From assembly GCA_947568835.1 (NCBI GenBank), contig OX387608.1:18806035-18870034 (forward strand): a stretch of DNA of 64,000 nt, given 5' to 3'. Shown here one piece after another: positions 1 through 64,000 of the stretch (position 1 is its first letter; each line of letters opens with the position of its first letter). Position numbers and translations under genes: made by a program. Source of the stretch: Protonemura montana. Lineage: Eukaryota > Arthropoda > Insecta > Plecoptera > Nemouridae. Below the pieces are notes generated by a model. The model made no database searches. It had not been told where the DNA came from and was given only the letters and a program-made list of their open reading frames with translations.

Positions 1-1001
1 GGAAAAAGTTTAGGATATATTGTTAAAATTCTCTGGCCATTCACTCTTACCTTCAAGTACCTTTTCAAATTTGAAGAGCTGGCGCTGTTAGCTGCAATTT
101 CCTTATGCACCGGCATCCATAATAAAACTTTACTTTGAAAACCACCTCGAGATCGGAAACATTTCCCTCGTGGAGAAAAAAGAATTTCTTTAAATTTCCC
201 CACGGCAGAGCATTGGTCTCCGTGGCCGCGAAATCGTGATTGACCACTTTGTCTCCGTCACCCGAATCAATCGAAATCATTTAATTAAAAAAAAATTAAA
301 CATGGCTTGCTTCGACCAAGCGGGAGCAACGAGTGGGTGGAAATTCTCAGTGGTACAACCGTGCCACATTTGATGAAATTAAAAGTTAGTTAAGAGCACC
401 TTATATACGAAAAATGTGAGAAATATTTTCTATGGTTGACATCGGTGATAGAGAAATGTTATGAAATTTCAGCAGATAACTCAACCTGCGAACTGTAACT
501 TGTAACGTTAGGTCTATAGCTTGGCTAGCAGCGTATTCGTGGATTCTCTTGAATATCCATTGAACTCGGAGTACCATCGACTCGCTTATCGCGCTTCTAC
601 CCTTTGTCGGTCAGCGCCGACAAAGCAACGCGACGGTATGGAACAAAGACAACTGCTGGGTATAGGGTGGATTTTTTCTAGTTACTGAATGAGAAATTGT
701 AGCCAAAATAGAACGTTTAAGAAGAATTTTATGCTTGATAGGATATATTGCCGTTTAGGATTTTTGGCATAAACCCCCCCCCCCCCCCCCCCCCCATCCT
801 ACGAACAAGGGCCCATTGGAAAGGTTTGCTGACAGCCTTTTGAGTCTTAGATCCGCCCCTGAGCGCACACACAGCTCATTCCGAATTAGTCAATCGCCAT
901 TATCCAGCTAAAGCTCGATTCGAAAATGCAAACACATCTCTTACTGCTAATTGCTAATACCCGTGTTAGTATCTTTTCAAAATAAGCAACTGCTAGACTC
1001 A
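1..1001 (-). mobile_element. hAT2 non-autonomous transposon copy, truncated, inverted
   Basis: This segment is the reverse complement of about 42510-43530, which lies inside the complete hAT2 element at 42142-44531. The copy runs off the start of the window. At 1001 it breaks directly into a 5S-derived satellite array, so the GATC-rich terminal part seen in the complete copy is missing. A C homopolymer (774-795) corresponds to the G homopolymer at 42721-42754. No transposase reading frame is present. What is seen is the homology and the breakpoint; the family assignment comes from the complete copy. Confidence 0.75.
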
Positions 1002-1002
1002 C

Positions 1003-1412
1003 CCATCCAATACCCGACTCAGCGCAGTGTTGCTTAACTTGCATCCCTCCAACCTCTCTCCCGAATTGAACTTATCATGTGTATGATGGTCACCCATCCA
1101 ATACCTGACTCAGCGCAGTGTTGCTTTACTTTCATCCCTCTAACCTCTCTCCCGTACAGAACTGGTCTGGCGGTTACCCATCCAATACCTGACCCAGCGT
1201 AGTGTTGCTTAACTTGCATCCCTCCAACCTCTCTCCCAAACAAAACTGGTCATGTGTTTGAAAGTCACCCATCCAATACCTGACCCAGCGCAGTGCTGCT
1301 TAACTTTCACCCTCCAACCTCTCTCCCGAACAGAACTAGTTATGTGTATAATGGTTATCCATCCAATACCTGACCCAGAACAGTGTTGCTTAACTTTCAT
1401 CCCTCCAACCTA
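1003..1412 (-). repeat. 5S rRNA-derived satellite array 1 (about 4-5 monomers)
   Basis: Tandem monomers of about 84 and 91 bp. Read on the minus strand, each carries AAGTTAAGCA, then 29 bases ending in TTGGATGGG, then TGACC. These are 5S rRNA box A and box C at the canonical 5S spacing, so the pol III type 1 internal promoter is retained. The 5S 5' third and 3' end are absent and are replaced by a linker rich in GGGAGAGAGGTTGGAGGG. The array follows a truncated hAT2 copy directly. Confidence 0.8.
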
Positions 1413-1437
1413 CATGCAACTGTTCCCATCGGGAAAC

Positions 1438-1790
1438 CATATACTGCGCCTCTATATTCTCGTCCCCAACGTTACTAAACTGCGGCCCTACGGTCAGCTG
1501 ATCTAAAATAGCGAGATTCGCTGCATCGTTTTTTGCGCCTCCATTAACTGGGCCTCTGTTTTCTCGTCCCCTGATTCACTTTAATTTCTCAAGCTTTGCA
1601 AGGTTCATATACTGCGCCTCTGTTTTCTCGTCCCCTGATTGACAGTTATTTTTCAAACGTTGCAAGGTTCATATACTGCGCCTCTGTTTTCTCGTCCCCG
1701 GCATTCAACTACGTTTTCTCGTCCCCGACAAAATTCGCTTTTAAGCTCCGCCTCTTGCTCAGCTCATATACTGCGCCTCTAGGGTTCCCA
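1438..1790. repeat. Irregular tandem repeat with CATATACTGCGCCTCT core
   Basis: The core CATATACTGCGCCTCT or a close variant begins at about 1438, 1606, 1670 and 1764, usually followed by TTTCTCGTCCCC. Spacing is uneven (168, 64 and 94 bp), so this is a short, degraded tandem duplication rather than a satellite. No coding potential is evident. Confidence 0.6.
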
Positions 1791-2298
1791 GACTACCCCT
1801 TGCCCGTGGCAACCCAACATACATCAATGTTGTGGGTGGAGGATCTAAGTGCTCACAGGGATCGGTAGACGTAAGATGGTTAATGATTGATTAGGGGGTT
1901 AAACGACCCACTGTTTTTGCCGGGCCATGTGACACTGATCAAATGGCATTAGTACATGATTGTATTAGCGGATTTGACATGAAATCTTTTACCCATTCCC
2001 TGTTGTCTTTAACGATAATATTAGGTTATTAATATTTAATATATGCAAGGTTTAAAATTGATATCAGTGGCGTAACTACCGGCGGGACGGTCAGGGCGAC
2101 CGCCCTCGGGCCGAGAGGCCCGGCGCGTGTCGTCCTCAGGCCGGCCGACGAGCTCGTACCGACGACACATTACAAATTTATTTCTTGTGTTTGCCAAAAA
2201 GTTGCATTTTAAGCAATCTCACTATCCCACTGAGGCTGTGGGACTAGCCTACTCCTGCCAATGGTAACATAGTTACAACGTTTTTACTGCCGCTGAGT
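1791..2298. other. No gene seen; contains a GC-rich transposon-end-like segment
   Basis: No open frame or RNA gene is supported. At 2065 a sequence beginning CAGTGGCGTAACTACC leads into a GC-rich palindromic stretch (to about 2160). This looks like one terminus of a hAT-type DNA transposon, but no matching opposite end was found in the window. The right edge is the GCGTAGGC target site of the hAT1 insertion. Confidence 0.3.
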
Positions 2299-2306
2299 GC
2301 GTAGGC

Positions 2307-3557
2307 CAGGGACCCGAACCGGAACCGGAACCGAAACCGGAACCCGAAAAAACCCGTATTTTCTTGGAACCGAAACCGGAACCAGAACCGTTATTATTAA
2401 TTTCCAAGAACCGGAACCGGAACCCTTATTAAATCATGGGTTCTTTTCGGTTCCTTAAAGGTTCCATAAAGGTTCCGAAGTTATATTGTGATTTCAGAAA
2501 TTCAGATTAAAATTATTTGCTTATTTTGTTTACAACTTTTTTGTTTTTAATTTTTCCACACGAAAAAAAAATGTTTCACTGGTTTGTTCCGAAAACATCC
2601 ATTGAATCATCTTGTATCCACGATTTTGTTTGGGGAAAACACAAGGCATTTTAAACAACTTATACGTCTTATGTATCTATAGCAACATTTTTAGGTACTA
2701 TAATATTTACATTTACAAAACAATTTTTCATCGTCTCTACCTTATACAATAAAAAATCTTTTACAGTATAAAAACATTTTTCAAGTAGAAAATTCTTGAG
2801 CACAATTTTGAATTTCTTGTCCTTTTTGATTTGAAGATCCGCCGGCAATGCCCTATAAAGCTCACCCGCATAGGTGGGCCCCCTTTTATAATTTTTAAAT
2901 GCTGGTTTATCCAGTTTATAGTTAATTTTATGTCTAGTGTTAAATAACCCTTTGTCTGTCCCCATCAGAGTGTAACCGTAAATCCATTTCTTTACATTTT
3001 TTACTTGAAAGCCTCAAACAAACTAACCCCTTGTCGTGCATGCTTTGTCTTATAGAGATGGACTAGCCTGCCTTTTTTACTCCGTACATACTCTGTAACT
3101 ACTACTACTACTCTTTAACTCTACTGGTGCTGAGAAATTGAATCAAACAAATTATTACGACTTCGTTACACCCTTATCTTTTATGCAACTGGCTTCGTGT
3201 GCTTTGAAACCCAACGTGAGGAAAAAGACCTGTCCCTGGCAGATGGAAAAACAAAACTAAGTGTCACTAAAAACCACTAAAACTTGAACCTGTACAACAG
3301 CAAAATTTTAAAAAATAACGCTTTATTTATTAAGTGGAACCGGAACCTTTTTAAACTTAAAGCCGGAATCAGAACCCTTATTTGAGAAAATTAGGAACCG
3401 GAACCGGAACCGGAACCCCTCTTCACAATATGGAACCGGAACCGAAACCGGAACCTTTAAAAACGTAAAACCGGAACCAGAACCAGAACCCTAATTTGAA
3501 AAAATTAGGAACCGGAACCGGAACCAGAACCTTTAATCATTTCGGTTCGGGTCCCTG
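2307..3557 (-). mobile_element. hAT1, 1.25 kb non-autonomous hAT transposon with 8 bp TSD
   Basis: Termini are CAGGGACCCGAACCG on the left and its inverse CGGTTCGGGTCCCTG on the right. The element is flanked by a perfect 8 bp target-site duplication GCGTAGGC (2299-2306 and 3558-3565), the diagnostic TSD size of hAT transposons. Subterminal DNA is built from GGAACC/GGTTCC-type repeats, probably transposase-binding sequence. The interior holds the 3' end of a non-LTR retrotransposon and no transposase. The same family, larger and in the opposite orientation, is at 41091-45187. This copy has lost an interior segment relative to that one. Confidence 0.92.
2669..3090 (-). pseudogene. C-terminal fragment of a jockey/CR1-type reverse transcriptase, inside hAT1
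   Basis: On the minus strand an open frame (98 codons, 2965 to 2669) carries the end of a non-LTR ORF2: NTRHKINYKLDKP, then YAGELYRALPADLQ, then CFYTVKDFLL. This tail style (NTR box, LYxxLP, then FYxxxxFL at the C-terminus) matches the end of the complete ORF at 12646-15558, which finishes with HCFYTLDEFF. Degraded homology extends upstream to about 3090. The endonuclease and catalytic RT domains are absent, so this is a 5'-truncated dead copy carried as cargo by the hAT1 family. The paralogue is at about 41530-42086. Confidence 0.7.
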
Positions 3558-3642
3558 GCGTAGGCTACACATTCTACGCTACTGCCAAACTCTTCATCGG
3601 TGCATTTGACCGAATTTGCGTTATTTCTGCGGGTATGGGTAG

Positions 3643-6600
3643 TAGTCTAGGAATATCGACGGCAAAAAGGGGCGTGTCCGTATTCGGTGTTATATAAAGC
3701 TGAAATTTTGATATTATGTGCATAACACCATGACACAACTATTGTCACAAACCCGGACAAAAAATTTTCATCGGAAGACATTCAAAAAAATTATCAAAGT
3801 CAAAATTTCTTAAAAAATGAAAATTACTTAAAAGTTTAATAAGCATGTCATTTTTGAATTTATAAACGTCTAGTTTCCGCAGAAGCCTAGGCATTAATAC
3901 GTTATATCGATACCGTTTTTAAAAAACATCAAAAAGTTTTTACTAACCTATGACATGAGCCAAAAAGTAGCTAAAAAAACGCAAAAAAAATATATATACA
4001 ACTTTTCACTTAATTGCTCGGGACTAAATATTGGCCGAATGTTATAAAACGAGTTTGTAAAGATAGCTCAATTCATTGTCTACAAGACTGCAGATCTAAC
4101 TTTTTGAACACGTCAAGTTCACAACTGAGATTTTTGCTTTTCCCTACGAGAGGTAACTCTTGGCGCGCTGCCAAGCGCCGATAAGCCGTGCGGCTGGCTG
4201 GTAAATAGCATGCGTAGTTTGCTTTGAATGGCATACTAGCGTTGAGTGCGCAGGCTCATTGATACTACGTTAGGTCCGCACTTGATTTCATATTATTTAC
4301 CTAAAATTGGAGGCTTTTTGTTTTTTGTCTGTAAATTTGGTCTGTTTCTTGATTTTTACATAAAAAAAAAGTTATATATTCGTTTATATCAACCATACCT
4401 TACTCTGTTTTAACCACGTGCAGAGGTTTGAGGATCTACAGAATCCGAGATAATGATTTTCAATAAGACTGCGAACAGATTTGTCGAGGTATATCCACTT
4501 GACATGGGTTTCGATGGCTGGCAGGGTTAGTTTGCTGGCTTGCTAGTTAGTTTCCTACTCACTTTCAAAGCAGGACGACGAATATTATTGATAATTTCTG
4601 AAAATTCTCCCAAATATATGGAATGCAAATGGCATGAAGATAAATAACATGCGCGTAAACTCACTTGTTTACTCACTAATTCACTAGTTACTCAGCAATG
4701 ATTTTGTTTATTTGTGCAAGTGAAAAGATCGCCTACAAAACGGAATAACTAGCAATACGTATGGGTATGTAGTAATGCATGCTTCCTCATACTAGATCCA
4801 TGTTAACATGACAGTTAATTTTATTCACTATTTTCACTTAGCAGAGAAAACAGGAGATAGCTGCGAACCCTCCACTTGCAGAACAGAATCTAGAAAAATA
4901 ATTTCCACCACAGGTATTGGAAATTTTTTTCAGTTAGCGTTCCTAACCAGCGAGAATGTTCCTAATATAACAGAAAAGGGTCTAATAAGCAAAAGACAAT
5001 GATATTGCAAGAACAATAAATCAAGCAAGCAAGAAAGGGTATCAAATTTTTCCTTACAAATATCAAGGCAAGGAAGTTGCAGAGAGCAGTACACCAACAA
5101 AAAAAATATTGACATGGCAAAAAACGTAGGCTCGAGTCCCCTAACTTAAACAGAGGTGAAACACCACCCCCAAACAAACGGGTATTGCGTTCAACAATGC
5201 CAGAGTTTGACTGGAGCATATACCGTTTCATTATCCATCAATTAAGAGATACAAACAAGACAGGACGTAAAGTTTCTCTCGTTGACATGAATCCGGAGTC
5301 TCTTAGGGAAAATGTATTGAAAGCAACCAAAGAGAGAAATGACGAGGTAATTTTAAATCGAATGACATTCGGTTCCCTCTTTGAGGTAAACGCCAGCTAC
5401 CATGCAGATTGTTTGTCGAAATATCTGAGTGCTAACAGCATAGAGGCATGTAAAAAGGTCCAAACCGTCTCACAATACGATCGCGCTGCTGTCAACACAC
5501 AAGCGTTTATTTCGGATAAAATGAGGAGATGGAAAATTATACCAATTCCCAACGTTTGCGAAAAATACAGGGAATTCCTCATTGCTGAGGGTGTAGACAC
5601 TAAAGTGGCAAGTTCGTGTCACCTACAAGTATTTAATACACAATAAACTAATTAGCAACAGCAAAGACCAAACCATCTCATTCCACTATTGCACAGGAAA
5701 CCTCCCAGGCATCATGTGCTCAGATTTTCTTTCTATTGAGCTGTTATATCAGCAAAAACGGGATCAGTCGAGAAAAGCACCGGTGCACATCGGTTCATTC
5801 CTGTACACGAAATTGCATTGAAAATTGGGCTCCCAATAAGCATCGCTTTACCTGCAGCCCCATGCACTGTCCGGCTGTGACACTGTTTTAAACGTTTTTC
5901 GGAATCGGTAAAAAAAGGATCTGGCGTCAACTGAATAAAATGACCCGAGACGAGTTGTCACTTTTGGCCAATTTTTCAGACATTTTTGGAAAAGGTGAGC
6001 ACCGCTCGAAGTTTGGTGGTTAAATTGTACGATACAAACAAGAAATTCTGACAGTATAATTACTCGCTAAATGCGCTGCGTTTTAAGATAGCAGTGTCGC
6101 GACCTATCTCAATTGCCAAAATACTCCCGAGCGAAGGGGCATTTCATCAGCACCTTCGACGAGCTGCATGGCAATGTAGCACTTAGGTAAACTCGCACGT
6201 GCAATTTCCAAAAATGTGGCTTAAGTTTGCCAAAGTAATATTCAAAGCTATCAGAGGTTTTTGAACTAGAATTTAAATGTCGTCTCTATTTTTCTTCTTC
6301 TTATTATTTTTTTTATTATTTGTGGTGATAGGTCCCGAAGACAGTGGCTGGTGTCAGAGCCTGGGCAGAAAGTTTGTCTTACCTGTATATTTCGAGGGTC
6401 TAACAGCCATGGAAACGTTGCAAAATTTCAGTCAAGTCCAAGAAATCCTGCAGCATAAACCCCACTTGCACGTGCAATAGCAATGGAATTGGATGCATCG
6501 ACGTATGCAGGTGTGATAGGGAATGCTACAATGCCTATAGTGACATGATCGACAATGCCGACGAAGAAACGCTTCAATGATGTACGCACGCATGGATGTA

Positions 6601-7185
6601 TCAAGAGCGTTCCAAGCAATAGCATGCCGCACGGCTTATCGGCGCTTGGCAGCGCGCCAAGAGTTACCTCTCGTAGGGAAAAGCAAAAATCTCAGTTGTG
6701 AACTTGACGTGTTCAAAAAGTTAGATCTGCAGTCTTGTAGACAATGATTTGAGCTATCTTCACAAACTCGTTTTATAACATTTGGCCAATATTTAGTCCC
6801 GTGGCAGTAAGTGAAAAGTGGTATATATTTTTTTTGCGTTTTTTTAGCTACTTTTTGGCTCATATCATAGGTTAGAAAAAACTTTTTGATGTTTTTTAAA
6901 AACGGCATCGATATAACGTATTAATGCCTAGGCTTCTGCGGAAACTAGACGTTTATAAATTAAAAAATGACATACTTATTCAACTTTTAAGAAATTTTCA
7001 TTTTTTAAGAAATTTTGACTTTGGAAATTTTTTTGAATGTCTTCCGATGAAAATTTTTTGTCCGGGTTTGTGACAATAGTTGTGTCATGGTGTTATGCAC
7101 ATAATATCAAAATTTCAGCTTTATATAACACCGAATATCCTAACTTTTCTATTTGAAGAGATAGCCGCTCGATATTCCTAGACTA
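3643..7185. mobile_element. 3.5 kb DNA transposon/foldback element with about 550 bp inverted arms
   Basis: 3643-4194 and 6626-7185 are inverted copies of each other, with good identity over almost all of their length. Both termini read TAGTCTAGGAATATCGA inward. Just inside the tips the arms differ for about 30 bases. A possible 3 bp TSD, TAG, lies at 3640-3642 and 7186-7188, but it is too short to be secure. The interior (4195-6625) has one open frame at 5185-5646 and no recognisable transposase. Arm length suits a foldback-like or long-TIR element; the superfamily is not assigned. Confidence 0.75.
5185..5646 (+). CDS. Unrecognised 153-codon ORF with YHxxC motif inside the foldback element
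   Basis: This is an open frame in the interior of the inverted-repeat element. The first in-frame codon of the open stretch at 5185 is not ATG; the first ATG-type start may be the methionine at residue 5 (MPEF). The product is mixed alpha-type and soluble, with no signal peptide or membrane segment. A short motif, ASYHADCLSKYLS at about residues 70-82, recalls a YHxxCxxxY zinc-ligand-like pattern seen in many uncharacterised, transposon-associated animal proteins. The context looks like a leftover exon or domain of a mobile-element protein; sequence from about 4808 could hold a preceding piece. No catalytic residues can be assigned and I do not give it a function. It may be a pseudogene. Confidence 0.35.
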   Translation: MRSTMPEFDWSIYRFIIHQLRDTNKTGRKVSLVDMNPESLRENVLKATKERNDEVILNRMTFGSLFEVNASYHADCLSKYLSANSIEACKKVQTVSQYDRAAVNTQAFISDKMRRWKIIPIPNVCEKYREFLIAEGVDTKVASSCHLQVFNTQ

Positions 7186-7214
7186 TAGCTAATTTTTCTC
7201 AATCATGGGAAAAA

Positions 7215-7439
7215 ATGCTTTTAGGTGGCTTACGGCAGTCACCACGGGGCCATCGCGGGGCGCAAAAAAGGCGTAGTAAATGTGACAATAACAAGACAGT
7301 GAAGAAAATTCCTAAAATCAGTAGTTTTTTCGTGCCTACTGCTTCAAGTTTTCCGGTATGCAGCGATAGTTTGGCCGTGATAAAAGAAAGTCCCAATAAC
7401 ACTGGAAATTTGCCTGACGTGCACTTCCAGAAAATGTGA
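7215..7439 (+). pseudogene. Fragment resembling the N-terminus of a hAT (ZMYM/TTF-type) transposase
   Basis: The frame starts at an ATG at 7215 and runs 74 codons. It contains RGAQKRRSKCDNN, then KKIPKISSFFVPTASS at about residues 15-46. The combination GAQKRK-K followed by a basic stretch and an SSFF segment is characteristic of the start of hAT transposases of the zinc-finger MYM/TTF type. The frame then stops, and no TTF zinc finger, RNase H-like core or HATC dimerisation domain follows. It lies just outside the right end of the 3643-7185 element. It is therefore a relic first exon or truncated copy at best, and the assignment rests on pattern recognition alone. Confidence 0.35.
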
Positions 7440-7534
7440 TAAGAAAGAATATATTAGATTATACTTTTATAATGCGGGTGTATATAATAATAATCCCAGT
7501 TAAAGTTATTCTCAATCAAATTTAGCGCAAGGTA

Positions 7535-9540
7535 TCTTGTTCGATTTCCTCCCATATAAGGTATAGTAAGCAGTCCTTTGGTTCTTAAATCTATCATACT
7601 TTCTCAATCTGTGGTCACTTCGATGTGAATATCACTGAAAATTGAGTTTGATATCGCTATTTTTTAGCTGTCTCAGAACATGTGTGAGAATGAAATATTT
7701 GCGTTCTCGTCATGTGGGGAAAGCCCAAATTTCCCGACACGATGAAAGAATGAATAATCCAACTGCTCGCAAACATTACCCGCAGTGGTTAATTTCTAAA
7801 AAAAAAAAAAGGTGGGTGGACGCTTGACGATCTTCTTTTGTGTGTGGGGTGGGGGGGGGGGGGGGGGGTAGCTCTTCTTGTTTTTTATAAGTAAATAGTG
7901 GAATCATTGGTTGATAGTTGTGGTTTATTGTCGGCAAAAATACTTTGTGTAACTAGGGTGTCACTTACCCGAAGAGGACGTATACATATTAGGATGAAAT
8001 CATTGGCCCTTATGGGTGAATTTTGCAAGACAGTGTTTCTGTCATTGGCGATTCCTATCCTGAATTTACTATATCTCAGCAAAAGTGACCTCTTCTTACA
8101 GTACATTTATGACCATCCCTACCCAAACTTTGGACTACAATTCTTGGGACGGCACTCTCAGTTACTGTTTAAAGCTAGTTCAAATTTCCACATCTCTCTA
8201 AGCCGCTAGCCTTTGAGTCGAGTGCCGAAAGCCGACAAAACAGCGAATGTATATGATACATACTAGGTATTCTGAATGTTGTTATTACAAAAAGGCACTA
8301 TGTGACCAGGAAAATGACAGAACAAGACTGAGGTAGTAACCAAAATTGCGATCCAAGGAACTGATATTGTAGTGACGGTGTCGATGTGCCCTTTGAGATT
8401 GTAAGGTTTCGCTTATCACAATAAAGAACGAAGCCAAGAGATAGGATGAAAACAATGATTTATTCAAAGAGATGTTAATCCGGCGGACCGGTGGTACATT
8501 CGGAGGACCGAAGTCAACTGCCTCTCCTTGGGGTCGCAGCCCTTTCGGATCGTCTCTGTCCCTACCTACCTGCCCCGGTGGAGGGACAGGTTACTAACCG
8601 CACAAAGTGGCGGGAACGTTACAAGATGCCCTAAGCGACGCCGGGCGTTAATCAAGAACTGCGTGAGATTACGTTTGCTTACATGGATTTTTTTATGCCA
8701 CTCATTCGCGCAATACGCAACTCAATTCACAGCAAATATCCATGTAGTTGTAATAATCCACCTTTCGCCATCCACTCAGAGTCCTCTAGAAGTCGATCAC
8801 TCTCACGCCTGACTCCACACATGTTGACAAATCTGACATCAACACCCAAATTGTAATTTCCCTTAACGTGACTCGTGCGTGCTTACCCGGCGACTTTGAA
8901 GATTTATATCGAGATGGATTTGAATATCGGATTCAAGTGCGTATCAAACCATGCATGACTTACTCCCACGAGCGCAACGGGCCAAACCTTTGCCCCGGTC
9001 AGGGAGCAAAGCTGACGAGGTTATTTTGCAAACGACACTAAATCCACTCAAAGATTGTGAAATTAGCGAATTTTTTTCATAAATCGCGCCAAGACTGTTC
9101 TGCACCTCAGGCGCATCCCTTTATTTAGACAGCTATTTGTCTTTTTTCTATCAGCAAATAAGATTTAATCCCGTCTTGGATTTTTCTCTTAGAAGCCAGC
9201 AGAAAAGCTTCGTTTTGACTCAGTTTAAGTCGGAAAAGACCCCGAAGGACGACATGGGTCTTGTCAACAAGGACATTATTCGTATGGGCACCAACGAAGT
9301 ACGGGTAATGTTTGCGAGCAGTTGCACTATTTTTTTTCCGTGTCGGGAAATTTGGGCTTTCTCCACATGACGAGAACGCAAATATTTCAGTCTCACACGT
9401 GTTCTAATAAAAAAAAAAATCAATAACAAATTCAATTATACACATCGATGTGGCTACAGGTTGAGTAAGGATGATAGATTTAGAGCATTGAGATCCAAGG
9501 GACTGCATATTATACTGTATAGGGGAGGAAATATATGGAC
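7535..9540. mobile_element. Old inverted-repeat-bounded segment (degraded element)
   Basis: 7535-7783 and about 9295-9540 are inverted, diverged copies. The shared stretches include TTTGCGTTCTCGTCATGTGG (7698-7717) and its complement near 9368, and AAATCTATCAT with its complement. The arms are about 250 bp. The interior (7790-9290) has no recognisable gene. It contains a G homopolymer near 7850-7868 and a segment at 8460-8640 of somewhat higher GC content. It is probably a decayed DNA transposon or two inverted insertions of one element; no TSD could be defined. Confidence 0.5.
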
Positions 9541-11154
9541 AATTAGAAGACGGGACAGAAATTACTGAAATAAGCATGTGAGACGAACAAAATAATATGT
9601 ACTCCGAAAAGTGTATTCAAAATCTAAAAATGTGCTTATTTTATCATAACTATTTGACCGATTATTCTGAAAAACGCATGGGGGGTCGAAGTTGAGAACA
9701 TAAAAATGTGCTCTGCAAATTCGGTTCAAAGCAACGCAAGCGTTTGGCCGCTGAAGCGCGAACAAACAAACACACACACATTATGGTTTTAAGACTCATG
9801 TCCAGTGTCGGACTGGCCAGGGCAGCCAGGCGGCAAATGCCGCCGGGGCCTTCATCCGGCCGGGGCCCCTGGGGCCCCAGCCGGCTGGATTTTTTAAATT
9901 TGATTTTCGTGCTTAAACCCACAAATCAGGGTTCCAAACAGAATTTTGGGAAAATTTCTAAGAACACTTTTGTAGACTTACGGAATAACATTGTATGCCT
10001 GTCATTCGGGCCTCGCGACACCGACACAAACGGGGCCCCGGTTCAGCCACCGCCGCGAAACCTAAGCAATTAGCTAGTGTTGTCGCAAACACCCACCGGA
10101 TTTTGACCCCACGGCCTCCCATCCCGTCGGCTGCGATCAAGCTTTTATCTGGCGGGATGAAAGCGAAGGGACGGGTACAATAAACTAGTCATCGATAGAT
10201 TTCGGTGAGAAAAAGGTTTCACGGGCACCCTGAACGCTTTGTTGTGTTTTGGACAACAACTATTTGCAAGTGCGGTAGGGCGGCAAGCGCGGTAGTAAAG
10301 GAACAGACAGTCCTTTGCAATTTGCCGACTCAGAGGCAGAGCTGGAAACGCTTTCCTTATTCCTCATGGAACGGATGGTTGAATAATCATGTCCACATGG
10401 CGCTTATGAGTACTCCATTGACTAAAAAACGATTTTATCCCTTAAAGTGCTCGGACATAATAGACAATTTTATTTTACTGTAAACATTCTGACCACTTTA
10501 TGTGATTACAATTATTTTGATTACAAACTCTAATTACATCGTTTCAAACACTAAAACATGAGTTGTAATATAATTTATGTCTGATGGAACAATATCTCTG
10601 TATTTATGTCATACTTTCGCGTTGCTAAGCTTTCCATACATGGACCATCGACATCTTTTATTACGCGACTATAGTAGTAGTAGTATATAATAAGTATAGT
10701 AGTAGTATACAGGACTATACAGGACTGCACCTAGCATGCGGCTGTGCACGAAACGTTTAACGAAACGTTAAAAAAAGACCCAACATTTTCACGCGGGTGT
10801 CGCGACCTCCACTTGGAAAATACAAAATGTCAATTCCAGGACGCTCCAAAATTACTTGCGAGTGCTTTTTTCATTGCTAGTAATGTAATTATAATAGGTA
10901 ATCGACAACATGCATTGTTAAACATTGTGATAATGCATTCTGAAGTTAAGAACGCACAAAAATATCGTCTTGAAGACTAGAATTTCGTTTTCTTTTTTGA
11001 AAATTCGAAAAGTCGTGTGGATTTAAGATTATCTGAGAATTCTTGTTAAATTCTCCTAAAAAAATTCCATTGAATTTTTTTGAACATTTTTCGGACTTGT
11101 CTTCAATCACACCGTATGCTTCTTTTGTTTGCCAATGCGCGTATCTAGAAGACG
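9541..11154. other. No gene seen; unclassified transposon-derived DNA
   Basis: No supportable ORF or RNA gene. At 9803 the sequence CAGTGTCGGACTGGCCAGG opens a GC-rich palindromic stretch (to about 9890) that resembles one terminus of a DNA transposon, without a visible partner. 10671-10710 is a short TAG/TATA microsatellite. From 11155 the first large-scale macrosatellite unit begins. Confidence 0.4.
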
Positions 11155-11625
11155 ATCCCTCCAACGTCTCTCCCGAACAGAACTGGTCATGTGTATGATG
11201 AACACCCATCCAATACCTGACCCAGCGCAGTGTTGCTTAACTTTCATCCCTCCAACCTCTCCCCCAAACAGAACTGGTCATCATGTGTTCGATGGTCACC
11301 CATCCCAGACCTGATCCTGCGCAGTGTTGCTTAACTTTCATCCGTCCAACCTCTCCGGAATAAAACTGATCATGTGTATGATGGTCACCCTTCCAATACC
11401 TGACCCAGCGCAATGTTACTTAACTTTCATCACTCCAACCTCTCCCGAACGGAATTGGTCATGAGTAAGATGGTCACCTATCCAATACCTGACCCAGCTC
11501 AGTGTTGCTTAACTTTCATCCCTCCAACCTCTCTCCCAAACAGAACTGGTCATGTGTATGATAGTCACCCATGCAATACGGTAACCCAGCGCAGTGTGGT
11601 TTTATTCTTATCCCTTCGACCTCTA
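11155..11625 (-). repeat. 5S rRNA-derived satellite array 2
   Basis: About five monomers of the 84/91 bp 5S-derived satellite, 5S sense on the minus strand, with box A and box C spacing preserved. The last monomer ends in GCAGTGTGGTTTTATTC. The same edge closes the large arrays at about 27305 and 40255, and in inverted context it closes the tRNA-Leu/5S chimeras at about 18325, 30108 and 47148. Confidence 0.8.
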
Positions 11626-12565
11626 GGAATGTCGAAAATGTAGTAATGTAGTACCCTTTTAGCATTGGCCGGGTGTGTATTGCGAATGGTGCATATTGAA
11701 GGTAATTGTGAATGAAAACAAAGTGGAATGCTTACCTTGAGGCTTGATAAATCTTCATTTTTCTTCAATTTTCTGTCTGATAGTGTCTCTTCCTTTTTCT
11801 TGAAAAATAACCCCTGTTCTTTATATGCTTACTAAAACATTGCCGCGTAGACATGATCAAAGTCAGTTTCGGCCATTCACGAACCCACAAAAATCGCGTA
11901 AGTTTTCACGAGTATGACAAGGTAAACTCTGCAACATCTATCACTCCTACACGATTTGCCATGTGAAAATGCGCCAAATATAGTCAGCTGCTAAAGTGTG
12001 GGGGGGGGGGGGGGGAGAAAAAATGATTACTACTGAACTAAATTGTAATACCATCTAGCAGTCCAATACAGACATAGTTCTCTGCGGATATTTTTTATAA
12101 AACCACTTTGTGCCGCTTGAATTCGCTGTAAGTCTCTCATACCATGCATTCACGAACATGACCGTGTCACATTGAAGTTGTTGGGTGAGAAATTATGTCA
12201 AATCGCTAAATCTGGGCCTAGAATGTCATTAGGTATATTCTTTTCCACTAACCGGGCTGTCGATCGTCATTTTTACTTACAACGTTAATTACCGCTATTA
12301 TTTCTGTTGATTGTATATTTTAAAGCATAAAACTTAAAAATAAAACGTTATCCAGAAACCTACCAACATTTTTCAGATTTCGATTTTTTTTTAAAACAAT
12401 AAGTTGCAGAAAGAAAATCCCGCATTCAAAGATTAAATTCCAATTTTATAGCATACAAGTAAAGAACCTAAATGAGCCTGATGGTTAATTTCTCTTAAGA
12501 TTAAAAGTAACCATCGACAAGGATGAAATGGATTTCCTTGTTTCAATTCACAGACTCCATGTAAA
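11626..12565. repeat. L block of macrosatellite unit A, first part
   Basis: This roughly 0.94 kb non-coding block is almost identical to 27306-28265 and to 40256-41090 plus 45188-45325. It includes a G homopolymer of variable length between copies (12000-12015 here; interrupted at 27704-27720; 40660-40683). It follows the 5S array in every full unit. The uninterrupted copy in unit B gives the empty site for the retrotransposon that begins at about 12566. Confidence 0.8.
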
Positions 12566-15500
12566 CCAGGCTCGTAAACCTATCCGCATCAAGGTGTCAA
12601 CAAGAAAGAAGGTACTCTAAGAACTCTAAGAATTCGGTTGTAATTTTGCATCAAAATATTTGTAGCTTAGCCAATAAGATAGAAGAGCTTGAGTTATGCA
12701 TTGACATGATGGAAAGGCAGATAGACATTATATGTATATCTGAGCATTGGCTGTCTTTGAATCAATTTGACTCTATTGTTATTAATGACTTTGCTCTGGC
12801 CACATACTTTACAAGGAATGAGGCTAAGGGTGGGGGTGTAGCCATTTACACTAGAATGTCCAAAAACATACAGTATAAATCTAGACCTGACATTGCCAAG
12901 CTATCAGTGGTGAAATGTTTTGAAGTGTGTGCGATCCAACTACTTACACGCACTCCAGTAATAATTGTTACTATTTACAGAACACCTCAAGACACATTGC
13001 TTGGCAAGTTCATGTCAAAACTAGAAGTGTTATTCAGAAATATTAGTGATCACACTCCCAATAGTAATGTATGTATTATCGGCGACTTCAATGTTGACTT
13101 CAATACAGAATCTAATAAAAAAATTGAACTCATCAATTTAATGAACATGTATAACTTCAAGAGCAATATAGACGATTTTACAAGATGCACAACTAATTCG
13201 TCAACAATTATTGACAATGTACTAACTAATTTTAAGCTCTGCACTAAGCCTATTAATGTAGTCACTGCACTATCTGATCATTTTGGACAGATGGTAACAG
13301 TACCTTACGTAATGGATAATTGTGTTGCAGTACCGAAACCCGTTAAACATGTTACTCGCAGAGTTTTCAAAGACGCGAATATTATAGAATTTATTCACGA
13401 CATCAGTATTGAAAGTTGGCTTGAAGTATTGCAATCTCAGTCAACGAACCAAAAGTTTGATAGTTTCTTAAAAACATTCCTAATGTACTTCGATAAACAT
13501 TTCCCCAAGAAGTCAATCACTATTCAAAATAGATCTAGACCTGCGTGGATAACGGAGCAACTGAAAGAAATGACCCGGGTTAAACGTAGACTTTATAGTG
13601 AAAGCAAAATTAATAGCTCACATGAATTTAAGATTAAATTCAAGATGTACAAAAAAAAACTAGCTAAAGATATTGCTAACGCTAAAAGAGAGTTCAATGA
13701 TAACTTCATTGTTAATGCTGACAACAAAATAAAGGCAACTTGGAAGGTAATTAATACGACCAGGGGCGAAGGAAGTACTAGAAATGCGGATAGAGATATC
13801 AAGTTATCTATAAACAACAAGGAGATCACTAACCATACCGAGGTTGCTGAAGCTTTCAATACTTACTATAATTCAATAGCACATTCAATAATAGACTATA
13901 ATATTGATACTTCAACTGAGTGCCACAATAAATTATCTAATATGTGTACGAAGGTTACTGTTGGTAACAGTATGACACTGGAAAGCACAACACCAGCGGA
14001 GATTATTGAAGTAATAAGCAAACTAAAATCTAAGAAAAGTTCAGGCTGGGATGAGGTGCCGATAGATATTCTAAAGCACAGCTCTCGATTTATAGCGTTA
14101 CCCATTGCCGACATTTGTAATATGTCGTTCAGTGAAGGGGTGTTTCCTGATAAACTTAAATACGCCATAATTAAACCTTTGTTTAAAAAGGGAAAGAAAA
14201 ACAACATGTCAAATTATAGACCATTGGCCTTACTCCCCACATTTTCAAAAATATTGGAGAAGACATTTTTGAGGAGATTAATGTACTTTCTCAAAAAAAA
14301 TTCAATATTATATGAGGGACAGCATGGATTCAGAGAAAACCATTCCACGACATCAGCCACACATGACCTATTGAACTCTGTTAATGATGGCTTAAATAAC
14401 AATGAGATTACCGCTACAATCCTATGTGATTTATCTAAGGCCTTTGACACTATTGACAGCAAACTCTTAATTATGAAATTAGAGTACTATGGTATACACA
14501 ATGAGGCTTTACATTGGATTTCCTCCTACCTCTCATTAAGGAAACATAGGGTAGATATTCTAAATAACTATAATAGTAGTATGAGCCATGTTGCTAGTTC
14601 ATCATGGGCTAGTTCTAATAACGGACTCCCACAGGGTGCTATCCTATCACCAATTTTATTTTGTATTTATGTAAATGACTTGCCGGCCAATATTCCTGAC
14701 GGTGTAAAAATCGTGCAATACGCCGATGATACTAGCTTAGTAGTTAGAGGTAATACTGATATAGAATTCAGAAATAATATAAGAAATGTAGTTGTAGAAC
14801 TTGATGCATGGTTCACTGCCAACAAGCTTAAATTAAACTGCGAGAAAACATATCTTATTCGTTATAAAGCCCAAGGTAATTGTAAGGAGGAGCCGATTAT
14901 TGTTAATGATGCACCTCTATCATTTGTAGAATGCACCAAGTTCCTAGGTATCTCAGTGGACCATCGACTCAAGTGGGGGAATCATATTACCAACTTATGC
15001 AAGCAACTAAGCGCCGAGTGCTATAAATTTTATCAACTAGTCAAACATTGTAGTCATAAAACAGCACTTCTAGTGTATTTCGCTCAAGTGCAAAGCAGGT
15101 TACAATATGGTTTGAGATTCTGGGGGAATGCAGTAAATGTAAAAAAGGTGTTTTTGTACCAAAAAAGAATAATAAGAATTCTTACTAGAGCATCATATAG
15201 AGAATCTTGTAGATTACTTTTTGAAAAGCTCAACGTTTTAACGCTGTCAGAATTGTATATCCTAGATATTGTAATGGTTGTATTTGACAATCAGTCGCTT
15301 TTTATATCTAATGACACTGTACATAATTTTAATACTAGACAAAGATTGAAATATCATCCGACACCTCTACATCCAAGACTTACCGATTATGACCCTATGA
15401 ATATGGGAGTCAAAATATGCAACCATTTACCAATTAGTATCAGGGTATCAAACGACGGTAGAAGAGCGTCAAGAAATATCTTTAAACATGAGGTAAAAAT

Positions 15501-15761
15501 TTTCTTATCCAAACATTGTTTTTATACACTGGATGAATTTTTTAACACTACTTTTTAATATGACAAGCTTCAATAAGTTCATTAGTATTTCAGTAGTGTA
15601 ATATAAGCTGTGTAAACAAAGATCATAAGTTAGATTAGAATATTATATCATATGGATTATCATTTATATCATATTTTATCATGTGCTGATGCACTATGTC
15701 TGTACACCAGCATTTCCCATCTAATGTAATGGTTTTGATGACAATAAACAACAATACAAAT
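12566..15761 (+). mobile_element. Jockey/CR1-group non-LTR retrotransposon inserted in unit A
   Basis: The insertion is shown directly by the empty site: units B (28262-28285) and D (near 45335) read through GTCCATGTAAACATTTGGTA, whereas here about 3.2 kb separates the two halves. The element carries one long ORF (12646-15558) and an AATAAA (15743-15748), and it ends in an A-rich ACAACAATACAAAT-like tail. It has no LTRs and only a few bases of possible TSD. No ORF1 (gag-like) precedes the ORF; only about 80 bases lie upstream, so the copy is probably 5'-truncated. The open frame and the absence of this insertion from the other units suggest a recent event. Confidence 0.92.
12646..15558 (+). 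CDS. Non-LTR retrotransposon ORF2: AP endonuclease plus reverse transcriptase
   Basis: This encodes a 970-residue protein for target-primed reverse transcription: the endonuclease nicks chromosomal DNA and the RT copies the element RNA from the nick. The N-terminal APE-type endonuclease spans about residues 1-215, with HQNICSL (2-8), catalytic SEHW (E33), GDFNVD (146-151) and SDH (210-212). RT motifs follow: DLSKAFD (D595, D601), LPQGAILSP (from 661) and YADD (692-695, the catalytic aspartates). The C-terminal region ends in an NTR box and CFYTLDEFF, typical of arthropod-style jockey/CR1 ORF2s. There is no RNase H domain. The quoted first codon is TTG and the frame stays open upstream to the element edge, so the true N-terminus may be a few tens of residues longer. 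No internal stop or frameshift is seen, so the protein may be functional, although the missing ORF1 would make the copy non-autonomous. Confidence 0.93.
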   Translation: MHQNICSLANKIEELELCIDMMERQIDIICISEHWLSLNQFDSIVINDFALATYFTRNEAKGGGVAIYTRMSKNIQYKSRPDIAKLSVVKCFEVCAIQLLTRTPVIIVTIYRTPQDTLLGKFMSKLEVLFRNISDHTPNSNVCIIGDFNVDFNTESNKKIELINLMNMYNFKSNIDDFTRCTTNSSTIIDNVLTNFKLCTKPINVVTALSDHFGQMVTVPYVMDNCVAVPKPVKHVTRRVFKDANIIEFIHDISIESWLEVLQSQSTNQKFDSFLKTFLMYFDKHFPKKSITIQNRSRPAWITEQLKEMTRVKRRLYSESKINSSHEFKIKFKMYKKKLAKDIANAKREFNDNFIVNADNKIKATWKVINTTRGEGSTRNADRDIKLSINNKEITNHTEVAEAFNTYYNSIAHSIIDYNIDTSTECHNKLSNMCTKVTVGNSMTLESTTPAEIIEVISKLKSKKSSGWDEVPIDILKHSSRFIALPIADICNMSFSEGVFPDKLKYAIIKPLFKKGKKNNMSNYRPLALLPTFSKILEKTFLRRLMYFLKKNSILYEGQHGFRENHSTTSATHDLLNSVNDGLNNNEITATILCDLSKAFDTIDSKLLIMKLEYYGIHNEALHWISSYLSLRKHRVDILNNYNSSMSHVASSSWASSNNGLPQGAILSPILFCIYVNDLPANIPDGVKIVQYADDTSLVVRGNTDIEFRNNIRNVVVELDAWFTANKLKLNCEKTYLIRYKAQGNCKEEPIIVNDAPLSFVECTKFLGISVDHRLKWGNHITNLCKQLSAECYKFYQLVKHCSHKTALLVYFAQVQSRLQYGLRFWGNAVNVKKVFLYQKRIIRILTRASYRESCRLLFEKLNVLTLSELYILDIVMVVFDNQSLFISNDTVHNFNTRQRLKYHPTPLHPRLTDYDPMNMGVKICNHLPISIRVSNDGRRASRNIFKHEVKIFLSKHCFYTLDEFFNTTF

Positions 15762-17025
15762 ACATTTGGTATCATCTCACGCATGTGGTTTTGTGGAACT
15801 GGTTAACAGAATGGTTGCTACCCGCTTCTAAAAATAACACACCCTTTTCGCTACCTGTCAATCGCGATCCCGCCGACAGGCTCACAAATTCCGCATTTTC
15901 TGACAGCCTGAGCCGAGTCGGTAAGGTGTTCATGTAGTTCCTAGGCAGTGCCACTAAAATCCCGCAATTGCTAGCTGCTGGCACCCCAAACGACTGCTGC
16001 GATCATGGTGTGGTTCCTAAGAAGGTCCAAAAAGTTGGCAGAAACTTTAACACAGACTGTAAAGGCCCGTTCACAATTGCAGTAGCAGTAGCAGTAGCAG
16101 TAACGCAGACGCAGAATTCGAATTGAGGCATTCACAACAACAGTAGCAGTAAGCCACCAGCCAATAGAAAACGAGAAAATGAGCCAATAGAAAGTCAGTG
16201 GCTGCCATTTTGGATGCGGGTGACAGCTGATAGTTTGGTTTCCAACAGCACGCACAAGTTTCGAAGTAATAACCGCAGAGATAAATATTGATACTAGTAA
16301 TGGATAAAAATCAAACGGTTGCCGCATTTCAATGCTGTGTAACAGTTACGCTTGCCTGTACATATTTATTAAAAAAACGGAGACAACAAAGGCCTCGAAG
16401 GTGGTGGGTTCGTCCAATCAACCAACGTCGGCATGAGCAAGGGGATTTTAATAATCTTCTCCATGAGATCATATAGCGCTGGGCAACTTATGTATAAATT
16501 AATCAAATTTTCATCAAAATTTTCCATAGCACCTAATTCGGAAGAACAATTACAAAGCAAACAAAGCGAACCACAAAGCTAACAACAACAAAATTGGCGC
16601 AAATTGTGATGTCTAGGTTATGTTGTTAGTTGGATATGTCAGCTGGTGAATGTTTTCGCGCGCCAACACTAACATCTAATTGGTTCATTCTTACGGTCGA
16701 CGCAGGACGTAACCGTAAAGTTAGAAGTTTGCAAACTTTACGTTAGCGTTTGCGTCGTTGCGTTTACAGCATGGTGATGTGAACGGTGATACGCATGCCC
16801 ATAAGCCAAACTTTCACGTTTACTGCTACTGCTACTGCTACTGCAATTGTGAACGGGCCTTAAGGCTCTACCTAACCCGTATTCTTTTCTCTAAGCTACT
16901 AGCGCGTTTACGAAAGTCACATGCACTACGGATTTTTCCAACTCCGCGGCACGTACAGCGGTTTGCTACAACTAGCGCCGCCACCATCCGTCATGCTCTA
17001 AGCTTTCTGTCAAACCCCAGTGCCG
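15762..17025. repeat. L block of unit A, second part, interrupted by a MITE
   Basis: This continues the L block after the retrotransposon and matches 28266-28718 and 45326-45788. It holds the Harbinger-type MITE at 16063-16860, absent from units B and D. A short open frame seen in units B and D (around 28322-28594 and 45303-45638) is broken here by a TAG at about 15934, which argues against a conserved protein. Confidence 0.75.
16063..16860. mobile_element. PIF/Harbinger-type MITE with TAA duplication
   Basis: The left end begins AGGCCCGTTCACAATTGCAG and continues as tandem AGTAGC hexamers; the right end is the inverse. A TAA TSD flanks the element (16060-16062 and 16861-16863), the usual TWA target of PIF/Harbinger transposons. 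The element is 798 bp, without transposase. Its absence from the same place in units B and D confirms that it is an insertion. The terminal hexamer tandem (six-base CAGTAG unit) is unusual and may act as repeated transposase-binding sites. Confidence 0.85.
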
Positions 17026-17236
17026 ATATAACAGATAACTTTATACCAGATACCTTTATACCAAATACCTTTATGACAGATACCTTTATACCAGATACCT
17101 TTATACCAGATACCTTTATACCAGGTACCTTTATACCAGATACCTTTATACCAGGTACCTTTATACCAGATACATTTATACCAGATACCTTTATACCAGA
17201 TACCTTTATACCAGATACCTTTTAACCAGATACCTT
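17026..17236. repeat. 15 bp satellite, unit TATACCAGATACCTT (unit A)
   Basis: About 14 copies of a 15 bp unit, with GGTACC/GATACA variants. Because 15 is a multiple of three, the array is open in several frames and produces spurious pentapeptide-repeat ORFs. Copy number differs between units (about 20 copies in unit B, 18 in D), as expected of a satellite expanding by slippage or unequal exchange. Confidence 0.9.
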
Positions 17237-17715
17237 GAAACCTAACCTAAGTCTTTCTTTATGGTAGAAGCAAGTACTTGACGCTAGTAAAGAGCTTTGC
17301 AAGTCAAGGCATGCAGTGATTTGAAAGGGTTTCAGATTTATTCAAGCAATAACAAAGCAAACAACTCGATGCGTGTTGTGAGTAGGCGCTGGTTTGAACC
17401 CTGGAAACATGTTATGCTAGAATATTATCATAAAGTGAATCTGTAAAAACTGAGCCGCGATCAAACCAAATCAAACTCTGTTATTTGTGGATCAACAATA
17501 ATCAATGAACTTCAATCAATAAACTTTCCAGTCTAGCTTCCTGTCCATCATACGCTTGCTGGTTTAAGCTCCCTAGTGGAAATGCCAGAAAATCAAAAAA
17601 CACTGCAAAAATAGTACTTTAATTATTATTTCGATTAGATTGGTCAATGTCCCTATCAGTCAGAGGAAATAATCCCAACTGGTAAGATGAGTTACTGCCT
17701 GCAAAACTTATATCT
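17237..17715. other. Conserved macrosatellite spacer before the tRNA-Gly-like sequence
   Basis: No gene. The roughly 480 bp are nearly identical to 29021-29498 and 46062-46538. There is no open frame of interest. Confidence 0.6.
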
Positions 17716-17786
17716 GCAGCGGTGGTTCAGTGGTAGAATGCTCGCCTGCGACGCGGGCGGCCCGGGTTCGATTCCCAGCCAATGCA
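17716..17786 (+). tRNA. tRNA-Gly-like sequence with anticodon GCG (probable pseudogene)
   Basis: This 71-base sequence has the body of nuclear tRNA-Gly: A box GGTGGTTCAGTGG, anticodon stem CTCGC/GCGGG, and B box GGTTCGATTCC. The anticodon loop reads CTGCGAC, giving GCG (17748-17750) instead of GCC, which would read an arginine codon while keeping a glycine body. The acceptor stem has two mismatches (bases 4 and 5 against CCAATGC) and the T stem has one. A T5 run follows directly. The unit B copy keeps GCC, so the anticodon change arose within the repeat family. It is probably not an active tRNA, but both pol III boxes look intact. Confidence 0.75.
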
Positions 17787-17788
17787 AC

Positions 17789-17793
17789 TTTTT
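17789..17793 (+). terminator. Pol III terminator T5 after tRNA-Gly-like sequence
   Basis: TTTTT begins two bases after the tRNA discriminator region. The same run is present in units B and D. Confidence 0.6.
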
Positions 17794-17988
17794 GAATTTT
17801 ATTTTCTCTTGCAATATTGCATACATCAACGAGGCTACTTTTTATTTCCTATAAAATCATATATATTTTTTATTTGCCCTTTTTTGAAAGCACATTCGCT
17901 ATGCTGCTGGTTCTAAATTAGACACTCATTTCTATTTCTACATATCTGGACAGTGATTGTACAAAATTATATATCACATCACCATTAA

Positions 17989-18328
17989 GTCAGGATGGCC
18001 GAGCGGTCTAAGGCGCTGCGTTCAGGTCGCAGTCCTCCTCGGAGGGCGTGGGTTCAGATCGTGTTGATCTGATGATCAGTGAGTTAAGCAACACTGCGCT
18101 AGTTCAGGTATTGGATGGGTGACCATCGTACCCATGACTTGATCTGTTCGGGAAAGAGGTTGGAGGGATGAAAGTTAAGCAACACTGCGCTGGGCCATCA
18201 ATGGATGGGTGACCATCAAACACATGACCAGATCGGGAGAGAGGTTGGGGGGGATGGAAGTTAGCAACACTGCACTGGGTCAGGTATTGGATGGGTGACC
18301 ATGACCTGACCCTGCGCAGTGTGGTTTT
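17989..18328 (+). ncRNA. tRNA-Leu(CAG)/5S rRNA chimera, candidate pol III transcript (unit A)
   Basis: 17989-18055 is a tRNA-Leu from GTCAGGATGGCCGAGCGGTC through the CAG anticodon (18023-18025) and long variable arm to the T loop. At GGGTTCAGATC the tRNA stops and 5S-like sequence takes over in the same orientation (GTTGATCTGATGATCAGTG, then AGTTAAGCAAC and TTGGATGGGTGACC). The tRNA 3' acceptor strand is missing, so no mature tRNA could form. Two more plus-strand 5S modules follow (about 18171 and 18260), then an inverted half module. The tRNA A box and the 5S box A/C sets are present. No run of four T occurs before 18325-18328, so a transcript starting at the tRNA would be about 340 nt. The same chimera is in units B and D. 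Confidence 0.75.
18268..18328 (+). terminator. Hairpin plus T4 at the end of the tRNA-Leu/5S chimera
   Basis: CACTGCACTGGGTCAGGT pairs with ACCTGACCCTGCGCAGTG (16 of 18 positions) around an 18-base loop containing 5S box C. TTTT follows at 18325-18328. The hairpin arises from a head-to-head junction of 5S modules. Confidence 0.5.
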
Positions 18329-18631
18329 ATTCTTATCCCTTCAACCTCTAGGCATGTCGAATTGCATCCACCTCACTCAGGTAGGTAAGCTTACGAGAAT
18401 TGAAGACGTCGCTTGATTATTCCCATTCATAACAACGTCGAGTGTTTTTGGATGTAATGAGGAACTTTCAGAAGAGACCCCAATGTGTTTAAACGATTGT
18501 ATAATCGTGTTTGTCGTGGTTATAATAATTATATATTTATGCAGAAACTGTGGAATGGGTTAAATTCTATGATTTTTTCATGCCTTATTATTGCCGCCTT
18601 ATTTTGAGAAGGTTCCATGGCTTGTTTTCAG

Positions 18632-18800
18632 GGCCGCGAGCGCACTCTCTTGGCGCTCTTTACAACTGACAATACGAGAAACACTCGCCGCTGCGCTAGT
18701 GTAGCACGTAGTGTAACAACGTTTTAGAACGATCGAGAACACTGGGACTAGTTTGCTACGCGCGGGAAGGGAAGGGTCGCTCACATAGCTGTAACCAACG
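18632..18800 (+). other. Candidate exon E2 (unit A)
   Basis: It is bounded by a polypyrimidine tract and TTGTTTTCAG on the left and by CCAACG|GTAAGA on the right, both canonical splice sites. The sequence starts GGCCGCGAGCGCACTC. Nine other copies (30415, 47454, 48788, 50128, 51468, 52426, 53766, 54724, 56064) keep the AG acceptor and the GTAAG donor. No shared open frame is evident. The exon status is inferred from splice-site conservation only. Confidence 0.45.
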
Positions 18801-19667
18801 GTAAGACTAATTTCACAAACCAACATCTTCTTTAAAGCTTTACTTCTACTCGTGCACTGAGTTTAATTCAAAGCGTGGTTTCATTGCATGGCGCTATTTA
18901 ACTCGATATTATTACCAGCCGAGCACAGGGGATACATTTTATTCGCGAATAAATTAGTATGACCACGAGAACATGTGTAGTAATTCAGTACTTGTATCGT
19001 TGCTCGTGTTCAGTGCTTGCCATGTAAAGTATGTACCGACATGCCTCTGACCACCAGACAAGTCTCGTGTATTAAGTAGCAATACTATCACACGTCTGCT
19101 CTCATTCGAAGGAGAATCATTTGCCAGACATTGCCAGACATTGAATCAGAATTAATTCACCTGTTGATACTAACAAAGAACGTTATTTTAGTGTGTCTAG
19201 GTCATGATAGCATCATGCATTGACCAACACGTGCGTGCTATTGTATGAAGCTTGTCATCTCTTGATTGGTATGGTTTACAGCAAATATCTTGTTCTAGTT
19301 AGTAGTTCATATTATCTATGAGGAATGTTCCATGATTTCATTCTGCTACTCCTTGTTTATTCAAATGTTATGTAATTTTAAAACAATATTCCGGCTGGTA
19401 TCATCATCTACGCTCTAAAGGCTAGAATTTAGTTCACTATCTGCAACTCGCGGGCGTTGACAATTAATTTTATTACCAGGTTAGTCTTCCCTAGCAGGGT
19501 CAAATACCTCGTGGTTCACTTGACTACTGCAGTGTACAATCAACTCTAATATCAAGTTATTTATTCAACAATTCAATAAATTCTCTCTTCCTCGTTGCTT
19601 GCATTGGGCGAGTATTGCAGTATTATGAACACAGCTACTCTCTCAAATATGTGAAACTCTTTAGAGA

Positions 19668-19716
19668 TTATAACCACGTGTGGAGATCAGGGTTCCAATT
19701 CCCATTCTGGCACCAA
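19668..19716 (+). other. tRNA 3'-half-like motif (unit A)
   Basis: A T arm and acceptor 3' strand with CCA-like end: CAGGGTTCCAATTCCC, then TTCTGGCACCA. In unit B the same place reads GGTTCGATTCC, a perfect B box. No 5' half is seen nearby. It recurs once per E2-E1 segment. Confidence 0.4.
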
Positions 19717-19908
19717 ATTATGAGCGATTAATAGTGTTCCTAATAATAAAATACTTGGGGCGTTGCAAGCTCTAAGCCCTGGCGCTGGCAGTCGATCTAT
19801 TGGCAGACAATTTATGTTGCCACGGTCAGTTGAATCCCTCCCTTGTCTTGGCCGTGGTCCATCCTGGGGCACCTGACTGTGTGACTAATGACGTTGTTTC
19901 ATTGCAAG

Positions 19909-20144
19909 GTGGACTTCAATGTTGAGAGACAGCACTCAATCAAAACTGGGAGATCTTGGAGACAACATCCTGTCATCAAGCTGGGAGATCTTGGAGACAG
20001 CATCCTGTCATCAAGCTGGGAGATCTTGGAGACAACATCCTGTCATCAAGCTGGGAGATCTTGGAGACAACATCCTGTCATCAAGCTGGGAGATCTTGGA
20101 GACAACTTCCTGTCATCAAGCTGGATCTACTACTAAACCACGTG
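19909..20144 (+). other. Candidate exon E1 with five 35 bp repeats (unit A)
   Basis: It begins GTGGACTTCAATGTTG after TTTCATTGCAAG and ends CCACGTG before GTAAGT. Five 35 bp repeats (19946-20120, each starting CTGGGAGATCTTGGAGAC) make up most of it; the other copies have two. Repeat length is not a multiple of three, so copy-number change would shift any reading frame, which points to a non-coding exon if it is one. The donor is kept in all ten copies. The acceptor AG is lost in five of them (GCCGGG instead of GCCAGG). Confidence 0.4.
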
Positions 20145-20225
20145 GTAAGTTTCTCAACATCGTGGTTCTTTGTCAAATATACAACCGTAGATTTAAAGTC
20201 ATCTCAACAATCCCATATTTTTTAC

Positions 20226-21997
20226 TGGCTGGATCCTATGTTCTATCCAGGTTATTTAAGATCAGCTGGCTGGATCCTATGCTATATCCAGGTTATTTGA
20301 GATCAGCTGACTGGATCCTATGCTCTATCCACATTATTTGAGATCAGCTGGCTGGATCCTATGCTATATCCGGGTTATTTGAGATCAGCTGACTGGATCC
20401 TATGCTCTATCCATGTTATTTGAGATCAGCTGACTGGATCCTATGTTCTATCCAGGTTATTTGAGATCAGCTGGCTGGGTCCTATGTTCTATCCATGTTA
20501 TTTGAGATCAGCTGGCTGGATCCTATGCTCTATCCAGGTTATTTGAGATCAGCTGGCTGGATCCTATGTTCTATCCATGTTATTTGAGATCAGCTAGCTA
20601 GATCCTATGTTATATCCGGGTTATTTGAGATCAGCTGACTGGATCCTATGCTCTATCCACATTATTAGAGATCAGCTGGCTGGATCCTATGTTCTATCCA
20701 TGTTATTTGAGATCAGCTGGCTGGATCCTATGTTCTATCCAGGTTATTTGAGATCAGCTGGCTGGATCCTATGTTATATCCAGGTTATTTGAGATCAGCT
20801 GGCTGGATCCTATGCTCTATCCAGGTTATTTGAGATCAGCTGGCTGGATCCTATGTTCTATCCATGTTATTTGAGATCAGCTGGCTGGATCCTATGTTCT
20901 ATCTAGGTTATTTGAGATCAGCTGGCTGGATCCTATTGTCTATCCAGGTTATTTGAGATCAGCTGACTGGATCTTATGCCCTATCCACGTTATTTGAGAT
21001 CAGCTGGCTGGATCCTATTGTCTATCCAGGTTATTTGAGATCAGCTGACTGGATCTTATGCTCTATCCATGTTATTTGAGATCAGCTAGCTGGATCCTAT
21101 GTTCTATCCAGGTTATTTGAGATCAGCTGGCTGGATCCTATTGTCTATCCAGGTTATTTGAGATCAGCTGGCTGGATCCTATGTTCTATTCAGGTTATTT
21201 GTGATCAGCTGGCTGAATCCTATGCTCTATCCGAATTATTTGAAATCAACCGGCTGGATTCCATGCTTTTTCCGGGTTATATGAGATCAGCTAGCTGGAT
21301 CCTATGCTCTATCCAGTTTATTTGAGATCAGCTGGCTGGATCTTATGATCTATTAGGTTATTTGAGATCAGCTGGCTCTATCATATGCTCTATCCGGGTT
21401 ATTTGAGATAAGCTGGCTGTATCCTCAGCTCTATCCAGGTTATTTTAGTCAGCTGGCTGGATCCTATGCTCTATCCAGGTTATTTAAGATCAGCTGGCTG
21501 GAACCTATGCTCGATTCAGGTTATTTGAGATCAGATGGCTGGATCCTAAGCTTTATCTAGGTTATTTGAGATCAGATGGCTCGATCTTATGCTCTATCCA
21601 GGTTATTTGAGATCAGCTGGCTCGATCTTATGCTCTATCCAGGTTATTTGAGATCAGCTGGCTGGATCCTTTGCTCTATCCATGTTATTTGAGATCAGCT
21701 GGTTGTATCCTATGCTCTATCCAGGTTATTTGAGTTCAGCTGGGTGGATGCTATGTTCTATCTAGGATATTTGAGATCAGCTGGCTGGATCCTATGCTCT
21801 ATCCAGGTTATTTGAGATCAGCTGGCTGGATCCTATGCTCTATCCAGGTTATTTGAGATCAGCTGGCTGGATCCTATGCTCTATCCAGGTTATTTGAGAT
21901 CAGATGGCTGGATCCTATGCTCTATCCAGGTTATTTGAGATCAGCTGGCTGGATCCTATGCTCTATCCAGGTTATTTGAGATCAGCTGGCTGGATCA
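20226..21997. repeat. 41 bp satellite, about 43 copies (unit A)
   Basis: Monomer: GGATCCTATGCTCTATCCAG followed by GTTATTTGAGATCAGCTGGCT, 41 bp. Most copies hold one GGATCC and one CAGCTG site. Homogeneity is highest in the last 250 bases and lowest around 21190-21560. It lies in the putative intron between E1 and E3. Related arrays are at 31905-32265, 35826-36757 and 57962-58487. Confidence 0.93.
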
Positions 21998-22993
21998 TTT
22001 GACACTTGATGAACATGATCCATGAATTGCTGCTATCAGATCTTATTGGTACCAACATTTGCATGGATGTGTCATTTGTTTACATTGTGAAATGCACATA
22101 TTGGGTCACAGGCTTCTAGCCACGTGCGTCTGTGAAATATCTCTGATAAGTCTCCGTTGGGGCGCCAGCGTTCTTGCCTCTGTTTGCAAATTGCCCCATG
22201 GTTAAGCTCCAGGTGGAGTACTGAATGACTATTTATCAGCGGAATGTGCTGACGCTCGCAGTGCGGTTCTGGTCCTACTATCCGTTCCAAACAGACTCTC
22301 CCAATTATTTGCAATGCATATTAAATGTAAAGTAGAGGAATATTTGAGTACGGTGGCTAGTAGCGACCTGGGGGATCCCTGTGGACGAACATCTCCAAAT
22401 ATGGTCACAAACTAAATGCGAGCCAATGATTGGTCGACTGAGTCACGAGTTGTGTAATCCGGAGGGGGAGCTTGAGGAACGCGCGAGGAAGACCAACGAA
22501 GGAGCAGGGAGTCAGCCCGAGGTCGGGAACGCGACAAGACGTGTCAGGAGAAACTGCTCGAGGCCGGTGAACCGAGCGGACGCAAGAAGGGAGACGTAAC
22601 AGTCAAACATCGCAAGACCAAGTGGACGTGAGTCGCCGATCATCAGACTGCGTATTGAAGGACACTGCCCCTGAGTTGTGAGCCGCCACGACGCCAGCTC
22701 GACATGACGCACCGCTATATAGACGCTATCGTACTCAATTATCATTTATATTTTTATTCTAGCTACAAAGCTAGGAAGGGACTTCAGAATCTAGGTACTT
22801 ATTTTGTTTGTGGAGTTAATAGGTTTTGTTTGTAAGCAGATTTTGGGTTAGTTTAAGTCTTTATCCCGCATCCTCCCCCTCGTAGGACCACACTGAGTGA
22901 GTCGGCAGCTTTTCTCTGCATCTGAGACAATTAGAGGTATTTTCAAGCGCCTAATTTACAACATCAGCTAATATTGTTTGTTTTTTCTTGCAG
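21998..22993. repeat. Macrosatellite block between 41 bp satellite and E3 (unit A)
   Basis: This approximately 1 kb non-coding block is nearly identical to 36758-37754. It contains a short open frame (about 22381-22599) kept in both copies, but the copies are too similar for this to show selection. The 3' end is a pyrimidine-rich acceptor region. Confidence 0.7.
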
Positions 22994-23242
22994 GGACTCG
23001 GGGAAAGAGTCGGACAAAGTGCTCCGTGAAAGTTTCAAGTGCCGTAATTGCTGGCCGCTGGACGCAGGACGCTGGACGCAGGATGCAGGGGAGTCAACAA
23101 TGGCAGCCACGTGACGCTGCTGAAGGAGCGAGGCGGAGGGGGGGTGTTAGTGATAACCAGACAGCTGGGAGCATAGCTAACACCCCCTGTGTTAGGGGAA
23201 GATATCAACAGTTGGTGTCGCTGCCAGCTGCTTGAAGACGAG
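22994..23242 (+). other. Candidate exon E3 (unit A)
   Basis: It starts GGACTCGGGGAAAGAGTCGG after TTTTTTCTTGCAG and ends GAAGACGAG before GTACGTGC. Other copies are at 32424-32779, 37755-38003 and 58650-59063. All four keep the AG acceptor and a GT donor. The 3' part (ACGCTGCTGAAGGAGCGAGG to the donor) is shared by all; the 5' part comes in two versions, starting either GGACTCGGGG or GGCAGTGTCT. Confidence 0.45.
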
Positions 23243-23283
23243 GTACGTGCAAATACTTAATACACTCATTTCATGCCCCACAC

Positions 23284-26200
23284 GACGCCAGTGTTGCTTT
23301 TCTTTTATCCCTCCAACCTCTCTCCCGTTCAGAACTGGTCTGGCGGTTACCCATCCAATACCTGACCCAGCGTAGTGTTGCTAAACTTGCATCCCTCCAA
23401 CCTCTCTCCCGAATAGAAATGGTCATGTGTATGATGGTCACCCATCCATTACCTGATCCAGCGCAGTGTTGCTTTACTTTCATCCCTCCAACCTCTCTCC
23501 CGAATAGAAATGGTCATGTGTATGATGGTCACCCATCCATTACCTGATCCAGCGCAGTGTTGCCTTACTTTCATCCCTCCAACCTATCTCCCAAAATGAA
23601 CTGGTCATGTGAATGATGTGTACCTATTCAATACCCGACTCTGTGCAGTGTTGCTTAACTTGCATCCCTCCAACCTCTCTCCCGAAAATAACTATTCATG
23701 TGTATGATGGTCACCCATCCATTATCTAATCCAGCGCAGTGTTGCTTTACTTTCATCCCTCCAACCTTTCTCCCGTACAGAACTGGTCTAGCAGGTACCC
23801 ATCCAATGCCTGACTCAGCGGAGTGTTGCTTAACTTGCATCCCTCCAACCTCTCTCCCGTACAGAACTGGTCATGTGTATGATGGTCACCCATCCAATAC
23901 CTGACCCAGCGTAGTGTTGCCTAACTTGCATCCCTCCAACCTCTCCTAAATAGGACTGGACATGTGTATGATGGTCACCTATCCTATACCTGACCCAGCG
24001 CAGTGTTGCTTTACTTTCATCCCTCCAACCTCTCTCCCGTACAGAACTGGTCTGGCGGTTACTTATCCAATACCTGACCCAGCGTAGTGTTGCTTAACTT
24101 GCATCCCTCCAACCTCTCTCCCAAACAAAACTGGTCATGTATTTGATATTCACCCATCCAATACCTGAACCAGCGCAGTGCTGCTTAACTTTCACCCTCC
24201 AACCTCTCTCCCAAGTAAAACGGGTCAAGTGTATGGTGGTCAGCCACCCTAAACCTGACCCAACGAAGTGTTGCTTGACTTTCATCCCTCCAACTTACCT
24301 CTCTCAAAAATAAATGGTCATGTGTATGATGGTTATCCATCCAAAACCTGACCGAGAACAGTGTTATTTACTTTCATCCCTCCAACCCTTTTCCCAAAAA
24401 GAACTGATCATTTGTATGATGGTCACCCATCTAATACCGGACTCAGCGCAGTGTTGCAATACTTTCATCTCTCCAACCTCTCTCCTGAACAGAACTGGCC
24501 GTGTGTTCGATGGTCACCCATCCTATGCCTGACCCAGCACTGTGTTCCTTAACTTTTATCCCTCCAATCTCTCTCACGAACAGAACTGGTAATGTGAATT
24601 ATGGTCACCCATCCAATACCTGACCCAGCGCAGTGTTGCTTAAATTTCGTTCCTCCAACCTCTCCCAAATAGGACTGGACATGTATTTGATGGTCACCCA
24701 TCTTATACCTGACCATGCGCAGTGTTCCTTGACTTTCATCCCTCCAACTAACCTCTCTCCCTAACAGAAATGGTCATGTGTATGATGGTCATCCATTCAA
24801 AACCTGACCCAGAACAGTGTTGCTTTATTTTCATCCCTCCAACCTCTCTCCCGTACAGAACTGGTCTAGCAGGTACCAATCCAATACCTGGCCCAGCGCA
24901 GTGTTGCTTTACTTTCATCCCTCCAACCTCTCCTCCGGACAGAATTGCTTATGTGTATGATGGTCATCCATCCAATACCTGACCCAGCGCAGTGTTGCTT
25001 AACTTTCATCCCTCCAACCTCTCTCCCGTATAGAACTGGTCTGGCGGTTACCCATCCAACACCTGACCCAGCGTAGTGTTGCTCAACTTGCATCCCTCCA
25101 ACCTCTCTCCCTAACAGAACTGGTCATTTGTGTGATGGTCACCCATCCAATTCCCGACTCAGCGCAGTGTTGCTTAATTTGCATCCCTCCAACCTCTCTC
25201 CCGAATTGGAACTATCATGTGTATGATAGTCACCCATCCAATACCCGACTCAGCGCAGTGTTGCTTTACTTTCAACCCTCCAACCTCTCTCCCGTACAGA
25301 ACCGGTCTGGCGGTTACCCATCCAATACTTGACCCAGCGTAGTGTTGCTCAACTTGCATCCCTCCAACGTCTCTCCCAAATAGAGCTGATGGTTTGTATG
25401 ATGGTCACCCATCTAAAACCTGACTCAGCGCAGTGTTGCAATACTTTCATCTCTCCAACCTCTCTCCTGAACAGAACCGGCCGTGTGTTCGATGGTCACC
25501 CATCCTATGCCTGACCCTGCACTGTGTTCCTTAACTTTTATCCCTCCAATCTCTCTCACGAACAGAACTGGTAATGTGAATTATGGTCACCCATCCAATA
25601 CCTGACCCAGCGCAGTGTTGCTTAAATTTCGTTCCTCCAACCTCTCCCAAATAGGACTGGACATGTATTTGATGGTCACCCATCTTATACCTGACCATGC
25701 GCAGTGTTCCTTGACTTTCATCCCTCCAACTAACCTCTCTCCCCAACAGAAATGGTCATGTGTATGATGGTCATCCATTCAAAACCTGACCCAGAACAGT
25801 GTTGCTTTATTTTCATCCCTCCAACCTTTCTCCCGTACAGAACTGGTCTAGCAGGTACCAATCCAATACCTGGCCCAGCGCAGTGTTGCTTTACTTTCAT
25901 CCCTTCAACCTCTCCTCCGGACAGAATTGCTTATGTGTATGATGGTCATCCATCCAATACCTGACCCAGCGCAGTGTTGCTTAACTTTCATCCCTCCAAC
26001 CTCTCTCCCGTATAGAACTGGTCTGGCGGTTACCCATCCAACACCTGACCCAGCGTAGTGTTGCTCAACTTGCATCCCTCCAACGTCTCTCCCAAATAGA
26101 GCTGATGGTATGTGTGATGGTCACCCATCCAATACCCGACTCAGCGCAGTGTTGCTTTACTTTCAACCCTCCAACCTCTCTCCCGTACAGAACCGGTCTG

Positions 26201-27305
26201 GCGGTTACCCATCCAATACTTGACCCAGCGTAGTGTTGCTTAACTTGCATCCCTCAAACCTCTCTCCCAAACAAAACTGGTCATATGTTTGATAGTCACC
26301 CATCCAATACCTGACCCAGCGTAGTGTTGCTTGACTTGCAGCCCTCCAACCTCTCCCGAACGGAATTGGTCATGTGTATGATGGTCACCTATCCAATACC
26401 TGACCCAGCGCAGTGTTGCTTAACTTTCATCCCTCCAACCTCTCTCCCAAATAAAACTGGTCGTTTGTTTGATAGTCACCCATCCTATGCTTGACCCAGC
26501 ACTGTGTTCCTTAACTTTCATCCCTCCAATCTCTCTCATGAACAGAACTGGTAATGTGAATTAAGGTCACCCATCCAATACCTGACCCAGCGCAGTGTTG
26601 CTTAACTTTCGTTCCTCCAACCTCTCCCAAATAGGACTGGACATGTATATAATGGTCACCCATCTTATACCTGACCATGCGCAGTGTTCCTTGACTTTCA
26701 TCCCTCCAACTAACCTCTCTCCCTAAAAGAAATGGTCATGTGTATGATGGTCATCCATTCAAAACCTGACCGAGAACAGTGTTATTGACTTTCATCCCTC
26801 CAACACAGAACTGGTCTAGCAGGTACCCATCCAATACCTGGCCCAGCGCAGTGTTGCTTAACTTTCATTCCTCCAACCTCTCCCAAATTAGACTGGACAT
26901 GTGTATGATGGTCACCCATCCTATACCTGACCCAGCGCAGTGTTTCTTGACTTTCATCCCTCCAACTAACCTCTCTCCCTAAAAGAAATGGTCATGTGTA
27001 TGATGGTTATCCATTCAAAACATGACCTAGCGCAGGGTTGATTAACTTTCATTCTGCCAACCTCTCCCGTACAGAACTGGTCTGACGGTTACCCATCCAA
27101 TACCTGACCCAGCGTAGTGTTGCTTAACTTGCAGCCCTCCAACCTCTGCCGAACGTAATTGGTCATGTGTATGATGGTCACCTATCCAATACCTGACCCA
27201 GCTCAGTGTTGCTTAACTTTCATCCCTCCAACCTCTCTCCCGAACAGAATTGGTCATGTGTATGATAGTCACCCATGCAATACGGTGACCCAGCGCAGCG
27301 TGGTT
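23284..27305 (-). repeat. 5S rRNA-derived satellite array 3 (largest, 4 kb)
   Basis: About 45 monomers of 84/91 bp, 5S sense on the minus strand. Two linker types alternate irregularly: one with CATGTGTATGATGGTC and one with CTGGCGGTTACC. A higher-order repeat of about 982 bp is visible: the rare segment GTGTTGCAATACTTTCATC occurs at 24451 and 25433. Box A (AAGTTAAGCA) and box C (TTGGATGGGTGACC) are the best preserved parts; the linkers vary most. Confidence 0.85.
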
Positions 27306-28718
27306 TTATTCTTATCCCTTCGACCTCTAGGAATGTCGAAAATGTAGTAATGTAGTACCCTTTTAGCATTGGCCGGGTGTGTATTGCGAATGGTGCATAT
27401 TGAAGGTGATTGTGAATGAAAACAAAGTGGAATGCTTACCTTGAGGCTTGATGAATCTTCATTTTTCTTCAATTTTCTGTCTGATAGTGTCTCTTCCTTT
27501 TTCTTGAAAAATAACCCCTGTTCTTTATATGCTTACTTTAACATTGCCGCGTAGACATGATCAAAGTCAGTTTCGGCCATTCACGAACCCACAAAAATCG
27601 CGTAAGTTTTCACGAGTATGACACGTTAAACTCTGCATCATCTATCACTCCTACACGATTTTCCATGTGAAAATGCGCCAAATATAGTCAGCTGCTAAAG
27701 TTTGGGGGGTGGGGGGGGGGAGAAAAAATGATTACTACTGAATTAAATTGTAATACCATCTAGCAGTCCAATACAGACATAGTTCTCTGCGGATATTTTT
27801 TATAAAAACACTTTGTGCCGCTTGAATTCGCTGTAAGTCTCTCATACCATGCATTCACGAACATGACCGTGTCACATTGAAATTGTTGGGTGAGAAATTA
27901 TGTCAAATCGCTAAATCTGGGCCTAGAATGTCATTAGGTATATTCTTTTCCACTAACCGGGCTGTCGATCGTCATTTTCACTTACAAAGTTAATTACCGC
28001 CATTATTTCTGTTGATTGTATATTTTAAAGCATAAAACTTAAAAATAAAACGTTATCCAGAATCCTACCAACATTTTTCAGATTTCGATTTTTTTTTAAA
28101 CAATTAGTTGCAGAAAGAAAATACCGCAGTCAAAGATTAAATTCCACTTTTATAGCATACAAGTAAAGAACCTAAATAAGCCTGATGGTTAATTTCTCTT
28201 AAGATTAAAAGTAACCATCGACAAGGATGAAATGGATTTCCTTGTTTCAATTCACAGAGTCCATGTAAACATTTGGTATCGTCTCACGCATGTGGTTTTG
28301 TGGAACTGGTGAACAGATTGGTTGCTACCCGCTTCTAAAAATAACACACCCTTTTCGCTACCTGTCAATCGCGATCCCGCCGACAGGCTCACAAATTCCG
28401 CATTTTCTGACAGCCTGAGCCGAGTCGGTAAGGTATTCATGGAGTTCCTAGGCAGTGCCACTAAAATCCCGCAATCGCTAGCTGCTGGCACCCCAAACGA
28501 CTGCTGCGATCATGGTGTGGTTCCTAAGAAGGTCCAAAAAGTTGGCAGGAACTTTAACACAGACTGTCCCGTATTCTTTTCTCTAAGCTACTAGCGCGTT
28601 TACGAAAGTCACATGCACTACGGATTTTTCCAACTCCGCGGCACGTACAGCGGTTTGCTACAACTAGCGCCGCCACCATCCGTCATGCTCTAAGCTTTCT
28701 GTCAAACCCCAGTGCCGA
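27306..28718. repeat. L block of unit B (uninterrupted reference copy)
   Basis: The complete L block without retrotransposon, MITE or hAT1 insertions. It supplies the empty sites for 12566 (retrotransposon), 16063 (MITE, approximate because flanking bases are deleted) and 41091 (hAT1). It contains an open frame at 28322-28594, intact in units B and D and broken in A. Confidence 0.8.
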
Positions 28719-29020
28719 TATACCAGATACCTTTATACCAGATACATTTATACCAGATACCTTTATAGCAGATACCTTTATACCAGATACCTTTATACCA
28801 GATACATTTATACCAGATACATTTATACCAGATACATTTATACCAGATACATTTATACCAGATACCTTTATACCAGGTACCTTTATACCAGATACCTTTT
28901 AACCAGATACCTTTTAACCAGATACCTTTATACCAGGTACCTTTATACCAGATACATTTATACCAGATACCTTTATACCAGATACCTTTATACCAGATAC
29001 CTTTTAACCAGATACCTTGA
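28719..29020. repeat. 15 bp satellite (unit B)
   Basis: About 20 copies of TATACCAGATACCTT with TACATT and TTTTAACC variants, in the same position as in units A and D. Confidence 0.9.
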
Positions 29021-29498
29021 AACCTAACCTAAGTCTTTCTTTATGGTAGAAGCAAGTACTTGACGCTAGTAAAGAGCTTTGCAAGTCAAGGCATGCAGTG
29101 ATTTGAAAGGGTTTCAGATTTATTCAAGCAATAACAAAGCAAACAACGCGATGCGTGTTGTGAGTAGGCGCTGGTTTGAACCCTGGAAACATGTTATGCT
29201 AGAATATTATCATAAAGTGAATCTGTAAAAACTTGAGCCGCGATCAAACCAAATCAAACTCTGTTATTTGTGGATCAACAATAATCAATGAACTTCAATC
29301 AATAAACTTTCCAGTCTAGCTTCCTGTCCATCATACGCTTGCTGGTTTAAGCTCCTTAGTGGAAATGCCAGAAAATCAAAAAACACTGCAAAAATAGTAC
29401 TTTAATTATTATTTAGATTAGATTGGTCAATGTCCCTATCAGTCAGAGGAAATAATCCCAACTGGTAAGATGAGTTACTGCCTGCAAAGCTTATATCT

Positions 29499-29569
29499 GC
29501 AGCGGTGGTTCAGTGGTAGAATGCTCGCCTGCCACGCGGGCGGCCCGGGTTCGATTCCCAGCCAATGCA
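29499..29569 (+). tRNA. tRNA-Gly(GCC)-like sequence (unit B)
   Basis: Same sequence as the unit A copy, except that the anticodon loop is CTGCCAC, giving the expected GCC (29531-29533). The acceptor-stem and T-stem mismatches are present here too, so cloverleaf stability is doubtful even with the right anticodon. T5 follows. This is probably the ancestral state of the repeat-borne tRNA-Gly. Confidence 0.75.
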
Positions 29570-29771
29570 ACTTTTTGAATTTTATTTTCTCTTGCAATAT
29601 TGCATACATCAACGAGGCTACTTTTTATTTCCTATAAAATCATATATATTTTTTATTTGCCCTTTTTTGAAAGCACATTCGCTATGCTGCTGGTTCTAAA
29701 TTAGACACTCATTTCTATTTCTACATATCTGGACAGTGATTGTACAAAATTATATATAACATCACCATTAA

Positions 29772-30111
29772 GTCAGGATGGCCGAGCGGTCTAAGGCGCT
29801 GCGTTCAGGTCGCAGTCCTCCTCGGAGGGCGTGGGTTCAGATCGTGTTGATCTGATGATCAGTGAGTTAAGCAACACTGCGCTAGTTCAGGTATTGGATG
29901 GGTGACCATCGTACCCATGACTTGTTCTGTTCGGGAAAGAGGTTGGAGGGATGAAAGTTAAGCAACACTGCGCTGGGCCATCAATGGATGGGTGACCATC
30001 AAACACATGACCAGATCGGGAGAGAGGTTGGGGGGGATGGAAGTTACCAACACTGCACTGGGTCAGGTATTGGATGGGTGACTATGACCTGACCCTGCGC
30101 AGTGTGGTTTT
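29772..30111 (+). ncRNA. tRNA-Leu(CAG)/5S rRNA chimera (unit B)
   Basis: Nearly identical to the unit A chimera at 17989-18328, with the same junction in the T loop and the same downstream 5S modules. The inverted half module and T4 lie at 30108-30111. Confidence 0.75.
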
Positions 30112-30414
30112 ATTCTTATCCCTTCAACCTCTAGGCATGTCGAATTGCATCCACCTCACTCAGGTAGGTAAGCTTACGAGAATTGAAGACGTCGCTTGAT
30201 TATTCCCATTCATAACAACGTCGAGTGTTTTTGGATGTAATGAGGAACTTTCAGAAGAGACTCCAATGTGTTTGAACGATTGTATAATCGTGTTTGTCGT
30301 GGTTATAATAATTATATATTTATGCAGAAACTGTGGAATGGGTTAAATTCTATGATTTGTTCATGCCTTATTATTGCCGCCTTATTTTGAGAAGCTTCTA
30401 TGGCTTGTTTTCAG

Positions 30415-30585
30415 GGCCGCGAGCGCACTCTCTTGGCGCTCTTTACAACTATGACAGTACGAGAAACACTCGCCGCTGCGCTAGTGTAGCACGTAGTGTA
30501 ACAACGTTTTAGAACGATCGAGAACACTGGGACTAGTTTGCTACGCGCGGGAAGGGAAGGGTCGCTCACATAGCTGTAACCAACG
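30415..30585 (+). other. Candidate exon E2 (unit B)
   Basis: Acceptor TTGTTTTCAG and donor CCAACG|GTAAGA, as in unit A. Two bases longer than the unit A copy. Confidence 0.45.
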
Positions 30586-31500
30586 GTAAGACTAATTTCA
30601 CAAACCAACATCTTCTTTAAAGCTTTACTTCTACTCGTGCACTGAGTTTAATATAAAGCGTGGTTTCATTGCATGGCGCTATTTAACTCGATATTATTAC
30701 CAGCCGAGCACAGGGGATACATTTTATTCGCGAATAAATTAGTATGACCACGAGGACATGTGTAGTAATTCAGTACTTGTATCGTTGCTCGTGTTCAGTG
30801 CTTGCCATGTAAAGTATGTACCGACATGCCTCGGACCACCAGACAAGTCTCGTGTATTAAGTAGCAATACTATCACACGTCTGCTCTCATTCGAAGGAGA
30901 ATCATTTGCCAGACATTTTAATAAATCAGAATTAACTCACCTGTTGATACTAACAAAGATAGTGTGTCTAGTTCATGATAGCATCATGCATAGACCAACA
31001 CGTGTGTGATCTTGTATGAAGCTTGTCATCTCTTGATTAGTTTGATTTACAGCAAAGATCTTGTTCTAGTTTATAGTTCTTATTATCTATGAGGAATGTT
31101 CCGTGATTTCATTCTGCTACTCCTTGTTTATTCAAATGGATATGGAAGCTTAGATCCAATTGTTAGTGAATGAATGGTCAGTGGATAGCAATGCCTCAAC
31201 TAATAAAATCAATCGTTTGTGTAAAACAATATTCCGGCTGGTATCATCATGTTCGCTCTAACGGCTAGAATTAAGTTCACTATCTGCAACTCGCGGGCGT
31301 TGACATTTAATTTTATTACCAGGTTAGTCTACCCTAGCAGGGTCAAATACCTCGTGGTTCACTTGACAACTGCAGTGTACAATCAACTCAAATATCAAGT
31401 TATTTATTCAACAAATTCTCTCTCCCTCGTCGCTTGCATTGGGCTAGTATTGCAGTATCATGAACACAGCTACTCTCTCAAATATGTGTAACTCTTTAGA

Positions 31501-31552
31501 AGATTATAACCACGTGTGGAGATCAGGGTTCGATTCCCCATTCGGGCACCAA
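31501..31552 (+). other. tRNA 3'-half-like motif with perfect B box (unit B)
   Basis: GGTTCGATTCC (31527-31537) matches the pol III B box; TTCGGGCACCA follows as an acceptor 3' strand with CCA. The CAGGG/CCCC pairing of the T stem is nearly complete. The pattern is closest to a tRNA-Lys-like 3' half (acceptor TTCGGGC), but no 5' half is recognisable. Confidence 0.45.
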
Positions 31553-31706
31553 ATTATGAGAGATTATTAGTGTTCCTAAAGATAAAATACTGAGGGCATT
31601 GCAAGACAATTTATGTTGCCACGGCCAGTTGGATGCCTCCCTTGTCCTGGCCGTGGTCCACTCTGAGGCACCTGACTGTGTAAATAATAACGTTGTTTCA
31701 TTGCAG

Positions 31707-31838
31707 GGTGGACTTCAAGGTTGAGAGACAGCAGTCAATGAAAGCTGGGAGATCTTGGAGACAACATCCTGTCATCGATCTGGGAGATCTGGGAGACAAC
31801 ATCCTGTCATCGAGCTGGATCTACTACTGAACCACGTG
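31707..31838 (+). other. Candidate exon E1 (unit B)
   Basis: Acceptor TTTCATTGCAG, the best preserved of all E1 copies; donor CCACGTG|GTGAGT. Two 35 bp repeats. Confidence 0.45.
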
Positions 31839-31904
31839 GTGAGTTTTCTTTGTCAATTTTACAATCGTATATTTAAAATCATCTGAACAATCCCATCTGT
31901 TTTA

Positions 31905-32265
31905 CTGGCTGAAACTCATGCTCTGTCCAGGTCATTTGAGATCAGCTCGCTGGATCCTATGCTCTATTTAGGTTATTGAGATCAGCTGGCTCGACCCTAT
32001 GCTCTATCTAGATTATTTTAGATCAGCTGACTAGATCCAATGCTCTTTCCAGGATATTAGTGCCCAGCTGGCTGGACCCTATGCTCCATCCAGGTTTTTT
32101 TAGATCAGCTGACTGTATCCTATGCCATGCATATTATTAGAGATAAGCTGATTTGATCTTATGCTCCATTCAGGTAATTTGAGATCAGCTGCCTGTATCC
32201 TATGCTCTGTCTATTTTATTTGCGATAAGCTGGCTGGATCTCATGTTCTATCCAGGTTATTTGAG
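31905..32265. repeat. 41 bp satellite, degenerate (unit B)
   Basis: About nine diverged monomers recognisable by GATCAGCT and CCTATGCTCTAT. They are much less homogeneous than the arrays at 20226 or 35826, so this array has escaped recent homogenisation. Confidence 0.75.
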
Positions 32266-32423
32266 TTAGTTTTGGTTAGTTAAAGTCTGTATCCCGCATC
32301 CTCCCCCTCGTAAGATCACACTGAGTGAGTCAGCAGCTTTTTCCTGCATCTGAGACGATAAGAGGTATTTTCAAGCGCCTAACTTACAACATAAGCTAAC
32401 GCTGTCTTAAACTTTCCTTGCAG

Positions 32424-32779
32424 GGCAGTGTCTAAAAAGCAGTCGCTGAAAGTGCTGCGATAGTGTGACAAGTGTAAAGTGGTCGGAAAGTTACCGGCAA
32501 GTGATGGACAAAATGAAGGACAAAGTGCAGGACTAAGTGCAGGACAAAGTGCTCCGTGAAAGTTTCAAGTGCCGTGATTGCTGGCCGCTGGACGCAGGAC
32601 GCAGGACGCTGGACGCAGGATGCAGGGGAGTCAACAATGGCAGCCACGTGACGCTGCTGAAGGAGCGAGGGGGAGGGGGGGTGTTGGTGATAACCAGACA
32701 GCTGGGAGCGTAGCGAATACCCCCTGTGTTAGGGGAAGATATCAACAGTTGGTGTCGCTGCCAGCTGCTTGAAGACGAG
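32424..32779 (+). other. Candidate exon E3, long version (unit B)
   Basis: Acceptor TTTCCTTGCAG, donor GACGAG|GTACGT. It has the GGCAGTGTCT 5' version plus a few GTGCAGGACAAA 12 bp repeats that are expanded in the 58650 copy. Confidence 0.45.
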
Positions 32780-32965
32780 GTACGTGCAAATACTTTATAC
32801 ACTCATTTCATGCCCCACACGTATGATCGTAGTGAATCTGAAAGAACTGAGCCAATGTTAAATGCAACCAATGTTAAACAAAAAAAACATACATTTTTTA
32901 GCTTCACGCCTCTTTAACCTCGATGATTTCACGAGGACCGGTGTATACACTTCACCAAACCATTC

Positions 32966-35825
32966 CGTAGTCACCCATCCAATACCTGACCCAGCTCAGT
33001 GTTGCTTAACATTCATCCATCCAACCTCTCTCCCGTACAGAACTGGCAATGTTTGTATTATAGCCATCAATCCAATACCTGACTCAGCGCAGTGTTGCTA
33101 AACTTTTATCCCTCCAACCTCTCTCCCGTACAGAACTGGTACGGCGGTTACCCATCCAATACCTGATCCAGCGTAGTGTTGCTAAACTTGCATCCCTCCA
33201 ACCTGTCTCCCAAATAGAGCTGATGGTATGTGTGATCCAATACCTGACCCTGTGCAGTGTTCCTCAACTTTCTTCCATCCAACCTCTCTCCCAAATAGAA
33301 CTAGTCGTGTGTTTGATGGTCCCCCATCCAATTCCTGAGCTAACGCAGTGTTGCATGACTTTCATCCCTCCAACTTACCTCTCTCCCAAAAGGAAATTGT
33401 CTTGTGTATGATGGTTATCCATCCAAAACCTGACCGAGAACAGTGTTGCTTTACTTTTATCCCTCCAACCTCTCTCCCAAACAGAACTGATCATGTGTAA
33501 GATGTTCACCCATCTAATACCTGACTCAGCGCAGTGTTGCATAACTTTTATCTCTCCAACCTCTCTCCCGTACAGAACTGGTCTGGCGGTTACCCATCCA
33601 ATACCTGACCAAGCGTAGTGTTGCCTAACTTGCATCCCTCCAACCTCTCCTAAATAGGACTGGACATGTGTATGATGGTCACCCATTCCTAACCTGACCC
33701 AGCGCAGTGTTGCTTTACTTTCATCCCTCCAACCTCTCTCCCGTACAGAACTGGTCTGGCGGTTACCCATCCAATACCTGACCCAGCGTAGTGTTGCTTA
33801 ACTTGCATCCCTCCAACCTCTCTCCCAAACAAAACTGGTCATGTATTTGATATTCACCCATCCAATACCTGAACCAGCGCAGTGCTGCTTAACTTTCACC
33901 CTCCAACCTCTCTCCCAAATAAAACGGGTCAAGTGTATGGTGGTCAGCCACCCTAAACCTGACCCAACGAAGTGTTGCTTGACTTTCATCCCTCCAACTT
34001 ACCTCTCTCAAAAATAAATGGTCATGTGTATGATGGTTATCCATCCAAAACCTGACCGAGAACAGTGTTATTTACTTTCATCCCTCCAACCCTTTTCCCG
34101 AACAGAACTGATCATGTGTATGATGGTCACCCATCTAATACCGGACTCAGCGCAGTGTTGCAATACTTTCATCCCTCCAACCTCTCTCCTGAACAGAACT
34201 GGCCGTGTGTTCGATGGTCACTCATCTTATGCCTGACCCAGCACTGTGTTCCTTAACTTTCATCCCTCCAATCTCTCTCACGAACAGAACTGGTAATGTG
34301 AATTATGGTCACCCATCCAATACCTGACCCAGCGCAGTGTTGCTTAACTTTCGTTCCTCCAACCTCTCCCAAATAGGACTGGACATGTATCTGATGGTCA
34401 CCCATCTTATACCTGACCATGCGCAGTGTTCCTTGACTTTCATCCCTCCAACTAACCTCTCTCCCTAAAAGAAATGGTCATGTGTATGATGGTCATCCAT
34501 TTAAAACCTGACCCAGAACAGTGTTGCTTTATTTTCATCCCTCCAACCTCTCCTCCGGACAGAATTGCTTATGTGTATGATGGTCATCCATCCAATACCT
34601 GACCCAGCGCAGTGTTGCTTAACTTTCATCCCTCCAACCTCTCTCCCGTATAAAACTGGTCTGGCGGTTACCCATCCAACACATGACCCAGCGTAGTGTT
34701 GCTTAACTTGCATCCCTCCAACCTCTCTCCCTAACAGAACTGGTCATTTGTGTGATGGTCACCCATCCAATTCCCGTCTCAGCGCAGTGTTGCTTAATTT
34801 GCATCCCTCCAACCTCTCTCCTGAATTGAACTTATCATGTGTATGATGGTCACCCATCTAATACCCGACTCAGCGCAGTGTTGCTTTACTTTCAACCCTC
34901 CAACCTCTCTCCCGTACAGAACCGGTCTAGCGGTTACCCATCCAATACTTGATCCAGCGTAGTGTTGCTTAACTTTCGTTCCTCCAACCTCTCCCAAATA
35001 GGACTGGACATGTATATGATGGTCACCCATCTTATACCTGACCATGCGCAGTGTTCCTTGACTTTCATCCCTCCAACTAACCTCTCTCCCAAATAGAACA
35101 GTCGTGTGTTTGATGGTCCCCCATCCAATTCCTGAGCTAACGCAGTGTTGCATGACTTTCATCCCTCCAACTTACCTCTCTCCCAAAAAGAAATTGTCAT
35201 GTGTATGATGGTTATCTATCCAAAACCTGACCGAGAACAGTGTTGCTTTACTTTTATCCCTCCAACCTCTCTCCCGAACAGAACTGATCATGTGTAAGAT
35301 GTTCACCCATCTAATACCAGACTCGGCGCAGTGTTGCATAACTTTTATCCCTCCAACCTCTCTCCCGTACAGAACTGGTCTGGCGGTTACCCATCCAATA
35401 CCTGACCCAGCGTAGTGTTGCCTAACTTGCATCCCTCCAACCTCTCCTAAATAGGACTGGACATGTGTATGATGGTCACCCATCCTATACCTGACCCAGC
35501 GCAGTGTTGCTTTACTTTCATCCCTCCAACCTCTCTCCCGTACAGAACTGGTCTGGCGGTTACCCATCCAATACCTGACCCAGCGTAGTGTTGCTTAACT
35601 TGCATCCCTCCAACCTCTCTCCCAAACAAAACTGGTCATGTATTCGATATTTACCCATCCAATACCTGAACCAGCGCAGTGCTACTTAACTTTCACCCTC
35701 CAACCTCTCTCCCAAGTAAAACGGGTCAAGTGTATGGTGGTCAGCCACCCTAAACCTGACCCAACGAAGTGTTGCTTGACTTTCATCCCTCCAACTTACC
35801 TTTCTCAAAAATAAACGGTCATGTA
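32966..35825 (-). repeat. 5S rRNA-derived satellite array 4
   Basis: About 32 monomers of the 84/91 bp family, 5S sense on the minus strand. Blocks match array 3: 33798-34256 corresponds to 24094-24552. The array stops abruptly at about 35825 in the middle of a monomer, fused to 41 bp satellite. Confidence 0.85.
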
Positions 35826-36757
35826 TCCATGTTATTTGAGATCAGCTGGCTGGATCCTATGTTCTATCCATGTTATTTGAGATCAGCTAGCTAGATCCTA
35901 TGTTATATCCGGGTTATTTGAGATCAGCTTACTGGATCCTATGCTCTTTCCACATTATTTGTGATCAGCTGGCTGGATCCTATGTTCTATCCGTGTTATT
36001 TGAGATCAGCTGGCTGGATCCTATGTTCTATCCAGGTTATTTGAGATCAGCTGGCTGGATCCTATGTTATATCTAGGTTATTTGAGATCAGCTGGCTGGA
36101 TCCTATGCTCTATCCATGTTATTTGAGATCAGCTGGCTGGATCCTATGTTCTATCCAGGTTATTTGAGATCAGCTGGCTGGATCCTATTGTCTATCCAGG
36201 TTATTTGAGATCAGCTGACTGGATCTTATGCTCTATCCAGGTTATTTGTGATCAGCTGGCTGAATCCTATGCTCTATCCGAATTATTTGAAATCAACCGG
36301 CTGGATTCTATGCTCTATCCGGGTTATATGAGATCAGCTAGCTGGATCCTATGCTCTATCCAGTTTATTTGAGATCAGCTGGCTGGATCTTATGATCTAT
36401 TAGGTTATTTGAGATCAGCTGGCTGGATCATATGCTCTATCCGGGTTATTTGAGATAAGCTAGCTGTATCCTAAGCTCTATCCAGGTTATTTTAGTCAGC
36501 TGGCTGGATCCTATGCTCTATCCAGGTTATTTAAGATCGGCTGGCTGGAACCTATGCTCGATTCAGGTTATTTGAGATCAGCTGGCTCGATCTTATGCTC
36601 TATCCAGGTTATTTGAGATCAGCTGGCTGGATCCTTTGCTCTATCCAGGTTATTTGAGTTCAGCTGGGTGGATGCTTTGTTCTATCTAGGATATCTGAGA
36701 TCAGCTGGCTGGATCCTATGCTCTATCCAGGTTATTTGAGATCAGCTGGCTGGATCA
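35826..36757. repeat. 41 bp satellite (unit C)
   Basis: About 22 monomers, joined directly to array 4 without an L block, tRNA block, E2 or E1. Its right half matches 21190-21997 closely, including variant monomers, so it descends from the same array as unit A. Confidence 0.9.
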
Positions 36758-37754
36758 TTTGACACTTGATGAACATGATCCATGAATTGCTGCTATCAGA
36801 TCTTATTGGTACCAACATTTGCATGGATGTGTCATTTGTTTACATTGTGAAATGCACATATTGGGTCACAGGCTTCTAGCCACGTGCGTCTGTGAAATAT
36901 CTCTGATAAGTCTCCGTTGGGGCGCCAGCGTTCTTGCCTCTGTTTGCAAATTGCCCCATGGTTAAGCTCCAGGTGGCGATACTGAATGACTATTTATCAG
37001 CGGAATGTGCTGACGCTCGCAGTGCGGTCCTGGTCTTACTATCCGTTCCAAACTGACTCTCCCAATTATTTGCAATGCATATTAAATGTAAAGTAGAGGA
37101 ATATTTGAGTACGGTGGCTAGTAGCGACCTGGGGGATCCCTGTGGACGAACATCTCCAAATATGGTCACAAACTAAATGCGAGCCAATGATTGGTCGACT
37201 GAGTCACGAGTTGTGGAATCTGGAGGGGGAGCTTGAGGAACGCGCGAGGAAGACCAACGAAGGAGCAGGGAGTCAGCCCGAGGTCGGGAACGCGACAAGA
37301 CGTGTCAGGAGAAACTGCTCGAGGCCGGTGAACCGAGCGGACGCAAGAAGGGAGACGTAACAGTCAAACATCGCAAGACCAAGTGGACGTGAGTCGCCGA
37401 TCATCAGACTGCGTATTGAAGGACACTGCCCCTGAGTTGTGAGCCGCCACGACGCCAGCTCGACATGACGCACCGCTATATAGACGCTATCGTACTCAAT
37501 TATCATTTATATTTTTATTCTAGCTACAAAGCTAGGAAGGGACTTCAGAATCTATGTACTTATTTTGTTTGTGGAGATAATAGGTTTTGTTTGTAAGCAG
37601 ATTTTGGGTTAGTTAAAGTCTGTATCCCGCATCCTCCCCCTTGCAGTACCACACTGAGTGAGTCGGCAGCTTTTCTCTGCATCTGAGACAATTAGAGGTA
37701 TTTTCAAGCGCCTAATTTACAACATCAGCTAATATTGTTTGTTTTTTCTTGCAG
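36758..37754. repeat. Macrosatellite block before E3 (unit C)
   Basis: Nearly identical to 21998-22993 in unit A (roughly a few differences per kb by eye). This indicates a recent segmental duplication or ongoing homogenisation. Confidence 0.75.
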
Positions 37755-38003
37755 GGACTCGGGGAAAGAGTCGGACAAAGTGCTCCGTGAAAGTTTCAAG
37801 TGCCGTAATTGCTGGCCGCTGGACGCAGGACGCTGGACGCAGGATGCAGGGGAGTCAACAATGGCAGCCACGTGACGCTGCTGAAGGAGCGAGGCGGAGG
37901 GGGGGTGTTGGTGATAACCAGACAGCTGGGAGCGTAGCTAACACCCCCTGTGTTAGGGGAAGATATCAACAGTTGGTGTCGCTGCCAGCTGCTTGAAGAC
38001 GAG
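37755..38003 (+). other. Candidate exon E3 (unit C)
   Basis: Acceptor TTTTTTCTTGCAG, donor GACGAG|GTACGT; same GGACTCGGGG version and same 249-base length as unit A. Confidence 0.45.
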
Positions 38004-38044
38004 GTACGTGCAAATACTTTATACACTCATTTCATGCCCCACAC

Positions 38045-40255
38045 GACGCCAGTGTTGCTTTTCTTTTATCCCTCCAACCTCTCTCCCGTTCAGAACTGGT
38101 CTGGCGGTTACCCATCCAATACCTGACCCAGCGTAGTGTTGCTCAACTTGCATCCCAAAATGAACTGGTCATGTGAATGATGTGTACCTATTCAATACCC
38201 GACTCTGTACAGTGTTGCTTAGCTTGCATCCCTCCAACCTCTCTCCCGAAAATAACTATTCATGTGTATGATGGTCACCCATCCATTATCTAATCCAGCG
38301 CAGTGTTGGTTTACTTTCATCCCTCCAACCTTTCTCCCGTACAGAACTGGTCTAGCAGGTACCCATCCAATGCCTGACTCAGCGGAATGTTGCTTAACAT
38401 GCATCCCTCCAACCTCTCTCCCGTACAGAACTGGTCAGGCGGTTACCCATCCAATACCTGACCCAGCGTAGTGTTGCCTAACTTGCATCCCTCCAACCTC
38501 TCCTAAATAGGACTGGACATGTGTATGATTGTCACCCATCCTAAACCTGACCCAGCGCAGTGTTGCTTTACTTTCATCCCTTCAACCTCTCTCCCGTACA
38601 GAACTGGTCTGGCGCTTACCAATCCAATACCTGACCATGCGCAGTGTTCCTTGACTTTCATCCCTCCAACTAACCTCTCTCCCTAAAAGAAATGGTCATG
38701 TGTATGATGGTCATTCATTCAAAACCTGACCCAGAACAGTGTTGCTTTACTTTCATCCCTCCAACCTCTCCTCCGGACAGAATTGCTGATGTGTATGATA
38801 GTCATCCATCCAATACCTGACCCAGCGCAGTGTTGCTTAACTCTCATCCCTCCAACCTCCCTCCCGTATAAACCTGGTCTGGCGGTTACCCATCCAACAC
38901 CTGACCCAGCGTAGTGTTGCTCAACTTGCATCCCTCCAACGTCTCTCCCGAATAGAGCTGATGGTATGTGTGATGGTCACCCATCCAATACCTGACTCAG
39001 CGCAGTGTTGCTTTACTCTAAACCCTCCAAACTCTCTCCCGTACAGAACCGGTCTGGTGGTTACCCATTCAATACTTGACCCAGCGTAGTGTTGCCTTAC
39101 TTGCATCCCTCCAACCTCTCTCCCTAACAGAACTGGTCATTTGTGTGATGGTCACCCATCCAATTCCCGACTCTGCGCAGTGTTGCTTAATTTGCATCCC
39201 TCCAACCTCTCTCCCGAATTGAACCTATCATGTGTATGATAGTCACCCATCCAATACCCGACTCAGCGCAGTGTTGCTTTACTTTCAACCCTCCAACCTC
39301 TCTCCCGTACAGAACCGGTCTGGCGGTTACCCATCCAATACTTGACCCAGCGTAGTGTTGCTTAACTTGCATCCCTCCAACCTCTCTCCCAAACAAAACT
39401 GGTCATGTGTTTGATAGTCACCCATCCAATACCTGACCCAGCGCAGTGCTGCTTAACTTTCACCCTTCAACCTCTCTCCCGAACAGAACTAGTTATGTGT
39501 ATAATGGTTTTCTATCCAATACCTGACCCAGAACAGTGTTGCTTTACTCTCATCCCTCCAACCTCTCTCCCAAATAAAACTGGTCATTTGTTTGATAGTC
39601 ACCCATCCAATACCTGACCCAGCGTAGTGTTGCTTGACTTGCAGCCCTCCAACCTCTCCCGAACGGAATTGGTCATGTGTATGATAATCACCTATCCAAT
39701 ACCTGACCCAGCGCAGTGTTGCTTAACTTTCATCTCTCCAACCTCTCTCCCGTATAGAACTGGTCTGGCGGTTACCCATCCAACACCTGACCCAGCGCAG
39801 TGTTGCTTAACTTTCATTCCTCCAACCTCTCCCAAATAAGACTGGACATGTGTATGATGGTCACCCATCCTATCCCTGACGCAGCGCAGTGTTTCTTGAC
39901 TTTCAGCCCTCCAACTAACCTCTCTCCCTAAAAGAAATGGTCATGTGTATGATGGTTATCCATTCAAAACATGACCTAGCGCAGGGTTGATTAACTTTCA
40001 TTCTGCCAACCTCTCCCGTACAGAACTGGTCTGACGGTTACCCATCCAATACCTGACCCAGCGTAGTGTAGCTTAACTTGCAGCCCTCCAACCTCTGCCG
40101 AACGTAATTGGTCATGTGTATGATGGTCACCTATCCAATACCTGACCCAGCTCAGTGTTGCTTAACTTTCATCCCTCTAACCTCTCTCCCGAACAGAATT
40201 GGTCATGTGTATGATAGTCACCCATGCAATACGGTGACCCAGCGCAGCTTGGTTT
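38045..40255 (-). repeat. 5S rRNA-derived satellite array 5
   Basis: About 25 monomers of 84/91 bp, 5S sense on the minus strand. The left junction, CACACGACGCCAGTGTTGC, is the same as at 23280, so E3 block and array were duplicated as one piece. The right edge is the shared GGTTTTATTC end. Confidence 0.85.
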
Positions 40256-41090
40256 TATTCTTATCCCTTCGACCTCTAGGAATGTCGAAAATGTAGTAAT
40301 GTAGTACCCTTTTAGCATTGGCCGGGTGTGTATTGCGAATGGTGCATATTGAAGGTGATTGTGAATGAAAACAAAGTGGAATACTTACCTTGAGGATTGA
40401 TAAATCTTTATTTTTCTTCAATTTTCTGTCTGATAGTGTCTCTTCCTTTTTCTTGAAAAATAACCCCTGTTCTTTATATGCTTACTAAAACATTGCCGCG
40501 TAGACATGATCAAAGTCAGTTTTGGCCATTCACGAACCCACAAAAATCGCGTAAGTTTTCACGAGTATGACACGTTAAACTCTGCATCATCTATCACTCC
40601 TACACGATTTGCCATGTAAAAATGCGGCAAATATAGTCAGCTGCTAAAGTTTTTGTGGCGGGGGGGGGGGGGGGGGGGGGGGGAGAGAAAAAATGATTAC
40701 TACTGAACTAAATTGTAATACCATCTAGCAGTCCAATACAGACATAGTTCTCTGCGGATATTTTTCATAAAAACACTTTGTGCCGCTTGAATTCGCTGTA
40801 AGTCTCTCATACCATGCATTCACGAACATGACCGTGTCACATTGAAATTGTTGGGTGAGAAATTATGTCAAATCGCTAAATCTGGGCCTAGAATGTCATT
40901 AGGTATATTCTTTTCCTTTAACCGGGCTGTCGATCGTCATTTTTACTTACAAAGTTAATTACCGCCATTATTTCTGTTGATTGTATATTTTAAAGCATAA
41001 AACTTAAAAATAAAACGTTATTCAGAAACCTACCAACATTTTTCAGATTTCGATTTTTTTTTTAAACAATTAGTTGCAGAAAGAAAATAC
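40256..41090. repeat. L block of unit D, first part
   Basis: Matches 27306 onward in unit B. It includes the longest version of the G homopolymer in this block (40660-40683). It ends at GAAAATAC, the hAT1 target site. Confidence 0.8.
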
Positions 41091-41529
41091 CAGGGACCCG
41101 AACCGAAATGATTAAAGGTTCTGGTTCCGGTTCCGGTTCCTAATTTTTTCAAATTAGGGTTCTGGTTCTGGTTCCGGTTTTACGTTTTTAAAGGTTCCGG
41201 TTTCGGTTCCGGTTCCATATTGTGAAGAGGGGTTCCGGTTCCGGTTCCGGTTCCTAATTTTCTCAAATAAGGGTTCTGATTCCGGCTTTAATTATAAAAA
41301 GGTTCCGGTTCCACTTAATAAATAAAGCGTTATTTTTTTTAAATTTTGCTGTTGTACAGGTTCAAGTTTTAGTGGTTTTTAGTGACACTTAGTTTTGTTT
41401 TTCCATCTGCCAGGGACAGTTATTTTTCCTCACATTGGGTTTCAAAGCACACGAAGCCAGTTGCATAAAAGATAGGGGTGTAACGAAGTCGTAGTAATTT
41501 TTTTGATTCAATTTCTCTGCAACAGTAGA

Positions 41530-42086
41530 GTTACAGAGAACTACTATGTACGGAGTAAAAAAGGCAGGCTAGTCCATCTCTATAAGACAATGCATGCACG
41601 ACAAGGGGTTAGTTTTTTTGAGGCTATCAAGTAAAAAATGTAAAGGAATGGATTTACGGTTACACTCTGATGGGGACAGGCAAAGGGTTATTTAACACTA
41701 GACATAAAATTAACTATAAACTAGATAAACCAACTTTTCAAAATTATAAAAGGGGGCCCACCTATGCGGGTTGTGAGCTTTATAGGGCATTGCCGGCGGA
41801 TCTTCAAATCAAAAAGGACAAGAAATTCAAAATTGTGCTCAAGAATTTTCTACTTAAAAAATGTTTTTATACTATAAAAGATTTTTTATTGTAGAAGGTA
41901 GAGACAATGAAAAATTGTAGTGTAAATGTAAATATTATAGTACCTAAAAATGTTGCTATGGATACATAAGACGTATATGTTGTTTAATTGTTGGTCACCT
42001 AAATGTAATACTTTGAACTTTCCAAATGGCACGATGTGTTTAAACGGAATAAAAAACATTATTATTATAATTATTATTGTAACCAC
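41530..42086 (+). pseudogene. 3' end of a CR1/jockey-type retrotransposon inside hAT1
   Basis: An open stretch at 41670-41894 encodes the ORF2 C-terminus (NTRHKINYKLDKP, YAGCELYRALPADLQ, CFYTIKDFLL). It is followed by an untranslated tail ending in an ATT-rich simple repeat at about 42050-42076, a typical 3' end for this class. Upstream sequence to about 41530 is out-of-frame RT-like remains. This is the paralogue of 2669-3090. Presence in both hAT1 copies shows the capture predates their spread. Confidence 0.7.
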
Positions 42087-42141
42087 GATTTCGCCAACAC
42101 TGAGCTAAAGTCTCAACGAGTATGATTTGCATCCCTCCTTT

Positions 42142-42720
42142 CATGGTTGGGGAAGGATCTTTTAAAAAGATCGCGATCGTGCGATCGCGATCCTTTTTTA
42201 GTGATCTTCGAACTGATCGCGATCTTTTTTGTGTAACACGATCTTTTAATTTGATCGCGATCGAATTTTTTACGATCTTTCAAAAGATCATTTTAAAAGA
42301 TCGTTTTAAAAGATCAAGATCGTTTGCACAGTCGTTCCTTTTTTATGTTTATAGTTGAACAACACTTGGCAATTGAAATTTGAGCACGATCGTTTCATTT
42401 CCGTAATCATTTCTTGCTGGGTTGTTGGACAAAAATGTACGCTGGAAACCCTTTAGCCTCAACTCTTTCATCCTTTCCATGTAAATCGTAGGCGACGATC
42501 GAAAATATTGAGTCTAGCAGTTCTTATTTCGAAAAGATACTAACACGGGTATTAGCACTTAGCAGTAAGAGATGTGTTTGCATTTTCGAATCGAGCTTTA
42601 GCTGGATATTAGTGATTGACTCATTCGGAATGAGCTGTGTGTGCGCTCAGGGGCGGATCTAAGACTCAAAAGGCTGTCAGCAAACCTTTCCAATGGGCCC
42701 TTTTTGGTAGGCGGTGAGGT

Positions 42721-42755
<35 letters not shown>

Positions 42756-44531
42756 TTTTCTGCCAAAAATCCTAAACGGCAATACATTCCATCAAGCATA
42801 AAATTCGTCGTAAATGTTCTATTTTGCCTACAATTTCTCATTCAGTAACTAGAAAAAATCCACCCTATACGTAGTTGTCTTTGTTCCATACTGTCGCGTT
42901 GCTTTGTCGGCGCTGACCGACAAAGGGTAGAAGCGTGATAAGCGAGTCGATGGTACTCCGAGCTCTATGGATATTCAAGAGAACCTACAAATACGCTGCT
43001 AGCCAAGCTAACGACCTAACGTTACAAGTTACAGTTCGCAGGTTGAGTTTTCTGCTGAAATTTCATAACATTTCTCTATCACCGATGTCAACCATAGATA
43101 ATATTTCTCACATTTTTCGTATATAAGGTGTTCTTAACTTACTTTTAATTTCATCGAATAAGGCACGGTTGTACCACTGAGAATTTCCACCCACTCGTTG
43201 CTCCCGCTTGGTCGAAGCAAGCCGTGTTTATTTTTTTTTATTTTAATTTAATGAGTTCGATTGATTCGGGTGACAGAGACGAAGTGGTCAATCACGATTT
43301 CGCGGCCACGGAGACCAATGCTCTGCCGTGGGAAAATTTAAAGAATTATTTTTTCTCCACGAGGGAAATGTTCCCGATCCCGAGGTGGTTTTCAAAGTAA
43401 AGTGTTTATTGTGGATGCCGGTGCATAAAAAAATTGCAGCTAACAGCGCCAGCTCTTCAAATTTGAAAAGGTACATGAAGGTAAGAGTGAATGACCAGAG
43501 CATTTTAACAATACATCCTAAACTTTTTCCGATAAACGGTAGGTAACAATATGAACATTATGAACTCTTCGTGGGACCCAATCGGTGTTTTCAACGTACC
43601 TTCTAGTTCCCCGAGGTTTGAAATAGTTTGACACTTACAGCATTCGCGATTAAACGTAGGAAACACCATTGCATGCCGATATGATTGTGCGTGCACAATC
43701 TCGCTTTTTAGACCTTACAAGCTCAAAAAAATCTTCATCAATGTTAACCTCAACGATTGATATACATGTAACGATATTAAAAAGCGAGTAACCACGATAA
43801 ATATCGAAATGAAATTTCATACGACAGTGGCTCCACTTAACGTGATGTTCCGGTACTCTGCATTTTTGTCAGTAAAGCCCGGTTTACATGGGAGTATTTT
43901 TCTCGGCTCTCTGCCTCCGCAGTCTACCACACGAGAAAACTATGCCCGTGTAGACGGAAACTATTGCCAAACATGTGCTACAAGTCGGTACAAGAGACGT
44001 AGTAGATATCTGCCGCCGAGATTTTCGATTAGCGCATGTTCTGTTTGAACAGAGATCTACGTTGAAACCAACCAATCAGAAACGTTCCCGCGAGCGTGTC
44101 CGAAGCTGACGGGGCGTGCCTAGTTGCAACTGATGTCTCCGAAGAGAACTTTTGCCTATGCTGAAATGTGGAAACAGCTACGCACGCAATATTGTGCCAG
44201 CACTCTAGAGCAGCAAACTCGGCAGTAGACTGGCGCTGAGAGTCTACCGCCGAGAAAAATACTCCCATGTAAACCGGGCTTAAGGTAGTCATTTAGCGGC
44301 CATCTTTCACGCAGAGACTGTAACATTAACTTTGTTTCTCTACCTAATTGATCACAAGATTTTTTTTCGAAAACGATCTTTTAAACGATCTTGATCTTTT
44401 ATAGAAACGAATTTGAATTTGATCGTAAAAAAAAAACGATCGCGAACTTCGATCTTCGATCGCGATCGTTTTTTGACGACGATCTTGATCTTTTTAAAAG
44501 ATAGATTTCAAAACGATCTTCCCCAACTATG
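42142..44531 (+). mobile_element. hAT2, complete 2.39 kb non-autonomous hAT, nested in hAT1
   Basis: Ends CATGGTTGGGGAAGG and (inverse) CATAGTTGGGGAAGATC, with a perfect 8 bp duplication CCTCCTTT (42134-42141 and 44532-44539). Both arms (about 190 bp each) are packed with GATC and GATCGCGATC palindromes. The interior includes a G homopolymer (42721-42754), a CAGGGGCGGATCTAAGAC motif near 42648 that itself resembles a transposon end, and a Harbinger-type MITE. No transposase. An inverted partial copy forms the start of the window. Confidence 0.93.
43876..44280. mobile_element. PIF/Harbinger-type MITE nested in hAT2
   Basis: Termini AGCCCGGTTTACATGGGAG and inverse, with about 32 bases of near-perfect terminal inverted repeat (continuing TATTTTTCTCGGC). 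TAA duplication at 43873-43875 and 44281-44283. 405 bp, non-coding. Confidence 0.85.
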
Positions 44532-45187
44532 CCTCCTTTATGAGGTCTCTTATGAGTTAAGACACATCTTACGGACATTATGAAACAGGACAAATTCCAG
44601 AAATAGCGAAAACTCGACCAAACTGGCTGGTCGCTCGGATCTGTTCGTTATACAATCTAACATACGCTAGCATATTATGAAACAAGCTATTACCCGCGCT
44701 GGCCCACGAGTGAGTCGAGTCGGCAGGATACGTGGATTATAGCTTATCAGATATAAAACAAAGTAGCTGGCTGCTAGGGCACCACCAAAGAACGCTTCTC
44801 AGAGCGGTGTGATCATTTATAAAGAAATACTCTCGAAAATGCCTTGTGTTTTCCCCAAACAAAATTGTGGATACAAGATGAGTCAATGGATGTTTTCGGA
44901 ACAAACCAGTGAAACGTTTTTTTTTCGTGTGGAAAAATTAAAAACAAAAAAGTTGTAAACATAATTAGCAAAGAATTTTAATCTGAATTTCTGAAATCTC
45001 AACATAACTTCGGAACCTTTATGGAACCTTTAAGGAACCGAAAAGAACCCATGATTTAATAAGGGTTCCGGTTCCGGTTCCGGTTCTTGGAAATTAATAA
45101 TAACGGTTCTGGTTCCGGTTTCGGTTCCAAGAAAATACGGGTTTTTTCGGGTTCCGGTTCCGGTTTCAGTTCCGGTTCGGGTCCCTG

Positions 45188-45788
45188 GAAAATACCGCAG
45201 TCAAAGATTAAATTCCACTTTTATAGCATACAAGTAAAGAACCTAAATGAGCCTGATGGTTAATTTCTCTTAAGATTAAAAGTAACCATCGACAAGGATG
45301 AAATGGATTTCCTTGTTTCAATTCACAGAGTCCATGTAAACATTTGGTATCGTCTCACGCATGTGGTTTTGTGGAACTGGTTAACAGATTGGTTGCTACC
45401 CGCTTCTAAAAATAACACACCCTTTTCGCTACCTGTCAATCGCGATCCCGCCGACAGGCTCACAAATTTCGCATTTTCTGACAGCCTGAGCCGAGTCGGT
45501 AAGGTATTCATGGAGTTCCTAGGCAGTGCCACTAAAATCCCGCAATCGCTAGCTGCTGGCACCCCAAACGACTGCTGTGATCATGGTGTGGTTCCTAAGA
45601 AGGTCCAAAAAGTTGGCAGAAACTTTAACACTACCTAACCCGTATTCTTTTCTCTAAGCTACTAGCGCGTTTACGAAAGTCACATGCACTACGGATTTTT
45701 CCAACTCCGCGGCACGTACAGCGGTTTGCTACAACTAGCGCCGCCACCATCCGTCATGCTCTAAGCTTTCTGTCAAACCCCAGTGCCG
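45188..45788. repeat. L block of unit D, second part
   Basis: Resumes after hAT1 and matches unit B. It contains a 111-codon open frame (45303-45638) that shares its C-terminal part with the unit B frame; the unit A copy has a stop. No domain is recognised and the frame is probably fortuitous. Confidence 0.7.
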
Positions 45789-46061
45789 ATATACCAGATA
45801 CCTTTATACCATATACCTTTATACCAGATACCTTTATACCAGATACCTTTATACCAGATACATTTATACCAGATACCTTTATACCAGATACCTTTATACC
45901 AGATACCTTTATACCAGATACCTTTATACCAGATACCTTTATACCAGATACATTTATACCAGATACATTTATACCAGATACATTTATACCAGATACCTTT
46001 ATACCAGGTACCTTTATACCAGATACCTTTATACCAGATACCTTTTAACCAGATACCTTGA
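45789..46061. repeat. 15 bp satellite (unit D)
   Basis: About 18 copies of TATACCAGATACCTT, highly regular. Confidence 0.9.
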
Positions 46062-46538
46062 AACCTAACCTAAGTCTTTCTTTATGGTAGAAGCAAGTAC
46101 TTGACGCTAGTAAAGAGCTTTGCAAGTCAAGGCATGCAGTGATTTGAAAGGGTTTCAGATTTATTCAAGCAATAACAAAGCAAACAACGCGATGCGTGTT
46201 GTAAGTAGGCGCTGGTTTGAACCCTGGAAACATGTTAAGCTAGAATATTATCATAAAGTGAATCTGTAAAAACTGAGCCGCGATCAAACCAAATCAAACT
46301 CTGTTATTTGTGGATCAACAATAATCAATGAACTTCAATCAATAAACTTTCCAGTCTAGCTTCCTGTCCATCATACGCTTGCTGGTTTAAGCTCCCTAGT
46401 GGAAATGCCAGAAAATCAAAAAACACTGCAAAAATAGTACTTTAATTATTATTTCGATTAGATTGGTCAATGTCCCTATCAGTCAGAGGAAATAATCCCA
46501 ACTGGTAAGATGAGTTACTGCCTGCAAAACTTATATCT

Positions 46539-46609
46539 GCAGCGGTGGTTCAGTGGTAGAATGCTCGCCTGCGACGCGGGCGGCCCGGGTTCGATTCCCA
46601 GCCAATGCA
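46539..46609 (+). tRNA. tRNA-Gly-like sequence with anticodon GCG (unit D)
   Basis: Identical in form to the unit A copy, including anticodon GCG (46571-46573) and the same stem mismatches. T5 follows. Confidence 0.75.
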
Positions 46610-46811
46610 ACTTTTTGAATTTTATTTTCTCTTGCAATATTGCATACATCAACGAGGCTACTTTTTATTTCCTATAAAATCATATATATTTTTTATTTGC
46701 CCTTTTTTGAAAGCACATTCGCTATGCTGCTGGTTCTAAATTAGACACTCATTTCTATTTCTACATATCTGGACAGTGATTGTACAAAATTATATATCAC
46801 ATCACCATTAA

Positions 46812-47151
46812 GTCAGGATGGCCGAGCGGTCTAAGGCGCTGCGTTCAGGTCGCAGTCCTCCTCGGAGGGCGTGGGTTCAGATCGTGTTGATCTGATGATC
46901 AGTGAGTTAAGCAACACTGCGCTAGTTCAGGTATTGGATGGGTGACCATCGTACCCATGACTTGATCTGTTCGGGAAAGAGGTTGGAGGGATGAAAGTTA
47001 AGCAACACTGCGCTGGGCCATCAATGGATGGGTGACCATCAAACACATGACCAGATCGGGAGAGAGGTTGGGGGGGATGGAAGTTACCAACACTGCACTG
47101 GGTCAGGTATTGGATGGGTGACTATGACCTGACCCTGCGCAGTGTAGTTTT
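46812..47151 (+). ncRNA. tRNA-Leu(CAG)/5S rRNA chimera (unit D)
   Basis: Same architecture as 17989-18328. The tRNA A box, anticodon CAG and 5S modules are unchanged; T4 is at 47148-47151. Preservation of the chimera in all three full units fits either recent homogenisation or constraint. Confidence 0.75.
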
Positions 47152-47453
47152 ATTCTTATCCTTCAACCTCTAGGCATGTCAAATTGCATCCACCTCACTC
47201 AGGTAGGTAAGCTTACGAGAATTGAAGACGTCGCTTGATTCTTCCCATTCATAACAACGTCGAGTGTTTTTGGATGTAATGAGGAACTTTCAGAAGAGAC
47301 CCCAATGTGTTTAAACGATTGTATAATCGTGTTTGTCGTGGTTATAATAATTATATATTCATGCAGAAACTGTGAAATGGGTTAAATTCTTTGTTTTTTT
47401 CGTGCCTTATTATTGCTGCCTTATTTTGCGAAGGTTCCATGGCTTGTTTTCAG

Positions 47454-48787
47454 GGCCGCGAGCGCACTCTCTTGGCGCTCTTTACAACTATGACAGTACG
47501 AGAAACACTCGCCACTGCGCTACTGTAGCGTTTCTACACCGTGCTTGAACGACAGTTGGTGCCGTGGGCTGGAACAAGAAGGGTCTCCCGTACAGCCGAT
47601 AACCACGGTAAGCCAATTTCGCTAACTAACATATTCTTTAAAGCTTTACTTCTACTCGTGCACTGAGTTTTTTTCAAAGCATGGTTTCGTTGCATGGCGC
47701 TATTTAACTCGATATTATTACCAGCCGAGCACAGTGGATACATTTTATTCGCAAATAAATTAGTATGACCACGAGGACATGTGTAGTAATTCAGTGTAAA
47801 ACGCACTTGTAACCATGCATCGTTTTCAGCCCTTGCCATGTAAATGCTGTACCGACATTACTCTGACATATTTAATAAATCTTACTTAATTCACCTGTTG
47901 ATCATCAACTATCAATCCAGACCAACAAAGAACGTTATTTTAGTGTTTCTAGTCCATGATAGCGTCATGCATTGACCATCATGTGCGTGCTATTGTATGA
48001 AGCTTGTCATCTCCTGATTGGTATGGTTTACAGCAAATATCTTGTTCTAGTTAGTAGTTCATATTATCTCTGAGGAATGTTCTGTGATTTCATTCTGCTA
48101 CTCCTTGTTTAATTAAATGTTAGGTAATTTTAAAACAATATTCCGGCTGGTATCATCATCTATGCTCTAAAGGCTAGAATTTAGTTCACTATCTGCAACT
48201 CGCGGGCGTTGACAATTAATTTTATTACCAGGTTAGTCTACCCTAGCAGGGTCAAATACCTCGTGGTTCACTTGTCTACTGCTGTGTACAATCAACTCTA
48301 ATATCAAGTTATTTATTCAACAATTCAATAAATTCTCTCTTCCTCGTTGCTTGCATTGGGCGAGTATTGGAGTATCATGAACACAGCTACTCTCTCAAAT
48401 ATGTAAAACTATTTAGGTGATTATAACCACGTGTGGAGATCAGGGTTCGATTTCCCATTCGGGCACCAATTTTCCACGGTCAGTTTGATGCCTCCCTTGT
48501 CCTGGCTGTGGTCCATTCTGAGGCACCTGACTGTGTGACTAATGACGTTGTTTCATTGCCGGGTGGACTTCAATGTTGAGAGACAGCAGTCAATCAAAGC
48601 TGGGAGATCTTGGAGACAACATCCTGTCATCGAGCTGGGAGATCTTGGAGACAACATCCTTTCATCGAGCTGGATCTACTACTGAACCACGTGGTGAGTT
48701 TTCTTTGTCAATTAAACAATCGTAGATTCAAAGTCATTCATGCCTCATTTTTGCTGTGTTTGAGAAGGTTCCATGGTTTTTTTTCAG
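47454..48787 (+). repeat. E2-E1 copy 1
   Basis: Candidate exons: E2 47454-47607 (shorter and diverged in the middle, donor CCACG|GTAAGC) and E1 48561-48693 (acceptor AG replaced by CCGGG, donor GTGAGT kept). tRNA 3'-half-like motif at about 48419-48470. Confidence 0.7.
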
Positions 48788-50127
48788 GGCCGCGAGCGCA
48801 CTCTTGGCGCTCTTTTCAACTTTGATAGTACGAGAAACACTCGCCGCTGCGCTAGTGTAGCGCATCTACTCCGTTCCGTAACGTTCGGGACCCAGTTCGT
48901 GCCGGGCGCATCGACGGGAAGGGTCGCCCGTACAGCCGATAACCACGGTAAGCCAATTTTACTAACTAACATCTTCTTTAAAGCTTTACTTCTACTCGTG
49001 CACTGAGTTTTTTTCAAAGCATGGTTTCGTTGCATGGCGCTATTTAACTCGATATTATTACCAGCCGAGCACAGTGGATACATTTGATTCGCAAATAAAT
49101 TAGTATGACCACGAGGACACGTGTAGTAATTCAGTGTAAAACGCACTTGTAACCATGCATCGTTTTCAGCCCTTGCCATGTAAAGGCTGTACCGACATTC
49201 ATCTGACATATTTAATAAATCTGACTTAATTCACCTGTTGATCATCAACTATCAATCCAGACCAACAAAGAACGTTATTTTAGTGTGTCTAGTCCATGAT
49301 AGCGTCATGCATTGACCATCACGTGCGTGCTATTGTATGAAGCTTGTCATCTCCTGATTGGTATAGTTTACAGCAAATATCTTGTTCTAGTTAGTAGTTC
49401 ATATTATCTATGAGGAATGTTCCATGATTTCATTCTGCTACTCCTTGTTTAATTAAATGTTAGGTAATTTTAAAACAATATTCCGGCTGGTATCATCATC
49501 TTCGCACTAACGACTAGAATTGCGTTCACTATCTGCAACTCGCGGGCGTTGACAATTAATTTTATTACCAGGTTAGTCTACCCTAGCAGGGTCAAATACC
49601 TCGTGGTTCACTTGTCTACTGCTGTGTACAATCAACTCTAATATCAAGTTATTTATTCAACAATTCAATAAATTCTCTCTTCCTCGTTGCTTGCATTGGG
49701 CGAGTATTGGAGTATCATGAACACAGCTACTCTCTCAAATATGTAAAACTATTTGGGTAATTATAACCACGTGTGGAGATCAGGGTTCGATTTCCCTTTC
49801 GGGCACCAATTTTTCACGGTCAGTTTGATGCCTCCCTTGTCCTGGCTGTGGTCCATTCTGAGGCACCTGACTGTGTGACTAATGACGTTGTTTCATTGCC
49901 GGGTGGACTTCAATGTTGAGAGACAGCAGTCAATCAAAGCTGGGAGATCTTGGAGACAACATCCTGTCATCGAGCTGGGAGATCTTGGAGACAACATCCT
50001 TTCATCGAGCTGGATCTACTACTGAACCACGTGGTGAGTTTTCTTTGTCAATTAAACAATCGTAGATTCAAAGTCATTCATGCCTCATTTTTGCTGTGTT
50101 TGAGAAGGTTCCATGGTTTGTTTTCAG
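48788..50127 (+). repeat. E2-E1 copy 2
   Basis: E2 48788-48947, with acceptor TTTTTTTCAG and donor CCACG|GTAAGC. The E1 copy near 49901-50033 lacks the AG acceptor and keeps GTGAGT. Confidence 0.7.
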
Positions 50128-51467
50128 GGCCGCGAGCGCACTCTTGGCGCTCTTTACAACTTTGATAGTACGAGAAACACTCGCCGCTGCGCTAGTGTAG
50201 CGCATCTACTCCGTTCGAGAACGTTCGGGACCCAGTTCGTGCCGGGCGCTTCGACGGGAAGGGTCGCCCGTACAGCCGATAACCACGGTAAGCCAATTTC
50301 ACTAACTAACATCTTCTTTAAAGCTTTACTTCTACTCGTGCACTGAGTTTTTTTCAAAGCATGGTTTCGTTGCATGGCGCTATTTAACTCGATATTATTA
50401 CCAGCCGAGCCCAGTGGATACATTTTATTCGCAAATAAATTAGTATGACCACGAGGACATGTGTAGTAATTCAGTGTAAAACGCACTTGTAACCATGCAT
50501 CGTTTTCAGCCCTTGCCATGTAAAGGCTTTACCGACATTCCTCGGACATATTTAATAAATCTGACTTAATTTACCTGTTGATCATCAACTATCAATCCAG
50601 ACCAACAAAGAACGTTATTTTAGTTTGTCTAGTCCTTGATAGCGTCATGCACAGACCATCACTTGCGTGCTATTGTATGAAGCTTGTCATCTCCTGATTG
50701 GTATGGTTTACAGCAAATATCTTGTTCTAGTTAGTAGTTCATATTATCTATGAGGAATGTTCTGTGATTTCATTCTGCTACTCCTTGTTTAATTAAATGT
50801 TATGTAGTTTTAAAACAATATTCCGGCTGGTATCATCATCTACGCTCTAAAGGCTAGAATTTAGTTCACTATCTGCAACTCGCGGGCGTTGACAATTAAT
50901 TTTATTACCAGGTTAGTCTACCCTAGCAGGGTCAAATACATCGTGGTTCACTTGTCTACTGCTGTGTACAATCAACTCTAATATCAAGTTATTTATTCAA
51001 CAATTCAATAAATTCTCTCTTTCTCGTTGCTTGCATTGGGCGAGTATTGGAGTATCATGAACACAGCTACTCTCTCAAATATGTAAAACTATTTAGGTGA
51101 TTATAACCACGTGTGGAGATCAGGGTTCGATTTCCCATTCGGGCACCAATTTTCCACGGTCAGTTTGATGCCTCCCTTGTCCTGGCTGTGGTCCATTCTG
51201 AGGTACCCGACTGTGTGACTAATGACGTTGTTTCATTGCCGGGTGGACTGCAATGTTGAGAGACAGCAGTCAATCAAAGCTGGGATATCTTGGAGACAAC
51301 ATCCTGTCATCAAGCTGGGAGATCTTGGAGACAACATCATTTCATCGAGCTGGATCTACTACTGAACCACGTGGTGAGTTTTCTTTGTCAATTAAACGAT
51401 CGTAGATTCAAAGTCATTCATGCCTCATTTTTGCTGTGTTTGAGAAGGTTCCATGGTTTGTTTTCAG
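50128..51467 (+). repeat. E2-E1 copy 3
   Basis: E2 50128-50287 with both splice sites. E1 ends at about 51373 before GTGAGT; AG acceptor lost (GCCGGG). From about 50579 the sequence belongs to the 2298 bp duplicated block. Confidence 0.7.
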
Positions 51468-52425
51468 GGCCGCGAGCGCACTCTTGGCGCTCTTTTCAAC
51501 TTTGATAGTACGAGAAACACTCGCCGCTGCGCTAGTGTAGCGCATCTACTCCGTTCCGTAACGTTCGGGACCCAGTTCGTGCCGGGCGCATCGACGGGAA
51601 GGGTCGCCCGTACAGCCGATAACCACGGTAAGCCAATTTTACTAACTAACATCTTCTTTAAAGCTTTACTTCTACTCGTGCACTGAGTTTTTTTCAAAGC
51701 ATGGTTTCGTTGCATGGCGCTATTTAACTCGATATTATTACCAGCCGAGCCCAGTGGATACATTTTATTCGCAAATAAATTAGTATGACCACGAGGACAT
51801 GTGTAGTAATTCAGTGTAAAACGCACTTGTAACCATGCATCGTTTTCAGCCCTTGCCATGTAAAGGCTTTACCGACATTCCTCAGACATATTTAATAAAT
51901 CTGACTTAATTTACCTGTTGATCATCAACTATCAATCCAGACCAACTAAGAACGTTATTTTAGTGTGTCTAGTCCATGATAGCGTCATGCATTGACCATC
52001 ATGTGCGTGCTATTGTATGAAGCTTGTCATCTCCTGATTGGTATGGTTTACAGCAAATATCTTGTTCTAGTTCTGAACAAATGTTCTGTTGAATGTTCGG
52101 GCATCAATTTTCCACGGTCAGTTTGATGCCTCCCTTGTCCTGGCTGTGGTCCATTCTGACGCACCTGACTGTGTGACTAATGACGTTGTTTCATTGCCAG
52201 GTGGACTTCAATGTTGAGAGACAGCAGTCAATCAAAGCTGGGAGATCTTGGAGACAACATCCTGTCATCGAGCTGGGAGATCTTGGAGACAACATCCTTT
52301 CATCGAGCTGGATCTACTACTGAACCACGTGGTGAGTTTTCTTTGTCAATTAAACAATCGTAGATTCAAAGTCATTCATGCCTCATTTTTGCTGTGTTTG
52401 AGAAGGTTCCATGGTTTGTTTTCAG
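51468..52425 (+). repeat. E2-E1 copy 4 (958 bp deleted form)
   Basis: E2 51468-51627. The deletion junction lies around 52070-52110. E1 begins after GCCAG at 52200, so the acceptor is intact here. Confidence 0.7.
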
Positions 52426-53765
52426 AGCCGCGGGCGCACTCTTGGCGCTCTTTACAACTTTAGTAGTACGAGAAACACTCGCCGCTGCGCTAGTGTAGCG
52501 CATCTACTCCGTTCGAGAACGTTCGGGACCCAGTTCGTGCCGGGCGCTTCGACGGGAAAGGTCGCCCGTACAGCCGATTACCACGGTAAGCCAATTTCGC
52601 TAACTAACATATTCTTTAAAGTTTTAATTCCACTCGTGCACGGAGTTTTATTCAAAGCATGGTTTCATTGCATGGCGCTATTTAACTCGATATTATTACC
52701 AGCCGAGCACAGGGGATACATTTTATTCGCAAATAAATTAGTATGACCACGAGGACATGTGTAGTTATTCAGTGTAAAACGCACTTGTAACCATGCATCG
52801 TTTTCAGCCCTTGCCATGTAAAGGCTGTACCGACATTCATCTGACATATTTAATTAATCTGACTTAATTCACCTGTTGATCATCAACTATCAATCCAGAC
52901 CAACAAAGAACGTTATTTTAGTTTGTCTAGTCCTTGATAGCGTCATGCACAGACCATCACTTGCGTGCTATTGTATGAAGCTTGTCATCTCCTGATTGGT
53001 ATGGTTTACAGCAAATATCTTGTTCTAGTTAGTAGTTCATATTATCTATGAGGAATGTTCTGTGATTTCATTCTGCTACTCCTTGTTTAATTAAATGTTA
53101 TGTAGTTTTAAAACAATATTCCGGCTGGTATCATCATCTACGCTCTAAAGGCTAGAATTTAGTTCACTATCTGCAACTCGCGGGCGTTGACAATTAATTT
53201 TATTACCAGGTTAGTCTACCCTAGCAGGGTCAAATACATCGTGGTTCACTTGTCTACTGCTGTGTACAATCAACTCTAATATCAAGTTATTTATTCAACA
53301 ATTCAATAAATTCTCTCTTTCTCGTTGCTTGCATTGGGCGAGTATTGGAGTATCATGAACACAGCTACTCTCTCAAATATGTAAAACTATTTAGGTGATT
53401 ATAACCACGTGTGGAGATCAGGGTTCGATTTCCCATTCGGGCACCAATTTTCCACGGTCAGTTTGATGCCTCCCTTGTCCTGGCTGTGGTCCATTCTGAG
53501 GTACCCGACTGTGTGACTAATGACGTTGTTTCATTGCCGGGTGGACTGCAATGTTGAGAGACAGCAGTCAATCAAAGCTGGGATATCTTGGAGACAACAT
53601 CCTGTCATCAAGCTGGGAGATCTTGGAGACAACATCATTTCATCGAGCTGGATCTACTACTGAACCACGTGGTGAGTTTTCTTTGTCAATTAAACGATCG
53701 TAGATTCAAAGTCATTCATGCCTCATTTTTGCTGTGTTTGAGAAGGTTCCATGGTTTGTTTTCAG
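52426..53765 (+). repeat. E2-E1 copy 5
   Basis: E2 52426-52585 begins AGCCGCGGGCGC after TTTTCAG. The E1 acceptor is lost (GCCGGG) and the donor kept. Confidence 0.7.
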
Positions 53766-54723
53766 GGCCGCGAGCGCACTCTTGGCGCTCTTTTCAACTT
53801 TGATAGTACGAGAAACACTCGCCGCTGCGCTAGTGTAGCGCATCTACTCCGTTCCGTAACGTTCGGGACCCAGTTCGTGCCGGGCGCATCGACGGGAAGG
53901 GTCGCCCGTACAGCCGATAACCACGGTAAGCCAATTTTACTAACTAACATCTTCTTTAAAGCTTTACTTCTACTCGTGCACTGAGTTTTTTTCAAAGCAT
54001 GGTTTCGTTGCATGGCGCTATTTAACTCGATATTATTACCAGCCGAGCCCAGTGGATACATTTTATTCGCAAATAAATTAGTATGACCACGAGGACATGT
54101 GTAGTAATTCAGTGTAAAACGCACTTGTAACCATGCATCGTTTTCAGCCCTTGCCATGTAAAGGCTTTACCGACATTCCTCAGACATATTTAATAAATCT
54201 GACTTAATTTACCTGTTGATCATCAACTATCAATCCAGACCAACTAAGAACGTTATTTTAGTGTGTCTAGTCCATGATAGCGTCATGCATTGACCATCAT
54301 GTGCGTGCTATTGTATGAAGCTTGTCATCTCCTGATTGGTATGGTTTACAGCAAATATCTTGTTCTAGTTCTGAACAAATGTTCTGTTGAATGTTCGGGC
54401 ATCAATTTTCCACGGTCAGTTTGATGCCTCCCTTGTCCTGGCTGTGGTCCATTCTGACGCACCTGACTGTGTGACTAATGACGTTGTTTCATTGCCAGGT
54501 GGACTTCAATGTTGAGAGACAGCAGTCAATCAAAGCTGGGAGATCTTGGAGACAACATCCTGTCATCGAGCTGGGAGATCTTGGAGACAACATCCTTTCA
54601 TCGAGCTGGATCTACTACTGAACCACGTGGTGAGTTTTCTTTGTCAATTAAACAATCGTAGATTCAAAGTCATTCATGCCTCATTTTTGCTGTGTTTGAG
54701 AAGGTTCCATGGTTTGTTTTCAG
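53766..54723 (+). repeat. E2-E1 copy 6 (958 bp deleted form)
   Basis: E2 53766-53925. Indistinguishable by eye from copy 4. E1 acceptor AG intact. Confidence 0.7.
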
Positions 54724-56063
54724 AGCCGCGGGCGCACTCTTGGCGCTCTTTACAACTTTAGTAGTACGAGAAACACTCGCCGCTGCGCTAGTGTAGCGCA
54801 TCTACTCCGTTCGAGAACGTTCGGGACCCAGTTCGTGCCGGGCGCTTCGACGGGAAAGGTCGCCCGTACAGCCGATTACCACGGTAAGCCAATTTCGCTA
54901 ACTAACATATTCTTTAAAGTTTTAATTCCACTCGTGCACGGAGTTTTATTCAAAGCATGGTTTCATTGCATGGCGCTATTTAACTCGATATTATTACCAG
55001 CCGAGCACAGGGGATACATTTTATTCGCAAATAAATTAGTATGACCACGAGGACATGTGTAGTTATTCAGTGTAAAACGCACTTGTAACCATGCATCGTT
55101 TTCAGCCCTTGCCATGTAAAGGCTGTACCGACATTCATCTGACATATTTAATTAATCTGACTTAATTCACCTGTTGATCATCAACTATCAATCCAGACCA
55201 ACAAAGAACGTTACTTTAGTGTGTCTAGTCCATGATAGCGTTACGCATTGACCATCACGTGCGTGCTATTGTATGACGCTTGTCATCTCCTGATTGGTAT
55301 GGTTTACAGCAAATATCTTGTTCTAGTTAGTAGTTCATATTATCTATGAGGAATGTTCTGTGATTTCATTCTGCTACTCCTTGTTTAATTAAAGGTAAGG
55401 TAATTTTAAAACAATATTCCGGCTGGTATCATCATCTTCGCTCTAACGACTAGAATTGCGTTCACTATCTGCAACTCGCGGGCGTTGACAATTAATTTTA
55501 TTACCAGGTTAGTCTACCCTAGCAGGGTCAAATACATCGTGGTTCACTTGTCTACTACAGTGTACAATCAACTCTTATATCAAGTTATTTATTCAACAAT
55601 TCAATAAATTCTCTCTTCCTCGTCGCTTGCATTGGGCGAGTATTGGAGTATCATGAACACAGCTACTCTCTCAAATATGTAAAACTATTTATGTGATTAT
55701 AACCACGTGTGGAGATCAGGGTTCGATTTCCCATTCGGGCATCAATTTTCCACGGTCAGTTTGATGCCTCCCTTGTCCTGGCTGTGGTCCATTCTGACGC
55801 ACCTGACTGTGTGACTAATGACGTTGTTTCATTGCCAGGTGGACTTCAATGTTGAGAGACAGCAGTCGATCAAAGCTGGGAGATCTTGGAGACAACATCC
55901 TGTCATCGAGCTGGGAGATCTTGGAGACAACATCCTTTCATCGAGCTGGATCTACTACTGAACCACGTGGTGAGTTTTCTTTGTCAATTAAACAATCGTA
56001 GATTCAAAGTCATTCATGCCTCATTTTTGCTGTGTTTGAGAAGGTTCCATGGTTTGTTTTCAG
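54724..56063 (+). repeat. E2-E1 copy 7
   Basis: E2 54724-54883. E1 acceptor AG intact (GCCAGG near 55839), donor GTGAGT. Confidence 0.7.
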
Positions 56064-57961
56064 GGCCGCGAGCGCACTCTTGGCGCTCTTTTCAACTTTG
56101 ATAGTACGAGAAACACTCGCCGCTGCGCTAGTGTAGCGCATCTACTCCGTTCCGTAACGTTCGGGACCCAGTTCGTGCCGGGCGCATCGACGGGAAGGGT
56201 CGCCCGTACAGCCGATAACCACGGTAAGCCAATTTTACTAACTAACATCTTCTTTAAAGCTTTACTTCTACTCGTGCACTGAGTTTTTTTCAAAGCCTGG
56301 TTTCGTTGCATGGCGCTATTTAACTCGATATTATTACCAGCCGAGCCCAGTGGATACATTTTATTCGCAAATAAATTAGTATGACCACGAGGACATGTGT
56401 AGTAATTCAGTGTAAAACGCACTTGTAACCATGCATCGTTTTCAGCCCTTGCCATGTAAAGGCTGTACCGACATTCCTCTGACATATTTAATAAATCTGA
56501 CTTAATTCACCTGTTGATCATCAACTATCAATCCAGACCAACAAAGAACGTTATTTTAGTGTGTCTAGTCCATGATAGCGTCATGCATTGACCATCATGT
56601 GCGTGCTATTGTATGAAGCTTGTCATCTCCTGATTGGTATGGTTTACAGCAAATATCTTGTTCTAGTTAGTAGTTCATATTATCTATGAGGAATGTTCTG
56701 TGATTTCATTCTGCTACTCCTTGTTTAATTAAATGTTAGGTAATTTTAAAACAATATTCCGGCTGGTATCATCATTTTCGCTCTAACGGCTAGAATTTAG
56801 TTCACTATCTGCAACTCGCGTGCGTTGTCATTTTATTTTATGGTTAAATGTGCTATACCGCCGCACGGGTAATTGTTGTCGGATCGCCTTTTTGATGGTA
56901 GTTTTGGATTCCTTGTGCAATTTTGAGTCGATATAGGTGTGGCAACTTGTGTAGCGACGGCTATTTTGGGTGTAGTTGCTGTTTGAATTTGATGGTTTGT
57001 TGCGTTTTGGTCGGGTTGTACTGTGCCGAATGGCGACTATCTGAAAGGTGGTGGTGTGTTGGTGGTGTGCGATCATTGATGCCAACTGTTTGGTGAATTC
57101 ACTGAAAGTCGTGTGTAGGTATCATGGTCACACATCCTACCATTTTTCTGGTAGTGAGCTGGGGTTTTTTTTTTGGTGGGTATATTTCAGTTGGCGCGCG
57201 TTCTTCAAGATGATTGCTTTAGGAAAGATGGCGTTTGGGATTGGGTGTTCTGCTGGTGAAATCGTTTTTTTCGGGAATATGTGGTGAAAAGTGGGTTTTT
57301 CTGGAAATTTCCAGAATTTCTTCTAATTGTTTTCAAAAACAGTTTCATATATGGCTGTTTTTCGAAGTTTGACCTTGATTTTTGGAGGTCACATGTGCGG
57401 CGGCTTAGCACAATTTTACCAATTTTATTACCAGGTTAGTCTACCCTAGCAGGGTCAAATACATCGTGGTTCACTTGTCTACTGCTGTGTACAATCAACT
57501 CTAATATCAAGTTATTTATTCAACAATTCAATAAATTCTCTCTTCCTCGTTGCTTGCATTGGGCGAGTATTGGAGTATCATGAACACAGCTACTCTCTCA
57601 AATATGTGAAACTATTTAGGTGATTATAACCACGTGTGGAGATCAGGGTTCGATTTCCCATTCGGGCACCAATTTTCCACGGTCAGTTTGATGCCTCCCT
57701 TTTCCTGGCTGTGGTCATTTCTGAGGCACCTGACTGTGTGACTAATGACGTTGTTTCATTGCCGGGTGGACTGCAATGTTGAGAGACAGCAGTCAATCAA
57801 AGCTGGGAGATCTTGGAGACAACATCCTGTCATCGAGCTGGGAGATCTTGGAGACAACATCCTTTCATCGAGCTGGATCTACTACTGAACCACGTGGTGA
57901 GTTTTCTTTGTCAATTAAACAATCGTAGATTTTAAGTCATCTGAACAATCCCATTGTTTTT
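56064..57961 (+). repeat. E2-E1 copy 8 with MITE insertion
   Basis: E2 56064-56223. The copy is interrupted by the element at 56841-57421. E1 ends at 57896 before GTGAGT; AG acceptor lost. The downstream intron-like sequence runs into the 41 bp satellite. Confidence 0.7.
56841..57421. mobile_element. 581 bp MITE with GC-rich terminal inverted repeats
   Basis: The left end starts TGGTTAAATGTGCTATACCG and the right end, inverted, TGGTAAAATTGTGCTAAGCC; both continue CCGCCGCAC. It is found only in the last of the eight tandem copies, whose siblings show the unoccupied site. Flanks are A/T-rich, so the TSD (perhaps ATTTTA) is not certain. Superfamily not assigned; no ORF. Confidence 0.75.
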
Positions 57962-58487
57962 TACTGGCTGAAACTCATGCTCTGTCCAGGTAATTTGATA
58001 TCCGCTTGCTGGATCCTATGCTCTATCCAGAATACTGAGATCAGCTGGCTGGATTCTTTGCTCTATCCAGGTACTTGAGATCAGCTGGCTGGATCCTATA
58101 TCCTATCCAGGTTATTGAGATCAGCTGGCTGAATCCTGTGTTCTATCCAGGTTATTTAAGATCAGCGGGCTGCATCCTATGCTCTATCTAGGTTTTTTGA
58201 GATCAGCTGGATGGATCCTATGCCATCCATTCTATTAGAGATAAGCTGATTTGATCCTATGCTCCATTCAGGTCATTTGAGATCAGCTGGCTGGTTCCTA
58301 TGCTCTATCCAGGTTATTTGAGATAAGCTGGCTGGATCATATGCTCTGTCCAGGTTTTTTTTGAGATCAGCTGGCTGGATCCTATACTCCATTCAGGTCC
58401 TTTTAGATCAACTGACTGGATTTTATGCTCTGGCTCTTTTATTTGCATTTAGCTGGCTGGATTCTATGTTCTATCCAGGTTACTTGA
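57962..58487. repeat. 41 bp satellite (unit D)
   Basis: About 12 diverged monomers with GATCAGCTGGCTGGATCC cores, between the last E1 and E3. Confidence 0.85.
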
Positions 58488-58649
58488 GTTAGTTTTGGTT
58501 TTTTTAAGTCTGCATCCCGCATCCTCCCCCTCGTAGGATCACACTGAGGGAGTCAGCAGCTTTTTCCTGCATCTGAGACGATAAGAGGTATTTTCAAGCG
58601 CCTAACTTACCACATAAGCTAATGATTTCTGATTGAACTTTCCTTTCAG

Positions 58650-59063
58650 GGCAGTGTCTTACAAAGCAGTCGCTGAAAGTGCTGCGATAGTGTGTGAAGT
58701 GTAAAGTGGTCGGAAAGTTACCGGCAAGTGTAGGACAAGGTGAAGGACAAGGTGTAGGACAAAGTGTAGGACAAAGTGTAGTACAAAGTGTAGTACAAAG
58801 TGCAGGACAAAGTGCAGGACAAAGTGCAGGACAAAGTGTAGGACAAAGTGCTCCGTGAAAGTTTCAAGTGCCGTGTTTGCCTGCCGCTGGACGCTGGGCG
58901 CAGGATGCAGGGGAGTCAACAATGGCCGCCACGTGACGCTGCTGAAGGAGAGAGGGGGAAGGGGGTGTTGGTGATAACCAGACAGCTGGGAGCGTAGCTA
59001 ACACCTCCTGTGTCAGGGGAAGATATCAACAGTTGGTGTCGCTGTCAGCTGCTTGAAGACAAG
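58650..59063 (+). other. Candidate exon E3 (unit D), with expanded 12 bp repeats
   Basis: Acceptor TTTCCTTTCAG, donor GACAAG|GTAGAT. The longest E3 (414 bases), because of an expanded 12 bp repeat at about 58731-58850. It is the last module before the G/T-rich terminal repeats. Confidence 0.45.
58731..58850 (+). repeat. 12 bp tandem repeat GTGCAGGACAAA within E3
   Basis: About ten copies with CAGG/TAGG/TAGT variants. Only about three copies occur in the unit B exon and one in the short E3 version. Confidence 0.85.
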
Positions 59064-60830
59064 GTAGATGCACTTCTTTTATTCAAACTTAATTCGTGCC
59101 CCAACAGTACGCTCGATAAGGGCTAGTTTTAATTTAGTTTTTGACTAGGTCTAGGCAAACTTTGTTTTAGTTAAGGGTTGGGATAGCTTTGTTTTCGTTA
59201 AGAGCTAGGTGTAGGTTGGCTTTGTTTAGTGTAGAGTGAAGATATCTTGGTTTTAATTTAGAGCTAGGTAAAGGCTGGCTTTGTTTTAATATAGGTCTAG
59301 TTTGAGGCAAGTTTATTTTAAGTTAAGTGCTAGGTCCATGTTAGCTTTTATTAGTTTAGCTCGTATTAGTTTAGCTCTGGGCTAGCTTTATTTTAGTTAA
59401 AGGTTAGGGTGAAGGCTAGCTTTGTTTAGTTTAAAACTAGGTGTAAGCTGGCTTTGTTTAGTTAAGAGCTAGGTGTAGGCTAGCTTTGTTGAGTTAAGGG
59501 TGAAGATATCTTGGTTTTAATTTAGAGCTAGGTGAAGGCTGGCTTTGTTTTAATAAAGGTCTAGTTTGAGGCAAGTTTATTTTAAGTTAAGTGCTAGGTC
59601 CATGTTAGCTTTTATTAGTTTAGCTCGTATTAGTTTAGCTCTGGGCTAGCTTTATTTTAGTTAAAGGTTAGGGTGAAGGCTAGCTTTGTTTAGTTTAAAA
59701 CTAGGTGTAAGCTGGCTTTGTTTAGTTAAGAGCTAGGTGTAGGCTAGCTTTGTTGAGTTAAGGGTGAAGATATCTTGGTTTTAATTTAGAGCTAGGTGAA
59801 GGCTGGCTTTGTTTTAATAAAGGTCTAGTTTGAGGCAAGTTTATTTTAAGTTTAGTGCTAGGTCCATGTTAGCTTTTATTAGTTTAGCTCGTATTAGTTT
59901 AGCTCTGGGCTAGCTTTATTTTAGTAAAAGGGTAGGGTGTAGGCTAGCTTTGTTTAGTTTAGAGCTAGGTGTAGGCTGGCTTTGTTTAGCTTAGAGCTAG
60001 GTGAAGGCTGGCTTTGTTTTAATATAGGTCTTGTTCGAGGCAAGTTTAAGTTAAGTTTAGTGCTAGGTCCAGGTTAGCTTGTATAAGTTTAGCTCTGGGC
60101 TAGCTTTATTTTAGTTACAGGGTAGGGTGAAGGCTAGCTTTGTTTAGTTTAAAACTAGGTGTAGGCTGGCTTTGTTTAGTTAAGAGCTAGGTGTAGGCTA
60201 GCTTTGTTGAGTTAAGGGTAAAGATACCTTGGTTTTAATTTAGAGCTAGGTGAAGGCTGGCTTTGTTTTAATATAGGTCTTGTTCGAGGCAAGTTTAAGT
60301 TAAGTTTAGTGCTAGGTCCAGGTTAGCTTGTATAAGTTTAGCTCTGGGCTAGCTTTATTTTAGTTAAAGGGTAGGGTGAAGGCTAGCTTTGTTTAGTTTA
60401 AAACTAGGTGTAGGCTGGCTTTGTTTAGTTAAGAGCTAGGTGTAGGCTAGCTTTGTTGAGTTAAGGGTAAAGATACCTTGGTTTTAATTTACAGCTAGGT
60501 GAAGGCTGGCTTTGTTTTAATATAGGTCTAGTTCGAGGAAAGTTTAATTTAAGTTTAGTGCTAGGTCCAGGTTAGCTTGTATTAGTTTAGCTCTGGGCTA
60601 GCTTCATTTTAGTTAAAGATTGGGGTGGAGGCTAGCTTTGTTTAGTTTAGAGCGAGGTGTAGGCTGGCTTTGTTAAGTTTAGGTTGAAGATACCTTGGTT
60701 TTAATTTAGAGCTAGGTGAAGGCTGGCTTTGTTTTAATATAGGTCTAGTTCGAGGCAAGTTTAATTTAAGTTTAGTGATAGGTCCATGTTAGCTTGAATA
60801 AGTTCAGCTCTAGGCTAGCTTTATTTTAGT
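59064..60830. repeat. G/T-rich subtelomere-like higher-order repeat (about 264 bp)
   Basis: Composed of 20-30 bp subunits such as GAGCTAGGTGTAGGCTGGC then TTTGTTTAGTT. Higher-order period from the marker AAGATATCTTGG: 59241, 59505 and 59769 (264 bp each); then AAGATACCTTGG at 60223, 60472 and 60689 (249 and 217 bp). The plus strand is strongly G/T-rich and includes scattered TTAGG and TAGGT words. No ORF. Confidence 0.9.
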
Positions 60831-61047
60831 TAACACATGTAAATAAAACGGTCACACACTTAGTCACCACTGTAGAAATTGAGTTAAGAAGAAAGGTCAC
60901 CCGAAACATTTTTGTACAAATTGAGTATAGACGGTTCCAAACTGAAATACCATTGCATACATTGAGTTTAATTGTATTAATATTGTTCATTGTATTTTGT
61001 AGAATATTGTATTAATACGTTTTAAAATGTATAGTATCATTGTAGTA
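60831..61047. other. Short AT-rich segment before the pentanucleotide array
   Basis: 217 bp with no repeat partner in the window and no gene. Confidence 0.5.
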
Positions 61048-64000
61048 GGTTTGGTTTGGTTTGGTTTGGTTTGGTTTGGTTTGGTTTGGTTTGGTTTGGT
61101 TTGGTTTGGTTTGGTTTGGTTTGGTTTGGTTTGGTTTGGTTTGGTTTGGTTTGGTTTGGTTTGGTTTGGTTTGGTTTGGTTTGGTTTGGTTTGGTTTGGT
61201 TTGGTTTGGTTTGGTTTGGTTTGGTTTGGTTTGGTTTGGTTTGGTTTGGTTTGGTTTGGTTTGGTTTGGTTTGGTTTGGTTTGGTTTGGTTTGGTTTGGT
61301 TTGGTTTGGTTTGGTTTGGTTTGGTTTGGTTTGGTTTGGTTTGGTTTGGTTTGGTTTGGTTTGGTTTGGTTTGGTTTGGTTTGGTTTGGTTTGGTTTGGT
61401 TTGGTTTGGTTTGGTTTGGTTTGGTTTGGTTTGGTTTGGTTTGGTTTGGTTTGGTTTGGTTTGGTTTGGTTTGGTTTGGTTTGGTTTGGTTTGGTTTGGT
61501 TTGGTTTGGTTTGGTTTGGTTTGGTTTGGTTTGGTTTGGTTTGGTTTGGTTTGGTTTGGTTTGGTTTGGTTTGGTTTGGTTTGGTTTGGTTTGGTTTGGT
61601 TTGGTTTGGTTTGGTTTGGTTTGGTTTGGTTTGGTTTGGTTTGGTTTGGTTTGGTTTGGTTTGGTTTGGTTTGGTTTGGTTTGGTTTGGTTTGGTTTGGT
61701 TTGGTTTGGTTTGGTTTGGTTTGGTTTGGTTTGGTTTGGTTTGGTTTGGTTTGGTTTGGTTTGGTTTGGTTTGGTTTGGTTTGGTTTGGTTTGGTTTGGT
61801 TTGGTTTGGTTTGGTTTGGTTTGGTTTGGTTTGGTTTGGTTTGGTTTGGTTTGGTTTGGTTTGGTTTGGTTTGGTTTGGTTTGGTTTGGTTTGGTTTGGT
61901 TTGGTTTGGTTTGGTTTGGTTTGGTTTGGTTTGGTTTGGTTTGGTTTGGTTTGGTTTGGTTTGGTTTGGTTTGGTTTGGTTTGGTTTGGTTTGGTTTGGT
62001 TTGGTTTGGTTTGGTTTGGTTTGGTTTGGTTTGGTTTGGTTTGGTTTGGTTTGGTTTGGTTTGGTTTGGTTTGGTTTGGTTTGGTTTGGTTTGGTTTGGT
62101 TTGGTTTGGTTTGGTTTGGTTTGGTTTGGTTTGGTTTGGTTTGGTTTGGTTTGGTTTGGTTTGGTTTGGTTTGGTTTGGTTTGGTTTGGTTTGGTTTGGT
62201 TTGGTTTGGTTTGGTTTGGTTTGGTTTGGTTTGGTTTGGTTTGGTTTGGTTTGGTTTGGTTTGGTTTGGTTTGGTTTGGTTTGGTTTGGTTTGGTTTGGT
62301 TTGGTTTGGTTTGGTTTGGTTTGGTTTGGTTTGGTTTGGTTTGGTTTGGTTTGGTTTGGTTTGGTTTGGTTTGGTTTGGTTTGGTTTGGTTTGGTTTGGT
62401 TTGGTTTGGTTTGGTTTGGTTTGGTTTGGTTTGGTTTGGTTTGGTTTGGTTTGGTTTGGTTTGGTTTGGTTTGGTTTGGTTTGGTTTGGTTTGGTTTGGT
62501 TTGGTTTGGTTTGGTTTGGTTTGGTTTGGTTTGGTTTGGTTTGGTTTGGTTTGGTTTGGTTTGGTTTGGTTTGGTTTGGTTTGGTTTGGTTTGGTTTGGT
62601 TTGGTTTGGTTTGGTTTGGTTTGGTTTGGTTTGGTTTGGTTTGGTTTGGTTTGGTTTGGTTTGGTTTGGTTTGGTTTGGTTTGGTTTGGTTTGGTTTGGT
62701 TTGGTTTGGTTTGGTTTGGTTTGGTTTGGTTTGGTTTGGTTTGGTTTGGTTTGGTTTGGTTTGGTTTGGTTTGGTTTGGTTTGGTTTGGTTTGGTTTGGT
62801 TTGGTTTGGTTTGGTTTGGTTTGGTTTGGTTTGGTTTGGTTTGGTTTGGTTTGGTTTGGTTTGGTTTGGTTTGGTTTGGTTTGGTTTGGTTTGGTTTGGT
62901 TTGGTTTGGTTTGGTTTGGTTTGGTTTGGTTTGGTTTGGTTTGGTTTGGTTTGGTTTGGTTTGGTTTGGTTTGGTTTGGTTTGGTTTGGTTTGGTTTGGT
63001 TTGGTTTGGTTTGGTTTGGTTTGGTTTGGTTTGGTTTGGTTTGGTTTGGTTTGGTTTGGTTTGGTTTGGTTTGGTTTGGTTTGGTTTGGTTTGGTTTGGT
63101 TTGGTTTGGTTTGGTTTGGTTTGGTTTGGTTTGGTTTGGTTTGGTTTGGTTTGGTTTGGTTTGGTTTGGTTTGGTTTGGTTTGGTTTGGTTTGGTTTGGT
63201 TTGGTTTGGTTTGGTTTGGTTTGGTTTGGTTTGGTTTGGTTTGGTTTGGTTTGGTTTGGTTTGGTTTGGTTTGGTTTGGTTTGGTTTGGTTTGGTTTGGT
63301 TTGGTTTGGTTTGGTTTGGTTTGGTTTGGTTTGGTTTGGTTTGGTTTGGTTTGGTTTGGTTTGGTTTGGTTTGGTTTGGTTTGGTTTGGTTTGGTTTGGT
63401 TTGGTTTGGTTTGGTTTGGTTTGGTTTGGTTTGGTTTGGTTTGGTTTGGTTTGGTTTGGTTTGGTTTGGTTTGGTTTGGTTTGGTTTGGTTTGGTTTGGT
63501 TTGGTTTGGTTTGGTTTGGTTTGGTTTGGTTTGGTTTGGTTTGGTTTGGTTTGGTTTGGTTTGGTTTGGTTTGGTTTGGTTTGGTTTGGTTTGGTTTGGT
63601 TTGGTTTGGTTTGGTTTGGTTTGGTTTGGTTTGGTTTGGTTTGGTTTGGTTTGGTTTGGTTTGGTTTGGTTTGGTTTGGTTTGGTTTGGTTTGGTTTGGT
63701 TTGGTTTGGTTTGGTTTGGTTTGGTTTGGTTTGGTTTGGTTTGGTTTGGTTTGGTTTGGTTTGGTTTGGTTTGGTTTGGTTTGGTTTGGTTTGGTTTGGT
63801 TTGGTTTGGTTTGGTTTGGTTTGGTTTGGTTTGGTTTGGTTTGGTTTGGTTTGGTTTGGTTTGGTTTGGTTTGGTTTGGTTTGGTTTGGTTTGGTTTGGT
63901 TTGGTTTGGTTTGGTTTGGTTTGGTTTGGTTTGGTTTGGTTTGGTTTGGTTTGGTTTGGTTTGGTTTGGTTTGGTTTGGTTTGGTTTGGTTTGGTTTGGT
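61048..64000 (+). repeat. (TTTGG)n array, about 590 perfect copies, to window end
   Basis: 2953 bp of uninterrupted 5 bp repeat with no variant seen. G-rich strand 5'->3' toward the window end. It could be a telomere-type array (arthropod canonical TTAGG differs by one base) or a simple satellite; the array continues past the window. Confidence 0.95.

Follow-up and report, generated by a model that had tools for sequence, protein, structure and literature searches.

Known combinations of tRNA and 5S rRNA sequences

Units that combine tRNA and 5S rRNA sequences are known in several forms. In the dicistronic tRNA-5S rRNA genes of Yarrowia lipolytica, a tRNA stands upstream of the 5S rRNA, in the same orientation and within one pol III unit; both RNAs, according to what Acker et al. 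reportedly described in 2008, are whole genes. The locus studied here shares this order and orientation, whereas its tRNA and 5S parts are both incomplete.

AmnSINE1 is a 5S/tRNA dimer. It is tabulated with a 5S head (PMC3747384), and HaSE3 of Helicoverpa has the same body and tail as a tRNA-derived SINE (PMC3272025). Like the chimera described below, these two elements (HaSE3 with its HaSE1 body) unite tRNA-SINE-derived and 5S-derived parts in one unit. Neither of them, however, is a truncated tRNA gene joined to a satellite, and our chimera bears no sign of retroposition.

HaSE3 and SINE3-1_TC of Tribolium represent the SINE3 class, with which the source of our 5S-like modules shares a 5S head with pol III boxes, a SINE body and target-site duplications. 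It differs from them in its 91-bp promoter part, which is repeated a variable number of times and places head and body 215 + 91k bp apart. The main text of the HaSE3 paper contains neither "tandem" nor "variable number" (PMC3272025), and no description of a 5S SINE with repeated promoter modules was found in the literature searched. Tandem repeats containing 5S-like sequence also make up PcP190, a 5S-derived satellite DNA of frogs described as having repeats of ~190 bp with a 120-bp 5S-like region; the unit here, in contrast, measures 91 bp and is derived from inside a SINE.

A truncated tRNA-Leu gene joined to 5S-like modules

The window, i.e. the 64,000-nt stretch of Protonemura montana DNA analyzed here, forms the right end of contig C11; the genome examined comprises 258 Mb in 34 contigs. 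The window terminates in GGTTT repeats (61048-64000). A TTTGG telomere is reportedly present in a leaf-beetle genus. Such a telomere is also described in the rice weevil (PMC12134996). Two other features of the window are a non-LTR retrotransposon, whose 997-aa open frame (12565-15558) encodes reverse transcriptase and endonuclease domains, and a run of 34 G inside a subtelomeric repeat (42721-42754), which is perhaps an assembly artefact.

Positions 17989-18055 (plus strand, as are all features of the chimera unless stated otherwise) correspond to nt 1-67 of a tRNA-Leu(CAG) gene, comprising the acceptor 5' strand, the D arm, the anticodon arm, the variable arm and the start of the T arm. The majority of the copies shows 0/67 differences from the intact gene on contig C3. 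The tRNA is truncated inside the T arm, after GGGTTC, and within the B box. Downstream of 18055 follow three 5S-like modules in the same orientation as the tRNA head, and a T4 at 18325-18328, which is the earliest TTTT in the unit. An earlier note on this DNA had described a tRNA-Leu(CAG) fused inside its B box to 5S sequence of the same orientation and followed by a T4, with copies of the same junction at 29772 and 46812, and our analysis bears this description out. A 25-nt probe from the tRNA-Leu head (up to 3 mismatches) matches the window three times, each time exactly, at 17989, 29772 and 46812, with 0 matches expected from 100 shuffles. The junction is identical in the three copies, of which the second and third span 29772-30111 and 46812-47151.

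The 11-mer TGGCCGAGCGG at 17996-18006, which we take to be the A box, is the same in 31/31 copies tallied (one of them, L047, was read at its foldback piece). The B box GGTTCAGATCG (18051-18061) is damaged, with 2 departures from GGTTCRANTCC, and no intact core of this consensus occurs within 17989-18700. No complete cloverleaf is recognized by ARAGORN at 17989, and the Rfam tRNA score is 18.8 bits versus a cut-off of 29.

A short palindrome, CAGATC-GTGTT-GATCTG, lies at the join (18055-18071) and forms a hairpin in the predicted fold. Most of it is contained in the junction stretch 18056-18081, whose alignment scores against the SINE head and the 5S head were reached by 499 and 645 of 2000 shuffles, respectively. 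The letters GGTT are common to the tRNA T arm and the start of the SINE, and GGTTC also occurs at nt 30-34 of 5S. Homology to 5S is certain only from ~18074 (5S nt ~41). Because the 26 nt before this point match no better than shuffles, the proposed start of the fusion at 5S position 27 is unproven; the two further modules and the T4 that had been noted behind it are present.

All three modules are closer to the 5S-derived SINE described below than module 1 is to the genome's 5S gene. Module 1 with a non-5S linker (18074-18175), 5S-like from ~5S nt 41, agrees with the SINE module at 80/88 positions and with the 5S gene at 42/50. Module 2 with its linker (18176-18258; 74/79 to the SINE module) is the site at which 10/30 parsed copies carry an extra module. 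Module 3 (18259-18310; 48/51 for 18260-18310) is partial and overlaps an inverted fragment of the 5S-SINE module on the minus strand (18304-18327); this fragment can pair with module 3, and the T run belongs to it. This fragment matches the reverse complement of the module at 21/24 positions, an alignment score reached by 0/1000 shuffles. Against the Rfam 5S model (RF00001), the 5S part of the chimera scores 16.2 bits, below the gathering score of 38.

The predicted fold of 18240-18328 (-37.2 kcal/mol, z -3.7 versus shuffles) contains a terminal hairpin (18263-18328) that ends in the TTTT at 18325-18328. The full 339-nt unit also folds better than shuffles (z -3.1), much of which is explained by the 3' hairpin; the tRNA end (17989-18082) folds no better than shuffles (z -0.5).

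Donor locus and copies at contig ends

The segment 17609-18055 (plus strand) is 88% identical to C3:19073773-19074229, part of an interior locus at 19.07 Mb that carries a tRNA-Gly and a tRNA-Leu gene. The homology ends at GGGTTC, and it stops there in 8/8 copies checked. The intact tRNA-Leu gene at C3:19074163 has a tRNA-Gly(GCC) gene ~200 bp upstream, at the same spacing as in the window, where the tRNA-Gly copy (17715-17788, plus strand; found by ARAGORN, Rfam 51.2 bits) has the anticodon GCG. Among 30 parsed copies, this anticodon is GCC in 22, GCG (Arg) in 7 and GCT (Ser) in 1. The tRNA-Gly copies of the window lie at 17715-17788, 29498-29571 and 46538-46611; across copies, the tRNA-Gly gene body (13/74 sites) and its 5' flank (7/30) vary more than their surroundings.

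In the whole genome, a 33-nt pattern spanning the junction is found at 31 places, 30 of them exact and one with a single mismatch. A 75-nt probe of head plus junction identifies 31 chimera places, 9 head-only places and 1 foldback piece (41 matches; best 40 of 51 candidates). ARAGORN recognizes intact tRNA-Leu(CAG) genes at eight of the nine head-only places; the ninth is degenerate. The chimera copies are spread over 10 contig ends, one of which is the 65-kb contig C28. All 31 lie 7.8-81.9 kb from a contig end and are oriented toward that end, and all can be aligned with one another from 17609 to ~18600, flanks included (8 of them also by BLAST). The dispersed copies, target duplications and individual flanks expected of a SINE are thus not seen in the chimera, since 31/31 copies are near contig ends and have shared flanks. 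Their shared flanks, position and orientation point to exchange between chromosome ends, not to retroposition, as the way in which they multiplied. Our script parsed 30 of the 31 copies correctly, and in all 30 the T4 is the first TTTT, at +336 to +434.

The 380 bp upstream of the chimera (17609-17988) were found at 32 subtelomeric places and on C3 (best 40 of 45 candidates). Thirty of these subtelomeric donor copies lead into a plain chimera. In another (L047, C16:17000-20000), the tRNA-Leu head contains a foldback insertion, and in the last (L087, C4:25819000-25821500; break copy at C4:25819835) the sequence switches to something else after 16 nt of the head. As the sole donor copy without the fusion, L087 was considered as an ancestral unfused copy, yet it breaks off inside the tRNA head, and this interpretation was rejected. 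Given these two further breaks, the tRNA-Leu head may be fragile.

The intact 3' half of tRNA-Leu occurs exactly at 8 places, all of them the intact genes, and at 7 others with a single mismatch. No such 3' half lies near a contig end, so that no reciprocal product of the break is found.

Most probably, the chimera is a rearrangement scar within a family of subtelomeric duplications. This reading is based on the C3 donor, with its matching tRNA-Gly/tRNA-Leu spacing, its 88% identity and the stop of homology at GGGTTC; on the missing reciprocal product and the outward-pointing position of 31/31 copies near contig ends; and on the two further rearrangements in the same tRNA-Leu head among the 32 donor copies. 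As homology shows, a segment of ~450 bp of the C3:19.07 Mb locus (the tRNA-Gly and 67 nt of the tRNA-Leu) was copied and became attached, at the T arm, to a tandem array of 5S-derived SINE modules. The two parts were probably linked by end joining at a few shared letters (GGTT or GGTTC), with a short palindrome as filler. The joined unit and its flanks would have been copied to 10 contig ends by chromosome-end exchange rather than retroposition. The A box came through unharmed, the B box was damaged, and the T4 sits within an inverted, mutated 5S-SINE module.

A 5S-derived SINE as source of the 5S-like modules

The 91-bp module is found at 33,516 places genome-wide (up to 3 mismatches); at 91 bp per place, these would add up to ~3 Mb, or 1.2% of the genome. 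SINE heads occur at 5,775 and bodies at 7,680 places in the genome. The interstitial arrays that we read mostly start with a 5S-like head and end with a common body, several being without one or the other. Head and body are 215, 306 or 397 bp apart (215 + 91k) in 7 of the 10 pairs read off, and 186, 199 and 214 bp apart in the remaining three. The elements finish in a short AAT- or AATC-rich tail. Target-site duplications of 13-15 nt were recognized on 4 of 13 elements with head and body, including one with 4 modules; the other nine gave no target duplication, and for one of these (L049) the locus ends before the tail.

Rfam detects 5S over model positions 1-120 at six element heads in the five loci scanned (46.3-63.5 bits), and has no 5S match for a degenerate 5S-like piece in L078. 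For comparison, the 5S genes of this genome score 108.7-117.5 bits (best 47 of 52,711 candidates). In a majority sequence of 4 copies, the SINE head agrees with the 5S gene at 68/74 aligned nt over 5S nt 17-92. The elements read (L048/L075, L078, L079, L080, L081, L086) contain from 1 to 19 copies of the module. Elements with a single module, taken as a majority sequence of 4 copies, have AAGTTA at either edge of the promoter part, the two occurrences lying exactly 91 bp apart, and this spacing would favour an expansion by slippage or unequal exchange.

Because of its 5S head in Rfam, the 215 + 91k spacing and the target duplications, we identify the source element as a 5S-derived SINE (SINE3 class) whose promoter part is a variable tandem repeat. 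The 5S part of the chimera comes from this SINE, because it contains the SINE linker, which has no counterpart in the 5S gene. In the window, the arrays consist of 85 minus-strand modules and 6 plus-strand modules, the latter all within the three chimeras. No probe for the SINE head or body matches the window at up to 6 mismatches, and the arrays therefore look like a module-only satellite.

Two other interpretations of the interstitial arrays were rejected. One was a retroposon whose open reading frame would lie behind the 5S arrays; in the six loci read, the longest frame (229 aa) lies over a minisatellite, and the sequence behind the 5S array is the SINE body. The other was a transposon with the 5S arrays as terminal inverted repeats, suggested by plus- and minus-strand arrays that are turned toward one another in L077 and L078; each of these arrays has its own head and body. 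These two loci are apparently opposite-orientation copies of a larger repeat, with similar outer flanks by eye and a 5S SINE on each side, facing inward.

As a separate observation, 5S genes are found at the opposite end of the window's contig (C11:1-106000), many of them in ~9.5-kb repeats in which two 5S genes share a strand and a third lies on the opposite one.

Conservation and possible transcription

It is also conceivable that the chimera is a working pol III gene, in which the A box, together with either the weakened B box or the 5S boxes, would drive an RNA of 336-434 nt toward the telomere, from many chromosome ends, ending at the hairpin and T4. We regard this as unlikely on the sequence features. 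The unchanged A box, the retention of T4 as first terminator in 30/30 parsed copies and the folding of the whole unit (z -3.1) and of its 3' end (z -3.7) are in its favour, terminator and unit fold counting against a mere scar. On the other side are the 2 departures of the B box, without an intact core in 17989-18700, and the 2/32 broken copies. The earlier proposal that the 5S boxes may have replaced the B box is not supported. The B box GGTTCAGATCG keeps 9/11 consensus positions, and module 1 has its 5S A-type box (AGTTAAGC) at +94 relative to the start of the tRNA, versus +50 in the 5S gene, so that nothing points to a joint promoter acting from the start of the tRNA. At +94, the box is too far away to act from the tRNA start as it does in 5S.

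Variation among copies was compared for 30 copies, L047 being left out, and p values are rough because sites are shared by descent. Variable sites number 2/67 in the head, 13/273 in the 5S part, 9/200 in the spacer, 23/272 downstream and 16/106 upstream. Head and 5S part together are less variable than all flanks (15/340 versus 48/578, p=0.03), which favours a working gene and counts against the scar reading; they are not less variable than the spacer alone (9/200, p=1.0). Taken singly, the 5S part differs from all flanks at p=0.065. Several comparisons were made for selection on the fused head, which was not clearly shown and is not adopted here (head versus all flanks, p=0.15).

Relative to the C3 locus, the head has 0/67 changes and the flanks have 32/305 (p=0.003), again an observation against the scar reading and for a working gene. 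Of the flank changes, 23/32 are concentrated within 30 nt upstream of either tRNA (23/60 versus 9/245). At the remaining flank rate, 1.2 changes would be expected in the head on the copy side, and the probability of observing none is 0.29.

Active tRNA genes characteristically have a variable 5' flank, as is reportedly discussed by Thornlow et al. in 2018. Among our copies, the 30 nt 5' of tRNA-Gly vary at 7/30 sites, those 5' of the chimera at 1/30 and those elsewhere at 17/246 (Gly versus rest, p=0.008; Gly versus Leu, p=0.05). If variable 5' flanks mark activity, this is a weak sign that the tRNA-Gly copies have been active since the amplification and the chimera has not; between C3 and the copies, the 5' flanks of both tRNAs differ alike (12/30 and 11/30).

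More improbable still is a farther-reaching proposal, by which about thirty chimeric pol III units at 10 contig ends, pointing endward, would make a structured RNA of 336-434 nt from the tRNA A box and the weakened B box, with 5S-SINE modules behind, and would represent a family of subtelomeric noncoding RNAs that originated in the break of a tRNA. The chimera may be at most weakly transcribed: some transcription by pol III is possible, and none is required by the findings.

Other origins of the fusion

The rearrangement reading also has to be weighed against a 5S-SINE that retroposed straight into the T loop of a tRNA-Leu copy, with loss of the 3' part afterwards. The 5S part is indeed SINE-derived and has the same orientation as the tRNA, and by eye CGTGTTG near the join resembles the SINE start GGCGTGTTGG. 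However, 499/2000 shuffles match the SINE head as well as the junction stretch does, the window has no match to the SINE head or body at up to 6 mismatches, and there is no tRNA 3' half beside the arrays and hence no target duplication. We consider such an insertion about as doubtful as a working gene.

A tRNA-targeting DNA transposon such as Dada-tL is a very improbable cause of the break. Dada-tL does use tRNA-Leu genes as insertion sites, and one-sided junctions can result (PMC3706591), but the target duplication described for Dada-tL_DR, GCGTTCA (PMC3706591), would in our tRNA fall within the anticodon arm. The break observed here follows GGGTTC in the T arm, and what adjoins it is a 5S-SINE module.

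That the chimera is the founder of the 5S repeats, as had been suggested earlier, is hardly credible and is contradicted by the SINE: chimera and arrays do have the same modules and linker, but the SINE heads retain a 5S start that is absent from the chimera (68/74 over nt 17-92; Rfam 1-120), 33,516 module places stand against 31 chimeras near contig ends, and an element recognizably 5S from nt 17 cannot stem, with its modules, from one that is so only from ~nt 41. The junction itself is real and well described; the new promoter and the founder role proposed for it are not supported.

Significance

The chimera is an example of a tRNA piece at a chromosome end that joined a SINE-derived satellite and was multiplied together with its flanks, and copies of one tRNA-Leu have here been broken three separate times. 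More interesting than the junction is the SINE with a repeated 5S promoter. Through it, a 5S-like satellite can be traced back to a SINE whose promoter part became a variable tandem repeat, and the steps leading from retroposon to satellite can be tested within a single genome.
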